A DNA stretch of 59,905 nt from Rhodospirillaceae bacterium. GTDB taxonomy: Bacteria; Pseudomonadota; Alphaproteobacteria; MPNO01; UBA2964. The DNA is taken from the NCBI GenBank assembly GCA_002709075.1, contig PAPV01000006.1, positions 23,785-83,689 on the forward strand, in the 5' to 3' direction. The notes below the pieces were generated by a model, which saw only the letters and a program-made list of their open reading frames with translations, did no database searches and was not told the origin of the DNA. Below, piece by piece: positions 1 through 59,905 of the stretch; positions within the stretch are counted from its first letter, which is position 1; every line of letters begins with the position of its first letter. The position numbers were made by a program, and so were the translations under genes.

Positions 1-353
1 TATTTTTTCAAACAAAAATTTAATACTTTACGAAGTGTAAAAATTATACATTTTGTAAAAAAATTATACAAAAACTTCAAATAATCTTCTTATTTAAATT
101 ATTTGTAATCCATAGTCTTGAATTTAGTTAATGAAAAAAAACAGTCTCTGCGCCAACATCCAATGTGTTAAAATTCGGAGCTAAACAGAATCAAGTCGTG
201 AGATTTAACTTTTAAAGAATTTTAATTAAAAAACCAAAGATATTAAAATATTCTTTCATAAGGAGAATAGAGTTGACCAGGGTTGCCTGTTAATGCCACA
301 TCCTATTGATGATAGATTACCAAAAATAATATCCATTAAGAGAGTTATAAATT
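1..353. other. AT-rich intergenic region upstream of the MoxR gene
   Basis: No convincing gene is seen here. Positions 36-50 and 54-70 hold two related dyads with TGTA and TACA ends, which resemble a pair of operator half-site arrangements. The best Shine-Dalgarno sequence of the region, AAGGAG at 260-265, precedes a six-codon TTG frame (273-293) rather than the MoxR start at 354. No good promoter could be placed with confidence. Confidence 0.5.
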
Positions 354-1187
354 ATGAAATTTTCTGGCACAGAAAACTACGTAACAACAGAGGATCTTAA
401 TCTGGCAGTAAATGCTGCAATAGCATTAGAGCGTCCGCTTTTGATAAAAGGAGAGCCCGGTACTGGTAAAACGTTGTTAGCCCAGCAAGTAGCACAGTCT
501 TTGGATATGCAAATTTTTGAATGGCATATAAAATCCACCACTCAAGCCCGTCACGGACTTTATGAGTACGATGCAGTATCCCGACTGCGGGACTCACAAC
601 TCGGTCAGGATGGAGTGGATAAAATTGAAAACTATATTGAGAAGGGTGCTTTATGGATGGCTTTTGAACAAGAAAGCCGAGTTGTTGTACTGATTGATGA
701 AATAGATAAAGCTGATATTGAATTCCCTAATGACCTTCTTCAGGAGTTGGATCGAATGGAATTTTATGTTCATGAGTTGCAAAAAACAATTAAAGCAAGA
801 AACCGACCGATTATTATCATCACATCTAATAATGAAAAAGAACTTCCAGATGCCTTTTTAAGGCGTTGTTTTTTTCATTATATAAAATTTCCAGAAGCAG
901 AAACAATGAAAGAAATTATTCGTGTGCATTTTCCGGATATAAAAAAGAATTTACTAAAATCAGCACTTGAAACTTTTTATGACCTTAGAGAAGTAAATGG
1001 AATAAAGAAAAAACCATCAACTTCAGAATTGTTAGATTGGATTAAGCTGTTACTTGTTGAAGATATTTCTCCGGAAACAATTCGATCTAACCCCTCCAAA
1101 GCAATCCCACAATTGTATGGTGCCTTGCTTAAAAATGAACAAGACGTTCATATGTTTGAAAGATTGGCTTTTCTCTCCCGGCGCTAA
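354..1187 (+). CDS. MoxR-family AAA+ ATPase
   Basis: A 277-residue ATPase of the MoxR/CoxD group. These proteins act as chaperone-like ATPases that activate or insert metal into partner enzymes, together with a von Willebrand A (VWA) protein. Walker A is GEPGTGKT at residues 33-40 and Walker B is VVLIDEID around 111-118. The conserved TSNNEKELPDAFLRRC segment (sensor region and arginine finger) follows. The length is normal for the single-domain family. It is 20 bp upstream of a VWA gene on the same strand, the standard pairing. No carbon monoxide dehydrogenase or other obvious client lies nearby, so the client is unknown. Confidence 0.9.
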   Translation: MKFSGTENYVTTEDLNLAVNAAIALERPLLIKGEPGTGKTLLAQQVAQSLDMQIFEWHIKSTTQARHGLYEYDAVSRLRDSQLGQDGVDKIENYIEKGALWMAFEQESRVVVLIDEIDKADIEFPNDLLQELDRMEFYVHELQKTIKARNRPIIIITSNNEKELPDAFLRRCFFHYIKFPEAETMKEIIRVHFPDIKKNLLKSALETFYDLREVNGIKKKPSTSELLDWIKLLLVEDISPETIRSNPSKAIPQLYGALLKNEQDVHMFERLAFLSRR

Positions 1188-1207
1188 AAAGGCGGTTAAT
1201 AAATTTA

Positions 1208-2416
1208 ATGTTTGTTGAATTTTTCTTTGAGCTAAAACGGCAAAAAATTCCAGTCACTATTAGAGAGTTCCTTGTGTTTTTAGAGTCTTTAGAAGGTGAT
1301 TTCATAAATAAGTCTATAGATGATTTTTACATTTTGTCTCGTATAAGCTTGGTTAAGGATGAAAAGTATTTCGATCAGTTTGACCAAATTTTCGGGGCTT
1401 ATTTTCAAGGATTAATGAATAACACTGCTAAATTATTTAACACAGAAATATCAGAACGATGGATATCTGGATTAAAAAAACACAACCTAAATCAAAAGGA
1501 ACGTGAGAAATTAGAAAAACTTGATTTTGATCAAATTTTTGAAAAATTACGAGCCAGGTTAATCGAACAACATAGCGAACATTCCGGTGGCAACAAATGG
1601 ATTGGAACTGGCGGGACCTCGCCATTTGGGAATAATGGATTAAGTTCAACCGGTATTAGAATTGGTGGAGAAGGTGGAGGTGGAAGTGCAGTTAAAGTAT
1701 GGAAGAAAAGACAATTCCGTAACCTGTCAGGAAATGTAGAAGTTGGCACTCGGAATATTAAAATGGCACTGCGCCAACTCCGTAAATTTGTTCGCGAGGG
1801 TGCTCCAGATGAATTTGATCTTGACGATACCATACTAAAAACTGCAAAAAATGCAGGATTGCTTAACATTCAGATGAGAGCAAAACGTCGAAATAAAGTA
1901 AAAATTTTATTGTTTATTGATGTGGGGGGAACAATGGATTCTCATATCAAAGTAAGTGAGGAATTATTTTCATCAGCACGAAGTGAATTTAAATATCTAG
2001 AATATTATTATTTTCATAATTTTATCTATGAAAGACTTTGGCGCGATAATAGGCGTGGTTATTCTGAGTATATTTCAACCTGGGATGTACTCAAAAAATA
2101 CAGCTCAGACTATAATGTTATTTTTGTTGGGGATGCAGTAATGAGTCCTTACGAAGTAACCGAGCCTGGAGGGTCCATTGAGCACTGGAACGATGAAGCT
2201 GGTGTAGTTTGGATGAACCGAATGCAGGAACATTTCCCGAGTTTAGTGTGGTTAAATCCAGAACCAGCAAAACGTTGGTCTCAGATTGTGTCAACGCAAT
2301 TAATTTGGAGGCTTTTACAAGGAAGAATGTTTGAGATGACCCTAGATGGTGTAGAACAGGCTACGAAGGCATTGCGTATTCGCGACAGGGTTTTCCCTAA
2401 AAAGTATCCACTTTAG
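1208..2416 (+). CDS. VWA domain protein, CoxE-like
   Basis: A 402-residue partner of the upstream MoxR ATPase. The family works with MoxR ATPases in maturation of other enzymes; CoxE of the CO dehydrogenase system is the known relative. Residues 126-160 form the Gly/Ser-rich linker typical of this family (WIGTGGTSPFG). The VWA domain begins near residue 232, with a metal-site motif DVGGTMDSH at 238-246; the usual DxSxS is DxGGT here, as in CoxE-like proteins. No signal peptide or membrane segment is seen, so it is probably cytoplasmic. It is co-transcribed with the MoxR gene. Confidence 0.88.
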   Translation: MFVEFFFELKRQKIPVTIREFLVFLESLEGDFINKSIDDFYILSRISLVKDEKYFDQFDQIFGAYFQGLMNNTAKLFNTEISERWISGLKKHNLNQKEREKLEKLDFDQIFEKLRARLIEQHSEHSGGNKWIGTGGTSPFGNNGLSSTGIRIGGEGGGGSAVKVWKKRQFRNLSGNVEVGTRNIKMALRQLRKFVREGAPDEFDLDDTILKTAKNAGLLNIQMRAKRRNKVKILLFIDVGGTMDSHIKVSEELFSSARSEFKYLEYYYFHNFIYERLWRDNRRGYSEYISTWDVLKKYSSDYNVIFVGDAVMSPYEVTEPGGSIEHWNDEAGVVWMNRMQEHFPSLVWLNPEPAKRWSQIVSTQLIWRLLQGRMFEMTLDGVEQATKALRIRDRVFPKKYPL

Positions 2417-2433
2417 AAGAGAGCCTAGAGAAC

Positions 2434-2592
2434 TCAGAGTACCGCAAAATAGCCCCAGATAATTGCAACAAAAAGATAAATAAAAAATCCGACAAAACCT
2501 GAATTTGGGTTTTTGAAAAAATACCAAAACAATAATGGTAATGTGATAGATCCAATTGCCACGAATGAAAACCATGCAAATTCTTCAATCAT
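2434..2592 (-). CDS. small two-helix membrane protein (52 aa)
   Basis: A short frame on the minus strand starting MIEEFAWFSF and ending in IIWGYFAVL. It contains two strongly hydrophobic stretches (about residues 7-23 and 33-52) joined by a polar FFKNPNSG turn, which looks like a genuine helical hairpin inner-membrane protein rather than random sequence. It ends 17 bp from the convergent VWA gene and lies downstream of the dioxygenase gene, about 85 bp away. No Shine-Dalgarno sequence is visible before the ATG, which lowers confidence. Overlapping frames in the other minus-strand registers look like shadows. Function unknown. Confidence 0.5.
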   Translation of the reverse strand: MIEEFAWFSFVAIGSITLPLLFWYFFKNPNSGFVGFFIYLFVAIIWGYFAVL

Positions 2593-2677
2593 GAAAAAAC
2601 AAACTAATAATGTTACAAATTTCCATCATAATTATAGAAGAGATTTTGCTGTTTTTATAATTAAATTTTATTGATTC

Positions 2678-3199
2678 TTAAACTGTAATTTTTTGAGGAT
2701 TTTTTTCTCCACAGTTTTGGCAGTTTCCGTTTGCAATATTACCATAATATTCCTCAAAAACTGGAGGAAGATCTTTTACAATATTTTTAACAAAGATTTC
2801 CTTGCCCCAAATTTTTGAAGCACAATTGGCACAATACCACACAAAAGTATCAGTTATACCTTGTGGTCTAATCCTCTCTATTACCATACCAATACTCTCT
2901 GGATCGGGTCGTTGTGGCGAATGTGGAATATTCGGTGGCAATAAAAAAATATCTCCTTCATTTATAGTGATATCTACAAGCTTTTTTTCCTGAACTGTTT
3001 TCAGTGTTATGTTTCCTTTTAATTGATAGAAAAACTCCTCAAATGGATCCACATGGTAATCTGTACGGAGATTGGGTCCCCCGACTATCATCACAATAAA
3101 ATCGTCTTCTGCAAAGATAGTTTGGTTAAGAACAGGGGGACGAAGAAGATGCCGATTGTTTTCTATCCAACCCCAAAGATTAAATGATTTTAGAGACAT
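2678..3199 (-). CDS. nbaC: 3-hydroxyanthranilate 3,4-dioxygenase
   Basis: A 173-residue cupin that opens the ring of 3-hydroxyanthranilate to 2-amino-3-carboxymuconate semialdehyde, a step of kynurenine-type tryptophan degradation or of 2-nitrobenzoate pathways. The iron ligands His49, Glu55 and His93 are present, as are substrate-binding Arg45, Arg97 and Glu108. All are offset by two from the well-studied Cupriavidus enzyme. The bacterial C-terminal rubredoxin-like iron site is intact (Cys123, Cys126, Cys160, Cys163). It is the last gene of a likely three-gene minus-strand operon. No other kynurenine pathway gene is in the window, so the downstream route is not shown. Confidence 0.93.
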   Translation of the reverse strand: MSLKSFNLWGWIENNRHLLRPPVLNQTIFAEDDFIVMIVGGPNLRTDYHVDPFEEFFYQLKGNITLKTVQEKKLVDITINEGDIFLLPPNIPHSPQRPDPESIGMVIERIRPQGITDTFVWYCANCASKIWGKEIFVKNIVKDLPPVFEEYYGNIANGNCQNCGEKNPQKITV

Positions 3200-3218
3200 A
3201 TACCTGTTTGTTTTATAA

Positions 3219-3569
3219 TTATTTGAAAGTTTCCATTGAATAATAAAAATCGTCTGGCAGTTTAGCCATAATTTGTTTTATCGAGCGTGCTTCGACGATT
3301 TTTTTACCGGTTTTGTGTTTTAGCAGATGGTAGCCTCCGTCTTGATGTCTTTCTATTCTATATGCTGCGTACGGACTCAAACCATGAGTACCAGAATATA
3401 TGATACATAAATCTTTCTCGGACTCTTTCTTCCTTTCACTTCTAAACCATCGATGAAGAAGCTTTTGTTTTTCACCGAGCGACTTTATGGCCTCTAAATC
3501 TGAACGCGTGAAACATGACAACTCCAGGATAAGAACATTTTTGGTTGATAAAGAATTTCTACTTTTCAT
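3219..3569 (-). CDS. hypothetical protein
   Basis: A 116-residue, Lys/Arg-rich, probably cytoplasmic protein that I do not recognise. It has no signal peptide or membrane segment. The middle is highly charged (RSERKKESEKD, about 43-53), and the second half has a mixed pattern (YRIERHQDGGYHLLKHKTGKK) that suggests a small beta fold. It sits between the GlcG/HbpS-like gene (14 bp upstream) and the dioxygenase gene (19 bp downstream), so it is probably translated from the same message. No Shine-Dalgarno sequence is obvious, and the start could be further inside. Confidence 0.65.
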   Translation of the reverse strand: MKSRNSLSTKNVLILELSCFTRSDLEAIKSLGEKQKLLHRWFRSERKKESEKDLCIIYSGTHGLSPYAAYRIERHQDGGYHLLKHKTGKKIVEARSIKQIMAKLPDDFYYSMETFK

Positions 3570-3583
3570 TTTACCAAGACTTT

Positions 3584-4012
3584 TTAGGGATCATACCTTA
3601 AATCCGCTGCCAAAATACCCGCGATTGCACAAATTTCGTCATTTTCTCCTGTATCACCACTAACTCCGACCGCACCAATAATTTCACCATCTTTATCACG
3701 AATTATCAATCCTCCAGGACTAGCTAACATTTTACCTTCACTCATTATAGAAATGGACGTAAAAAAATGTTCATTAACTCTGAATCGTTCAGCTATATTA
3801 CGAGTCGAGATGCCCATGCCAAGCGCTCCCCATGCCTTACCATGAGCAATTTGAGGGCGGAGTAACGATGAATTGTCTTGGCGTTTTAATGCAACTAAGT
3901 GTCCACCGGAGTCCAACACCGCGATTGTTAGTGGTGCTAATTTCATTTCATGACATTTTTTGAAACATGTTTCTATTAAAACATCAGCTTGTTTTAAAGT
4001 AATTGACACCAT
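3584..4012 (-). CDS. GlcG/HbpS-like (DUF336) protein
   Basis: A 142-residue protein of the GlcG/HbpS family: it begins with a helical segment, then has LTIAVLDSGGHLVALKRQDN and the glycine-rich SPGGLIIRDKDGEIIGAVGVSGDTGENDE, both hallmarks of the family. Members include haem-binding HbpS and proteins of unknown role encoded beside catabolic enzymes (glycolate, diols, aromatics). No signal peptide is seen, so it is probably cytoplasmic. It is the first gene of the operon leading to 3-hydroxyanthranilate dioxygenase. Family membership is secure; its role here is not known. Confidence 0.85.
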   Translation of the reverse strand: MVSITLKQADVLIETCFKKCHEMKLAPLTIAVLDSGGHLVALKRQDNSSLLRPQIAHGKAWGALGMGISTRNIAERFRVNEHFFTSISIMSEGKMLASPGGLIIRDKDGEIIGAVGVSGDTGENDEICAIAGILAADLRYDP

Positions 4013-4179
4013 TTGTTTTCCTATAACTTATTTTCTAGTTGGCGACCGTTTTCAAAAATGTTTTCCTATTAAATTACTCGATAATTATATTTTGGAAATG
4101 TTGAAGTATGCTTCTCTTTATTAGTGCAAGTTATTGACATTAATTTAGTTTTAAATAAAAAATGTAACTCTTTAAAATG

Positions 4180-5241
4180 TTAAGTAGTTAGTGGGCCAAC
4201 TCCCTTTGCAACCCCAACGACCTCGCCTGATCTTGTAAAAATTGGGGGTTCTAAAATATTTAAAAGCATCCCTTTTGCCCGCTCCGACAAAACGTCAAAT
4301 ATTCGAAGGACTTGCATCATGGCTATTTCTGCCGCTTTCTGTGATCCATCATCTATTTTTAGAGCAACGCCCAGCCCGAGCTTTGGAAACCCAGCCCCAT
4401 AAACCCCTTGAGATCCTGCCTTTAGAAGGACTTGTCCTTGACATGCTTGTATGATTCTAGTTTCAAATCTCTTATTTCCGGCAAACAGGAATGGGTGTTT
4501 AATAATAGCTTCTACTATTCTGTTTGCCGCAAATTTACGCTTTTCTGTGAGCATATCAGGGTTAACTAGGCGAGCCATAGCGCAGGCAAATTTTTCAGGT
4601 GAGACTGCGAGTGCAGGAACTCCCGAGCCGTCTATTGTTTTTGGCGCATGCATCAAATCCATATCCGTCATTTGCTCTAATAACTGAAGAAGGTTTTGTT
4701 GTATTGGATGGTCAAGACGTGTGTAACCGTACATCGGATAATTCAAATGTTTTGCAACCGTTAGTAAAGCAGCATGTTTACCTGAACAATTATCTTGCAA
4801 TCGAGATGGAAGTCCATCGGACTTTGGTATGCATTCATTTTCAATGTTTTCCAATGGCCATGACGGTCCACAAGTTAAATCAGTCTCATCACATCCAATT
4901 TTATTCAGCCATTTGCGTAGAATTTCGACATGCTTTTGTGATCCACTATGACTACTGCAAGCTAAAGCTATTTCTGAGAGATCCAGTCCAAATGTGTCGG
5001 CAGCTCCCGTTTCTACAAGCATGAGGGCTTGGAGAGGCTTTATAGCTGAACGCGGAAATATACTTGATTGAAAATCACCGACGGAAAATCGAATTCTTCC
5101 CGACGCATCAGTTACTACAACGGATCCGCGATGCTGGCTCTCTACTAAATCACCCCTAACGAATTCAACCAAAACTGGATTTATTGGTTTATTTATTACT
5201 TCATCAAAATTTATATCATTTTGCTTGTTTTGGTAAGCCAA
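4180..5241 (-). CDS. L-asparaginase II (Rhizobium-type)
   Basis: A 353-residue enzyme of the Asparaginase_II family typified by Rhizobium etli AnsA, unrelated to the E. coli asparaginases. It hydrolyses asparagine to aspartate and ammonia in the cytoplasm. Conserved family blocks are visible: VVTDASGRIRFSVGD, FPRSAIKPLQALMLVETGAAD, ACSSHSGS, DNCSGKHAA and DGSGVPALAVSPEKFACAMARL. The start is a TTG preceded by AGGAA at a good distance. It is the last gene of the hydrolase-LLM-hydrolase operon, 10 bp after the preceding gene, so it may act on an amide released by that route; this is only inference. Confidence 0.92.
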   Translation of the reverse strand: MAYQNKQNDINFDEVINKPINPVLVEFVRGDLVESQHRGSVVVTDASGRIRFSVGDFQSSIFPRSAIKPLQALMLVETGAADTFGLDLSEIALACSSHSGSQKHVEILRKWLNKIGCDETDLTCGPSWPLENIENECIPKSDGLPSRLQDNCSGKHAALLTVAKHLNYPMYGYTRLDHPIQQNLLQLLEQMTDMDLMHAPKTIDGSGVPALAVSPEKFACAMARLVNPDMLTEKRKFAANRIVEAIIKHPFLFAGNKRFETRIIQACQGQVLLKAGSQGVYGAGFPKLGLGVALKIDDGSQKAAEIAMMQVLRIFDVLSERAKGMLLNILEPPIFTRSGEVVGVAKGVGPLTT

Positions 5242-5251
5242 CTGGCAATTC

Positions 5252-6121
5252 CTATACCCTTTTCACACCAAGCTTTTTGTGAATGTTTTTAAGAAAATGT
5301 ATAGCGTCTTTGTTAAAACGGGCGGGATGCTCAATGTGTGGACAATGCGCAGCTTGGTCGTAGACTAAGGCCTTACTTCCTCTAATTTTATTTTTAAGTT
5401 CTTTTGCATAACCAGGCAGCCGCAATCCATCTTGTTTTCCAGCTACAAGAAGAACTGGAACATCTATGTTCTCGTATGGAGTGCTGTCCGAACCACCAAA
5501 TTGACTCCCTTTAAATTTAATATTGGGTCTTTTAAATCTTACCGCTGCTGCACATTCCCAGGCTCCAGGTAGAGTAGCATATTTTTGTCGCTTGCGGATA
5601 TACGCAGGATTGTCTACCCACTTTTTCTTATTGTAAAAAAGACCGTCCAGTAAATTCCGCATGGATTTTGTAGTTCCATCATACGCTAAAAGTTTTGCTC
5701 TATCATCCGATGCGGGGGCGAATCCGCCTCCAGAAGAAGCAACGATTGACCTGATCGGGAATATCGGTGGTGGGTCTGCTGCAATCCTGATTAAATTACT
5801 TCCACCCATTGAATTACCAACAAAATCTGCTGTTTTTATATCCATCACTTCTAAAAACCGACGCATATGCGAAAAAACGCGTTTTCGTCCAGAAGCGAAA
5901 TCAAATACTTTATCAGTTAAGCCAAAACCCAACCAATCAGGAGCAACAACGTGAAAATGACGCGCAAAGCTGGGAAGGTTGAATTCCCAAGATAATTCAG
6001 CACAACCACCAAATTCTCCAGAATGCAAAAATACTACTGTTGGCCCTTTTCCCGCTTCAAAATAGTGAGTTCTGATGCCATCCACATTTATGTATCGACT
6101 ATTTAAACCCTTTACACCCAT
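5252..6121 (-). CDS. alpha/beta hydrolase (MhpC-like)
   Basis: A 289-residue alpha/beta hydrolase with the nucleophile elbow GNSMGG (Ser104), acid AGKQDG (Asp231) and catalytic His259 in AAHCPHIEHP, so the triad is complete. The oxyanion-side FLHSGE motif is near residue 31. Overall layout resembles meta-cleavage-product hydrolases and related C-C or ester hydrolases. No signal peptide is present. It follows the flavin monooxygenase gene by 16 bp and precedes asparaginase II by 10 bp. A ring-cleavage product, ester or lactone substrate would suit the context, but the substrate cannot be read from sequence. Confidence 0.88.
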   Translation of the reverse strand: MGVKGLNSRYINVDGIRTHYFEAGKGPTVVFLHSGEFGGCAELSWEFNLPSFARHFHVVAPDWLGFGLTDKVFDFASGRKRVFSHMRRFLEVMDIKTADFVGNSMGGSNLIRIAADPPPIFPIRSIVASSGGGFAPASDDRAKLLAYDGTTKSMRNLLDGLFYNKKKWVDNPAYIRKRQKYATLPGAWECAAAVRFKRPNIKFKGSQFGGSDSTPYENIDVPVLLVAGKQDGLRLPGYAKELKNKIRGSKALVYDQAAHCPHIEHPARFNKDAIHFLKNIHKKLGVKRV

Positions 6122-6137
6122 GGATAATCACTCAAAT

Positions 6138-7421
6138 TTATGCAGCTTTCGCTTTCTTTGTTTTCTTCTTCATCCAACTTGCCCTTGCGTTAGCAAGTGC
6201 ATCTGTGCGCCCTAAAAATTTAGATGCTTGAATTGGCCGGCCGCGTTCCTTCAGTGGCCCAAGAGAAGAACTTACTGTTCCAAGATCTTTAAGCTGGGGA
6301 ACGACTTCCTCAGCAAATAATCTCATACTTTTTTCTGTATGGTTAAATGGCATATCACCTGAATGCATCATCCCGATTAGGTGTCCAAAACCATCCACCT
6401 TTTTGTACAAATCTTTTATTTGTTGCACTACGGAGTCTGGTGTTCCGTATACGGCCACCCCATTTTCTCTAAAATACTCCATCCCTTTTTCTCGTATTGC
6501 ATCTGTACGGCCACCACTGAAACGACCCGATAAGAAATTAGCATAGAGTGGTGTTTCAACATAACCTGGAGGAGCCCTAAACTGAGGTTCAGCTTTATTA
6601 TTCGAAACATACCAAAAAACTTCATGGATGTATTCCAATGCCTCGGCTTCAGTTTCCCCAACAGCCAACAATGGCATAAATGCTAATAGATCATCAGCAG
6701 GTTTTGGTAAGCCTTTTTTCTTGAGGTTATTTTTTATTCCGTCAAACATTTTCCGCATCCCAGCAGCAGGAGTGAGAAACATTGTAAATGTAAAACCATT
6801 CTCAACCGCACGAGTGGCATGGTTAACATCACTACCACCTGTCATCCAAATTGGCGGATGCGGATCCTGATATACTCTCGGCCACACATTTACCTGTCTT
6901 TTGTGGATCCATCTTCCTTCATAGTTGAATGGTCCATCATGAGTAGCCCAAGCATTTTGCATTAACTCTACTGACTCCCACATTCTTTCACTAGTCTCTG
7001 TGGGGTTACAATTTGATCCAAAAAGCTCGTAAGGAACTCCGCGTACAAAACCACACTCTAATCTACCGTGGGACAGGTTATCGATCATCGCCATCTCTTC
7101 TGCACATCTAATTGGATCTCTGAGATTTGCAGCAGGGTTCCCAAGAATACAAATCCGAGCGTTTTTTGTTTCACGTGCCGCAATAGCCACAGACAACGGC
7201 GCGGCTGAATTTATGCAGGTTGCTGTCTGATGATGCTCATTAATCATACAATTGAGTCCAAGTTCGTCAGCTAATTTGTGCTGATCTAAATAACTATGAT
7301 AGAGATCGGCACCTATTTTGGGATCAAATACGGAGCTTGGAAGATTAACTCTCATGGAAGTAAATTCGTCTTCCGGTGGAAGATAAGGCCAGGGAAATTC
7401 AGTAAAGTGATAAAATTCCAT
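6138..7421 (-). CDS. LLM-class flavin-dependent monooxygenase
   Basis: A 427-residue bacterial-luciferase-like protein, a TIM-barrel enzyme that uses reduced FMN supplied by a separate reductase to oxygenate its substrate. Family marks include the start MEFYHFTEFPWPYL, the NEHH block, ARICILGNPAANLRDPIRCAEEMAMIDNLSHGRLECGFVRG (split here only for description) and PPIWMTGGS. A short Lys-rich tail ends the protein. It lies between two alpha/beta hydrolase genes (10 and 16 bp gaps), which suggests oxygenation followed by hydrolysis of one substrate. No flavin reductase gene is near. Confidence 0.92.
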   Translation of the reverse strand: MEFYHFTEFPWPYLPPEDEFTSMRVNLPSSVFDPKIGADLYHSYLDQHKLADELGLNCMINEHHQTATCINSAAPLSVAIAARETKNARICILGNPAANLRDPIRCAEEMAMIDNLSHGRLECGFVRGVPYELFGSNCNPTETSERMWESVELMQNAWATHDGPFNYEGRWIHKRQVNVWPRVYQDPHPPIWMTGGSDVNHATRAVENGFTFTMFLTPAAGMRKMFDGIKNNLKKKGLPKPADDLLAFMPLLAVGETEAEALEYIHEVFWYVSNNKAEPQFRAPPGYVETPLYANFLSGRFSGGRTDAIREKGMEYFRENGVAVYGTPDSVVQQIKDLYKKVDGFGHLIGMMHSGDMPFNHTEKSMRLFAEEVVPQLKDLGTVSSSLGPLKERGRPIQASKFLGRTDALANARASWMKKKTKKAKAA

Positions 7422-7431
7422 AATATACTCC

Positions 7432-8232
7432 TTAGCGAAGAAATTTGTTCAATATAGGGTCAAAACGATCAGGACGTTCTACATGAGGAAAGTGCCCTGT
7501 TCCAGAGATAGAAACAAAATCGCTTTTCGGTAACAATTTAGCGTAAGCTTTTCCATATTTAACCTTGGCGAGTCTATTACGGGATCCCCAAATTACTTGT
7601 GTTTTCACTGTGATCCTGTGCAGACGGTTTTTAAGTGTTGGATTATGAAAATAAGGATCCCAACACAGTTTGGCTGTAGTCTCCTTGGAACGAGCTAGAA
7701 CAAACGCCTCCGATTCAGAGAGCTCTGTCGGAACCATTGGGTCTTGCTTAGGGTTGCTAAATTTGAGTGACTGCACTTTTGCAGTCGGATGGTAATAAAT
7801 ATCCTCAATATCCCTGTCATAGGGACCTCCTATTTTCACTCCCAAAGGACATACCAAACTCATTTTAGAGATTCGAGAGCAATCTTTAGAGGCAATTTCA
7901 TTTGCTAGCCAACCACCTACAGAAAAGCCAACCAATCGAAGCTTTTGTAGTTTTAGTTTCTCTAACAGATCTAAATAAGCATAAGAGAGATCGTCAATTG
8001 TTCGAATTTTGTTTGGTAGATCTGTCTTTCCATAACCTGGCATCCATGGAACAATAACTTTGTATTTTTGGGCCAAATTCTGGATCAATGGTAAACTTAG
8101 TTCATAATAATCTTCACTATGAAGCCATAAAATAGGGGATCCAGATCCGAACTGTTGCACAAAGAAATCCGCTATTGGCAGATTGATAATGCGTGAAGAA
8201 CCGCGAACTGTCGGAAATTTCTTTGATGACAT
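7432..8232 (-). CDS. alpha/beta hydrolase with altered acid residue
   Basis: A 266-residue alpha/beta hydrolase and first gene of the minus-strand operon. The nucleophile elbow is GFSVGG (Ser104) and the catalytic histidine is His247 in GTGHFPHVERP. At the place where the family usually has the catalytic aspartate (WGxxD) the sequence is WGSRNR, so an asparagine occupies the acid position. Either another acid serves, or activity is altered. It has no signal peptide. It is followed after 10 bp by the flavin monooxygenase gene, so it likely acts in the same pathway. Confidence 0.85.
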   Translation of the reverse strand: MSSKKFPTVRGSSRIINLPIADFFVQQFGSGSPILWLHSEDYYELSLPLIQNLAQKYKVIVPWMPGYGKTDLPNKIRTIDDLSYAYLDLLEKLKLQKLRLVGFSVGGWLANEIASKDCSRISKMSLVCPLGVKIGGPYDRDIEDIYYHPTAKVQSLKFSNPKQDPMVPTELSESEAFVLARSKETTAKLCWDPYFHNPTLKNRLHRITVKTQVIWGSRNRLAKVKYGKAYAKLLPKSDFVSISGTGHFPHVERPDRFDPILNKFLR

Positions 8233-8340
8233 ATTTACTCCAAGGGCTTAAGCGTTATTTATTTATACCGAGGATATGGGTGAATGAAAAGCCCACACTC
8301 AAAGAAGGTTAAAATATTTTCACGAATTAGGGTTGTTAGT

Positions 8341-8763
8341 ATGCAAAATCCAAAATGGACCGGAAAATGTCTCTGCGGTGCCATAACCTACCTGGTAAAA
8401 AATGATCCTCTCATGAGCGGGTGTTGCCATTGCGATGATTGTCAACGTCAAACAGGTTCCTCTTTTGCTCCGTTATTGATTTTTAATAAAAATGATTTTT
8501 CTTCAATTGGTAATACTTTAGTGGAGTTTAAAGGTACGGGTGGTAGCGGAAAATCAGTGAAAAGAGGGTTTTGTTCAATTTGTGGCACTTCAGTTTTTAG
8601 CTGGTATGAGGTTACCCCAGACTTTTTAGTAGTGATGGCAGGAACTTTGGATAATAAGCTTAAATTCCTCCCTGAGTGGGATATTTATTCTGATCAGGCA
8701 CAACATTGGATAAAGTTTCCCAAAGAACACAAGGTTTTTCGGTCTGGTTACGGAAGTGATTAA
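8341..8763 (+). CDS. GFA-family (CENP-V/GFA) zinc protein
   Basis: A zinc-binding protein of the Gfa-like family named for glutathione-dependent formaldehyde-activating enzyme, although most members have no proven activity. The cysteine motifs are CLCG near the start, CCHCDDCQRQTGSSFA, and CSICG. The frame opens at 8284, but the ATG at 8341 gives the family's normal N-terminus (MQNPKWTGKCLCG), so I choose that start; this gives 140 residues. It diverges from the minus-strand operon and is 3 bp upstream of an alpha/beta hydrolase gene, so the two are probably co-transcribed. Confidence 0.87.
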   Translation: MQNPKWTGKCLCGAITYLVKNDPLMSGCCHCDDCQRQTGSSFAPLLIFNKNDFSSIGNTLVEFKGTGGSGKSVKRGFCSICGTSVFSWYEVTPDFLVVMAGTLDNKLKFLPEWDIYSDQAQHWIKFPKEHKVFRSGYGSD

Positions 8764-8766
8764 TTT

Positions 8767-9567
8767 ATGCCGTATGCAATCAATAATAATATTCGTGTAT
8801 TTTACGAAGTAACTGGGGAGGGGCGTCCTCTTGTCTTGCTTCATGCTAACCCGTGTAGCAATAGAATGTGGCTGTATCAAATAGCTACATTTTCTCAATG
8901 GTTTCGTGTGATAACGCCGGACATGCGTGCTTATGGTCGATCTGATAAACCAACCACGCCATACCCGTTTTGTGAACTCGTAGATGATGTTTTAGCAGTT
9001 TGTGAAACAGAAAATGTTAAATCTGGTATTCTTGCTGGTGCCAGTATGGGGTCAAAAATCGCCTTTCAGCTCTTGGCAGAAAATTCAGGAATTTTCGATG
9101 CCAGCGTTCATATCGGTGGAAATGCCCTGAGAGGCAAGTCATACGATGACCGAATTAAGGGTTATGAGTCTGTTGGATATAAAGTACGTTCCTATCGTGA
9201 AACCCATTTAACTGAACTTTTTGCTTTAGATTTTATAAAAACAGATCTTGGAAAGTATTTAATATCAATGTTATTGAATGATTCGGAGAACCTGTCTGGA
9301 AGAGCTATTGCCCAACTATTTCGAAGTTTTGATAACGTTGATCTTTTAGACAAAATCTCGAAACTTGATAAACCAACCTTGATATTAAATGGCGAATTCG
9401 ACAGTTCATTGCCAGGTGCCCAAAATACAATCAAATTTATTCCAAAATCTAAACATGTAATTATTAAAAATGCTGGTCATCTCTGTGCTCTAGAAAAACC
9501 AGATTTGGTTAACGCTGCTATTAAAACATTCTTTTGTGAAAATAACATACTGCCGCATATATTTTGA
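8767..9567 (+). CDS. alpha/beta hydrolase
   Basis: A 266-residue alpha/beta hydrolase. The nucleophile elbow is GASMGS (Ser93), an acid is present in NGEFDSSL, and the histidine is in NAGHLCALEKP, so the triad is complete. The N-terminal GEGRPLVLLHANPCS block is typical. No signal peptide. It shares an operon with the GFA-family gene (3 bp gap). The substrate is unknown; relatives include 3-oxoadipate enol-lactonases and non-haem peroxidase-like hydrolases, which cannot be separated by eye. Confidence 0.88.
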   Translation: MPYAINNNIRVFYEVTGEGRPLVLLHANPCSNRMWLYQIATFSQWFRVITPDMRAYGRSDKPTTPYPFCELVDDVLAVCETENVKSGILAGASMGSKIAFQLLAENSGIFDASVHIGGNALRGKSYDDRIKGYESVGYKVRSYRETHLTELFALDFIKTDLGKYLISMLLNDSENLSGRAIAQLFRSFDNVDLLDKISKLDKPTLILNGEFDSSLPGAQNTIKFIPKSKHVIIKNAGHLCALEKPDLVNAAIKTFFCENNILPHIF

Positions 9568-9665
9568 TATTAGGTAGTATCTGTATTCATATTTTCGTAA
9601 AACAACTACATACTCATACATGTATTCTCGATCGCAAATAGCTCATATTGGAAGCACCGTTTAAC

Positions 9666-9696
9666 TAAAAAAGGCGCAGGTTCAACTGCGCCTTTT
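9666..9696 (-). terminator. intrinsic terminator of tRNA-Asn
   Basis: A GC-rich stem AGGCGCAG/CTGCGCCT with a six-base loop lies just past the 3' end of tRNA-Asn. On the minus strand it runs straight into seven T residues. On the plus strand only four T residues follow, so it could also weakly stop plus-strand transcription from the hydrolase gene. Confidence 0.8.
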
Positions 9697-9701
9697 CATA
9701 G

Positions 9702-9777
9702 TGGCTCCCCGGGCCGGACTCGAACCAGCGACCCAGCGGTTAACAGCCGCTTGCTCTACCAACTGAGCTACCGAGGA
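9702..9777 (-). tRNA. tRNA-Asn (GUU)
   Basis: A 76-base cloverleaf. The acceptor stem UCCUCGG pairs with CCGGGGA, including one T-G pair, with discriminator G and an encoded CCA. The D arm reads AGCUCAGUUGGUAGAGC and the anticodon loop CUGUUAA gives anticodon GUU. The T arm contains GGUUCGAGUCC. It has its own promoter upstream and a terminator immediately downstream. Confidence 0.97.
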
Positions 9778-9788
9778 CTATTCGTGAG

Positions 9789-9818
9789 TTTATACCAAAG
9801 CAGGAGACAAAAGGCCAA
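9789..9818 (-). promoter_or_regulatory. likely promoter of tRNA-Asn
   Basis: On the minus strand TTGGCC and TATAAA are separated by 18 bases, and TATAAA ends 11 bases before the mature tRNA 5' end. Position and spacing suit a sigma-70 type promoter. Confidence 0.5.
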
Positions 9819-9926
9819 CCCCTTATTTAAAAGACTGAGAGATTGTTTGACAAAAATCAACTTTGCATGTGACTTTACAGGTATTTCTATAGCACTATCT
9901 GGTTAAACGAGAGAATAACTCAAAAA

Positions 9927-10490
9927 ATGGACAGCATAATCGAGGCATCTCAAAACTCCACTGAACGAGCAAATCAATCCGGTTATTCTCGGAAAATTGC
10001 TCAAGAAATTGTGGATATTTGCTTTAATGCTGGAATAAGCCTTGCAGCAACCCTTCCCGATGATTGGATTGCGCATACAATAGCTTGTTTTGAGCAAGAT
10101 TCTCGTTTTGCTCATATACCCGTAAATCGAGAGGAGTCGGCTATCGGAATTTGCTCTGGTGCGTTTTTAAGTGGAACAGGTTCAGTTGCTTTAATGGGGG
10201 CGTCCGGTTTGATGACGCTGGTGTATGCAATTACCAAAATCAATTACACGTACGAAATTCCTGTGTTTTTAATGGCTACATATCGGGGTTCGTTGGATGA
10301 TGGTGCAAAATTTCATGTGTCGAACGGGTTGTACTTAGAAAATGTATTAAATTCCATTAACCTAACGCACACAATAATAAACAATGTGATGGAGTTATCA
10401 AAAATCGAGGAGGCATATCATCATTCCCGAAAAATTAGTCGACCTACTGTCGTATTATTACCAAAAAGATTATTGCAAGGTAAAGGATAG
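9927..10490 (+). CDS. sulfopyruvate/phosphonopyruvate decarboxylase-like, alpha subunit
   Basis: A 187-residue protein matching the pyrimidine-binding half of a thiamin diphosphate (ThDP) decarboxylase of the ComD type. The conserved glutamates lie in NREESAIGICSGAFLSGTG (Glu69/Glu70), followed by MGASGLMTLVYAITKINYTYEIPVFLMATYRG (described as one block). The next gene encodes the ThDP-binding half, 5 bp downstream, so the two would form one enzyme. Known substrates of the family are sulfopyruvate and phosphonopyruvate; the substrate here is unknown, and no other sulfonate or phosphonate gene is in the window. Confidence 0.82.
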   Translation: MDSIIEASQNSTERANQSGYSRKIAQEIVDICFNAGISLAATLPDDWIAHTIACFEQDSRFAHIPVNREESAIGICSGAFLSGTGSVALMGASGLMTLVYAITKINYTYEIPVFLMATYRGSLDDGAKFHVSNGLYLENVLNSINLTHTIINNVMELSKIEEAYHHSRKISRPTVVLLPKRLLQGKG

Positions 10491-10495
10491 TTTTT

Positions 10496-11086
10496 GTGAC
10501 TTATTATGAATGTATAAAATGGCTGGCAAGTCGCTGGACCGACGAATTAGTAGTTACCTCTGCAGGCACTAGCTCTGAGTTCTGGTATGATATAACCGGC
10601 GACACAGAAAGAGTTTTTTATTTAGAGGCATCAATGAGTCTCTCCTCAATGTTTGCCGCGGGTATTGCTTATGGTTTGAAAGATAAACGTGTTTGGGCTT
10701 TTAGCGGAGATGGAGCTTTTGTAATGAATGCTGGAATGCTTGCAGTAGAGCAGCATATGGCGCTTCCTAATCTTAAACACTTCATGATTTCCAACAGGGT
10801 TTACGGTTCGACATCAAATGTTCCTCTGCCCGGTAGAGAATCCAACGATTATGCGGCTATTGCTCGAGCATTTGGAGTGAGTAGGGTATTTAGTTTTAAA
10901 GACTTGAACGATCTTAAAAGTAATTTTGGTGAAGCTGTGTCGAATCCAGGGTACAGTTTTATTCATCTTGAAGTGCAACCTGTAAATGATAGGCCCGGTT
11001 CACCTCCAATGGACGGGCCGGAGCTTAAATTCAGATTTGGCAGAAATATTGAGAATATTTCAAACAAAAAGGTATTTTCCAGTTAG
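10496..11086 (+). CDS. sulfopyruvate/phosphonopyruvate decarboxylase-like, beta subunit (ThDP-binding)
   Basis: A 196-residue ComE-type subunit. The ThDP/Mg motif begins with GDG at residues 71-73 and ends with Asn100, the normal spacing. The N-terminal ECIKWLASRWTDELVVTSAG is typical of the subunit. The start is GTG at 10496, 5 bp after the alpha gene. It is 27 bp upstream of an XRE regulator gene. As with the alpha subunit, the 2-oxo acid substrate is not known. The gene may also be a more general ThDP enzyme half. Confidence 0.82.
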   Translation: MTYYECIKWLASRWTDELVVTSAGTSSEFWYDITGDTERVFYLEASMSLSSMFAAGIAYGLKDKRVWAFSGDGAFVMNAGMLAVEQHMALPNLKHFMISNRVYGSTSNVPLPGRESNDYAAIARAFGVSRVFSFKDLNDLKSNFGEAVSNPGYSFIHLEVQPVNDRPGSPPMDGPELKFRFGRNIENISNKKVFSS

Positions 11087-11113
11087 TTTTATGATTCAAG
11101 AAAATAAAAAACA

Positions 11114-11998
11114 GTGACTATCAGGTTTGATGATATAGGGGATCGTCTAAAAGCATTTCGTATTTCATCGGGTTTAAGTGTAGAAGAAATTACACTGAAG
11201 GCGAAGATTTCAAGGGCAGCACTTTATCGTTATGAAAGAGGTGAAGTTGCCAAAATTGAGACGCTGGTGCGGCTCGCAGATCTTTTGGGCGTTTCAATAA
11301 CAACTCTAATGGGAGTGGGCGTTGAATATCTCGCCTCTGCTGTAGCATTTTTTGAGAGAATGCGACAAATAGAGGAAACTGTTGACCAGATTGTTGTATT
11401 GTTTGGTCCTATTTCATATCTACTAACTTCGACAGAATACGATAATAATTTAAGACAGGTTTTGACGGAGAGTATACCTGCAAACTCTAAGACGCGATTG
11501 AGTTCTATAAAGGATATTGAGCTTGTTATGGAAATCTTAGCTCAACGCAAGGTCCAATATTTCACCAGAAAACCAGGAATTGTTAGCATTGTTTCATCTT
11601 CTGAGATGGAACGTTTTTTACGAAACGGTATGGTTGGTAGCACAAGCCTGTCAAAAGAAACCCGTGATCGACGTAGAGCTTTCGCGGTAGCGGAAGCAGA
11701 ACGTGTTATCTCGATTTTGGAGGATGAACCAATTGGAGTACAGCTTGGGGTGGTAGAGGATACGGTTCCACAATCTTCGTTTCAAATTTTTCGTCAACCA
11801 GATAGGCCATTGCTAGCCGTCAGCCCGTTCAGACTTGGTGAGAATCCAAACGTTAGAGTTGGTGTTGCAATGATCACTCCCGCACCGGAGGCCGTCAAGC
11901 TGCACGATGAAACTGCCTCAGAATTGTGGTCTAGATCGGTAAAAGGAAAAGAAGCAGCCCGCTTAATCAAAAGTTTAATAGATAAAATACAATCTTAA
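11114..11998 (+). CDS. XRE-family transcriptional regulator
   Basis: A 294-residue protein with an N-terminal XRE helix-turn-helix (about residues 8-62: LKAFRISSGLSVEEITLKAK then SRAALYRYERGE). The remaining 230 residues form an effector or oligomerisation domain that I do not recognise. It starts with GTG and lies between the ThDP decarboxylase genes and the pyrimidine operon on the same strand, so it may control one or both. The size is larger than classical XRE repressors and suggests ligand sensing. Confidence 0.85.
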   Translation: MTIRFDDIGDRLKAFRISSGLSVEEITLKAKISRAALYRYERGEVAKIETLVRLADLLGVSITTLMGVGVEYLASAVAFFERMRQIEETVDQIVVLFGPISYLLTSTEYDNNLRQVLTESIPANSKTRLSSIKDIELVMEILAQRKVQYFTRKPGIVSIVSSSEMERFLRNGMVGSTSLSKETRDRRRAFAVAEAERVISILEDEPIGVQLGVVEDTVPQSSFQIFRQPDRPLLAVSPFRLGENPNVRVGVAMITPAPEAVKLHDETASELWSRSVKGKEAARLIKSLIDKIQS

Positions 11999-12001
11999 AG
12001 T

Positions 12002-12033
12002 AGACAAATTCGTCTCTATTTTGAGACTTTTCT
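12002..12033 (+). terminator. weak terminator/attenuator-like structure before pyrK
   Basis: A stem GTCTC/GAGAC (12012-12016 with 12023-12027) is followed by TTTTCTT. An upstream AGAC (12002-12005) can pair instead with GTCT (12012-12015), so two hairpins are mutually exclusive. Stems are only 4-5 bp, so this is tentative. Confidence 0.3.
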
Positions 12034-12106
12034 TGATTTTGATACTTCTTATGTGTAAGATAACCTACCTTTTAGAATTTATGGTATTAATTGAGAGGCA
12101 TGTAAC

Positions 12107-12946
12107 TTGTCATCAGTAATTAATTTATCGCTCCACGAGGAGCCTGTTAATACGAAAACACCTACAACAGCGGAATTTTCCTGCCGAGTAGACCAGAATT
12201 TGAAACTCAATGCGGAATACTTTCATCTTTATCTTGATGCACCAGAGGTAGCCCTGAAGGCTTTGCCAGGCCAATTTTTTCATCTTATGTGTCCATCAAG
12301 CGAACTCGGCGATCCCTTTTTCAGAAGGCCGATGAGTATTTACAAAGTAGATAAAGTGCAAAGAAAGATTCAATTTCTCTTTAAAAATGCGGGAGTTGGA
12401 ACGAATGGTCTGTCTAAATTAAATCCTGAAGAATTTTTAAATATCGTTGGTCCTCTAGGTGTTGGATTCACTATTCCTAATGGAACTCGACACATTATTG
12501 TTGTTGGAAGAGGTGTTGGTTTAGCAACGTTAGCACCACTTGCGGAAATGGCATCACAGAAAGGTGTTCAGGTAACAGCTATATTGAGCGCACGCAGGTT
12601 AGATTTACTCATGTCGTCAGAGAGATTCCGTTCTACAGGAGCTGAGGTAATTCAGGTGCATGATGAAGACAATTCGAGTGCTGTCGAAAATATTGAAATA
12701 TTACTTCGCCAATTAAATGGAGACGCATTTTATACGTGCGGCTCAAATAGGTTGTTCAAATTAATTAAAAGGTTATCCAAAGAATTAAATATATTTGGAC
12801 AAGTGGCACTTGAACAGCAAATGGCCTGTGGTATTGGAGTTTGCTTTTGTTGCGTAAGAACTTTTGAAATTAACGGTAAAAATATACATAAGCGGGTTTG
12901 CAGCGAGGGGCCTGTTTTTGATGTCTGTGAAGCAACGGGATGGTAG
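12107..12946 (+). CDS. pyrK: dihydroorotate dehydrogenase electron transfer subunit
   Basis: A 279-residue FAD and [2Fe-2S] subunit of class 1B dihydroorotate dehydrogenase, which links orotate formation to NAD. The FAD-binding RRPMSIYKVD motif is near residue 70, the glycine-rich nucleotide-binding GRGVGLATLAPLAE follows in the middle, and the cluster ligands are Cys241, Cys246, Cys249 and Cys265. The only start that fits is TTG at 12107. It overlaps pyrD by 7 bp. Class 1B enzymes are best known from Gram-positive bacteria, whereas many Proteobacteria use the quinone-linked class 2 enzyme. Confidence 0.9.
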   Translation: MSSVINLSLHEEPVNTKTPTTAEFSCRVDQNLKLNAEYFHLYLDAPEVALKALPGQFFHLMCPSSELGDPFFRRPMSIYKVDKVQRKIQFLFKNAGVGTNGLSKLNPEEFLNIVGPLGVGFTIPNGTRHIIVVGRGVGLATLAPLAEMASQKGVQVTAILSARRLDLLMSSERFRSTGAEVIQVHDEDNSSAVENIEILLRQLNGDAFYTCGSNRLFKLIKRLSKELNIFGQVALEQQMACGIGVCFCCVRTFEINGKNIHKRVCSEGPVFDVCEATGW

Positions 12947-13881
12947 ATCTCTCTGTTGAAATAGGAAATTTGCATTTAAAGAATCCAATTATGCCAGCAT
13001 CTGGAACTTTTGGACCAGAACTATCTAATGTAATGGATATTAATTTGTTGGGTGCGTTGGTGGCTAAATCAATCACACGCGACTTTCAACCTGGTAACCC
13101 CACGCCGCGTGTGGCAGAGACGGATTCTGGTATGCTTAACTCTATCGGAATTCCGAGCAAAGGTATCGAAGAATTTTTAAAAACAACAGTGCGTGAGTAT
13201 TCAAATTTTAAATCGCCCGTTGTTGCAAGTATTTCCGCCCATTCCGAAGCAGAATTTGCATATATGACTAATGCCCTCAGTATAGAACAAATTTCAGCAA
13301 TCGAATTGAACATTTCTTGCCCAAACTTAGAGGCAGGTGGAAAATCATTTGCATTAGACTCAAATTTAACAGAAAAAGTTGTTAAAGTAGCAAAAAATAA
13401 TTCAAAAAAACCAATTTGGGTAAAACTTTCTCCAAATGTTACTGATATTTCAGAAATAGCTATAGCTGCTGAGAACGGAGGAGCAGATGCGCTTGTTGTA
13501 GCAAATACGCTGCTTGGTATGGCTGTAGATAGTGAGAACTTTAGAGCAGTGCTAGGCACCACCACAGGGGGATTGTCGGGTCGTGCTGTAAAGCCCATTA
13601 TTTTACGAATGGTTAAAGAATGTTATCATTCTATTTCAATACCAGTAATTGGGTGTGGTGGAATTTCAAACGCAACGGATGTAGTCGAATTCATGCTGGT
13701 GGGAGCATCAGCTGTTCAAGTGGGAACTGTTACTTTTGAACATCCAGCTGCTATGGAGACCATTATTAATGATTTGCCAATTTGGTGTAAAAGAAAAAAT
13801 ATAAAGAGAATAGCGGACGTTATCGGTGCTATCACTTTCCCTGATAGAGAAATTTCCGGCGTTATGGAGGGAATTCGATGA
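12940..13881 (+). CDS. pyrD: dihydroorotate dehydrogenase, class 1B catalytic subunit
   Basis: A 313-residue FMN enzyme interconverting dihydroorotate and orotate. The catalytic Cys127 lies in LNISCPN, and NTLLGMAVD, SGRAVKPI and IGCGGISNATDVVEFMLVGA are FMN and phosphate-binding blocks of class 1 enzymes. It overlaps both neighbours (7 bp with pyrK, 4 bp with the amidohydrolase), which indicates translational coupling. With PyrK it would form an NAD-linked heterotetramer in the cytoplasm. Confidence 0.93.
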   Translation: MVDLSVEIGNLHLKNPIMPASGTFGPELSNVMDINLLGALVAKSITRDFQPGNPTPRVAETDSGMLNSIGIPSKGIEEFLKTTVREYSNFKSPVVASISAHSEAEFAYMTNALSIEQISAIELNISCPNLEAGGKSFALDSNLTEKVVKVAKNNSKKPIWVKLSPNVTDISEIAIAAENGGADALVVANTLLGMAVDSENFRAVLGTTTGGLSGRAVKPIILRMVKECYHSISIPVIGCGGISNATDVVEFMLVGASAVQVGTVTFEHPAAMETIINDLPIWCKRKNIKRIADVIGAITFPDREISGVMEGIR

Positions 13882-15176
13882 ATACCCAAATGAAAATTAT
13901 AGATTCTGATTTAAGTTTTTGTTGTTCCAAACGCGCTGAATTTGCGAGTACAATTTTCGAAAAACTCAGGTTTCTCTCGTTAGATGGACCGGGAGTAAGC
14001 AGAGAGTCCTATGGAGTGGGAGAACAGAAGGCCATAGATTTTCTTATACAAATCGCAAAGAACGAAGGACTTATAGTTTCTTTCGACCAAGCCGCTAATT
14101 TGATAATAGAACTGCCAGAATGCGGAGAGCAAATTCCTTCAATTTTTTGCGGCTCACATTTAGATTCTGTACCACAGGGTGGTAATTTTGATGGGGCTGC
14201 GGGTGTCATTGCCGGCCTAATTTCACTTATTCGATTGAAAAGGAATGGAATAAAAACCAAATTACCGATTAAGTTAATTGCTCTTCGCGGAGAAGAAAGC
14301 GCCTGGTTCGGACCATGCTACATTGGATCAAATTCATTGTTTGGACATTTAACAGAGGATGATTTGAATTCTAAACACCGAACAACAGGAAAGTCATTGA
14401 GAAATTACATGGCAAAAGCTGGAGCTAATATTGAAAAAATATCGAAAGGTGAAAAATTACTAAAAATCAGTGATGTAGCAGGCTATATTGAGCTCCATAT
14501 TGAGCAAGGACCCGTTATGGTTGCTCGTAATGTTCCAGTAGGAATTGTAACAGGATTACGTGGAAATATTCGATACAAGAAGATCCGTTGTCTCGGTGAG
14601 GCTGGACATTCCGGTGCGGTGCCGCGTTGGCTACGACACGATCCTGTGCTGGCTACCTCGGAATTACTACACAGAGTAGATGAACATTGGCGTGTGCTTC
14701 TAGAGCGAGGACTTGATCTGGTGCTAACTGCAGGTATTTTTACAACTAACCCGGTAAAACATGCAATGTCGCGAATACCAGGCGAGTGTGAATTTAGTTT
14801 AGAAATGAGAAGTCAAAGCATTGAAACTCTTGAAGCATTTGATGAGTTTTTAAAAGCAGAAATGAGGAGTATTGAGCGAGAAAAAGGTGTGTGTTTTAAC
14901 CTTTCACCAAAAGGCTTAATCAAACCTGCCATTATGAACCAAAACTGGATTGAGCATCTTTCAAGTTGTTGTGACACACTTGACATCGAACATGAGCGTT
15001 TACCCAGTGGAGCCGGCCACGATGCCGCAGTATTCGCGAATAACGGGATACCATCAGCTATGATTTTTGTTCGAAATCAGAACGGTTCTCATAATCCTAA
15101 TGAAGCAATGGAAATTAGTGACTTTATGCAAGGTGCAGAATTACTCTATGAGTCTCTATTGGAGCCCCCATTTTGA
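13878..15176 (+). CDS. M20-type N-carbamoyl-amino-acid amidohydrolase
   Basis: A 432-residue member of the allantoate amidohydrolase / beta-ureidopropionase / N-carbamoyl-L-amino-acid hydrolase family. Metal ligands are visible at His94 and Asp105 (GSHLDSVPQGGNFDG), Glu139/Glu140 (RGEES), His207 (IELHIEQGP) and His405 (NGSHNPNEAME). Such enzymes release ammonia and CO2 from carbamoyl-amino compounds. It overlaps pyrD and pyrC by 4 bp each, so it is embedded in the pyrimidine operon. N-carbamoyl-aspartate, the product of reversed PyrC, is an attractive substrate, but beta-ureidopropionate is also possible. Confidence 0.88.
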   Translation: MNTQMKIIDSDLSFCCSKRAEFASTIFEKLRFLSLDGPGVSRESYGVGEQKAIDFLIQIAKNEGLIVSFDQAANLIIELPECGEQIPSIFCGSHLDSVPQGGNFDGAAGVIAGLISLIRLKRNGIKTKLPIKLIALRGEESAWFGPCYIGSNSLFGHLTEDDLNSKHRTTGKSLRNYMAKAGANIEKISKGEKLLKISDVAGYIELHIEQGPVMVARNVPVGIVTGLRGNIRYKKIRCLGEAGHSGAVPRWLRHDPVLATSELLHRVDEHWRVLLERGLDLVLTAGIFTTNPVKHAMSRIPGECEFSLEMRSQSIETLEAFDEFLKAEMRSIEREKGVCFNLSPKGLIKPAIMNQNWIEHLSSCCDTLDIEHERLPSGAGHDAAVFANNGIPSAMIFVRNQNGSHNPNEAMEISDFMQGAELLYESLLEPPF

Positions 15177-16213
15177 CGCAGAGACTTACGATCGTAAAAC
15201 CAGACGATTGGCATCTACATCTGCGCGATAATGAAATCCTAAATTGTGTTCTTCCATTCTCAGTAGAGAGATTTGGACGCGCTATCATAATGCCAAATCT
15301 TAGCCCTCCGGTAATTACTTATCAGGATGCGAAAAGATACCGTGAGCGTATTAACGCTGCTTTAACCAAAAAAAATAACTTTACTCCGTTAATGACTGTA
15401 TATTTAACTGATTACACTGATCCAAAAAATGTTAAAATTGGGATAAGAGAAAAAATTCTCACAGCAGTTAAGCTTTATCCAGCTAACGCAACAACTAATT
15501 CAGCTCAGGGGGTTACAGATTGGCGAAATGTTAGGGGTGTGCTGTCGGTATTGGAAGCAGAACAAACACCTCTTTTAATACATGGTGAGGTAACCAATCC
15601 GAATATTGATATATTTGACAGAGAGTTGGTATTTATTGAGCAGATTCTTACACCAATCATTTCAGAGTTTCCTGGTTTAAAAATTGTTCTTGAGCATATA
15701 ACGACAGAAGATGCTGCTGCATTTGTCAGCGAGGCTAGTGACAAAATTGCAGCAACAATCACACCACATCATTTAGTTATTAACAGAAATGCCATTTTTG
15801 ATGGAGGAATCCGGCCCCACATGTATTGTTTACCAATAGCAAAGCGTGAACGGCACCGATTAGCTCTTCGGGCAGCGGCGACATCAGGAAATTCGAGTTT
15901 TTTTTTAGGCACTGACTCGGCTCCACACACCATTAAATCAAAACAGTCTGAATGTGGCTGTGCCGGTATTTTTAATGCACCAAACTCTTTAGAAATATAC
16001 GCTCAGGTATTTGATGAAGAGAATGCTTTGGATAAGTTTGAACGATTTGCTTCTATAAATGGTCCGAACTTCTATGGTCTTAAACCGAATGAAGAAACAT
16101 TGACACTTTTTAAAGCTTTGTGGCAACCCATAGGTCATGTTCAAATAAAAGGTATCGGTGAGGCAATACTTCCATTTAGACCAAAAGGAGATATTGGTTG
16201 GAGGCTAGAATAA
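15173..16213 (+). CDS. pyrC: dihydroorotase (E. coli type)
   Basis: A 346-residue class II dihydroorotase that interconverts N-carbamoyl-aspartate and dihydroorotate. The binuclear zinc site is complete: His14 and His16 (DDWHLHLRD), carboxylated Lys100 (AVKLYPANATTNS), His137, His175 and Asp248 (GTDSAPH). It starts with TTG at 15173, overlapping the amidohydrolase by 4 bp. The length agrees with E. coli PyrC. It is the fourth gene of the pyr operon. Confidence 0.95.
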   Translation: MTQRLTIVKPDDWHLHLRDNEILNCVLPFSVERFGRAIIMPNLSPPVITYQDAKRYRERINAALTKKNNFTPLMTVYLTDYTDPKNVKIGIREKILTAVKLYPANATTNSAQGVTDWRNVRGVLSVLEAEQTPLLIHGEVTNPNIDIFDRELVFIEQILTPIISEFPGLKIVLEHITTEDAAAFVSEASDKIAATITPHHLVINRNAIFDGGIRPHMYCLPIAKRERHRLALRAAATSGNSSFFLGTDSAPHTIKSKQSECGCAGIFNAPNSLEIYAQVFDEENALDKFERFASINGPNFYGLKPNEETLTLFKALWQPIGHVQIKGIGEAILPFRPKGDIGWRLE

Positions 16214-16282
16214 ATTGTTAAATTTGTTACATTTATCTTATAGATATATATAGAATAAGTAAAAATTTTTTGGGAGAATAGA

Positions 16283-16978
16283 ATGGCTGTTGGTGGTGCC
16301 TTTCCAGATAAAAAAATCATTGCAGAATTAACTGCTAAAATGCTTGTAGAGGTCGATGCAGTGGTTTTTAATGCAGAAAAACCCTTTATTTTTACTTCTG
16401 GGTGGGCAAGTCCTGTTTATATTGATTGCCGTAGATTAATATCCTTTCCCAGATTGCGACAAACCATTATAGATTTTGGTGCGTCGATTATTCTTCGTGA
16501 AGCCGGATTTGAGAGTTTCGATGCAGTCGCAGGTGGCGAAACGGCTGGGATCCCTTTTGCTGCATGGATGGCAGATCGTCTAATGTTACCAATGCAATAT
16601 GTACGAAAACAGCCAAAGGGGTTTGGTCGCGACGCACAGATAGAAGGGCATCTTGAAGAAGGTCAGCGTATTCTTTTAGTAGAGGACTTAACAACAGACG
16701 GACGAAGTAAAATCAATTTTTGTGAAGCACTTCGCACTGCAGGTGCCAATGTAAACCACGTTTTTGTTGTATTTCACTATGGTATTTTTCCGGATGAACA
16801 AATATTTAATGATATGAATGTTTCTATGCATTCTCTGGCGAATTGGTTCGATGTTCTCTCCGTAGCAAAGCAAGGCAACCTATTTGACGTAAAAACTCTT
16901 GATGTAGTTGAAAAATATCTTAATGACCCTGTCACGTGGTCTCGTGATAATGGGGGCGTTTCTGAACTTCCTTCTTAA
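16283..16978 (+). CDS. pyrE: orotate phosphoribosyltransferase
   Basis: A 231-residue transferase forming OMP from orotate and PRPP. The PRPP-binding motif [10 protein letters not shown] is at residues 133-142, and [15 protein letters not shown] is the usual catalytic loop. GGGAGAA-like sequence precedes the ATG. It lies 69 bp after pyrC and probably belongs to the same transcription unit, though it could have its own promoter in the AT-rich gap. Its presence supports a biosynthetic or salvage role for the operon. Confidence 0.94.
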
Positions 16979-17397
16979 TGTAAAGAAACCGTTGTTTTGG
17001 TATTTAAACACAATCATAATCTACGTACTTTTTTTGGCTTAATTTATTTGTATAAGTGTATCTGTTAACATGCTAAACAGCAAAAAGTTTTACTATGGAT
17101 AAAATTGAATTTAAGCACATTCTAAAAAATATCAATTTGCAAGTTAGAGCTTAACAAAAGGGAAAGCTCTACTTGAGAAAAATGCTTTAAGTAAATGAAC
17201 TCTCAAAGCTTTTTAATAATCACATTTTCTTCACTAGCGGATATGACTTAATAAAGTTCATGTCAAATTTACACGCTGTAACTGATGAAAATGGTAGACA
17301 ATTATGAAAGGTATGAAAGGTGTGGCACGCCAATTACAAATAAGTGGTATAGTAAAATAAAAAATGGCAAAATGTAACAGAGAAGTGGCATAATGGT
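16979..17397. other. intergenic region, no gene recognised
   Basis: About 420 bases between pyrE and tRNA-Cys. Only frames of fewer than 20 codons were noticed on the plus strand, including one with a tandem ATGAAAGGT repeat near 17304. The main structure is the terminator-like hairpin at 17163-17214. A small RNA is possible but no promoter could be fixed. Confidence 0.5.
17163..17214 (+). terminator. terminator-like hairpin downstream of pyrE
   Basis: AAAGCT (17163-17168) pairs with AGCTTT (17207-17212) and TTGAGA (17173-17178) pairs with TCTCAA (17201-17206), leaving a bulge on one side. A run of five T residues (17210-17214) overlaps the end of the right arm. The loop is long for a classical terminator. 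Confidence 0.35.
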
Positions 17398-17471
17398 TGG
17401 AGGCCCGGACCAGATTCGAACTGGTGTACAAGGATTTGCAATCCTCTGGATAGCCTCTCTCCCACCGGGCC
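17398..17471 (-). tRNA. tRNA-Cys (GCA)
   Basis: A 74-base cloverleaf. The acceptor stem GGCCCGG pairs with CCGGGCC, the discriminator is U and CCA is encoded. The anticodon stem-loop GAGGAUUGCAAAUCCUU gives anticodon GCA. The T arm holds GGUUCGAAUC-type sequence (CAGUUCGAAUCUG). It stands alone with its own promoter. Confidence 0.96.
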
Positions 17472-17487
17472 TATAACCTTTGTGCTT

Positions 17488-17516
17488 GTCATAGGCATCA
17501 TATAAGTCTAGGTCAA
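17488..17516 (-). promoter_or_regulatory. likely promoter of tRNA-Cys
   Basis: On the minus strand TTGACC and TATGAC are separated by 17 bases, and the -10 element ends 16 bases before the tRNA. The same -35 sequence is used at tRNA-Lys. Confidence 0.6.
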
Positions 17517-17593
17517 GCTTTATAAGATCGTGTCTTGAGTTCAGGCATTAGTTAAGTCAAATCTGAGCTATTTAAATATGTGGGAAGTAACAG

Positions 17594-18250
17594 TTGGAAC
17601 AATATAAAGATGCGCGCGCAAACATGGTAGATTGTCAACTTCGACCAAATCAAGTTACAGATCACGATTTGATAGAAGCCTTTTTATCAACTCCCAGAGA
17701 AAAATTTGTTTCTTCGAACTATGCACCGCTAGCATACGCAGATCGCTCTCTCATGTTGTCTTCTGAGCGAGTAATGATGCCTCCGATGTTTTTAGCTAAG
17801 GTTCTTCAGGAATGTCATATTACAAAAAAAGATATTATCCTTGATGTAGCGTGTGGACGTGGTTACGGGTGTGCCATACTCTCAAAACTCTCCTCAACAG
17901 TTGTTGGAGTAGAAAATAATATAAAACTAGTGAATCTAGCAAATAAAGCGCTGACCGAACTCGCTGCTGACAATACTGCTGTTGTGGAGGGTGATATTGA
18001 AGTGGGGCTTCCCGAGCAGGGACCATATGACGTAATCTTGATTGAGGGCGGTATTTGTACTGTGCCAGAGTCATATAAAGAACAGTTGAGTCTGGGTGGA
18101 CGCCTAATTCTCTTCGAAATGACGGGCGGAAGGAATGGGCATGCCGTTTTGTACATCAAAAGTACCACGACAACCTCGCGTAGAATTTTATTCGACGCCC
18201 ACCTTCCTGTGCTTCCTGGATTTGCAGAAAAAACGAGTTTCAGTTTTTAA
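17594..18250 (+). CDS. Pcm-like protein-L-isoaspartate O-methyltransferase family protein
   Basis: A 218-residue SAM-dependent methyltransferase of the PCMT fold. It shows MVDCQLRPNQVTD near the start, PREKFV, and the SAM-binding ILDVACGRGYGCAILS. It belongs to the alphaproteobacterial group found upstream of tolC, which differs from true Pcm: the second Pcm gene at 39050 has the canonical GNGQTISQP block that is missing here (SSERVMMPPMF instead). Isoaspartate repair is therefore uncertain. The start is TTG at 17594 with GGAAG upstream. It lies 21 bp before tolC. Confidence 0.85.
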   Translation: MEQYKDARANMVDCQLRPNQVTDHDLIEAFLSTPREKFVSSNYAPLAYADRSLMLSSERVMMPPMFLAKVLQECHITKKDIILDVACGRGYGCAILSKLSSTVVGVENNIKLVNLANKALTELAADNTAVVEGDIEVGLPEQGPYDVILIEGGICTVPESYKEQLSLGGRLILFEMTGGRNGHAVLYIKSTTTTSRRILFDAHLPVLPGFAEKTSFSF

Positions 18251-18271
18251 TAAGTCAAGGGCAATTATAAT

Positions 18272-19582
18272 ATGTATTATTTAAAGTTTATATATTTGAC
18301 TGCAACGACACTTATATTTTCAATGACTTCGGTAAATTCGGAAACATTCAATGACGCACTCACAAAAGCTTATTTATTGAATCCTACGTTAGCCGCTTCT
18401 CGCGCGCAACTTCGTAGTAAAGAGGAAAAAATTTCAGAGGCCTGGGGAGGGTGGTATCCAACCATTGAATTTTCCCTCGATGCAGGAAAAAATTGGAAAC
18501 ACGTCTCAGGAAACGCAGTAAGCAGTGCAAATCGAAATAAAAACCTAACACCTAAAAATTCAGATTTTGTTTTTTCACAAAATATTTATCAAGGAGGTAA
18601 AACAAGTGCCGCTTTAAAAGTAGCAAGGGCTGAGATATTAGCCCAGAGGGCTCGTTTGTTAGCAACTGAACAAGATGTTTTATTTGGGGCAGGTAGGGCT
18701 TACGTAGATGTTGTAAGAGATGAAGCAGTATTAAAATTAAATAGAAACAATGAGGCCGTGTTACTTAGACAATTGGAAGCAACACGTGATAGATTTGAAG
18801 TTGGAGAAGTTACCAGAACTGATGTAGCACAAGCAAAGGCGCGACATTCAGGATCCATTGCCGAGAGCGTAGAGTCAAACGGCCAGCTTTCGAACTCGAG
18901 GGCCTCCTATCGAAACATAATAGGAGATTTTCCAGGTGTGTTAAAAAAAGTTAAACCTTTGCTAGATATTCCAACTTCACAGAGTGCGGTAAAAGACCTC
19001 GCCCGCGAACTATCGCCGGGTGTTCTTGTTGCCCGTTATGAAGAAAAAACCGCTGCGGCAAAAGTAGAAGAAACATTCTCAGGATTGTTACCTTCTGTAG
19101 ATATTGAAGGAAGACTTAGTCGGTCTGATGCATTAAGTGCTGTGGACAGTCGAACAGATAATGCTAAAATTTTCGCTAAATTGACTATCCCATTGTATCA
19201 ATCAGGAATAGTACGTTCGCGATTAAGAGCGGCAAAGCAAATTCATGCTCAGAAAAAGATGGAGTTAAATGCTTCATTGCGACGATCGGATGAAAAATCA
19301 GCGCAGGCATGGGAAAATCTTCTAACTGCAAATGCTCAGATTTCGGCTTTAACTGCAGAAATCACTGCCGCTACAACAGCATTGGAGGGTGTCAAACAAG
19401 AGGCGAAAGTTGGTTCTAGAACTGTTCTTGACGTGTTAGACGCTGAACAAGAATTACTGGACGCACGTGTAAATCTTGTCCGTGCGGAACGCAATAAAGT
19501 TGTGGCAAGTATGGAACTGCATCGTGCCATTGGCAACCTTACTGCTAAAGGGCTAAATTTGGATGTAAATTTCTTTGATTAA
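18272..19582 (+). CDS. tolC: TolC-family outer membrane channel protein
   Basis: A 436-residue outer membrane efflux/secretion channel of the TolC family, which serves type I secretion and tripartite efflux. An N-terminal signal peptide covers about residues 1-23 (cleavage near SVNSETF). Two OEP repeats rich in coiled-coil helices follow, with the conserved NIYQGGKTSAAL and TIPLYQSGIVRSR strand-helix signatures and VGSRTVLDVLDAEQELLDARVNLVRAER (described as one block) near the C-terminus. It follows the Pcm-like gene as usual in Alphaproteobacteria. Confidence 0.93.
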   Translation: MYYLKFIYLTATTLIFSMTSVNSETFNDALTKAYLLNPTLAASRAQLRSKEEKISEAWGGWYPTIEFSLDAGKNWKHVSGNAVSSANRNKNLTPKNSDFVFSQNIYQGGKTSAALKVARAEILAQRARLLATEQDVLFGAGRAYVDVVRDEAVLKLNRNNEAVLLRQLEATRDRFEVGEVTRTDVAQAKARHSGSIAESVESNGQLSNSRASYRNIIGDFPGVLKKVKPLLDIPTSQSAVKDLARELSPGVLVARYEEKTAAAKVEETFSGLLPSVDIEGRLSRSDALSAVDSRTDNAKIFAKLTIPLYQSGIVRSRLRAAKQIHAQKKMELNASLRRSDEKSAQAWENLLTANAQISALTAEITAATTALEGVKQEAKVGSRTVLDVLDAEQELLDARVNLVRAERNKVVASMELHRAIGNLTAKGLNLDVNFFD

Positions 19583-19714
19583 AAGCATTGATAATAATAA
19601 GATTCTGAAATAGTGGTAAGGGTAAGTGCCGATGTTAAAACTTTTTCATTACAGCTCTTGCTTATTATTGAAGTAATTGTTCATATTTGCGACTAACTTT
19701 TTTACATAGAATAA

Positions 19715-20392
19715 ATGCTGGCTATGACTGAAAAAAAAGATGATCAAGAACAGTCAATGGAGGAAATCCTTGCTTCCATAAGAAAAATTATTTCTGAGGA
19801 GGAGAAGGGAACAGAAGTATCTGAACCGTCTAACAACGATGATATATTAACCCTCAATAACGTTGTTGAAAAAGACGATGGGGTAGCTGCTAAGACGGAT
19901 GATATACTTGAACTTACTGAGGTGGTCTCTGATTCATCAATAAATTTTACAACTGAAGTAGAAAGCGATAGAACTTCTGAGACGCACTCAAAGACACAAG
20001 GGCCAGAACATAATTTAGTGAAAACCGACGGTGATCGATACTCTGTGAATGAAGAATTTGAATCGTATGAAGGCGGGATATCAACAACCAAAAATCCCGT
20101 TGAGGCATCAAATTTCTTGGAAGGCAATGCAGAAACTCACACTGGATTAGTTAATGATGAAAATGCAGAGCGGATAAATGCGGCCCTTACTAAGCTTTCT
20201 GTAATTAATAAAGATGATCAGACTGAGTTAGCTCCAAGCCAAAAAATAAATGATTTTGATAATCAAGCAAATGAAATAATGCTTCCAATAATAAAAAAAT
20301 GGCTGGATGAAAATTTAGCTGATTTAGTAGAAAATATAGTTCGTGATGAGATTAAACGCTTAAGTCAAATATCTTCTCGGCAAAACAAATAG
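19715..20392 (+). CDS. PopZ-like DUF2497 protein
   Basis: A 225-residue acidic, low-complexity protein. The N-terminus has the conserved helix QSMEEILASIRKIISEEE (about 13-30) and the C-terminus the conserved ANEIMLPIIKKWLDENLADLVENIVRDEI block, separated by a long acidic disordered linker. This is the architecture of the cell-pole organising protein PopZ of Caulobacter and its relatives, where the C-terminal helices drive polymerisation at poles. It sits between tolC and valS, the usual place. Polar anchoring of the chromosome is likely but inferred. Confidence 0.85.
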   Translation: MLAMTEKKDDQEQSMEEILASIRKIISEEEKGTEVSEPSNNDDILTLNNVVEKDDGVAAKTDDILELTEVVSDSSINFTTEVESDRTSETHSKTQGPEHNLVKTDGDRYSVNEEFESYEGGISTTKNPVEASNFLEGNAETHTGLVNDENAERINAALTKLSVINKDDQTELAPSQKINDFDNQANEIMLPIIKKWLDENLADLVENIVRDEIKRLSQISSRQNK

Positions 20393-20459
20393 GTTGCTTG
20401 AAGTGAACGGTTTTTTTAAGAAACACTTTTGTTAATTATACATCATATTTTGTTTTGTT

Positions 20460-23156
20460 ATGGAAAAATTTTACGATCCAAAAAAAGTTGAGCCACGGCT
20501 TTATGAGGAATGGGAAAATTCAGGGGCCTTTTCTTCCGATGATACTTTTGGGGATCAAACAACTAGAGAAAAATTTTCTATAGTAATTCCCCCGCCGAAT
20601 GTAACTGGTAGTTTACATATCGGGCACGCATTAAACAATACGTTACAAGATATTTTGGCACGCTACTACCGAATGAAGGGTTGTGATGTGTTATGGCAGC
20701 CTGGGATGGACCATGCTGGTATTGCAACGCAAATGGTTGTTGAGCGTCAATTAGCTGAGGAAAACATATTTCTTGCGCGTGGCAATCAGCAATCTATGGA
20801 AAATAAATGTTTATTGGGACGTGATCAATTTCTTAAAAAAGTGTGGGAATGGAAGGCAAAATCTGGGGGCACGATTCTAAATCAGCTTAGACGTCTCGGA
20901 GCTTCATGTGACTGGAAACGGGAACGTTTCACCATGGATGAAGGTCTATCTCAAGCAGTTAGAAGTGTATTTGTTTCACTTTATCGAGAAGGAATAATTT
21001 ATAGGGATAAACGGCTTGTAAATTGGGATCCAAAGTTTCATACAGCAATTTCAGACCTTGAGGTAGAACAAAGAGAAACGAAAGGAAATTTATGGTATTT
21101 TCGTTATCCCCTGGAAGGATCAACATCACAATTTATTACGGTTGCAACAACTCGGCCTGAGACCATGCTCGGTGATACAGCAGTTGCTGTTCATCCAGAC
21201 GATAAACGCTTTGAGAAATTCATTGGAAAATCTATAAGGTTGCCAATTGTGGGAAGGATTATACCTATAATTGCGGATGAATATAGTGATCCTGAGAAGG
21301 GCAGTGGAGCGGTTAAAATTACTCCTGCGCATGATTTTAACGATTTTGAGGTAGGTAAACGGCACAATTTAGAAATGGTGAGCATTTTTGATGAGTCTGG
21401 AAACGTTAACCATGAAGCACCAAATAATTTTCAAGGAATGGATAGATTTGACGCTCGAAAAAAAATTATTGATAGTATGGATGAACTCGGTTTTCTGGTA
21501 AAAGTCGAAGAAAACTACATGACGATTCCTTACGGAGACCGTTCGGGTGTTGTCATAGAACCGAGATTAACAGACCAATGGTTTGTTAATGCCAAGGTAT
21601 TGGCACAACCGGCAATAGAAGCTGTGAAATCTGGCAAAACAAAGTTTGTTCCTAAACATTGGGAAAATACATATTTTGATTGGATGAAAAATATCCAACC
21701 CTGGTGTATTTCACGGCAGATATGGTGGGGACATAGGATTCCAGTCTGGTATGGACCCGATGGGATAGCATTTGTAGCTGAGACCGAGAGAGAGGCATTG
21801 GAAGATGCTAAAAAGCATTACGGGGTTTCAACTCCGTTAATTCAAGATGATGATGTATTAGATACCTGGTTTTCTTCAGCTTTGTGGTCCTTTTCAACTT
21901 TGGGATGGCCTCAGATGACTTCGACTCTTTCAAAGTATTACCCCACGAATGTTTTGGTAACAGGCTTTGATATAATTTTCTTTTGGGTAGCACGTATGAT
22001 GATGATGGGGCTGCACTTTTGTAAAGATATTCCATTTAACACTGTTTACATTCATGCCTTGGTTAGAGATGCACAAGGTCAAAAAATGTCCAAAAGTAAA
22101 GGTAATGTTCTTGATCCTTTGGAGATAATTGAAAGGTACGGAGCTGATTCTTTACGTTTTACACTCGCGGCAATGGCAGCACAGGGCCGAGATATAAAAT
22201 TAGCTCCGGCCCGCATAGAAGGCTATCGAAACTTTATTACAAAATTATGGAATGCAGCCCGCTATGCAGACATGAATAAGTGCTACATACCACTAGATTT
22301 TTCTCCTTCTGAATGCAAGCTTATTTTAAATAAGTGGATTGTAACTAAACTCCGAGAGACAGAACAATTAGTGTCAAATGCGATTTTAGAATATAGGTTT
22401 AATGATGCAGCAAATGCAATTTATGCCTTTACTTGGCATAAGTACTGTGACTGGTACTTAGAATTTTCAAAGTCAATTCTTAATAGTAAAGATGAGGATG
22501 CTGTTAATGAAGTTCGGACAGTCACTGGATGGGTATTGGAACGCATTTTAAAAATCCTTCATCCGTTCATACCATTTGTTACCGAAGAAATTTGGCAGAA
22601 TCGTAATGAGGTTTCAGGTCAAAAATCTGCACTAATCACCTCCTCTTGGCCAGACTTTAAAGAAGTCGAACCAGAATTAGCTGCTTGCAATGAAATAGAC
22701 TGGGTTATTACACTGATTTCACAGATCCGGGCTGTAAGAGCTGAAATGAATATTCCCGCCCGAGCGAAACTCTCACTGCTTTTTAAAAATGTTCAAGAAA
22801 ACACCAGAGCACTTATTAATCGTCACGCAGAATTATTAAAACAACTTGCTCGAATTAAAGACATCCGAGAAGAACAGCCATCATCAAAAGAAACGTTACA
22901 AATCGTTGTTGATCACGACACTTTTTTTCTTCCATTGGAAGGTGTGATCAATATAGCTCAGGAAAAAACACGCATTCTACGTGATATTGATAAAGTGAAT
23001 AAAGAGATTTCAAAGTTACAAAATAAATTATCTAACAAAAAATTTTTAACAAAAGCTCCAACTGATGTGATAGACGAAAACCGTGAGCGTTTAGCTGAGG
23101 AAGTGGTTGCGAAAAACTTGTTAGAGAATGCTTTTAAACGCTTGACAGGCTTCTAA
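20460..23156 (+). CDS. valS: valyl-tRNA synthetase
   Basis: An 898-residue class I synthetase that charges tRNA-Val and edits threonine. The HIGH motif is at 53-56 (SLHIGHALN), the KMSKS motif near 541-545 (QKMSKSKGN), the editing domain includes TTRPETMLGDTAVAVHP, and the C-terminus is the coiled coil typical of ValS. The length fits bacterial ValS. It is 67 bp after the PopZ-like gene and is followed by a long non-coding gap. Confidence 0.97.
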   Translation: MEKFYDPKKVEPRLYEEWENSGAFSSDDTFGDQTTREKFSIVIPPPNVTGSLHIGHALNNTLQDILARYYRMKGCDVLWQPGMDHAGIATQMVVERQLAEENIFLARGNQQSMENKCLLGRDQFLKKVWEWKAKSGGTILNQLRRLGASCDWKRERFTMDEGLSQAVRSVFVSLYREGIIYRDKRLVNWDPKFHTAISDLEVEQRETKGNLWYFRYPLEGSTSQFITVATTRPETMLGDTAVAVHPDDKRFEKFIGKSIRLPIVGRIIPIIADEYSDPEKGSGAVKITPAHDFNDFEVGKRHNLEMVSIFDESGNVNHEAPNNFQGMDRFDARKKIIDSMDELGFLVKVEENYMTIPYGDRSGVVIEPRLTDQWFVNAKVLAQPAIEAVKSGKTKFVPKHWENTYFDWMKNIQPWCISRQIWWGHRIPVWYGPDGIAFVAETEREALEDAKKHYGVSTPLIQDDDVLDTWFSSALWSFSTLGWPQMTSTLSKYYPTNVLVTGFDIIFFWVARMMMMGLHFCKDIPFNTVYIHALVRDAQGQKMSKSKGNVLDPLEIIERYGADSLRFTLAAMAAQGRDIKLAPARIEGYRNFITKLWNAARYADMNKCYIPLDFSPSECKLILNKWIVTKLRETEQLVSNAILEYRFNDAANAIYAFTWHKYCDWYLEFSKSILNSKDEDAVNEVRTVTGWVLERILKILHPFIPFVTEEIWQNRNEVSGQKSALITSSWPDFKEVEPELAACNEIDWVITLISQIRAVRAEMNIPARAKLSLLFKNVQENTRALINRHAELLKQLARIKDIREEQPSSKETLQIVVDHDTFFLPLEGVINIAQEKTRILRDIDKVNKEISKLQNKLSNKKFLTKAPTDVIDENRERLAEEVVAKNLLENAFKRLTGF

Positions 23157-23231
23157 CCAAAAATTCCTTTGTTTTAAAACCATAATATTAAAGTAGTCGC
23201 AACGATTGTGCACATGAAGCGCAAGTTAAAA

Positions 23232-23332
23232 ACCCATACCTGCGCTCCATCTTTATCGCCACTTAACTCACACCTTTTCTTTGAATACTATGGACAATTC
23301 AAAAAGTTAGTCTCATGAAAAGGTGCATGGGT
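23232..23332. repeat. nested inverted repeats
   Basis: Three nested arm pairs: ACCCAT (23232-23237) with ATGGGT (23327-23332), CACCTTTTC (23271-23279) with GAAAAGGTG (23317-23325), and TTTGAAT (23280-23286) with ATTCAAA (23297-23303). They could fold into one long hairpin on either strand. A small RNA, terminator or decayed element is possible. Confidence 0.4.
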
Positions 23333-23960
23333 CTATAAAAAATAATAGCATCCAGTGGACACCAACAGATCTATACTAAGAGCTAGTTATGTACTAGCTC
23401 AGTCAACAGAACGGTAAATCTAAAGAGAAAATGCACTCTAAGTTTATTAATATTTTACAATGAAAGAAGAATTACCATTTTCACCAGCAATATATGGGAA
23501 TTGGCATATATTATCTATTCTGACATCTGACCCAACTGTTTCTTAAACAAACCTGGTTTTAGTGTTCCGACGAGATTGTATTATTCAACATTAAAGATAT
23601 TGAATGTGATACTAAACGATTGCTTTAGTTAATTATGAAAGCGTAGGCGTGGTGATAAAAAATATTTTACTGAAAGGTGAACTTTTGACTTTACGGAATT
23701 TCTTCGAATTATGTTTTATTCATTTTTTAAATTTAAATTTTGATTGTCTAATAGCACGGAGATAGTTCTAGGCTTTTATAAACAAAATTTGATTGTTATA
23801 AGAAAATAACCCCTATTTCAAAGTAACCTAATGGAATAATAAATGGACAGTAGCACGGTTGCTAAAAAGGTGTAGAGCAAATATTCCCAGTATTACAGGT
23901 GTGTTGCAGGATACTGTACTGTTGACATAACTCGATGGATTGTCCAAACAAATAGATAAA

Positions 23961-24006
23961 GGTAAGGAAGTTCTTTTTTGGGATGTGCTTATTAACTTCC
24001 TTAGCC
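23961..24006 (+). promoter_or_regulatory. ilvD: inverted repeat in the ilvD leader
   Basis: A perfect 10-bp pair TAAGGAAGTT (23963-23972) and AACTTCCTTA (23994-24003), extendable by GG/CC around a bulged base, with a 21-base loop. It ends about 43 bases before the ilvD start. No T-run follows, so it is not a simple terminator. It may be an operator or leader structure. Confidence 0.4.
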
Positions 24007-24048
24007 TAAAAATTGTAGAAATGAAATTATTATATGAAGGGTCATATT

Positions 24049-25797
24049 ATGGCTAAGGCAGAAAGGAATCACGCCAAGCCGAAAAGCATTAGTAAAGATA
24101 CACTTCCAAGTCGGCACGTTACTGAAGGTCCTTCGCGGGCACCCCATAGAAGCTATCTCTACGCAATGGGCTTAACTGAAAATGAAATTCATCAACCACT
24201 GGTCGGTGTTGCAACCTGCTGGAATGAGGCGGCTCCGTGCAATATTACGTTATCACGTCAGGCCCAAGCGGCAAAAAAAGGTGTATCAGAGGCAGGCGGA
24301 ACCCCCCGGGAATTTGCTACAATAACCGTCACAGATGGTATTGCAATGGGCCATGAGGGAATGAAATCTTCACTTGTTTCTCGTGATCTGATTGCTGACT
24401 CAGTTGAATTAACAATGCGTGGTCATTGTTATGACGCGCTCGTTGGTCTCGCCGGGTGTGATAAATCTTTGCCTGGCATGATGATGTCCATGATAAGGCT
24501 CAATGTTCCAAGCGTTTTTGTTTACGGAGGAACAATTTTGCCGGGTCGATTTAAGGGGCGAGATGTTACAGTAGTTGATGTTTTTGAAGGAGTAGGGATG
24601 CACGCTTCGGGTAAAATGTCCGATGAAGAATTACTTGAATTGGAAAGTGTGGCATGCCCATGCGCAGGTTCTTGTGGTGGACAGTTTACTGCTAATACGA
24701 TGGCCTGTGTTTCTGAAGCGATTGGATTAGCCTTACCGGCGTCATCGGGCGCTCCAGCCTCATACGAGTCTCGAGACCAATTTGTAGAAGACGCAGGTCG
24801 AGCTGTAATGAATGCTCTTCAATTGAATTTACGTCCACGCGATATTTGCACTCGAGAGGCATTCGATAATGCAGCAACTGTAGTGGCTGCAACAGGTGGA
24901 TCGACAAATGCCGCTTTGCATTTGCCTGCAATGGCCCACGAGGCTGGCATCAATTATACTCTTCAAGATGTAGCAAAGATTTTCAAAAAAACACCATATA
25001 TCGCAGATTTGATGCCGGGTGGAAAATATACTGCAACGGATATGTATAAAGTAGGGGGTGTGTCAATCGTAATTAAGGAGCTTCTTGATAATGGGTTACT
25101 GAATGGTGAATGCATAACGGTAACGGGTAAAACAATGAAACAGAATGTTAGCGAAATAAAATTTCCAGAAAACCAAGACGTGGTATACCGTGTTCAAAAT
25201 GCAATCACACCAACAGGAGGAGTTGTTGGTCTGCAGGGCACGTTAGCACCAGATGGAGCAATTGTTAAAGTTGCTGGAATGGATAAGTTAACATTTTCTG
25301 GGCCTGCACGTGTTTTTGATTGTGAAGAAGATGCCTTTTATGCCGTGGTTAATAGTCAAATTAAAGAGGGAGATGTAATTATAATTCGTTATGAAGGACC
25401 AAAGGGTGGTCCCGGGATGAGAGAGATGCTCTCAACTACTGCTGCTTTATATGGTCAAGGAATGGGAGAAAAAGTGGCGCTTATTACAGACGGAAGATTT
25501 TCTGGTGGAACACGTGGTTTTTGTATTGGGCATGTAGGTCCAGAGGCTGCCGTAGGCGGACCTATTGGTCTTTTAAAAAATGGTGACATGATATTGATAG
25601 ATGCAAATACCGGGCGTTTAGATGTTGATATTGAAAAAAAGGCTTTAGAAAGCCGCAGAAAAAAATGGAGACCTAGGAAAACAAACCACAATAGTGGTGC
25701 ACTATGGCGTTATGCACAAACAGTTGGACCTGCCTCAAATGGCGCAGTAGTTCATCCTGGCGCTGATGAGGAAACACATACCTATTGTGATATCTAA
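24049..25797 (+). CDS. ilvD: dihydroxy-acid dehydratase
   Basis: A 582-residue Fe-S dehydratase making the 2-oxo acid precursors of valine, isoleucine and leucine. Cluster cysteines are Cys57, Cys137 ([12 protein letters not shown]) and Cys209 ([11 protein letters not shown]). [19 protein letters not shown] near the C-terminus is the conserved active-site block. The frame opens at 24034, but GAAGGG at 24036-24041 is 7 bases before the ATG at 24049, which I take as the start. It converges with the acetolactate-synthase-like gene with only 3 bp between them. Confidence 0.95.
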
Positions 25798-25800
25798 AAA

Positions 25801-27411
25801 TTAATCGAAAACTGTTTCAATATAGTGATCGGAGTTTACTCTAGCCTCAATGACGGTTGGGCCAGATTTTTGTAAGGCTGCTTCAAGGGCTTTTCTAAGC
25901 GCTGCTTGAGTATTTACTCCTAATGCTGGAACCCCAAAATAATGACTGGGAGGATTTTCAAAATTTATTTCTCCTAGCTCGGTTCCATAAATCTCTAATT
26001 GCCGACGAAGCTGTTTTACTCTAATCAATCCAAGCCATTGGTCATTTAATACAACCACTGGAATATTTATTGCCAACCTCTGTGCGGTTGCTAGTTCACC
26101 ACAGGTCATTTGAAAACATCCATCACCAATCAAACAAACGACTGGTTTTTCTGGTTCTTCTAATTTGGCGGCTATAGCAGCGGGCAGGCCAAAACCCATA
26201 GACGACCAACCATTCGTGATTAAAAAATTGCGTGGGTAATGTGCTGACCACTGACTGGATATTTGATGGGTGTGTGCGCCAACATCAAATGCAAGTATTC
26301 CATCTTTTGGTAAGACCTCACGAACTACATCAATCGCCTGAAATACTTGAAACCCATCTCCTGTTGGGCGCAGAGAATTCTGAAAAATGGACCTGTGTTT
26401 TTCCAACTCCTCATTCTTCCAATCATTTTCATAGTATGTATTCCCAAGCAAGCCATTCAAGGAAGAATCTAGATCCCCTGTTAGTTCACATTTTAATTGA
26501 ACCCCAGAACTTATGTCTACACGTTCAATATCAATTTGAAGAAGAGGCGTACCACCAATCCATGCTTCAAATTCAACCTCGATTGTGTCATATCCAATTC
26601 CTATGATTAGATCAGCTTTCGAACAAAAATTTCTTTGTATTTGTCTTTTAGCGCGCTCTATGCACCCGAGACAAAGAGGATGGTCATCATCGATTAACCC
26701 TTTTGCCATCGAGGTTGTTAAAAATGGTAATTGCCATTTTTCTATAAAATCTGAGAGCAAAGTTTCGTTTTTTATACGCATTGCGCTAGATCCAAGGATT
26801 GCAATTGGCCTACGTGCATCTTTAATAACTTTTAAAGCTGCTAAAACATCTTTATCTGATGCTCGAGGTAACTGGATAGTTTCTATTATGTTGTGAGTGG
26901 TCGAGATAGCTGACGCTAGTGCCACATCTTCTGGCAAATCTATATGCACAGGTCCCATTGGTTCACTCAGGCTCAAGCAGATTGCTTTTTCTAAAGTTTC
27001 TGCAACGTTATCAAAATTTAAAGCAAAACTTGCCTTGGTAATGGGTTTAAACAATGCATGATGGTCTATCCACATTTGAATGCGGCGACCGAGTTGATCA
27101 GAATTTAAATTACAAGTTATTGCAATCATTGGAGACCGATCAAGCCACGCACTTCCAATACCTGTAGCAAGATTGGTTGCGCCAGGACCAAGTGTGGCCA
27201 GGCAAAAACCCGGAATTCTTGTCTGCCGGCCAGTGACATCTGCTGCAAAAGCTGCGCTCCCCTCGTGTGCGGTTAAAATAAAATCAATTCCGCCTTTACG
27301 CATCGCTTCCATAAGCGGCAATACATTCCCGCTCGGGATACCAAAACCACGTTCAACACCCGCTTTTTTTAGTGTTGAAACAATTAAATCTGCATTATTC
27401 ATTGAATTCAT
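25801..27411 (-). CDS. acetolactate synthase-like ThDP enzyme
   Basis: A 536-residue ThDP enzyme of the acetolactate synthase/benzoylformate decarboxylase superfamily. The catalytic glutamate is Glu50 (AHEGSAAFAAD), the central FAD/nucleotide-like domain is in the middle, and the ThDP motif is GDGCFQMTCGELATAQ with VVLND. It resembles acetolactate synthase large subunits but is shorter, and no regulatory small subunit gene follows. It may be a non-biosynthetic paralogue such as a 2-oxo acid decarboxylase or oxalyl-CoA-type enzyme. It is the last gene of the erpA-xth operon and converges with ilvD. Confidence 0.85.
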   Translation of the reverse strand: MNSMNNADLIVSTLKKAGVERGFGIPSGNVLPLMEAMRKGGIDFILTAHEGSAAFAADVTGRQTRIPGFCLATLGPGATNLATGIGSAWLDRSPMIAITCNLNSDQLGRRIQMWIDHHALFKPITKASFALNFDNVAETLEKAICLSLSEPMGPVHIDLPEDVALASAISTTHNIIETIQLPRASDKDVLAALKVIKDARRPIAILGSSAMRIKNETLLSDFIEKWQLPFLTTSMAKGLIDDDHPLCLGCIERAKRQIQRNFCSKADLIIGIGYDTIEVEFEAWIGGTPLLQIDIERVDISSGVQLKCELTGDLDSSLNGLLGNTYYENDWKNEELEKHRSIFQNSLRPTGDGFQVFQAIDVVREVLPKDGILAFDVGAHTHQISSQWSAHYPRNFLITNGWSSMGFGLPAAIAAKLEEPEKPVVCLIGDGCFQMTCGELATAQRLAINIPVVVLNDQWLGLIRVKQLRRQLEIYGTELGEINFENPPSHYFGVPALGVNTQAALRKALEAALQKSGPTVIEARVNSDHYIETVFD

Positions 27412-27414
27412 TCT

Positions 27415-27603
27415 TTATCGGCGTTTTCTATACCACTCAAAAATTTTAGTTAATAACCAACTTAAGCATGATCCGGCGAAAATAAACGCCGCAACCCCAA
27501 TGGCAAGAACTCTTAAATCGGTAATACCCTCGTTTATATAAACAATTATTGCCCAAACGAAGGCAAACACAATTGCTCCAGTTACATAACGAGGTATTTG
27601 CAT
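27415..27603 (-). CDS. small membrane protein (62 aa)
   Basis: A 62-residue protein with two hydrophobic helices (about residues 8-24 and 33-52), a short polar turn (NEGITD) and a basic C-terminus (EWYRKRR). By the positive-inside rule the C-terminus is probably cytoplasmic. It begins immediately after the xth stop codon and ends 3 bp before the acetolactate-synthase-like start, so it is clearly within the operon. I do not recognise the family; function unknown. Confidence 0.75.
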   Translation of the reverse strand: MQIPRYVTGAIVFAFVWAIIVYINEGITDLRVLAIGVAAFIFAGSCLSWLLTKIFEWYRKRR

Positions 27604-28380
27604 CTAATGCACCTGATTAATTTCACACCACACAGGGGTGTGATCAGAGGGTTTTTCTTTGCCCCGAGGTTTTCTATCAATACCTGACCCTGTAAGATTA
27701 TCTGCAGCTTCCGGTGAAAGCAGAAGATGATCTATCAATAAACCAAAATCTTTTTGCCAAGCTCCACCCGTGTAATCCCAATATGAATATTTGCCAGGAC
27801 CGGGATTGTATGCCCGGAATGCATCAGTTAACCCCAAATGCATTAACTCACGGAAACAACTCCTAGCCTCAGGACGGCATAAGGCATCACCAACCCATTT
27901 TTCTGGATCGTAAACTTCTTGGTCAGTTGGGCAAATATTATAATCTCCACCGAGGATTAATGGTTCTTCCTTATCCAAAAGTATTTTTGTCCGCTTAATC
28001 AAACGACGCATCCAAGAAATTTTATAATCATATTTTTTTCCAGGGGCGGGATTTCCATTTGGTAAATAGATTGAAGCAACTCTGATGCCGCCCGTAAGGC
28101 ATTCTATATATCGCGCTTGAACATCATTTGTATCACCAGGAAGCCCAAAATACACCTCATCTATGGAAAACTTTGAGAGAATAGCCACTCCATTATAGGA
28201 CTTTTGACCAAGAAATATTAATTTATAATTTAGATTTTCCAGAGGTTCACGGGGAAATTCCTCATCTACAACTTTTGTCTCCTGTAAAAGAACAATATCA
28301 GGTTCAAACGATTGCAACCAATCAATTATCCTCGGCAAACGAGCTCGAATTGAATTAACATTCCAACTGGCAATTTTCAT
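27604..28380 (-). CDS. xth: exodeoxyribonuclease III
   Basis: A 258-residue AP endonuclease/3'-5' exonuclease of base excision repair. Family motifs are complete: ASWNVNSIRAR at the start, LQETKV (metal-binding Glu), GDYNICPTDQEVYDP (Asp/Asn of the active site), and LIDHLLLS and KPSDHTPVW (catalytic Asp-His) near the end. It lies 47 bp after erpA on the minus strand, an arrangement common in Alphaproteobacteria. Confidence 0.95.
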   Translation of the reverse strand: MKIASWNVNSIRARLPRIIDWLQSFEPDIVLLQETKVVDEEFPREPLENLNYKLIFLGQKSYNGVAILSKFSIDEVYFGLPGDTNDVQARYIECLTGGIRVASIYLPNGNPAPGKKYDYKISWMRRLIKRTKILLDKEEPLILGGDYNICPTDQEVYDPEKWVGDALCRPEARSCFRELMHLGLTDAFRAYNPGPGKYSYWDYTGGAWQKDFGLLIDHLLLSPEAADNLTGSGIDRKPRGKEKPSDHTPVWCEINQVH

Positions 28381-28427
28381 TGAAATTGATGCAACTCCTA
28401 AATTGTTCGCTCAATAATTTATCTTTT

Positions 28428-28781
28428 CTAACCAACCGAGAAGGAAACTCCACAGCCACATGTTGATACGGCATTTGGATTACGGATCGTAAAATATGAG
28501 CCAATAAGTTCTTCTGCAAAATGAACTTCACTGCCTACAAGAAGATCCCAAGACACTGAATCTATCAGAATATCAACTCCCTCTTTGGAAATGATATGGT
28601 CGTCATCGTTCACAGTTTCTTCAAAACAAAATCCGTATTGAAATCCAGAACAACCACCACCTGCAACAGACACCCTAAACTTTTTTCCAAAAAACTCACC
28701 ATTACTAGTCATTTTTTTAAGACGACGTAATGCATTATCACTGATAGTTACAGACTTTTCCTGTTTCTGATTGTCTAACAT
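28428..28781 (-). CDS. erpA: iron-sulfur cluster insertion protein ErpA
   Basis: A 117-residue A-type Fe-S carrier that delivers clusters to apoproteins. The three cluster cysteines are Cys44 ([11 protein letters not shown]) and Cys108/Cys110 (STCGCGVSF). The length and C-terminal VSFSVG match ErpA/IscA. It diverges from dgt with 112 bp between start codons, and begins the minus-strand run erpA-xth-small protein-ThDP enzyme. Confidence 0.93.
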
Positions 28782-28893
28782 TTTTCATACCAATATATAA
28801 CTGTTACTAATGGTTTTAGTTTCCTAAAGTTTTCTGGTCAAGAAATTGATTATCTAGATTGCTTCAGAAACAAACCCACGGTAGTTTTTAACC

Positions 28894-30087
28894 ATGAAAT
28901 TAAATGGCCCGAATTATACTGGAGAACGTGCGCCATGGGCGAGCGACCCCTTAACTTCACTTGGCAGGAAATTTTTTGAGATTGAAAGTACAACCCGATC
29001 AAAGTTTCAGAGGGATAAAGATCGTATAATTCATTCTAGCGCATTTAGAAGGCTCAAACATAAAACGCAAGTTTTTGTGTATCATGAGGGAGACCATTAT
29101 CGCACTCGACTAACACATAGTCTGGAAGTGGCACAAATTGCAAGATCTTTATCACGATTTCTTCGGCTAGATGAAGATTTGGCTGAAGCATTAGCGCTCG
29201 CGCATGACTTAGGTCATACACCTTTTGGACATGCAGGGGAGAATGCCTTGAACGAAGCTATGAAACTTTGGGGTGGATTTGATCATAACGGTCAAGCATT
29301 ACGAATTGTTACCAAATTAGAGGCTCGTTATGCTGAGTTTGATGGATTAAATTTAACTTGGGAGTGTTTGGAAGGTCTTGTCAAACATAACGGTCCATTA
29401 TTACTCGATTCCGATGATTATTCGTCACTTCCGTGGGCAATAAAACAATATGAGCACTTTAGGGAGCTTAAACTTCATACTCAACCGGGTGTGGAGGCTC
29501 AGGTGGCTGCTTTATCTGATGACATTGCTTACAACACACATGATATTGATGATGGTTTGCGAGCAAAACTGTTTACAATAGACGATCTTGCTGAATTACC
29601 CTTAGTTGGACCAGCTGTGAAAGAAGTTATGGATAATTATCCGAATTTGGATAGATCACGTTTAATACATGAAGTAACTCGGAGAATGATTGATAGAATG
29701 GTGCAATCACTTATAAGCGAGACACTTTATCGTCTGGAAAAATATAAACCAGATAATCAATTTGATATTTATTTATTACCCACTCCCGTAGTTGCGTTCT
29801 CAGCTGATATACTCTCTGCTAACAAAACACTAAAGAACTTTCTATTTGAGCGGATGTACCGTCATTACAGGGTCAATAAAATGACAATAAAGGCCCAAAG
29901 TGTTGTAAAAGAACTATTTTCAATATTTTTGGATGAACCGGAGTTTTTACCGCCAATTTGGCGCAGAGCATTTTCAGAAAGAAAGGAAACAGTTAATCGA
30001 GTAAGAATTGTATCAGATTATATATCAGGAATGACAGATCGATTTGCATTGAGTGAACATGAACGTCTTGCCAGAGAAAAAAGCTAA
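28894..30087 (+). CDS. dgt: deoxyguanosinetriphosphate triphosphohydrolase
   Basis: A 397-residue HD-domain dNTPase that removes tripolyphosphate from dNTPs, mainly dGTP, and so limits the nucleotide pool. HD ligands are His75 (RTRLTHSLEVAQ) and His104-Asp105 (LAHDLGHTPFGHAGE), with a later Asp in SDDIAYNTHDIDDG. It is the first gene of the dgt-argS-SPOR-nagZ series and is 2 bp from argS. It belongs to the shorter alphaproteobacterial Dgt type. Confidence 0.93.
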   Translation: MKLNGPNYTGERAPWASDPLTSLGRKFFEIESTTRSKFQRDKDRIIHSSAFRRLKHKTQVFVYHEGDHYRTRLTHSLEVAQIARSLSRFLRLDEDLAEALALAHDLGHTPFGHAGENALNEAMKLWGGFDHNGQALRIVTKLEARYAEFDGLNLTWECLEGLVKHNGPLLLDSDDYSSLPWAIKQYEHFRELKLHTQPGVEAQVAALSDDIAYNTHDIDDGLRAKLFTIDDLAELPLVGPAVKEVMDNYPNLDRSRLIHEVTRRMIDRMVQSLISETLYRLEKYKPDNQFDIYLLPTPVVAFSADILSANKTLKNFLFERMYRHYRVNKMTIKAQSVVKELFSIFLDEPEFLPPIWRRAFSERKETVNRVRIVSDYISGMTDRFALSEHERLAREKS

Positions 30088-30089
30088 AA

Positions 30090-31844
30090 ATGAATATTTA
30101 CAATGACCTGGAGTCTTTAATTAAAAAAAAGATTAAATCTAAATCAAAGGATTTAGGTATACCAATTGAAGTCAAATCATACCGGTTCAATATTGAACGG
30201 TCAAAAAACCCTGATCGTGGGGACATCTCTACAAATGCTGCAATGGTTTTTGCGAAGCCCCTGAACATTAAGCCTCGTCTGCTTGGCGAGTGGTTAACAA
30301 AGGAATTAAAATGTAGTGCCCACATACAGTCTGCTGAAATTGCAGGGCCAGGTTTTCTTAATATAAGAATTAAGAATGATTTTTGGCATAGTGCTCTGAA
30401 GGAAATTCTCATTGAGGGGCCGGAATATGGGAAAAGTGAATTGGGAATTGGCAAAAAAGTAAACATTGAATATGTTTCAGCCAATCCAACTGGACCAATG
30501 CATGTGGGTCATGGCCGTGGTGCGATTGTCGGAGACGTCTTAGCCAATCTGCTTGAAAAAGCTGGGTTTGATGTGACTCGAGAATTTTACATAAATGATG
30601 CTGGAAAACAAATCGATATACTCGCTCATTCGGTTTTTTTCCGGTATCAGCAAGCTTTGGGTAAGGAAATCTCAAATATTCCGGAGGGTTTGTATCCAGG
30701 AGAGTATTTAATGGATACCGGAAAAAAGCTTGCTGAGATGTATGGTGGCAAGTGGCTGGAGGTCGACAAATCTAAATGGCTTCCTACTATCAAAGAATTT
30801 GCTGTAAAAGAAATGTTGGGGCTAATCCGCAAGGATTTAGAACTTCTGGGCGTAAAACACAAAATTTTTACTTCGGAAAAATCTTTGATAGACGCTTTCG
30901 CTATTGACGAAGTAATTGAGTATCTCGAACAACAAAATCTTGTTTATACTGGGTTACTTGAGGAACCCAAAGGAAAAAAATCAAAGGATTGGGAGAAGCG
31001 CCCACAACTTCTTTTCCGATCATCAAAATTTGGTGACGAATGCGATAGGCCATTAAAAAAATCAGATGGAACCAATACGTATTTTGCATCCGATATAGCA
31101 TATCATCGGGACAAGTATTTACGTGGTTTTAATAAAATGATTGATGTTTGGGGTGCCGATCACAAGGGTTATGTGCGACGCATGGAGGCGGCCGTGTCTG
31201 CTATAACTGGTGATAATGGAACCCTAGAAGTCAGGCTTTGTAATCTTGTTAATTTGTTTGAAGATGGTGAACCAATAAAAATGTCAAAACGGGCAGGAAG
31301 ATTTGTAACTTTAGCCGATGTTATTGACGCAGTTGGGAAAGATGTAGTGCGTTTTATAATGTTAACACGGAGTAACGAGGCAACATTAGATTTTGATTTA
31401 TCAAAAGTTAAAGAGCAAAGTAAAGATAATCCTGTGTTCTATGTTCAATATGCTCATGCTCGAACATGTTCAGTGATACGTAATGCTGCTGAGACATTTC
31501 CTTATTTATCACTTGACGATTCTAGACTAGCAAATGCTGATCAAAAACTAATTGTTGATATGGATGGTTACGAATTGGTAAAATTACTATGCAACTGGCC
31601 AAAGGTAGTTGAGTCTGCGGCTTTAGCCCAAGAACCTCACAGAATTGTTTTTTTTCTAAGCGAAATTGCCTCAGCGTTTCATACCTTTTGGAATCGTGGA
31701 AATGAGGATGAGTCATATAAATTTATTATTCCGTCATCTGCGGAGAAAACCGTGGCACGTGTTGCGCTGGCGCGTGCTGTAGCAATTGTTATTGCCTCTG
31801 GGTTGGCAATAGTCGGTGTGGAAGCTGTTGAGGAGATGCGCTGA
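30090..31844 (+). CDS. argS: arginyl-tRNA synthetase
   Basis: A 584-residue class I synthetase for tRNA-Arg. The HIGH-like motif is in NPTGPMHVGHGRGAIVGD, the KMSKS-like motif is KMSKRAGRFVTLADV, and the C-terminal DALR anticodon-binding domain includes NPVFYVQYAHAR. The length is normal. It follows dgt by 2 bp and its stop overlaps the start of the SPOR gene by one base. Confidence 0.97.
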   Translation: MNIYNDLESLIKKKIKSKSKDLGIPIEVKSYRFNIERSKNPDRGDISTNAAMVFAKPLNIKPRLLGEWLTKELKCSAHIQSAEIAGPGFLNIRIKNDFWHSALKEILIEGPEYGKSELGIGKKVNIEYVSANPTGPMHVGHGRGAIVGDVLANLLEKAGFDVTREFYINDAGKQIDILAHSVFFRYQQALGKEISNIPEGLYPGEYLMDTGKKLAEMYGGKWLEVDKSKWLPTIKEFAVKEMLGLIRKDLELLGVKHKIFTSEKSLIDAFAIDEVIEYLEQQNLVYTGLLEEPKGKKSKDWEKRPQLLFRSSKFGDECDRPLKKSDGTNTYFASDIAYHRDKYLRGFNKMIDVWGADHKGYVRRMEAAVSAITGDNGTLEVRLCNLVNLFEDGEPIKMSKRAGRFVTLADVIDAVGKDVVRFIMLTRSNEATLDFDLSKVKEQSKDNPVFYVQYAHARTCSVIRNAAETFPYLSLDDSRLANADQKLIVDMDGYELVKLLCNWPKVVESAALAQEPHRIVFFLSEIASAFHTFWNRGNEDESYKFIIPSSAEKTVARVALARAVAIVIASGLAIVGVEAVEEMR

Positions 31845-32773
31845 TGGTAGATAATGGAATTAATAACAATGAAGAGAACATAGATTATGACGACCCTGGC
31901 CCAAGAGCTTGGGGCAGACGATTGCTGACTTCATTGATCGCAATTGCAGCAATTGGAGGTTTCTCCATGGTGGTGGTCTATTCTTATGAGCGTGGTAAAC
32001 TATCAGGTTCAGAAGAGAGTGCTCCAACGTTAGCTACAGATGATTTACCAACCCGGATTAAACCAATAAATCCTGGAGGTATGAAAATACCAGATCAAGA
32101 CAAAAAGATTTTTGGAGAAATTAATCCAAGTGAAAAAACAACAAGAATGGAACGATTATTACCGCCTCCAGAACCTGTCATGGTAAGACCAGCATTAGCG
32201 CCAAACAACACAAACCAAAATGCTGATATTAAAATTAAGTTACCAGAACAAAAACAAAACAACAAACAACAATTGGCAGGTACCGAGAGAATAGGTAAAG
32301 GTTTAAAATCTGTGAAGCCTATTGCCTCTACTTCAGTTCTCGAAGAAACACGTCAGGAACAAATCAAAAAGCCCCCTTTGATGCAATCGCCGTTGAAAAC
32401 ACTGAAAAAGAACACGCCCAGTCTTTCTTCAAACGAAAGGTCAAAAAAAGTTAAACGTAACTTCGTCAAGCAAAATAAAGATAACAAAACATTACCGAAT
32501 GTTGGGGGTAAATCACTAGAAACAAAAAAAGCTTATGCCATCCAAATTTCTTCATTGAAAACCAGGAGATCAGCTGAAAATTCATGGAAAATCCTTCAGT
32601 CAAAAAACAGAGATATTCTAAATAATTTACAAGCCAATATAATTAAAGTGAAAATAAAAAATACGACTTGGTTTCGTCTTCAAGCTAGTCCAATAAAAAA
32701 TGCAAACACAGCACGCCTGCTTTGCAAAACACTAAAATTGCGCAATGTGGATTGTTTCATTGTTAAACCCTGA
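31844..32773 (+). CDS. SPOR-domain membrane protein
   Basis: A 309-residue inner-membrane protein with a short cytoplasmic N-terminus, one transmembrane helix at about residues 27-47, a long low-complexity periplasmic linker rich in Lys, Pro, Asn and Gln, and a C-terminal SPOR domain (about 232-309, AYAIQISSLKTRRSAE). SPOR domains bind denuded glycan strands at the division septum. The argS-SPOR-nagZ order is conserved in Alphaproteobacteria. A role in envelope division is inferred. Confidence 0.88.
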   Translation: MVDNGINNNEENIDYDDPGPRAWGRRLLTSLIAIAAIGGFSMVVVYSYERGKLSGSEESAPTLATDDLPTRIKPINPGGMKIPDQDKKIFGEINPSEKTTRMERLLPPPEPVMVRPALAPNNTNQNADIKIKLPEQKQNNKQQLAGTERIGKGLKSVKPIASTSVLEETRQEQIKKPPLMQSPLKTLKKNTPSLSSNERSKKVKRNFVKQNKDNKTLPNVGGKSLETKKAYAIQISSLKTRRSAENSWKILQSKNRDILNNLQANIIKVKIKNTTWFRLQASPIKNANTARLLCKTLKLRNVDCFIVKP

Positions 32774-33812
32774 TTGGGAAACCAAAAGAGCCGTAATACT
32801 CGGTTGCAGTGGGCCGGAACTTACAGATGAGGAAAGTAATTTTTACAAGAAAACGCGTCCACTTGGCTTTATTTTATTTAAGCGCAATTGTGAGACACCA
32901 AAGCAGCTAAAAGCCCTTACAACTGCATTACGGAGCATTACGGGGCCTAGCAATACACCAATCCTTATAGATCAAGAGGGGGGCAGTGTGGCTCGACTTT
33001 CTAGTCCGAATTGGAGAGATCCACCAGCTGCCCGAACCATCGGGAATTTAGCGGAACGTGATTTAAAAAAGGGATGCCGATTAGCCTATCTAAATTCCCG
33101 CCTTATCGGGCGCGAGCTAATCAAAATGGGTATAAATGTAAATTGCTCGCCAGTTCTTGACGTATCAACAGAAAACACGCACGGGATAATTGGAACGCGG
33201 GCTTATTCAGGCACTGCGCATATTGTGCGCGATGTTGGAGAATGTATTTGCAGAGGTTTAGCCGAAGAGGGTGTGCTACCCATTATTAAGCACATTCCAG
33301 GGCACGGCCGAGCAAAAACCGATAGCCATCTAGAACTTCCGATTGTGGATGAAAATATAGAAACTTTAAAAACCACTGATTTTATTCCGTTTCAACAACA
33401 TAATTCTTTTCCATGGGCTATGACAGCTCACATTTTATACAAACACTTAGATCGTGATAATCCAGCCACACATTCAAAGAAAATAATATCAACGATTATA
33501 AGAAAAGAAATTTCCTTCGATGGAATTGTTCTAAGTGATGACATAGGGATGAAAGCGCTTGAAGGTGATTTTTCTGAAAGGGCATTAAAATCACTTAAAG
33601 CTGGTTGTGATATTGCGATGCACTGTTCTGGTGACATTACAGAAATGAAAACATTTGTTAAGAAAGTTCCCAAGCTTACAAAATTTTCACAAATTCGTTT
33701 AGCCAAAACTCAATCATGGGTCCGTGCGATTCGAGCTAAAGCCCCTGAAATTTCCGAAAGAGCAATTAAAAGAGAAGTATATAAATTGCTTGATAATTTA
33801 ACTTCTCATTAA
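32745..33812 (+). CDS. nagZ: beta-N-acetylhexosaminidase
   Basis: A 355-residue family 3 glycosidase that trims GlcNAc from muropeptides during cell wall recycling in the cytoplasm. The active-site block KHIPGHGRAKTDSH is at 182-195 and the SDD motif with the catalytic aspartate at 264-266 (LSDDIGM). The IDQEGGSVARL block is also present. The ATG overlaps the SPOR gene by 29 bp; a TTG a few codons inside is an alternative start. Confidence 0.94.
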   Translation: MWIVSLLNPDWETKRAVILGCSGPELTDEESNFYKKTRPLGFILFKRNCETPKQLKALTTALRSITGPSNTPILIDQEGGSVARLSSPNWRDPPAARTIGNLAERDLKKGCRLAYLNSRLIGRELIKMGINVNCSPVLDVSTENTHGIIGTRAYSGTAHIVRDVGECICRGLAEEGVLPIIKHIPGHGRAKTDSHLELPIVDENIETLKTTDFIPFQQHNSFPWAMTAHILYKHLDRDNPATHSKKIISTIIRKEISFDGIVLSDDIGMKALEGDFSERALKSLKAGCDIAMHCSGDITEMKTFVKKVPKLTKFSQIRLAKTQSWVRAIRAKAPEISERAIKREVYKLLDNLTSH

Positions 33813-34492
33813 TGTTTTATGATCTGTTGTACAATTTATCAATTTGGATTTTGCCAGTTGCTACTGCTATAACATTCCACGAAGCAGCTCACGGATATGT
33901 AGCGTTTAAACTTGGTGATAATACCGCAAAAACATTAGGCAGGGTAACCTTTAACCCTGTTAGACACATTGACATTTGGGGAACTTTAATCATTCCTGCA
34001 ATTTTATTCTTTTTAAAGTCGCCTTTTTTATTCGGTTGGGCAAAGCCCGTTCCGATAGTCTTTAGCCAACTAAGGAAGCCAAAACGCGATATGATATTAG
34101 TTGCAGTTTCAGGACCCGCAATAAATTTGTTAATCGCTTTAACATGCGGGTTTATTCTTCACATTGTATTTATTTTGCCTAATGGAATACAGAATTGGGT
34201 GATTCAGAATCTACAAAACGCTATTTTTATCAATATAATGTTAAGTTTTTTTAATATGCTTCCAATACCCCCGCTCGATGGAGGACGTATTGCTATAGGA
34301 TTACTTCCAGAACCATTTTCTTCACTCTTGTCAGGATTAGAGCGATTCGGAATACTGATACTATTATCTATCCTGATTATACTTCCTTGGCTTATTTCAA
34401 TAATGGGCTTCGATTTTAAACTAGTAAGATGGCTTCTTCTCGAGCCAGTTTGGTTAATCATTGAAATGATCGGTTATCTCTCAGGAAATTAA
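33812..34492 (+). CDS. site-2 protease family metalloprotease
   Basis: A 226-residue membrane metalloprotease of the M50 type. The zinc motif HEAAH is at 23-27 and the third-ligand loop PPLDGG at 153-158, with five or six hydrophobic segments. Members cleave substrates within or near the membrane. It starts on the last base of the nagZ stop and is followed by scpA after 6 bp. This position before scpA is common in Alphaproteobacteria; the substrate is unknown. Confidence 0.92.
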   Translation: MFYDLLYNLSIWILPVATAITFHEAAHGYVAFKLGDNTAKTLGRVTFNPVRHIDIWGTLIIPAILFFLKSPFLFGWAKPVPIVFSQLRKPKRDMILVAVSGPAINLLIALTCGFILHIVFILPNGIQNWVIQNLQNAIFINIMLSFFNMLPIPPLDGGRIAIGLLPEPFSSLLSGLERFGILILLSILIILPWLISIMGFDFKLVRWLLLEPVWLIIEMIGYLSGN

Positions 34493-34498
34493 AGCATT

Positions 34499-35284
34499 AT
34501 GAATTCACAAGAAATATTTTCGGAAGTTCCAGTATCCAACAGAACAGAAAATAATGAACTCATGTTAGATCTAGATGGATTTGAAGGTCCGATAGACATG
34601 CTTCTTACCCTTGCTAAGAAACAAAAGGTAGATTTGTTGAATATTTCCATATCTGCGCTTGCAGATCAATACGTATCCTATATTTCGGAGATGCGCAGAC
34701 TTCAGTTGGAAATAGCCGCAGATTACCTTGTGATGGCTGCATGGCTTGCCTACCTAAAATCTAGACTTTTACTTCCGGTTGATGAAGTATCAGATGAACC
34801 CTCCGGGCCAGAAATGGCTGAGGCACTCTCTTTTCAGCTTCAAAGACTTGAATCTATCCATGAAGTTGGCAAACAACTTATGGAATTACCTCGGCTAGGA
34901 TATGATAATTTTGCACGTGGTGCCCCAGAGGGCGTGCGGATTAAAAAAAAGTCAATATATGATGTTTCATTGTATGATTTACTAAAATCGTATGGAGACA
35001 GTTATAATAGAAAACAATTTGTTCAGCCACTTCAAATATCTTCAAATAATATTTTCTCCGTAGATGATGCCATTGAGCGCTTACATTTATTGGTATGTAA
35101 AGTACCTGAATGGACAGAATTATCCGCATATTTACCGAGAGAAACTCTTGAACCGTTGATTTGGCGTTCCGCTGTGGCCTCAACATTTGCGGCAAGTCTA
35201 GAATTAGTAAGATCTGGAGAAATTGAAATTCAACAAAATTCGGTGTTTGAGCCGCTTTATTTGAAGCCCTTAAATAAGAATTAA
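34499..35284 (+). CDS. scpA: segregation and condensation protein A
   Basis: A 261-residue kleisin subunit of the SMC-ScpAB condensin. The conserved N-terminus LMLDLDGFEGPIDMLLTLAKKQKVDLLNISI is present, followed by YLVMAAWLAYLKSRLLLP. The C-terminal winged helix is the region around ETLEPLIWRSAVASTFAASLELVRSGEIEIQQ (described as one block). It is co-directional with scpB, 67 bp away, and with the upstream protease gene. Confidence 0.95.
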   Translation: MNSQEIFSEVPVSNRTENNELMLDLDGFEGPIDMLLTLAKKQKVDLLNISISALADQYVSYISEMRRLQLEIAADYLVMAAWLAYLKSRLLLPVDEVSDEPSGPEMAEALSFQLQRLESIHEVGKQLMELPRLGYDNFARGAPEGVRIKKKSIYDVSLYDLLKSYGDSYNRKQFVQPLQISSNNIFSVDDAIERLHLLVCKVPEWTELSAYLPRETLEPLIWRSAVASTFAASLELVRSGEIEIQQNSVFEPLYLKPLNKN

Positions 35285-35351
35285 AATAGTTGTGGAGACA
35301 AAGATATTAGTTTTGATATTAATTCAGGTAAAATCTACAAAAATATAACAA

Positions 35352-35930
35352 ATGCAGTTAGAACTTAGAATATTAGAGGCATTGCTTTTCGCGGCAACTG
35401 ACCCTGTAACGGAAGAAAATATAAAAAAACACCTTCCGAACAATGTTAATTTGCCAATTCTTTTAGAAAAACTAAGAGAGCAATACAAGAACCGGGGAGT
35501 AAATTTAGTCCGAGTTGCCGAATGCTGGGCATTTAGAACTGCTCCTGATCTATCAGAAAAACTTCAGATAGAAATTTCCATTAAGCGGAAGTTAAGCCGT
35601 GCCTCAACGGAAGTATTATCCATTATTGCCTACCATCAACCGGTTACAAGAACAGAAATAGAAGAAATTAGAGGCGTAGCTTTAAGTAAAGGTACAATAG
35701 ATATTCTTTTGGAAGTTGGATGGATTCGTCCTGTCGGCCGGCGACAAACTCCTGGTCGTCCAGTTACATGGGGTACAAGCATTGAATTTCTGAATCATTT
35801 TAATCTCGATACTGTGAAGGACTTACCAGGTATAGACGAATTAAAGGCAACTGGTTTACTTGATAAACGCCCAGTAAAAACAATATTTGCAGATATTGAA
35901 GATTCTGAACAAATAGCATTCGACGATTAG
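35352..35930 (+). CDS. scpB: segregation and condensation protein B
   Basis: A 192-residue protein with two winged-helix domains that binds ScpA in the condensin complex. Family marks are LRILEALLFAATDPVTEE, LSRASTEVLSIIAYHQPVTR and the GRRQTPGRPVTWGTS loop with FLNHFNLDTVKDLPGI at the C-terminal side. Normal length. It follows scpA and precedes tatA by about 276 bp of AT-rich non-coding sequence. Confidence 0.95.
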   Translation: MQLELRILEALLFAATDPVTEENIKKHLPNNVNLPILLEKLREQYKNRGVNLVRVAECWAFRTAPDLSEKLQIEISIKRKLSRASTEVLSIIAYHQPVTRTEIEEIRGVALSKGTIDILLEVGWIRPVGRRQTPGRPVTWGTSIEFLNHFNLDTVKDLPGIDELKATGLLDKRPVKTIFADIEDSEQIAFDD

Positions 35931-36206
35931 AACTTGGAACACCGGAATACTAACAACTTTATAACTTTATAAAACATTCAATATCGCTCTCGTTAAATTA
36001 AGTGTTTGGTTGGGTCTTTTTGGGTGTTGATTGTCTATTTTTAAAAAATTTAGAAAAATTCTAGGAAACAGTTACAAATTTTGTATAATAAAATTGTTAT
36101 GTTGGAGCTAAAAGTTTTATCCTTTATAACTAATTTTTACTTTAACAATTTAAAGTAAGTATTAAATTACATCTCGACAGTGCCGGAGATCAAAGGAGTA
36201 AGATTT

Positions 36207-36449
36207 ATGGGAATAGGTGGTGTTTGGCAGTGGGTAATTATCTTAGTTGTGGTTCTTATTCTCTTTGGGGGCAGAGGAAAATTATCAAATTTAATGGGTG
36301 ATCTAGCCAAGGGAATTAAGGCATTCAAGTCGGGGCTTAGGGAAGAAAAAGAAGGAATAGCTGAACCCAAATTTTTAGCAGGAGCATCTGACGAACAAAA
36401 GAAGAAAAATACGCGAGGCAATGAAAACGATAAGTCCGCAAAAACTTGA
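36207..36449 (+). CDS. tatA: Sec-independent translocase subunit TatA
   Basis: An 80-residue TatA, which forms the variable pore component for export of folded proteins. It has one N-terminal membrane helix (about 5-21), the hinge [22 protein letters not shown] with the amphipathic helix, and a charged tail. The frame opens earlier at 36180, but AAAGGAGT at 36191-36198 and the family's short N-terminus place the start at 36207. It leads tatABC. Confidence 0.94.
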
Positions 36450-36463
36450 AGCATATTTTTTAA

Positions 36464-36480
36464 AAAAGGGGTAACTCCCC
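36464..36480 (+). promoter_or_regulatory. tatB: tatB ribosome binding site within a small hairpin
   Basis: The Shine-Dalgarno AAGGGG (36466-36471) is followed by TAACT and CCCC (36477-36480), which directly abuts the tatB ATG. GGGG and CCCC can pair, so the binding site may be partly hidden. This could help keep TatB below TatA. Confidence 0.45.
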
Positions 36481-36906
36481 ATGTTTGATATAGGAAGTTG
36501 GGAATTTTTTTTAGTTCTTTTGCTTGCATTATTTATTATAGGACCAAAGGATTTTCCTATTGCTATTCGTACATTTACTCGATGTATACAGCATATCAGG
36601 TTATTAGCACTAGATTTCAAAAATGCTATTGAAAACATTGAGTTAAAGAACGAAGTAGAAGAAATAAAAGCACACTTCTCTGATGACAATGAACTAGCCG
36701 AATTACAAAGACAATTTAATGAAAGTCCGGATTTCTTTGATAAAGGAAATATCCGTATTACTCAGAATACCGAAGAAAAATCGCCGCAGACAGGAAACTC
36801 GACTGTTGAAACAACCGAGCCCAAGTCTTCTGCGTCTCAAGAGAAAAATGATAATTCAGATATATTGGAGCAAAGACTGAGGAAACCAAGCTCTGATGTT
36901 TACTAA
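36481..36906 (+). CDS. tatB: Sec-independent translocase subunit TatB
   Basis: A 141-residue TatB, which with TatC forms the receptor for twin-arginine signal peptides. It has the N-terminal FDIGSWEFFLVLLLALFIIGPKDFP membrane helix and hinge with the conserved Gly-Pro, then an amphipathic helix (ALDFKNAIENIELKNEVEEI), and a long, Ser/Thr/Glu-rich disordered tail. It overlaps tatC by 11 bp. Confidence 0.94.
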   Translation: MFDIGSWEFFLVLLLALFIIGPKDFPIAIRTFTRCIQHIRLLALDFKNAIENIELKNEVEEIKAHFSDDNELAELQRQFNESPDFFDKGNIRITQNTEEKSPQTGNSTVETTEPKSSASQEKNDNSDILEQRLRKPSSDVY

Positions 36907-37702
36907 AAGTTCAAATAAACCAGAAAGTAATTCAGAGGATCAAAATATACAAGAAGATGGGATGACCCTTTTATCACATCTCATTGAATTGAGAAGGCGG
37001 CTACTAATTTGTGCAGGAGCGCTCATAATACTCTTTTTTATGTCAATACCGGTAGCGCCATATGTATACGGTTTTTTGATGGAACCATTAAATGAGGTAT
37101 TAAAGGATCGGCAAAATGCAAGAATGATTTTTACAGGATTGCCGGAACAATTCTTAACAGAAATAAAAATTGCGTTTTTCTTAGCACTTAGTATTTGTGT
37201 CCCAATCTTGTTGGTTCAAATATGGAAATTTTTAGCGCCAGGATTGTATAAAAATGAAAAGCGGGCATTTTTGCCTTTTTTAATTGCGACACCTCTCCTT
37301 TTTGTGATAGGTGCTGCGCTAGTTTATTACTTTATTTTACCAATGGCATGGAAGTTTTTTATTGGCTTTGAAATGCCAGCGACACTAGATACTTTAGCAA
37401 TAGAATTAGAACCCAAAGTAAATGAATATCTATCCCTTGTTTTACTTTTGATGTTTGCCTTTGGAATTGGTTTTCAATTACCGGTCTTATTGATTCTATT
37501 AGCAAAAGTAGGGATAGTTTCTTCTGACAGTCTTGTTGATAAAAGACGTTATGCAATAGTTGGAGTGTTTATTTTTTCTGCAGTCATCACTCCACCTGAC
37601 GTAGTGAGCCAAATAGGTTTAGCTATTCCACTCATTATTCTTTACGAGGTTTCGATTTTTTCAGCAAAAATACTTGAAAAAAATAAAAATACGAAAGAAT
37701 AG
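36896..37702 (+). CDS. tatC: Sec-independent translocase subunit TatC
   Basis: A 268-residue polytopic inner-membrane protein with six hydrophobic segments that recognises twin-arginine signals. The conserved N-terminal MTLLSHLIELRRRLL (about 22-36), the FTGLPEQFLTEIKIAFFLAL segment and the VITPPDVVSQIGLAIPLIILYE block (given as one feature) identify it. It overlaps tatB and ends 77 bp before serS. Confidence 0.96.
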   Translation: MFTKSSNKPESNSEDQNIQEDGMTLLSHLIELRRRLLICAGALIILFFMSIPVAPYVYGFLMEPLNEVLKDRQNARMIFTGLPEQFLTEIKIAFFLALSICVPILLVQIWKFLAPGLYKNEKRAFLPFLIATPLLFVIGAALVYYFILPMAWKFFIGFEMPATLDTLAIELEPKVNEYLSLVLLLMFAFGIGFQLPVLLILLAKVGIVSSDSLVDKRRYAIVGVFIFSAVITPPDVVSQIGLAIPLIILYEVSIFSAKILEKNKNTKE

Positions 37703-37779
37703 CGCAAAGTGTCTGTTCCGATTCTTGATGGAGTAATAATCTACACATTTAGGTTTCTTCTCAAAAAGGCAAATTTAGA

Positions 37780-39060
37780 ATGCTGGATATTAAATGGATA
37801 CGAGAAAACCCAGAACTACTTGATAAGGCTCTCCAAAGTCGTGGGGTTTTGCCTTGTTCTAGCAAACTAATCGAACTGGACAGATGCAAACGGTCGTTTA
37901 AATCAACCTTACAAAACCTTCAAACACGCAGAAATGAATTCTCCAAAAAAATCGGTCAATTAAAAGCTGATGGAAAAAATGCGGAGGATTTGATTACAGA
38001 AGTAGGGCAAATCAGGGAAAGATTACAACTTTTACAAAATGAAGAAAAAAAAGTTTCAGAAGAATTAAACAAAGATCTCTCGACTTTGCCTAATATTCCC
38101 GCCGATGACGTGCCTGCTGGAAAAAATGACAATGACAATTTAGAATTAAGACGTATCGGCAAGCCCCGTAGTTTTTCTTTTGAGCCCCGCGACCATGTTG
38201 TGATTGGCGAGAAACTTAATAGTATGGACTTTGAGCGGGCTGCAAGACTGTCTGGCTCTCGTTTCGTTATTTTAACTGGTGCTTTGGCCCGACTTGAGAG
38301 GGCACTCGCAAATTTTATGCTTGATATCCACACGGGTGAATATGGATACAAAGAAGTTGCCGTGCCAGTTTTAGTAAAGGATAATGCTGTTTATGGAACA
38401 GGTCAGCTTCCAAAATTTACTGAGGATTTGTTTTTAACGAAAAATGGGTTTTGGCTTATTCCTACAGCTGAAGTTCCATTAACCAATATTGTTAATAGTG
38501 AAATCCTATCAGAGGAAAAGTTACCCATACGGGTTGTGGCATTGACTAATTGTTTTCGTTCGGAAGCAGGTGCAGCCGGGGTAGATACGCGGGGTATGCT
38601 GCGTCAACACCAATTTAATAAAGTGGAATTGGTGAGCATTGTTCATCCTGACAAGTCTGAAGTTGAACTGGAACGGATAACTCAGGCAGCTGAAAGTATT
38701 TTAGAACGTTTGGAATTACCTTATCGGACGGTGTTATTGTCAAGTGGTGACATGGGTTTTTCAGCTAAAAAAACCCATGACATTGAGGTTTGGTTGCCTG
38801 GTCAAAGTCGATATCGAGAAATTTCATCATGCTCTACCTGTGGTGATTTTCAGGCGCGTAGAATGAATGCAAGATTTAAATCAGAAAAACAAAAAGGAAC
38901 ACAATTTGTTCATACCCTTAACGGCTCAGGTGTAGCTGTTGGAAGAGCACTTATTGCAGTAATTGAAAACTATCAGAATGCGGATAATTCAATTTCCATA
39001 CCGAGGGTGTTGCAGCCTTACATGGGAGGCATGGAGGAAATTGGTTTAAATGCCGGTTAA
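37780..39060 (+). CDS. serS: seryl-tRNA synthetase
   Basis: A 426-residue class II synthetase. It has the N-terminal coiled-coil arm (about 30-100) that binds tRNA-Ser, then TAEVPLTN, motif 2 in [20 protein letters not shown] and motif 3 [18 protein letters not shown]. Normal length. It overlaps the next gene (pcm) by 11 bp. In many relatives surE follows serS, but here it does not. Confidence 0.97.
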
Positions 39061-39703
39061 GCCAACAATAATTAGACTGATAATGAAACTTCGTCAAAAA
39101 GGAATTACAGACAGAAATGTTTTAGCTGCAATTGAGCGAATACCTAGGGAACTATTCGTACCAACCTCATTTTATGATCAAGCATATGAAGATATTGCTT
39201 TGCCAATTGGTAACGGGCAAACCATAAGTCAGCCCACAGTTGTAGCATTCATGACCCAAAAACTCGAACCAGATATTAAATCTAAGGTTTTGGAAATTGG
39301 AACAGGCTGTGGGTACCAAGCAGCAGTCCTCTCAAGACTTTTTAGACGAGTTTATACTATTGAAAGGTATCGCAATCTATTGAGAGCAGCCGAAAAACGT
39401 TTTATTAAATTGCGCCTTAACAATATAATTCCATTATGGGCGGATGGAAATCAAGGTTGGCCTGATCAAGCACCATTTGATCGAATTATTTTGACAGCTG
39501 GAACACCTTCCGTGCCAAATGTGTTGTTTGAGCAACTATCAGAGAACGGAATTCTCATTGCCCCTGTTGGCTATACTTCTGCAAACCAGAAGTTGGTTTT
39601 GTACAAAAAAAATGGCCAAAATATATCTGCAGAAAAATTATGGGCTGTTCGATTTGTTCCTGTGGTATCTGGTACGGTGAGCGATACAGTGAGTTCGAAT
39701 TAA
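39050..39703 (+). CDS. pcm: protein-L-isoaspartate O-methyltransferase
   Basis: A 217-residue SAM-dependent enzyme that starts repair of isoaspartyl residues in aged proteins. The diagnostic block [20 protein letters not shown] and the SAM-binding [16 protein letters not shown] are both intact, unlike in the Pcm-like protein at 17594. The start overlaps serS by 11 bp. It is followed by the LysM/M23 gene after one base, and the usual neighbour surE is absent. Confidence 0.95.
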
Positions 39704-39704
39704 A

Positions 39705-40781
39705 ATGAAACTTGTTGTATTAAAGAGAGTGTCGCTTATTTTTATAAATTTCTTAATTTTATTATTTTCATTTGGATGTGGAAATTATCAACTTCCGGAT
39801 CAAGAAACCAAAAATTGGTTGTATTCAGATCCATATAATTTAAAGGCAGGAAAAACAGGGCTTAAACCAAAAGGCAATAACTTATTAGTGGTTCAAGGTG
39901 ACAGCCTGTACAAAATTTCAAAACGAGAAAATATTTCTCTAAGAAGTTTAATTATAGAAAATCAAATTAAAGCCCCTTACATTATCTACCCAGGACAAAA
40001 ATTGCGTGTTCCCAAACAAACGACTTATACAGTAAAAAGGGGTGAAAACATCTACGGGATAGCCAGAACCTTAAAAATAAACTCCGGATTACTTGTACGT
40101 AAAAATAATCTTCAGCCCCCGTATCTTCTTAAAGCGGGGCAGAAACTCTTAATACCATTAGAACCAAACATTGTTAACAAAAAAGCCGATAACAAGACTA
40201 GAAAAGTAACACTTTTAACGTCCACTCCGAATATAACCCCAAACACGGCTAAAGCAAAAAATCTCAATTTATGGAATAAGGCATTTAAAAGAAATTTGCA
40301 TGGTAGGTACAATGGTTTGTCTGCAAAGTTTCTATGGCCGATAAGAGGTCGTATTCTTATCGGTTTTGGACCTCGGAAAGGAGGTTTACACAATGACGGT
40401 ATAAATATTGCTGCACCAAGGGGTACTAAGATTAGAGCTGCCGAAAATGGAATTGTTGTTTACAGTGGCAATCAACTTCGTGGATTTGGAAATTTAGCTT
40501 TAATAAGACATAAAAACGGATGGATGACAGCTTATGCTCACGCTTCTTCATTAAATATAAAAAGAGGGGATACAGTTCAAAGAGGTGAAGTGATCGGACA
40601 AGTAGGTAGAACCGGAAGCGTCGCTAAACCGCAACTTCATTTTGAACTTCGCAAAAACAACAAACCAAAAGACCCCAGAAAGTATCTTACTCTAAAACTA
40701 TCTTTGTTAAGATTATTCAAAGGTATCGATACCTTCTTGTCCAGCAATCTCTTGTATAAATTGCCAGGCCACTCTTCCTGA
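39705..40781 (+). CDS. NlpD/DipM-like LysM and M23 (LytM) lipoprotein
   Basis: A 358-residue putative lipoprotein with a signal and lipobox (FSFGC, Cys near residue 25), two LysM domains (about 64-105 and 108-150) that bind peptidoglycan, and a C-terminal LytM/M23 domain (about 207-340). Of the zinc ligands, histidines in LHNDGIN, YAHAS and LHFELR are present, but the aspartate expected in HxGxD appears as Asn. It may therefore be an amidase activator, like NlpD or DipM, instead of an active endopeptidase. Its C-terminus extends past the usual DPRKYL and overlaps the convergent ATPase gene by 69 bp. Confidence 0.87.
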   Translation: MKLVVLKRVSLIFINFLILLFSFGCGNYQLPDQETKNWLYSDPYNLKAGKTGLKPKGNNLLVVQGDSLYKISKRENISLRSLIIENQIKAPYIIYPGQKLRVPKQTTYTVKRGENIYGIARTLKINSGLLVRKNNLQPPYLLKAGQKLLIPLEPNIVNKKADNKTRKVTLLTSTPNITPNTAKAKNLNLWNKAFKRNLHGRYNGLSAKFLWPIRGRILIGFGPRKGGLHNDGINIAAPRGTKIRAAENGIVVYSGNQLRGFGNLALIRHKNGWMTAYAHASSLNIKRGDTVQRGEVIGQVGRTGSVAKPQLHFELRKNNKPKDPRKYLTLKLSLLRLFKGIDTFLSSNLLYKLPGHSS

Positions 40782-41582
40782 TCGAGCTCCTCGGGTGACA
40801 GACCATTCTATTGCAGCGGCATGTAACTGATTCTTAGACATTGTTATTCCAAATTTATTGGAATAACCATCAATAATTTCTAAATATGTTGCCTGATCGC
40901 AATTGTGAAAACCTATCCATAATCCGAAACGGTCCGACAAAGAAACTCTTTCCTCTGTTACATCTGAGAGGTTTTTTCGGCCAGAATATTCTTCCTGAGA
41001 TCTATCCACAGCTAAAAGGTGCCTTCGATTAGAGGTCGCATAAAAAATTACATTTTTTGGTCTTCCCTCTATACCACCCTCTAGAAGTGCTTTTAATGAT
41101 TTGTAGCTGTTATCCATTTTCTCAAAAGAAAGATCATCACAAAACAGAATAAAAAAACGAGAGGATTTTTCACGTAAAATCGGTAACAATTTAACCAAAG
41201 AAGAAATATCCTCTCGGTGAATTTCAATGAGTGAGAGAAGAGGGTGCTCGCCGCACAGGGCTCCATGCACTGCTTTTACCAGGGAACTTTTTCCGGTACC
41301 TCTTGCCCCCCATAACAACGCATTGTTTGCAGGAAGTCCCATGGCGAATCTTCGCGTATTCTCAAGTAAAGTATTTTTCGAACGTTCGATACCCTTTAAT
41401 AAATCAATATCCAACCGATTGACATTTTCTACTGGATTTAGATGTTTCTGTTCGGGGTCCCAAACAAACGCCGTACCAGAAGCATCAAAAATTTTTGATA
41501 TAGGCATTGGAGCAAGACGATCGAGAGCATCTGCTATACGCTTGTGCACAGAGAAAAATTGATTTCCTCGAAAGTTAAGCAT
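40713..41582 (-). CDS. DUF815 AAA+ ATPase
   Basis: A 289-residue ATPase of unknown function found beside yajC in many Alphaproteobacteria. Walker A is GARGTGKSSL (around 112-121), Walker B is FILFCDDLSFE, and sensor 1 is ATSNRRHLL. No membrane segment is seen. Its 3' end overlaps the M23 gene by 69 bp in convergent orientation, and its 5' end diverges from yajC with 159 bp between starts. Confidence 0.9.
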   Translation of the reverse strand: MLNFRGNQFFSVHKRIADALDRLAPMPISKIFDASGTAFVWDPEQKHLNPVENVNRLDIDLLKGIERSKNTLLENTRRFAMGLPANNALLWGARGTGKSSLVKAVHGALCGEHPLLSLIEIHREDISSLVKLLPILREKSSRFFILFCDDLSFEKMDNSYKSLKALLEGGIEGRPKNVIFYATSNRRHLLAVDRSQEEYSGRKNLSDVTEERVSLSDRFGLWIGFHNCDQATYLEIIDGYSNKFGITMSKNQLHAAAIEWSVTRGARSGRVAWQFIQEIAGQEGIDTFE

Positions 41583-41638
41583 TCGCCACTCACTTTACAA
41601 AAGGTGTTCAAAAAACTACAACTAATCTATTTATATTA

Positions 41639-41715
41639 GAAAGCTGCGGTTCTTTAAAGATAAATTCAAGCTTTCATTTGCAAGAGACTATTAGAGCGGT
41701 ATATTCCGCTCTTTT
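41639..41715 (+). promoter_or_regulatory. yajC: two stem-loops in the yajC leader, the second terminator-like
   Basis: GAAAGCT (41639-41645) pairs with AGCTTTC (41669-41675). Then AGAGCGG (41693-41699) pairs with CCGCTCT (41706-41712) across a six-base loop and runs into TTTT. The second looks like an intrinsic terminator placed 27 bases before the yajC ATG, so it may be an attenuator. Confidence 0.45.
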
Positions 41716-41741
41716 CGATTTATGGGAATAAGGAGTAACTG

Positions 41742-42143
41742 ATGCTGATATCGCCAGCGTATGGACAAAGTATTGGTGGAGGTGGGGCTCTTGAGTCTCT
41801 TCTACCACTTGTGCTTATTTTTGTAGTGTTTTATTTTTTGCTTATACGACCTCAGCAAAAAAAACAAAAACAACACCGAGAAATGCTTGCTGCATTGCAA
41901 CGAGGGGATCGTATTGTTACTGCAGGTGGAATCATCGGAAACATTACTAAAATTAATAATGAAACCGAGTTAACACTCGAAATTTCTGATGGAGTGCGGG
42001 TCAGAGTTGTGCGGTCGATGGTAAGTGACGTTCTGGATAAACGCGATGATAAAGTGGAAAAGAATAATGATAACGCAGAAGAAAATTTAGATCCTGAAAA
42101 ACCAGAAGATAGTAAACATGCTAAGAAAAAGAAGAAGAAGTAG
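41742..42143 (+). CDS. yajC: preprotein translocase subunit YajC
   Basis: A 133-residue single-pass inner-membrane protein of the SecDF-YajC complex. It has the helix SLLPLVLIFVVFYFLLIRP (about 19-37) followed by the conserved QQKKQKQHREM and LQRGDRIVTAGGIIGNITKI. The C-terminal tail is acidic then ends in a run of lysines. AAGGAG lies 7 bases before the ATG. secD follows after 45 bp. Confidence 0.96.
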   Translation: MLISPAYGQSIGGGGALESLLPLVLIFVVFYFLLIRPQQKKQKQHREMLAALQRGDRIVTAGGIIGNITKINNETELTLEISDGVRVRVVRSMVSDVLDKRDDKVEKNNDNAEENLDPEKPEDSKHAKKKKKK

Positions 42144-42188
42144 GATTAGTTTTAACGGTGTTAATATTGCTTATATGGGCTTGATAAT

Positions 42189-43769
42189 ATGGTGAATTTT
42201 GCTCGCTGGAAAGTTATTTTGGTATTTGTAGTTGCTTTCTTTGGTATTGCGTTTGCTCTTCCAAATATACTTCCCATTGCAACAATTCTTAAAATTCCAA
42301 CATGGCTTCCCCATAAGCACATGAATCTTGGTCTAGATTTGCGTGGGGGAGCACATTTACTTTTGGAGGCAGAACTAAAAATAGCCGTTAGAGATTCTCT
42401 CGGGAGTATTAGACAGGGAGTTAGAGATGAACTGACTGATCGTCCAAGAATATTACACAAAAACCTTGTAGTTTTTGGTAATGGGATATCCGTTGAAGTG
42501 GTTAAACCTGGTGATCTCGGTGAAGCAAAAAAACGCCTTCGATCCCTAGGACAGGGAATGGATCTAATTGAAGAGAATAACAGACTTCAGTTAAGAATGA
42601 CAGAAACCCAACTAAGAGAACGTAAAAACGCAGTAATGGATCAAGCAATGGAAATTGTGCGCCGTCGTCTTGATGAAACTGGTCTAAGTGAACCTAGTAT
42701 TCAACGGCAGGGGGAAAACAGAATATTGGTACAAGCACCCGGATTTTCTGAAACAACAGAATTAAAAAAGGTTCTTGGTCAAACTGCAAAAATGACCTTT
42801 CATCTACTGGCGCCTAAAGTGTCTACAACTAATCCAAAAGAAAGAGTTCCACCAGGTACTGTTCTTTTGCCCGGAAATGAACGCGACTTAAGCTTGCAAG
42901 GCGAGCGTATTTTTTATTTTGTCAAAAAAAAAGTTGAAGTTTCTGGCGAAAACCTAGTTGATTCCCAACCTACAGTTGACCAGAATAATAGAAATGTTGT
43001 GACTTTCCGCTTCGATACTGTGGGTGCAAGAAAATTTGGTAATGTCACTCGACGAAATGTTAACAAGCCATTTGCAATTGTTCTTGATGGCGAGGTAATT
43101 ACTGCCCCTGTAATACAAGAACCAATCCTTGGTGGAAACGGACAAATAACCGGAACCTTTACACCCTCTGAGTCAAAAAGATTAGCTCTTCTTTTAAGGT
43201 CTGGTGCCCTTCCGGTGCCCCTCCAGGTTATTGAGGAAAGAACTGTTGGTCCGGGGCTTGGAGCAGACTCTATCGCAGCTGGGAAAATAGCAAGTATTTT
43301 AGGACTTATCGCAGTCGTAGTTTTTATGGCTGCTGCATACGGTTTATTTGGCATGATGGCAGTCATTGCATTAACGTTAAATCTTATTCTAATCGCTGCT
43401 GGATTATCCATGCTGCAAGCAACTTTAACCCTTCCTGGAATAGCAGGCATTGTACTTACAATTGGTATGGCCGTTGATGCAAATGTTTTGGTTTTTGAGA
43501 GGATACGCGAAGAAGCACGTGCTGGAAGAACACCAATTTCAGCCGTTGATAGTGGTTATCAGCGAGCGTTCGCCACAATAATTGATGCCAATTTGACAAC
43601 GTTTATTGCTGCACTGCTTCTTTACATGTTTGGCTCTGGACCAGTCCGCGGTTTCGCAGTTACACTAGCAATTGGCTTATGTACATCGATGTTTTCCGCA
43701 ATCATGGTAACAAGAATGATGGTGGTATACTGGCTGAGGCAAAAACGACCGCAAACCTTACCGCTCTGA
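42189..43769 (+). CDS. secD: protein translocase subunit SecD
   Basis: A 526-residue membrane protein with six transmembrane segments that, with SecF, uses proton motive force to help release exported proteins. Marks are LGLDLRGGAHLLLE, RRRLDETGLSEPSIQRQG, LRSGALPVPLQVIEERTVGP and the pore-proximal TIGMAVDANVLVFERIREE. Normal length. secF follows after 18 bp. Confidence 0.96.
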   Translation: MVNFARWKVILVFVVAFFGIAFALPNILPIATILKIPTWLPHKHMNLGLDLRGGAHLLLEAELKIAVRDSLGSIRQGVRDELTDRPRILHKNLVVFGNGISVEVVKPGDLGEAKKRLRSLGQGMDLIEENNRLQLRMTETQLRERKNAVMDQAMEIVRRRLDETGLSEPSIQRQGENRILVQAPGFSETTELKKVLGQTAKMTFHLLAPKVSTTNPKERVPPGTVLLPGNERDLSLQGERIFYFVKKKVEVSGENLVDSQPTVDQNNRNVVTFRFDTVGARKFGNVTRRNVNKPFAIVLDGEVITAPVIQEPILGGNGQITGTFTPSESKRLALLLRSGALPVPLQVIEERTVGPGLGADSIAAGKIASILGLIAVVVFMAAAYGLFGMMAVIALTLNLILIAAGLSMLQATLTLPGIAGIVLTIGMAVDANVLVFERIREEARAGRTPISAVDSGYQRAFATIIDANLTTFIAALLLYMFGSGPVRGFAVTLAIGLCTSMFSAIMVTRMMVVYWLRQKRPQTLPL

Positions 43770-43787
43770 TAAAAAAGGAATAATTGA

Positions 43788-44711
43788 ATGCGTCTTGTAA
43801 GTTTTGTACCTGTCGGAACAAAAATAAATTTTCTTAGCTGCAGAAAACTGGGCCTATTTCTGTCGGTAATTCTTTGCATAGGCTCTTCCATACTCTTTTT
43901 TTCCAGGGGCCTGAATTACGGCATTGATTTTGAAGGTGGTATTCTTATCGAAGTAAGAACATCTCAAAATGCTGATATATCGGATATGCGAGCGCGTTTG
44001 TCCGGTTTAGGTCTCGGTCAAGTTGAATTGCAAGAATTTGGTCGGCCCACTGATGTTTTAATAAGAGTAGAAAGGCAATCAGGAGATGCTGACGCACAGA
44101 ACAGAGCAGTTGAAAAAGTGAGGGCGACACTAGGTAATACAGTAGACTACCGCCGCGTAGAGTTTGTAGGGCCAAAAGTTTCTAGTGAACTTGTGGAAGC
44201 GGGTGTGACAGCGGTGTTACTCGCTCTCGCTGCTATGTTGCTCTACATATGGTTTAGATTTGAATGGCAATTCGGTGTAGGTGCAGTAGTGGCACTTATT
44301 CATGACGTGGTTTTAACCATTGGAATTTTTTCATTGTTGGGTTTAGAGTTTAATCTTTCCACCGTTGCAGCAATTCTTACTATAGCTGGCTATTCAATAA
44401 ATGATACCGTAGTGGTGTATGATCGCGTGCGAGAAAATTTGCGTAAATTTAAAGTAATGGATTTAATTGAATTACTAAATTTAAGTCTCAATGATACCCT
44501 TTCTCGTACCTTATTGACGAGTATAACAACACTTTTAGCACTTGGAATATTGTATACTTTTGGTGGTGAGGTTTTAAAGGGGTTTAGTTTTGCAATGATC
44601 TGGGGAGTTTTGGTAGGAACGTATTCTTCTCTGATGGTTGCCACTCCATTACTTGTTCAAATGAATTTGCGAAGAGTAGCTTTCGAAAACAATGATGACG
44701 GTTCAGTTTAA
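43788..44711 (+). CDS. secF: protein translocase subunit SecF
   Basis: A 307-residue partner of SecD with six membrane segments. Family blocks include GLNYGIDFEGGILIEV, VGPKVSSELVEAG, IWFRFEWQFGVGAVVALIHDVVLT and TIAGYSINDTVVVYDRVREN (each given as separate marks). It is 18 bp after secD and 13 bp before the Mth938-like gene, as in many Alphaproteobacteria. Confidence 0.96.
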   Translation: MRLVSFVPVGTKINFLSCRKLGLFLSVILCIGSSILFFSRGLNYGIDFEGGILIEVRTSQNADISDMRARLSGLGLGQVELQEFGRPTDVLIRVERQSGDADAQNRAVEKVRATLGNTVDYRRVEFVGPKVSSELVEAGVTAVLLALAAMLLYIWFRFEWQFGVGAVVALIHDVVLTIGIFSLLGLEFNLSTVAAILTIAGYSINDTVVVYDRVRENLRKFKVMDLIELLNLSLNDTLSRTLLTSITTLLALGILYTFGGEVLKGFSFAMIWGVLVGTYSSLMVATPLLVQMNLRRVAFENNDDGSV

Positions 44712-44724
44712 ATAATACGTATAA

Positions 44725-45114
44725 ATGGCAGATTACTCAATTATACAGAATGAGAGCAAGCAAATCATAAGCCGATATGGTGATGGAAGTTTTGTAGTAA
44801 ACGGGAAAGATTATAATTCGGCTATTTTTATATGTTCGTCAGGTATATTTTCTTTCCCTACAAATGATTTAGAAAGTATTCTTTCGGATAAATTTGATTT
44901 TATTTTAGAAAATTCAAATGTTGATGAATTCGGAGTTATTATGTTGTTTGGTATGGGAACACACATAAAGCCTATATCAGAAAAGTATTTGAATAAATTT
45001 AAAGCTACTGGCATTTCATTAGAGTTCATGAATACTGGAGCTGCATGTAGAACTTTCAATGTTCTTCAAGCGGAAGACCGAGCGGTCTCTGCATTGTTAA
45101 TCCCAGTAACCTAA
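44725..45114 (+). CDS. Mth938/NDUFAF3-like protein
   Basis: A 129-residue protein of the Mth938 domain family (DUF498/DUF598), homologous to the mitochondrial complex I assembly factor NDUFAF3. Characteristic parts are the GDGSFVVNGKDYNSAIFICS N-terminal sheet, MLFGMGTHIKPIS and MNTGAACRTFNVLQAEDRAVSALLIP. It follows secF by 13 bp, a conserved position. A role in respiratory complex I assembly is known for the mitochondrial relative and only inferred here. Confidence 0.9.
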   Translation: MADYSIIQNESKQIISRYGDGSFVVNGKDYNSAIFICSSGIFSFPTNDLESILSDKFDFILENSNVDEFGVIMLFGMGTHIKPISEKYLNKFKATGISLEFMNTGAACRTFNVLQAEDRAVSALLIPVT

Positions 45115-45138
45115 AAAAAGGAGAGTAACAACTCTCCT
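45112..45138 (-). terminator. intrinsic terminator of the PuuD-like gene
   Basis: An 8-bp stem AGGAGAGT/ACTCTCCT (45119-45126 with 45131-45138) with loop AACA. On the minus strand it is followed by a run of T residues. It begins in the stop codon of the convergent Mth938-like gene. Confidence 0.8.
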
Positions 45139-45162
45139 CTCAAAAGCGTTTTTTCACAAAGC

Positions 45163-45768
45163 TTATAGTATATTTTGGGCTGCTACCATTGCGAAAAGCA
45201 TTGGTACTGAGAGCATTGTATTGGTACGTGAGAACAACATAGCTGTTTTAGCAGCTTTAGCCGCTTCACCAGGTTCGGATTCAACGATTCCGAGAGCAAT
45301 CTTCTGCTTTGGCCAAATTATAAACCAAACATTGAACCACATGATTGTACCGAGCCACATACCGACTCCAATAGCAGTACTCTTCGCAACTCCGCTGGTA
45401 AGGCCTAAAGTGTAAGCGTCAAAGAGATATCCATTCAACCAAGCTAAAATTAAGCCTGTAATAATTGTTGACATTGCAGCCCATCGGAACCAAAAAAGCG
45501 CCGCCGGAGCAATAACTTTACTTATTGCAGGTTTTTGTTCATCCGGAATGCTGGGCATGTTCGGGATTTGAACAAAATTAAAATACCAGAGAATACCAAT
45601 CCACATGATACCGGATAATACATGCAACCAGCGAAACAGGAACGCCCACCAGTAATGATCATTGGAATATCCTTCATTATAGATACCCATCAAAACCAAA
45701 ACTAAAATTACAGCGAGAACAATACCCGCTAAGATAGTATTTTTAAGATCTGTTAAAATATTAGCCAT
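45163..45768 (-). CDS. PuuD-like (urate hydroxylase domain) membrane protein
   Basis: A 201-residue membrane protein with about five or six hydrophobic segments and conserved FRWLHVLSGIMWIGILWYFNFVQ and MWLGTIMWFNVWFIIWPKQKIALG blocks, matching the membrane domain of PuuD, an inner-membrane urate oxidase. The C-terminal cytochrome c domain of full PuuD is missing, and no purine-degradation genes are nearby. Many such short proteins are annotated only by domain, so urate oxidation is doubtful. AAGGGGT precedes the ATG, and a terminator follows. Confidence 0.82.
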   Translation of the reverse strand: MANILTDLKNTILAGIVLAVILVLVLMGIYNEGYSNDHYWWAFLFRWLHVLSGIMWIGILWYFNFVQIPNMPSIPDEQKPAISKVIAPAALFWFRWAAMSTIITGLILAWLNGYLFDAYTLGLTSGVAKSTAIGVGMWLGTIMWFNVWFIIWPKQKIALGIVESEPGEAAKAAKTAMLFSRTNTMLSVPMLFAMVAAQNIL

Positions 45769-45905
45769 ATTTACACCCCTTAAGATAAGTTTTTTCTTAT
45801 TGTTTATTTCATTATTATTAATTTTTATTCTTGACCTATAACACTGTGTTCGAATCTTTGTAACCCTACACAGGATTTTGTTTTATAAGTAATTTAACAG
45901 CGCAG

Positions 45906-47177
45906 TTAAGTTACGCCACAAGCTAATTGAGCTGCCCGCTCTCCTGAAGCGATACTTCCCTCAATCGTTGCAGGAAAACCGGTTTGAGTCCAATCTCCAG
46001 CTACAAATAAATTTCGGCGGCTTGTAATAGTTGGAACCCGCTTTCTTACCTCTGCAGGCGTCTGTGCTATTGTTGCATTTTTTTCTTTAATAACTCTCCA
46101 AGGGGGAAGGGTTTTGTCCTGTATAGAGAGGGAGGCACATAATTCGTTCCAAATTGATTTTGCTAAATCAGAATTTTTGCACCCCAAAAATTCATTGGCA
46201 TCACTTATAGTAACCGATAGAACATTCTTCTTTTGAAATACCCAATGCGTCTTAGTGTTTACCAGACCAATTATGGGAATTTTCTCGAACTCTAATAAAG
46301 CATGGTCAAACCTATAGTGTACATTAACTATACTATTATTTTGTATTGGCGGATCCAATTCTGGACAAAGAATAGAGCATGGCCCTGATGGTATCGCTAA
46401 AATAACTGCATCATTCTTTTCAATCTTTACGACGGTATCACGAAAATGAAATCCACAGACATATTCGGATTTACATTCAAGTTTTTGAACACGAGATTTG
46501 AATTTTATTTCAGTAGAAAATTTTTTTAAGTAAGAAATTGCTGGTTCTATCAGTGCATCTGATAGACCTTGGTTAAATACAACCGGCCTGCACGCTTTTT
46601 CACCCTTAAAGAAGCTCAAACGCATAAAACCCCATAGCAATTGTGCGGATGCATTATATGCATCGGTGTTTAAAACCGCTCTGCAAATTGGTTGCCAAAG
46701 CCGATCAAAAAGAACGTTGTTCGTGTCAACACAGTCAGCAACGCAGTCATTAGCATTAGCATTACGGAGTTTAAAGATTTCTATATAATCAAAATATTTA
46801 GTTCCGAGCACTCTCCTATTATTGAAAAATATCCAGAATGGAATCCATCCGCCAAAGGGCTTTATGGACCAACGTAAATTATTTTTAGGTTCAATAAAAT
46901 TAAAACGAGCCGGCTGCAATTCCCTAACTCTATCCCTTGCATTAACTAAATCTAGAAAGGCATAAGTGTTGGTGTTTGAGGAAAGAAGTAAATGATTTCC
47001 ATTATCTATTACGCAACCAAGTGTTGAGTCAAAAAAAGATCGACACCTTCCACCTGCGTGCTCAGTTGCTTCATATAGTACTACCTTTCTACCATTGGAT
47101 GCCGCCCTGACAGCAGAAGAGATGCCAGACAACCCACCACCAATTACATGAATAGTGCCCATATTATTAAAACTCAA
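45906..47177 (-). CDS. hpnE: hydroxysqualene dehydroxylase HpnE
   Basis: A 423-residue FAD-dependent enzyme of the amine oxidase/phytoene desaturase fold that reduces hydroxysqualene to squalene. The FAD motif HVIGGGLSGISSAVRAA is at the N-terminus with YEATEHAGGRCRSF, then DNGNHLLLSSN, and the C-terminal VAGDWTQTGFPATIEGSIASGERAA is typical. It overlaps hpnC by 4 bp on the same strand. It would act with HpnC and HpnD in hopanoid or other squalene-derived lipid synthesis. Confidence 0.9.
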   Translation of the reverse strand: MSFNNMGTIHVIGGGLSGISSAVRAASNGRKVVLYEATEHAGGRCRSFFDSTLGCVIDNGNHLLLSSNTNTYAFLDLVNARDRVRELQPARFNFIEPKNNLRWSIKPFGGWIPFWIFFNNRRVLGTKYFDYIEIFKLRNANANDCVADCVDTNNVLFDRLWQPICRAVLNTDAYNASAQLLWGFMRLSFFKGEKACRPVVFNQGLSDALIEPAISYLKKFSTEIKFKSRVQKLECKSEYVCGFHFRDTVVKIEKNDAVILAIPSGPCSILCPELDPPIQNNSIVNVHYRFDHALLEFEKIPIIGLVNTKTHWVFQKKNVLSVTISDANEFLGCKNSDLAKSIWNELCASLSIQDKTLPPWRVIKEKNATIAQTPAEVRKRVPTITSRRNLFVAGDWTQTGFPATIEGSIASGERAAQLACGVT

Positions 47178-48013
47178 TTAAAAATAACTCCACGAAAGAA
47201 ACAAAATATAGTTTGTAATTTTGATAGTTTTATTGATTTCGCAATTGGATCATCAGTTAGTAATTGTTTAAGTAATAAATTAGCTATGTTTACAACTACA
47301 GCAGTTTCCATTCTCAACCCTCGATTAGCAATGGAACATGACAGACCTGAAGTATTATTCAACAAATCTGATGTCCTCTGAAGAATCTTGTTAAATACTT
47401 GGCGCATTGAAGGTGAGGATGATGAATTGCCTAGCTCAATAATTTGTGACCCTTTTTCTCTCATAAAGGCCTCGGGGATATACACCCTATCTAGCTCTAA
47501 ATAATCGCTTTTACAGTCTTGTAAATGATTTAGAATTTGAAGTGCAATGCAAAGAGCATCAGTTTGTTTTCCTATCACTTCTTTCTCACCATGCAGTTCT
47601 AGCAGATAGCGTCCAACAGGAGCGGCGGAGAATCGACAGTAATTAATGAGTTCCGACCAATTTCTATAGCGGGTCTTCTTAACATCAAGGGTAAAAGCTT
47701 GTAGTAAGTTACGGGCATGTTCAATACGTACTCCGGTTTTTTTAGCACTTTGCAAATGAGCATAAGCTTTAGGAGCAACAAGAGGATCATCAATTTTTTC
47801 CGCTAAAACATCATCAAATATTTTAAGTTGCCTTAGTTTTTCATTCGAGGACATATTAGTATGGTCTGCTATATCATCTGCTTCCCTGGCACAAAGATAA
47901 AAAGTATGTATATGCGGCCTGAGATGTTTCGATATAAACATGCTAGCCACTGGAAAATTTTCCTCTCTATGAGTTTTTGAAGGGAGAATTCTGGTAAAAC
48001 TTTCTTTTTCCAT
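47174..48013 (-). CDS. hpnC: squalene synthase HpnC
   Basis: A prenyl-transferase-fold enzyme that turns presqualene diphosphate into hydroxysqualene. It has ENFPVASMF, the first Asp-rich motif EADDIAD, the HpnC-type YCRFSAAPVGRYLLELHG, and the second Asp-rich region LQDCKSDYLELDRVYIP. The ATG at 48013 has a partial ribosome site; a GTG at 48025 is an alternative adding four residues. It overlaps hpnE by 4 bp. hpnD, normally between hpnC and hpnE, is not present here. Confidence 0.9.
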   Translation of the reverse strand: MEKESFTRILPSKTHREENFPVASMFISKHLRPHIHTFYLCAREADDIADHTNMSSNEKLRQLKIFDDVLAEKIDDPLVAPKAYAHLQSAKKTGVRIEHARNLLQAFTLDVKKTRYRNWSELINYCRFSAAPVGRYLLELHGEKEVIGKQTDALCIALQILNHLQDCKSDYLELDRVYIPEAFMREKGSQIIELGNSSSSPSMRQVFNKILQRTSDLLNNTSGLSCSIANRGLRMETAVVVNIANLLLKQLLTDDPIAKSIKLSKLQTIFCFFRGVIFN

Positions 48014-48091
48014 ATATTGACCCACTTGAAAATTTGAATTTCTAATAATTGCAAATTTTATGTTTCACTCTAATAATAAGGTTTATACCCT

Positions 48092-48916
48092 TTGGCCAAC
48101 ACTAAAACATCCCCCGTAGAAAAAGATTTAGTATCTGAAGCTTTAGAGCTATGTAGACAGGATTGCAGGGTTAAAGATCCTGATCGTTATTTTTCCACGC
48201 TTTTTTCATCTCCAACAGTTCGCACTGCTCTTTGGACCTTATACGCATTCAATGCAGAAATTGCGAGTGTTCGTGAAAGTGTCTCAGAACCAATGATCGG
48301 GCATATAAAATTTCAGTGGTGGAGAGAAGCTATTCTAGATATTAATTCTGTTAAAGGTAAAACACACCATTTACAGCTAGCAATTTCGGATTTAACACAA
48401 AAATTTGATTTTCCTATTTCAGAATTAATTTTGTTGATTGATTTTAGGGAAAGTGACCTGGAGGAGACTCCACCGCTAGATTTAAAAGCATTATATGCCT
48501 ATGCTCATGGTACCGCAGGAAAATTAGCCGAACTGGTTTTCAATATCTTATGTCCAGACAAAATACAAGATAGGAATTCTGCAATTAATATCGGAACAGC
48601 TTGGGGGTTAACAGGTCTAGTTAAAGCGGCCCCATACCATTTACAACAAGGGAAAAATTTTTTCCCAAATATGCCCAATACAACAACCCCTTACATTGAC
48701 GGGGCAGAAACAATTTCCTCCGTACTTGATTTTGCCTCGGATCTTATAAAAGTACGAATTTCGCAAAAATACCGTCCCCTGTCCGTTCTCGTTCCCTTAA
48801 TCGAAGATGACATTAAAATATTGAGAAGTTTACTAGGAACTGCGCACAACTTTCCATCCTGTAATATTTTTACTCGGCAATGGAAAATGTGCAAAAAAGC
48901 TTGGTTCAACATTTAG
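48092..48916 (+). CDS. NDUFAF6-like squalene/phytoene synthase-fold protein
   Basis: A 274-residue member of the squalene/phytoene synthase fold. The first Asp-rich motif is degenerate (FNAEIASVRE, about 53-62) so catalysis is unlikely. FQWWREAI and YAHGTAGKLAELV are shared with the mitochondrial complex I assembly factor NDUFAF6. The likely start is TTG at 48092. In relatives this gene follows secF and the Mth938-like (NDUFAF3-like) gene; here three minus-strand genes separate them. It converges on trmFO with 17 bp between. Confidence 0.85.
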   Translation: MANTKTSPVEKDLVSEALELCRQDCRVKDPDRYFSTLFSSPTVRTALWTLYAFNAEIASVRESVSEPMIGHIKFQWWREAILDINSVKGKTHHLQLAISDLTQKFDFPISELILLIDFRESDLEETPPLDLKALYAYAHGTAGKLAELVFNILCPDKIQDRNSAINIGTAWGLTGLVKAAPYHLQQGKNFFPNMPNTTTPYIDGAETISSVLDFASDLIKVRISQKYRPLSVLVPLIEDDIKILRSLLGTAHNFPSCNIFTRQWKMCKKAWFNI

Positions 48917-48933
48917 GGTAAGGAAATGAGATT

Positions 48934-50262
48934 TCAGTCCAAAGTTCTTTTCCACATTTCAAAGACTTTTCGTGCACGTGTTGTAAACAACTTTTTTCTG
49001 TCTCTCTTTCGTGCTCGTTGCTCTAACGGAGGAAATAAGCCAAAATTTACATTCATTGGTTGATATGTTTCCGCATTTGCATTTTTAGTAATATGGGAAA
49101 AAAGTGATCCTATGCATGTCTGACTTGGCGGAGGTGCAAAAGGGGATTTGGAGATTTCTGCAGCTGTCAACAGTCCACAAAGTAAACCAATTGCAGCACT
49201 TTCTACATAACCCTCACAACCCGTAATTTGGCCAGCGAGTCGTATCCGCTGATCTTTAACTAATCGCAGTTCTTTATCTAAAACTTTAGGAGCGTTTATG
49301 AAAGTATTTCGATGTATACCCCCAAGTCGTGCAAATTCAGCTTTTTCTAGCCCTGGTATCATTCGAAAAATTCTTTTCTGTTCGCTATATTTCAACTTTG
49401 TCTGAAAACCAACCATATTGAATAGGGTTCCCAGAGAATTGTCTTGTCTTAGTTGAACTATTGCATAAGGCTTCGTCGAAGGATTATTAGGATCTGTTAA
49501 ACCTACAGGTTTCATGGGGCCAAAAGTTAGTGTTTTATGCCCTCGCTCTGCCATCACTTCTATGGGTAGACATCCTTCAAAGTATGGAGTGGTTGTTTCC
49601 CATTCCTTGAATTCTGTTTTTTCACCTGAACTTAGCGCCTTAATAAAGGAGTCGTACTTGTTCTTAGAAAGAGGACAATTAATATAATCTGATCCATTAC
49701 CCTTATCGTAGCGCGACTGAAACCAAGCAGTATTAAAATTAATGCTATCTCGGTGTACAATCGGAGCTATCGCATCAAAAAAAGCTAAGGAACCTTCACC
49801 TGTAAATTTAGCTAGAGCATTAGCTAAAGACGCACCTGTAAGGGGTCCGGTTGCAATAATTACATGTTTCCACGACCTTGGGGGCAATCCAACAATCTCT
49901 TCGCGCTGAATTTCAATTAGTGGATGATTAAACAAATGTTCTTCTACGGTTTTAGAAAAACCCAACCGGTCTACCGCTAAGGCGCCTCCTGCGGGAACAC
50001 GGTTTTTATCTGCTGCATCCAGGATAAGAGAGTTGAGCCTTCGCATTTCCTCATGCAATAAACCAATTGCACTTCGCTCAGCATCATCAGAACGGAAGGA
50101 ATTTGAGCAGACAAGCTCAGCTAACTGATTAGTGAGATGAACATCTGTGTTTTTGAGGGGACGCATTTCATGCAAAATTACGGGTATACCCCGCAAAGCA
50201 AGCTGCCAGGCCGCCTCAGAACCAGCCAAACCACCACCAATTATGTGAACAGAATGCATCAA
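48934..50262 (-). CDS. trmFO: tRNA (uracil-5-)-methyltransferase, folate-dependent
   Basis: A 442-residue FAD- and methylenetetrahydrofolate-dependent enzyme that makes ribothymidine at position 54 of tRNA. The FAD motif [18 protein letters not shown] is at the N-terminus, and [23 protein letters not shown] and [16 protein letters not shown] are diagnostic of TrmFO rather than GidA. It lies 4 bp downstream of uvrA on the same strand. Confidence 0.96.
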
Positions 50263-50266
50263 TTTT

Positions 50267-53113
50267 TTATGTAATATTGCTTAATTTGGGGTTTAATACG
50301 TCAAATAAATATTTTCCTGTGAAACTGCTTTTATGACTTACTACATCTTCGGGTGTCCCCAACACAACAATTTCTCCACCTTTATTGCCGCCTCCCGGGC
50401 CCAAATCTACAACCCAATCCGCAGTTTTTATGACTTCAAGATTGTGTTCTATAACAATCACCGTGTTTCCAGCCTCGACTAGGTTATGCAATACATCTAA
50501 AAGTTTTTTTACATCTTCAAAATGTAAACCTGTGGTTGGTTCGTCTAAGATATAGAGAGTTTTTCCAGTTGATCGGCGCGCAAGCTCTTTTGATAATTTA
50601 ACACGTTGTGCCTCTCCTCCAGAGAGGGTTGTAGCGGCTTGACCAACATTTATGTAACCGAGGCCTACTTGACATAACATTGAGAGTTTTTCGCGAATAG
50701 ACGGGACTGCCTTAAAAAAATCTACTCCATTGTCTACAGTCATGCCCAGTACATCAGCGATAGATTTACCACGAAATTCAATTTCTAATGTTTCCCTATT
50801 GTAACGTTTTCCTTTGCAAACATCACACTCTACAAAGACATCTGGAAGAAAATGCATCTCAATTTTTAACAATCCGTCGCCCTGGCATGCTTCGCATCTC
50901 CCTCCCTTAACATTGAAAGAAAATCTGCCGGGTTTATACCCACGAGCTCGTGCCTCAGGTAGACCAGAGAACCACTCTCGTATTGGAGAAAATGCACCTG
51001 TATAAGTTGCTGGATTGGATCTTGGTGTCCGACCAATGGGAGATTGGTCTATTTCAACAACTTTGTCCAGGTATTCTAGGCCCTGAATCTCTTTATAAGG
51101 AGCTGGTAAGGAGCGTGATCCATGTAAACGGCGAGCGACGGCCTTATATAGTGTATCAATGACTAAAGTTGATTTGCCACTTCCTGAAACCCCAGACACA
51201 CAGGTTAGCGTTCCTAATGGAATTTGCGCATTAAGAGATCTAAGATTATTTCCATTCGCTCCTATAATTTCAATATACTGTCCATTTTTTCCACTACGCC
51301 TCGTGTCGGGAATATTAATTTTTCTTTTTCCGGTTAAATACTGTGCAGTTAAACTTTTATTCCTTTTGATAATAGATTGTGGTGAACCTTTCTCTACCAC
51401 TCGGCCACCAAGTGTTCCTGCTTTTGGACCTAAATCAAGAAGATAATCCGCGGTTTTAATCGCATCCTCATCATGTTCAACAACTATAACCGTATTACCC
51501 TGGTCACGAAGTCGTTTTAAAGTCTCTAGAAGTCGAGCATTATCACGTTGATGTAAACCTATGGATGGTTCATCTAAAACGTATAGCACCCCGGTAAGTC
51601 CGGATCCTATCTGAGAAGCTAATCTGATACGTTGGCTTTCTCCACCAGACAAAGTCCGAGAGGACCGCGATAAGGTAAGATATTCAAGCCCAACATCCAC
51701 AAGAAATCCAAGCCTATCATTAATTTCCTTTAACACTCTTGCAGAAATTGTAGCCTGCTTTTCTGTAAGGCTGTTTGGTAATGATGAAAACCATTTTCGA
51801 GCTTCTAAAATTGACATACTAGTTACATCACTAATGTGTTTGCCATTAAGCTTAACTGCTAACGCCTCCTGTCTTAGACGCTGACCTGAACATACTTGAC
51901 ATGGGGAAACACTTTGAAATTTTGCAAGATCTTCACGCAGACGGCTTGACCCAGTTTCGCGAAAACGTCGCTGCATATTTTCGATTACCCCTTCAAAGGG
52001 CTTCACAATAGAGTAAGCTTCCTTACCATCCATATATGTCATTTTAATAGCCTCATCCCCACTACCCCAAAGTATGACATTTTGAATGTCCAAACCTAAC
52101 TCGCTAAATCGACTGTTAACAGAAATATTAAAATGGTTTGCAATCGACTCTACAGTTTGCGCATAAAAAGGTGAATTGTTTTCAGACCATGGAACAATTG
52201 CGCCATCACGAAGAGAAACACTTGTATCGGGCACAACTAAATCTGGATCAAAAAACATGCTAGTACCAAGTCCATCGCACCCCGGACAAGCCCCAGCAGG
52301 ATTATTGAACGAAAATAATCGCGGTTCGATTTCATCAATAGTAAAACCTGATATGGGGCAAGCAAATTTTGCTGAAAAAACCTGAGTAGAAGCATCATCA
52401 GCATTTTCAATGATGGCAATACCGCCCGTTAATTCAAGGGCTGTTTCTAGAGAATCTGCAAGCCTAGAAGAGATATTCCCCTTCACCACCAGCCTATCTA
52501 CAACAACAGATATGTCATGTTTAAGGTTCTTTTTGAGAACTGGAACTGACTCTAAATCATAAAGTGTGCCATCTATTTTCACTCTTTGAAAACCGCGTTT
52601 TCTTAACTCCGCCATTTCCCGTTTATATTCACCCTTGCGACCCCGGATCACTGGTGCCAAAAGGTATAAGCGTGAACCCTCTGGCATGTCTAAAATCTTA
52701 TCGACCATCTGTGAAACTGTTTGGCTAGCAATTGGTAATCCAGTTTCGGGAGAGTAAGGAATGCCAATACGAGCGAAAAGTAGTCGCATGTAATCATAGA
52801 CTTCTGTTACAGTTCCAACTGTCGACCTCGGATTTCGTGAAGTTGTTTTTTGTTCTATTGATATTGCCGGAGAAAGACCCTCAATCGAGTCAACATCCGG
52901 TTTTTGCATCATCTCCAAAAACTGTCGTGCGTACGAAGATAAAGATTCAACATATCTCCTTTGCCCTTCAGCATAGATTGTGTCAAAAGCTAATGAAGAT
53001 TTACCGGATCCTGAGACACCTGTAATAACTACAAGCTTGTTTCTTGGAATTTCAACATTGACGTTTTGCAGATTATGTTCCCGAGCTCCACGAACAATAA
53101 TGCTTTTTGACAT
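50267..53113 (-). CDS. uvrA: excinuclease ABC subunit A
   Basis: A 948-residue ATPase that recognises DNA damage in nucleotide excision repair. Two ABC modules are seen: Walker [21 protein letters not shown] and [17 protein letters not shown], signature motifs [12 protein letters not shown] and [12 protein letters not shown], plus zinc-finger cysteines ([17 protein letters not shown] and [10 protein letters not shown]). The frame is open to 53182, but the family's usual N-terminus [15 protein letters not shown] sets the start at 53113. No alphaproteobacterial LexA box (GTTC-N7-GTTC) was noticed upstream. Confidence 0.97.
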
Positions 53114-53278
53114 AAAACCCGTCTGTCTTTTATAAAACGTAATTATTATTTTACATACGGTCATTAAAAGTGAACAGACCAAAAAAACCCTACATCAAAT
53201 AAAATTAAGTAAAATTCTGTTGAGATTGTTCGGCTTTTTATGGAAAAATTTGTTTACAGTTAAAATAGGTGAGACAAA

Positions 53279-54229
53279 ATGCAAGTAGCAATAATTGACG
53301 ATTATCAGGGATTGGCAAAAAAAAGATCAAACTGGTCCGAATTAAGCAAAGATGTTCAGATCACATTTTTCGAAGACCACCTATTCGATGAAGATGAAAT
53401 ATCAAAACGATTGCAAGATTTTGAGGTAATTTGTGCAATGCGTGAACGCACTCCTTTCCAACAATCACAATTGGAAAAACTTAAGAACTTAAGGCTTTTA
53501 ATTACAAGTGGCATGCGTAATTTAAGTATAGACCTAACTGCAGCAGAGCAACTAGGAATAAAAGTTTGCGGAACACCGGCATTTGGACGTCCAACCGCTG
53601 AGTTAGCATGGGGTTTAATACTCGGCTTAGCAAGAAAAATACCCATGGAAGACCAAAACATCCGAAATGGGGTATGGCAAAAATCAATAGGAGTCGGATT
53701 GAAAGACAAAACACTCGGTATTGCTGGTCTTGGAAATCTTGGATCTAAAATGGCAGCTATAGCCCATGCGTTTGAAATGAAAACTATAGCATGGAGTCAA
53801 AATCTTACTATAGACAGGTGTAATCTTCACAGAGTAGAAAGGGTGTCCAAAACTGATCTAATGCAAAGATCTGACTTTCTATCTATTCATTTAGTTTTAG
53901 GTGAACGCACACGCGGAATTTTTGGGGCTCCAGAATTAGCTGATATGAAAGAGTCTGCTTTCCTTATAAATACTTCACGCAGTCCAATTATTGACGAAAC
54001 TTCTCTTATAGATGCACTTAAAAATAACAAGATTGCAGGTGCAGGTATCGATGTTTTTAATATTGAACCGCTTCCAAAAAATCATACATTAACAAAATTA
54101 AAGAATGTTATTTTAACTCCGCATTTAGGATACGTCGAAGAAGAAAACTATAATGCTTATTTTAGCGGTTATGTATCGGCGATTAAGGGGTTTTTGGACG
54201 GAAATCTTGTAAATGTGCTCAGAAGGTAA
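53279..54229 (+). CDS. D-2-hydroxyacid dehydrogenase family protein
   Basis: A 316-residue NAD(P)-dependent dehydrogenase of the phosphoglycerate dehydrogenase/formate dehydrogenase superfamily. The dinucleotide-binding GIAGLGNLGSKMAAIAHAF, the catalytic Arg in LINTSRSPIIDE, the acidic GAGIDVFNIEPLP and the catalytic His in LTPHLGYVEEE are present. There is no C-terminal ACT domain, so it is probably not serine-pathway SerA. It is a monocistronic gene diverging from uvrA. The substrate cannot be assigned. Confidence 0.9.
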   Translation: MQVAIIDDYQGLAKKRSNWSELSKDVQITFFEDHLFDEDEISKRLQDFEVICAMRERTPFQQSQLEKLKNLRLLITSGMRNLSIDLTAAEQLGIKVCGTPAFGRPTAELAWGLILGLARKIPMEDQNIRNGVWQKSIGVGLKDKTLGIAGLGNLGSKMAAIAHAFEMKTIAWSQNLTIDRCNLHRVERVSKTDLMQRSDFLSIHLVLGERTRGIFGAPELADMKESAFLINTSRSPIIDETSLIDALKNNKIAGAGIDVFNIEPLPKNHTLTKLKNVILTPHLGYVEEENYNAYFSGYVSAIKGFLDGNLVNVLRR

Positions 54230-54300
54230 AGTTTTTGAAACAAGTGGAGGTTTTTATTGAACTCAGATCAGCATTAAAGGCTAAGTAACAGGTGTAGAAT

Positions 54301-55392
54301 TTAACTTGTTACCCCATCTGGCTGAATAACACCACTTCTCTCTAAAATTCTTCTCAGAGCATGGGATACAAAAGGATGTATGCCAAGTCTAATCATTTGA
54401 CTTTGGTCGAGTTTAATCAGAGCTTCTTTTTCTTCCTCAGTAAGATTTTCTAGATTTGAAACATACATTTGGCGATCGGCCAAATAAAGTTTCCTTTCGT
54501 CCGAATTGGTAGCAAGGCGATGTAAAGTATCTGAGAGGTATACCCTTTCTGGAAAAATTGGAGGGTAATGTGGTGTATAGGGAGAATGTTCCTCAGGATG
54601 CGTCCACGCAACGGTACCGTAATTATGATGCCAAGTAGGTTCAAATCCAATTACATCAGGTATACCTCTATTAATGATCCCGAATGCAACTCCCCAACAA
54701 CGCAGTTCGATATTACCAGTTTCATCAAGTCGTTTTTCATCCAAAGAGAGAAGGTGCCGTGTATCTCCTTCAGCCATCTTTGCCATTAGCTGGGTGTCAA
54801 ATTCGATTGCAGGTCCAGGTTCTTTGTATCGCTCGGTTCCAGGAAAATGCGACAATCCCCCGCTGCACAAAACAACCGCGCTTACGCCTTGTGCTTCAAT
54901 ACCTTCCCGAAGAATCTGTCCAAAAGAAAAACAACGTTGCATTGATGGCTGGGGAGGCACGTATGCATTTACAAATATAGGTACAATTGGAATATCAATC
55001 CCTGCGAAATCAAGTGGAATTCCAAAAGCATAATCCATTTCTGCAGTGCTGGTAAATGCCGGATCAAATCCATGTCTTTGCATATATTTAACAAGGTCTA
55101 TGGCAATATCACCAGCAACAGGATATGTATATTCCCTGCCGGCAAAGCTTCCGGAAGCATGTTTACCAATGTGGATAGTGAATGGAGCCGTACAATGTAA
55201 GAGAAATTGGTTTGCATGATCATTTGCAATTACAATGCAAACATCAGGATTGAGTTGCTTAAGTTTTTTTCCTGCATTACCAACCATCTCACTAACACGC
55301 GAAACCACGTTGGGATCTTCGGTATCGGGCATTGTCCAAAGTTGCGGCGCATGAGTTGTACAAATCCCACCAAGTATTCCCTTATCCGACAT
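54301..55392 (-). CDS. class III extradiol ring-cleavage dioxygenase (LigB with LigA-like tail)
   Basis: A 363-residue dioxygenase of the protocatechuate 4,5-dioxygenase/gallate dioxygenase group. The LigB-type catalytic part spans about 1-280, with likely iron ligands in CTTHAPQ (His14) and NDHANQF (His59) and conserved LCSGGLSHFPG. The C-terminal part (about 305-355, MYVSNLENLTEEEKEAL to LGIHPFVSHALRRIL) resembles the small LigA subunit, as in the single-chain gallate dioxygenase. It probably opens a catechol-type ring, but it stands alone without pathway partners. Confidence 0.87.
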   Translation of the reverse strand: MSDKGILGGICTTHAPQLWTMPDTEDPNVVSRVSEMVGNAGKKLKQLNPDVCIVIANDHANQFLLHCTAPFTIHIGKHASGSFAGREYTYPVAGDIAIDLVKYMQRHGFDPAFTSTAEMDYAFGIPLDFAGIDIPIVPIFVNAYVPPQPSMQRCFSFGQILREGIEAQGVSAVVLCSGGLSHFPGTERYKEPGPAIEFDTQLMAKMAEGDTRHLLSLDEKRLDETGNIELRCWGVAFGIINRGIPDVIGFEPTWHHNYGTVAWTHPEEHSPYTPHYPPIFPERVYLSDTLHRLATNSDERKLYLADRQMYVSNLENLTEEEKEALIKLDQSQMIRLGIHPFVSHALRRILERSGVIQPDGVTS

Positions 55393-55528
55393 TTTTTCCT
55401 CTTCATTATTTTGTAGTCTCTCAGTTTCCTTTATTGTTAGAATAACAACAAGGGTTAAAGTCTGTGCAACTAGACTGATTCCGGTATTATAAAAAGTATA
55501 AATAAAAAAAATTATTAGGAAATTAGAA

Positions 55529-56005
55529 ATGGCTGGTAGTGTAAATAAAGTTATTTTAGTTGGTAATCTAGGAAAAGATCCAGAAATACGTCAAACTCAA
55601 GATGGTAAACCAATTATTAATCTTTCCGTCGCAACTTCCGAAACTTGGCGTGATCGATCCACGAGTGAGCGTCGAGAGCGGACAGAATGGCATCGGATTG
55701 TAATTTTTAATGAAAGGTTAGCCGAAGTTGCACAAAAATATCTTCAAAAGGGTTCTAAAGTATATTTAGAGGGGCAATTACAAACTAGAAAATGGCAAGA
55801 TCAGTCTGGGCAGGACCGTTATTCAACCGAGGTTGTTCTCAATCAATTTAGAGGTGAATTAACAATGTTGGATAGCCGGAGTGGCTTTAATTCCAAGACT
55901 GAAGATTATGGCAATCAGTTAAAAAAAACAGATGATAATAATTCAAATTTTTCACAGGAACCTATCACTGTGGCAACCGATCTGGATGATGAAATACCTT
56001 TTTAA
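55529..56005 (+). CDS. ssb: single-stranded DNA-binding protein
   Basis: A 158-residue SSB with the OB-fold start [21 protein letters not shown], the [25 protein letters not shown] core (described as one block), a Asn/Ser-rich linker and the acidic C-terminal tip DLDDEIPF that binds partner proteins. AGGAA lies upstream of the ATG. It diverges from the dioxygenase gene. Confidence 0.97.
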
Positions 56006-56070
56006 TTGTTAACAGAACATGATCATTTGCGAACCGATTCATTTAATAGTTTTTAAGGTTTTTTATACAC

Positions 56071-56125
56071 TATAATTCAATATGTTAATGTATTTTCAGT
56101 TTGAACTTACTTAGTTGTTCAAACT
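56071..56125 (+). promoter_or_regulatory. gyrA: possible gyrA -10 element and leader hairpin
   Basis: A consensus -10 TATAAT lies at 56071-56076, though no good -35 could be placed. Downstream, AGTTTGAAC (56098-56106) and GTTCAAACT (56117-56125) form a perfect 9-bp inverted repeat with a ten-base loop. No T-run follows. Confidence 0.4.
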
Positions 56126-56202
56126 AAAAATATTTGTTAATTTTTATAAAGAAAAAGTTAAATTTAAAAAGTTTCCATGCAGTAAAATTATCGGAACTTT
56201 AT

Positions 56203-58989
56203 GTGACCGAAGAAACAACCCCAACTGCTTTTGATATAACGCCTATATCAATTGAAGATGAAATGAAGGCGTCTTATTTAGATTACGCAATGAGCGTAAT
56301 TGTGAGTAGAGCGCTCCCGGATGTGCGTGATGGATTAAAACCCGTTCACAGACGAATCCTTTTTGCAATGAATGAACAAGGATATGAGTGGAACCGGCCT
56401 CACAGAAAATCTGCCCGTGTTGTTGGAGATGTTATGGGAAAATACCACCCCCATGGTGATGCCGCAATTTATGACACTATGGTTCGCATGGCTCAAAATT
56501 TTTCTATGCGTCTACCATTAATTGATGGACAAGGAAATTTCGGATCAATGGATGGAGATCGAGCAGCTGCAATGCGTTATACAGAGGTGCGCCTTGCTAA
56601 ATCTGCAACTCAAATTTTAGAAGACATAGAGAAAGACACTGTTGATTTTCAACCAAACTATGATGAAAGTGTTCAAGAACCGGTAGTATTACCAGCCAGA
56701 TTTCCTAATCTTTTAGTTAATGGAGCTGGCGGAATAGCCGTTGGAATGGCAACAAATATTCCAACACATAACCTCGATGAAGTTGTAGATGCAACATGCG
56801 CATTACTGGATAACCCTGATATTTCGGTAGATGAACTGATTACTTTTTTGCCTGGACCAGATTTTCCTACTGGCGGACTGATTATGGGCAAATCAGGTAT
56901 TATTCAAGCCTATCACACGGGTCGCGGCTCTGTAATTATGCGTGGACGAACGCATATCGAGGAAATTCGCAAAGATCGTGAAGCAATAGTTGTTACCGAA
57001 ATACCATACCAAGTTAACAAGGCCCGCATGATTGAACGAATTGCGGAATTAGTCCGTGAAAAAAGAATAGAGGGAATTTCCGATATTAGAGATGAGTCAG
57101 ATCGCGATGGCGTTCGAGTAGTAGTAGAGGTTAAAAGAGACTCCCAAGCGGATATAGTTTTAAATCAACTTTATCGTTATTCCCCTCTTCAAACTAGCTT
57201 TGGCATAAATATGCTTGCTTTAAATGCAGGGCGTCCGGAATTATTGAATCTCAAAAATGTCTTGCAAGCTTTTATAAAATTCCGTGAGGAGGTTATTACA
57301 AGAAGGACAATTTTCGAACTTCGAAAGGCCAGGGATAGAGCACATGTATTAGCCGGGCTCGCAACTGCAGTTGTCAATATTGAAAATGTGATACAGCTAA
57401 TACGGAATGCACCCGATCCGGTAAAGGCCAGAAAATCACTTATGGAGATTTCTTGGCCTGCAAACGAGGTAGCATCCTTGATTTCACTTATCGACGATCC
57501 AAACCATGAGGTTATAGACGGCAAGTATACTTTGTCTGAGGCACAGGCTCGGGCGATACTTGAGTTACGGCTACAGCGTCTCACAAGTCTAGAACGTGAA
57601 AAAGTCTCCAGCGATTTAAGTTTTTTAGCCGCAAATATCAAGGATTTCTTGGAAATTTTGTCTTCCCCTCAACGGGTTCATAAGATTCTTAAAGAAGAGT
57701 TAAAAGATGTTCAACAAAACTTTTCGAGCACTAGGCGTACAACTTTGGAAGAAGCTGAATTGGAGACAGATATTGAAGATCTAATTCAGCGCGAAGATAT
57801 GGTGATAACCGTAACCCACGGTGGATACATAAAACGTGTTCCGCTTTCTACTTATCGCGCACAAAAACGTGGGGGTAGGGGTAGAACCGGTATGTCGACG
57901 AGAGATGAAGATTTTGTTGAGCGGGTATACATTGTTAACACGCATACTCCTGTACTTTTCTTTTCATCAAAAGGCATGGTTTACAAAATGAAAGTCTATC
58001 GCCTGCCTCTAGGAACGCCGTTAGCACGAGGAAAAGCATTGGTTAACCTTCTTCCTCTCAATGAGGATGAGACTATAACAACCCTCATGCCACTTCCAGA
58101 AGAAGAAAATACCTGGGAGAACCTTGACGTAATATTTGCGACTGCACTTGGAAATGTTCGACGGAATAAACTAAGTGATTTTACAAATGTGATGGCTAAT
58201 GGAAAAATTGCCATGAAACTGAAGAGTGCTGATAGATTGATTGGAGTTCAGGCGTGTAATGAAAACCATGACGTATTGCTTGCATCAAAAAATGGCCGGT
58301 GCATTCGGTTTCCTGTAACTGGTGTAAGAGTTTTTGCAGGTCGCAGTTCGGTAGGGGTGCGCGGGATGCGAGTTCGAGATGGTGATCAGGTAATCTCACT
58401 TTCAATATTACAGCACACAGAATTTTCGGTGGAAGAACGCGACGCCTATCTACGCCGAATGCGATTTGAAAAGAATTCCAACACCGATGAAAACAACGTA
58501 AACGATGTTTTAAACATCCATTTAACTGAAGAAAAATTTGTAATATCCGAAGAACGATATCATGAACTTGCGAACAGCGATGAACAAATTTTAACAATAG
58601 CCTCAAACGGTTATGGTAAAAGAACTTCTGCTTACGAATATACAATTAGAAACAGAGGAGGACAGGGGATAGTAAATATCAATCTGGATACATCTGAGCA
58701 AAAACACAACACCGTCGTCGCATCCTTTCCTGTTATAAATGATCAACAATTGGTTATAGTTTCTGATCAAGGGCAAATGATAAGGACATCAGTTGTTGAT
58801 ATTAGACTTGCCGGCCGTGCAACAAGGGGAGTCATTGTGTTTAGAGTTGGTGAAGATGAGAAAGTGGTTTCCGTAAGCTCCCTTAGAGACAATGATGGTA
58901 ACGATAACCAGGACACACTCAATAAACTGAATGAAAAATCCATAGAAGAAAACCAAGTTTCAAATATTAATGTCAAAGATGGTAGATAA
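56203..58989 (+). CDS. gyrA: DNA gyrase subunit A
   Basis: A 928-residue type II topoisomerase subunit that cuts and rejoins DNA during negative supercoiling. The catalytic tyrosine is Tyr126 ([11 protein letters not shown]), the quinolone region is [12 protein letters not shown], and the GyrA box is QKRGGRG. The frame is open from a TTG at 56134, but homologous sequence begins around TPISIEDEM, so GTG at 56203 is a better start. Ala87 stands where E. coli has Ser83. The 3' end overlaps coaD by 11 or 20 bp. Confidence 0.95.
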
Positions 58990-59491
58990 TATTATTGCAG
59001 TTTATCCGGGGACATTTGATCCTGTCACTAACGGACATCTAGACATAATCCAACGTGCTGCAAGTATGTTTGATCGTTTGGTTATCGGAGTTGCCAAAAA
59101 TGTTGGAAAAAAACCACTTTTTAGCCACAGTGAAAGAATAGAGATGCTTGAAGATGAGTTATCAACATTCAATAACGGCAGCAGAAAAATAGTAGTTGAG
59201 GGCTTTGACTCACTCCTTGTTAACTTTGCCAACGCACAAGGTGCAAAAGTAATTATAAGAGGTTTGCGGGCTGTCTCAGATTTTGATTATGAATTTCAAA
59301 TGGCCAGTATGAATGCTCACATCGCACCAGAAATAGAAACTGTTTGTTTAATGGCCTCTGATAAAAATCAATTTATAGCATCACGCTTGGTTAAAGAGGT
59401 AGCTATTTTAGACGGTGACGTTTCCAAATTCATCACTGAAAGAGTTTTAAATAAATTAAACATTAAGGTAAAAGAAATTAAAACAAACTGA
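58979..59491 (+). CDS. coaD: phosphopantetheine adenylyltransferase
   Basis: A 170-residue nucleotidyltransferase catalysing the fourth step of coenzyme A synthesis. The [13 protein letters not shown] motif, [15 protein letters not shown] and [18 protein letters not shown] are all intact. Two ATG codons are possible, 58970 and 58979, both inside the end of gyrA; the second gives the usual short N-terminus. The overlap implies translational coupling to gyrA. Confidence 0.95.
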
Positions 59492-59509
59492 TTTTTTTTT
59501 AAACTTCTA

Positions 59510-59538
59510 TTGACCGGTGTAAGTGCCGTTATTATGTT
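59510..59538 (+). promoter_or_regulatory. likely promoter of tRNA-Lys
   Basis: TTGACC (59510-59515) and TATGTT (59533-59538) are separated by 17 bases, and the tRNA starts 15 bases after the -10 element. The -35 sequence equals that of tRNA-Cys. Confidence 0.7.
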
Positions 59539-59553
59539 CACCAGTCAATTTCA

Positions 59554-59630
59554 GCGCCCGTAGCTCAGCCAGGTAGAGCAGCGGACTTTTAATCCGTTGG
59601 TCGTAGGTTCGAATCCTACCGGGCGCACCA
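59554..59630 (+). tRNA. tRNA-Lys (UUU)
   Basis: A 77-base cloverleaf. The acceptor stem GCGCCCG pairs with CGGGCGC, the discriminator is A and CCA is encoded. The anticodon stem-loop CGGACUUUUAAUCCG gives anticodon UUU. The T arm holds GGUUCGAAUCC. It has its own promoter after coaD. Confidence 0.98.
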
Positions 59631-59905
59631 CATTTTTCCCCAATAAATTCAATAACTTACGAGATGTTGAGATTTTTCTCAAAAGGCCAAAAAAGGCCCA
59701 TTTCAGAGAAATTTCAGATATTTTCGTTATATTTAGTCATTATTTTTGCTTGATTAATTACGTAACGTAATCGGAAACAAAGGGTGTTGGTAGTCCCTCT
59801 ATTCAAATAACCATCTCAATGAGAAACGCAGTCTTTCTATACACTAATCATTATACGGTAGTAGATAACTATTACTCCACGACCTCACCCTCTACCCAAA
59901 ACCAA
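59631..59905. other. non-coding end of window with inverted repeats
   Basis: No gene seen. A stem-loop TTTCTC (59675-59680)/GAGAAA (59706-59711) encloses GGCC (59685-59688)/GGCC (59695-59698) and may end tRNA-Lys transcripts, though the T-run is weak. A perfect 15-base palindrome with ATTACGT and ACGTAAT arms lies at 59757-59771, which resembles an operator for a gene beyond the window. Confidence 0.5.

Follow-up and report, generated by a model that had tools for sequence, protein, structure and literature searches.

Four adjacent genes in an uncultured alphaproteobacterium constitute a conserved set in which an oxygenase is constantly paired with its own hydrolase and which probably serves to degrade organic compounds that are hard to digest. 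Three of them, ABH1, LLM and ABH2, are in our view best explained, with moderate confidence, as a catabolic cassette that combines an FMNH2-dependent two-component oxygenase with dedicated hydrolases; the fourth, AsnII, would be a family-specific addition. Some environmental bacteria have great numbers of LLM enzymes, i.e. luciferase-like monooxygenases, and for most of these no substrate is known. Where such an enzyme has a fixed, co-evolving hydrolase partner, its chemistry is narrowed down, because the product of the LLM must then be hydrolysable.

Arrangement of the four genes and conservation in the family

The window, i.e. the whole stretch of 59,905 nt that was analysed, carries on its minus strand the genes for ABH1 (7432-8232; alpha/beta hydrolase, Pfam Abhydrolase), LLM (6138-7421; luciferase-like monooxygenase, Pfam Bac_luciferase), ABH2 (5252-6121; an alpha/beta hydrolase, Pfam Abhydrolase, that resembles meta-cleavage-product hydrolases) and AsnII (4180-5241; a class-3 asparaginase-family protein, Pfam Asparaginase_II), the last of which has TTG as its start codon. 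The gaps of 10, 16 and 10 bp that the initial annotation had reported are borne out by the ORF coordinates and the sequence, and all four reading frames are open. On the same strand, a neighbouring block begins 167 bp past AsnII with an HbpS-like gene (3584-4012; PF03928), which is syntenic in the family, and further comprises U116 (3219-3569), which encodes an uncharacterised 116-aa protein, and HAO (2678-3199), which encodes a 3-hydroxyanthranilate 3,4-dioxygenase (NbaC). A GFA-family gene (8284-8763, plus strand; PF04828) and the gene of a third alpha/beta hydrolase, ABH3 (8767-9567, plus strand; PF00561), are divergent from ABH1, beginning 51 bp upstream of it, and both are syntenic in part of the family. 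Judging by ORFs and Pfam matches, no flavin reductase, transporter or regulator adjoins the four genes in the window. Scans for promoters and terminators yielded no more than shuffles did (19 vs 20.1 and 7 vs 6.2, respectively).

Among 13 genomes of the same family, nine carry an LLM orthologue with at least 71% identity, and the four without one have a completeness of 67 to 86%. All seven genomes in which the contig continues and can be read (G000, G001, G003, G004, G005, G011 and G012, the last with a 341-aa ORF between ABH1 and LLM) retain the order ABH1-LLM-ABH2-AsnII, and because of this the scattering in close relatives that the initial annotation had named as counting against its operon can be set aside. 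The contigs of G002 and G007 stop inside ABH2, and a separate G007 contig starts with AsnII. Between ABH2 and AsnII lie 4 to 10 bp in the window as well as in five relatives; at locus L076 the distance is 51 bp, the start called there being uncertain. ORFs in the GC-rich loci of the relatives were called with codon scores. As far as gene order can tell, the four-gene arrangement is more than chance, recurring as it does in other genomes. Inside the family, the VWA and MoxR-type neighbours are no less syntenic, and within-family gene order alone is therefore weak evidence. At the protein level, comparison with a genome of the same genus gave a pN of 0.077 for LLM, 0.133 for ABH1 and 0.138 for ABH2, as against 0.229 for ValS; saturation of the synonymous sites made dN/dS impossible to compute.

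ABH1 and LLM as a pair across lineages

Judged by which genes stay together, the core of the unit is ABH1 plus LLM, which ABH2 joins as a third gene in several lineages. In one scan, genome contigs had ABH1 adjoining LLM in 25/25 related loci, accompanied by ABH2 in 13 and by AsnII in five; two of these loci (L008 and L013) end inside ABH2, and the scan overlaps with the family genomes described above, so that the two sets are not independent. Matches to the LLM at E-values up to 1e-100 were present in only 8/385 sampled genomes of the class. Many of the 13 family genomes hold further LLM copies, at about 29 to 48% identity, and these too adjoin an ABH1 homologue.

Across 55 modules, the distance matrices of LLM and ABH1 correlate with an r of 0.929. 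When the hydrolases were shuffled strictly between modules within each genome, so that species relationships were preserved, r averaged 0.341 and rose to 0.662 at most, and none of 5000 shuffles reached the observed value. The input comprised 55 hand-listed loci with 57 LLM places, which came to 55 modules after removals. Left out of the module set were L008 to L013 (apparently the same records as loci with G handles), L034 (a duplicate of L067), L051 (dropped by the length filter, its ABH1 match being in two pieces) and also L018, L019, L025, L030 and L031. In 33 loci of other PF00296 proteins, which are the top-scoring ones rather than a random sample and some of which have short flanks, no ABH1 or ABH2 homologue was found in the flanks, and an ABH3-like one in two. 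Given the correlation, the paired paralogues and these controls free of ABH1 and ABH2, we conclude from the comparison of sequences that ABH1 and LLM duplicated and diverged as one unit. A further-reaching reading, which we put forward tentatively and hold to be possible rather than probable, is that ABH1 and LLM form an obligate module that has co-diversified and perhaps assembles physically, so that an unstable product of the oxygenation would pass directly to the hydrolase, and that this module was copied as a unit into many substrate-specific versions, which would make it an alphaproteobacterial parallel to SAR202 in dealing with recalcitrant matter.

The surroundings of the pair vary between lineages. 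The order RibBA-ABH1-LLM-ABH2-reductase occurs in two of them, Beijerinckiaceae/Rhizobiales (L023 to L027, L029) and the class family f114 (L077 to L079), where RibBA lies upstream in 9/9 loci, a reductase of the FNR/2Fe-2S type or of PF01613 lies downstream in all eight loci that reach this position, and TctC-type receptors are found in most. The idea of RibBA as a dedicated extra copy was rejected, the cluster copy being the only full one in three f114 genomes and the other matches partial and weak. Defluviicoccus loci have an amidohydrolase-2 and a RutB-like isochorismatase nearby, L014 has HyuA/HyuB, the contexts of L017, L022 and L028 include UbiD, TauD and amidase, and that of L080 a hydroxycinnamoyl-CoA hydratase/lyase scoring above its model cut-off. 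On the 41-kb plasmid p4 of Pukyongiella litopenaei SH-1, the order is flavin reductase-HyuA-HyuB-ABH-LLM-ABH-five ABC transporter genes-LysR, the stretch with the cassette being flanked by Tn3 transposases, and a Rhodococcus plasmid has the order LLM-ABH-flavin reductase. Near-identical DNA was not found on plasmids, and none of 17 pattern matches in viral contigs encodes a relative. The differing contexts (UbiD, HyuAB, hydroxycinnamoyl-CoA lyase) suggest that the versions may act on different substrates, and those with a reductase, a transporter and a regulator close by, as on the Pukyongiella plasmid, offer a tractable route to one. Thus, the initial remark that no reductase, transporter or regulator is linked applies to the window but not to the relatives, among which such genes do occur. 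Likewise, the proposed degradation unit survives in part: the monooxygenase-hydrolase pair is conserved in catabolic settings (transporters, flavin reductases, UbiD, HyuAB, amidohydrolases), but the four genes are not one indivisible pathway, and the core stands without the asparaginase in most lineages. As a separate observation, the alphaproteobacterial lineage that duplicates ABH1-LLM also has tens of molybdenum-hydroxylase paralogues, and several of its members come from marine samples, to judge by record titles.

Predicted enzymes and their possible chemistry

LLM belongs to the luciferase-like monooxygenase superfamily by its PF00296 match (114 bits, cut-off 27.9) and carries the residues that are invariant across a 20-sequence alignment. 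It falls under the cut-off of every NCBIfam subfamily, including NtaA/DmoA and SsuD (32.2 of 279.7 and 37 of 518.2 bits), and its chemistry can therefore not be read from its name. Its structure model (pLDDT 70.8) has the bacterial-luciferase TIM-barrel fold and is closest to RslO1 (Z 30.9, 317 aligned, rmsd 3.1), with an Agrobacterium monooxygenase (2i7g, Atu2307-type), luciferase and a diketocamphane monooxygenase (DKCMO, Z 26.8) as further neighbours; by fold, a likeness to type II Baeyer-Villiger monooxygenases is predicted. Two PF01613 flavin reductases are encoded elsewhere in the same genome, unlinked to the cassette. These, together with the reductase genes beside relatives, point indirectly to LLM as the putative FMNH2-dependent oxygenase component.

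The best PDB match of ABH2 is a meta-cleavage compound hydrolase (1j1i, E 4.6e-27), and an alignment of 19 sequences reveals the Ser-Asp-His triad of meta-cleavage-product hydrolases (Ser104 in 19/19, Asp231 and His259 in 17/17 readable) as well as their active-site Arg (Arg178, 18/18 readable). ABH2 scores far under the equivalog cut-offs of HsaD and BphD (80.1 of 400 and 45.7 of 462.15 bits). The window's ABH1 keeps Ser104 and His247, but has Asn at position 219 (codon 7576-7578), that of the catalytic acid, where all 54 further sequences in the alignment of 55 have Asp. As ABH1 is well conserved (pN 0.13 vs 0.23 for ValS), we take Asn219 to be a point change or an error in the sequence rather than a sign of decay.

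AsnII contains the class-3 L-asparaginase domain (PF06089, 342.8 bits, cut-off 25) and matches ReAV in alignments at the Ser-Lys pair, Cys152, Lys155, His156 and Asp204. Of the zinc-ligand set of ReAV (Cys135, Lys138, Cys189), the first two are present as Cys152 and Lys155, and Ser206 (codon 4624-4626) occupies the position of Cys189; a Cys is kept there in 5/7 aligned sequences and is absent in the window and in L012. According to the accessible text of the ReAV report, which describes no Ser variant, the C189A exchange abolishes zinc binding and activity (PMC11024299). Because of this replacement and the inactivity of ReAV C189A, L-asparaginase activity in the window's genome, and with it the ammonia release that had been suggested for the fourth gene, appears doubtful; reading ammonia release off the name asparaginase is unsafe at this locus. 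AsnII follows ABH2, as the last gene of the set, in one family only (7/7 readable genomes). In the sister-family genome G387, homologues of AsnII (42%) and U116 (42%) lie near HAO on one contig, and the ABH1-LLM-ABH2 cassette lies on a different one; from this placement, the likeliest view is that AsnII belongs with the HAO neighbourhood and came to adjoin the cassette in the family of the window. HAO itself reaches its equivalog cut-offs (TIGR03037, 218.4 bits vs 145.95; NF009763, 241.8 vs 220). Kynureninase (TIGR01814), as a source of its substrate, had no match in the same genome and was present in 1/13 family genomes. U116 has no Pfam or NCBIfam match, was found in 5/385 genomes of the class, all of the same order, and gave a structure model with a pLDDT of 57.1.

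Taken together, these predictions would fit the following course. The cassette genes would be co-transcribed, and an unlinked flavin reductase of this genome would supply reduced FMN to LLM, which may insert oxygen into a carbonyl- or ring-bearing substrate; a Baeyer-Villiger-like reaction, perhaps opening a ring, is a first guess. ABH1 would hydrolyse the direct product of LLM, be it an ester, a lactone or a ring-opened compound, ABH2 would presumably make a later hydrolytic cut, and the family-specific AsnII is predicted to take an amide substrate.

The main rival, which we consider unlikely, is a Rut-like opening of an N-heterocycle or lactam, whereby a molybdenum hydroxylase readies the ring, LLM opens it oxidatively, and the hydrolases, RidA and an amidohydrolase finish the breakdown and release nitrogen. 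It would account for the genes of RidA and of an XDH-type molybdenum-hydroxylase subunit that adjoin ABH1 in same-family relatives, the RutB-like isochorismatase and amidohydrolase at Defluviicoccus loci, HyuA/HyuB in two unrelated settings and HAO in the window; however, such genes are scattered across various lineages, and only HAO occurs in the window. Moreover, no RutA model is among the NCBIfam matches of LLM, RutD gives 38.8 and 41 bits for the hydrolases against a cut-off of 238.5, and the RutB and RutC models stay under cut-off for the relatives' genes. Membership in the Rut pathway proper was rejected, its RutA and RutD family models not being reached.

That the cassette copy of this genome is losing its function seems improbable: the point changes at the catalytic Asp of ABH1 and the zinc ligand of AsnII would agree with such a loss, as would the lack of the RidA and haem-oxygenase-like genes that a same-genus relative has, but every frame is open and, in the same-genus comparison, LLM, ABH1 and ABH2 all have a lower pN than ValS. 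Still less probable is that the four genes are adjacent through family synteny only, without a shared function. The equally syntenic VWA and MoxR-type neighbours and the membership of AsnII, which rests mainly on such within-family order, speak for it; against it, ABH1-LLM persists in settings whose flanks have little in common: on plasmids, in Rhizobiales and Rhodococcus, and in paralogous copies. We give least credence to LLM as an F420-dependent oxidoreductase rather than an oxygenase. Its best NCBIfam score is that of the F420 subfamily TIGR03619, and F420 enzymes are among its fold neighbours; yet the score of 70.6 bits is far from the cut-off of 166.9, the nearest folds are oxygenases, and flavin reductases and RibBA lie beside LLM in relatives.

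Relation to known systems

The logic of joining an oxygenase to a hydrolase is already known. Literature searches restricted to open-access papers brought up no title or abstract that names an ABH1-LLM-ABH2 cassette or a co-diversified pair with recurrent RibBA, reductase and transporter settings, and either may nonetheless have been published. LLMs with Baeyer-Villiger reactions and no linked reductase have been published, and the accessible text reports an unlinked supply of FMNH2 in the case of DKCMO and discusses one for pdc (PMC5192521, PMC12239570). These type II Baeyer-Villiger LLMs, i.e. the diketocamphane monooxygenases and the progesterone pdc LLM, likewise consist of an LLM oxygenase with a possibly unlinked reductase, and 3,6-DKCMO resembles the window's LLM in fold at an identity of about 19%. 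The window's cassette differs from them in its fixed co-diversified ABH1 partner; for progesterone pdc, the accessible account identifies no hydrolase (PMC12239570).

With the Rut pyrimidine pathway, the cassette has the combination of LLM and alpha/beta hydrolase in common, as well as RidA and a RutB-like amidohydrolase near some relatives, but the RutA, RutB, RutC, RutD and RutF models all stay under cut-off in the proteins tested. The ipp cluster of Rhodococcus sp. D-6, in which, as far as the available text goes, a RibBA-like gene lies inside a two-component flavin monooxygenase catabolic cluster and is co-induced with it, is a precedent for RibBA beside such a monooxygenase, as in the cassette relatives; it differs in having a group D oxygenase and no LLM, and that text describes no ABH1-type partner (PMC12442392). 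SAR202 genomes each have many FMN/F420 monooxygenase paralogues, proposed to serve the use of recalcitrant organic matter (PMC5395668), and family f1 resembles them with 4 to 28 LLM paralogues (E up to 1e-20); SAR202 belongs to another phylum, and the accessible part of its description, in which the word hydrolase is absent, does not mention hydrolase pairing (PMC5395668). Finally, AsnII is like the class-3 L-asparaginases ReAIV and ReAV in its PF06089 domain, the Ser-Lys pair, Cys152, Lys155, His156 and Asp204, and is set apart from both by Ser206 in place of Cys189 and by its linkage to an oxygenase cassette.

HAO and U116 beside the cassette

HAO (2678-3199) is a 3-hydroxyanthranilate dioxygenase whose score exceeds the equivalog cut-off. 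By family-model search, no kynureninase is found in the window's own genome, which encodes HAO, and the enzyme is missing from 12 of the 13 genomes of the family. The neighbouring U116 (3219-3569), an uncharacterised protein of 116 aa, matches no known family; it occurs in 5/385 class genomes, every one from a single order, and adjoins HbpS, HAO or the asparaginase-family protein AsnII where present.

Other genes and paralogue numbers

Beside tRNA-Asn (9927-11998), two genes encode the halves of a split thiamine enzyme that is sulfopyruvate decarboxylase-like, the first half falling below the model cut-off and the second being assigned by eye; an XRE-like regulator gene comes after them. PyrK, PyrD, PyrC and PyrE form a run of pyrimidine genes at 12107-16978, into which an M20-type carbamoylase-like gene (13878-15176) is inserted; these assignments, too, were made by eye. 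The window's own genome, 2.5 Mb in size, has 21 XDH-type molybdenum-hydroxylase matches (E up to 1e-50), and its 12 family relatives have 3 to 37 each. The genome encodes six PF00296 (luciferase-like monooxygenase) proteins, against 4 to 28 in the relatives.

Plasmid loci with monooxygenase-hydrolase pairs

On the 41-kb Pukyongiella plasmid p4, a complete-looking catabolic island (NZ_CP043622.1, 14595-35761), with Tn3 transposases at both sides, carries a flavin reductase, HyuAB, ABH-LLM-ABH (a monooxygenase gene between two hydrolase genes), an ABC transporter and a LysR gene. On a Bradyrhizobium plasmid (NZ_CP082165.1, locus L087), an LLM-ABH pair is preceded by heme-binding protein, aldolase and cupin genes, an arrangement reminiscent of the HbpS and HAO genes close to the cassette in the window.
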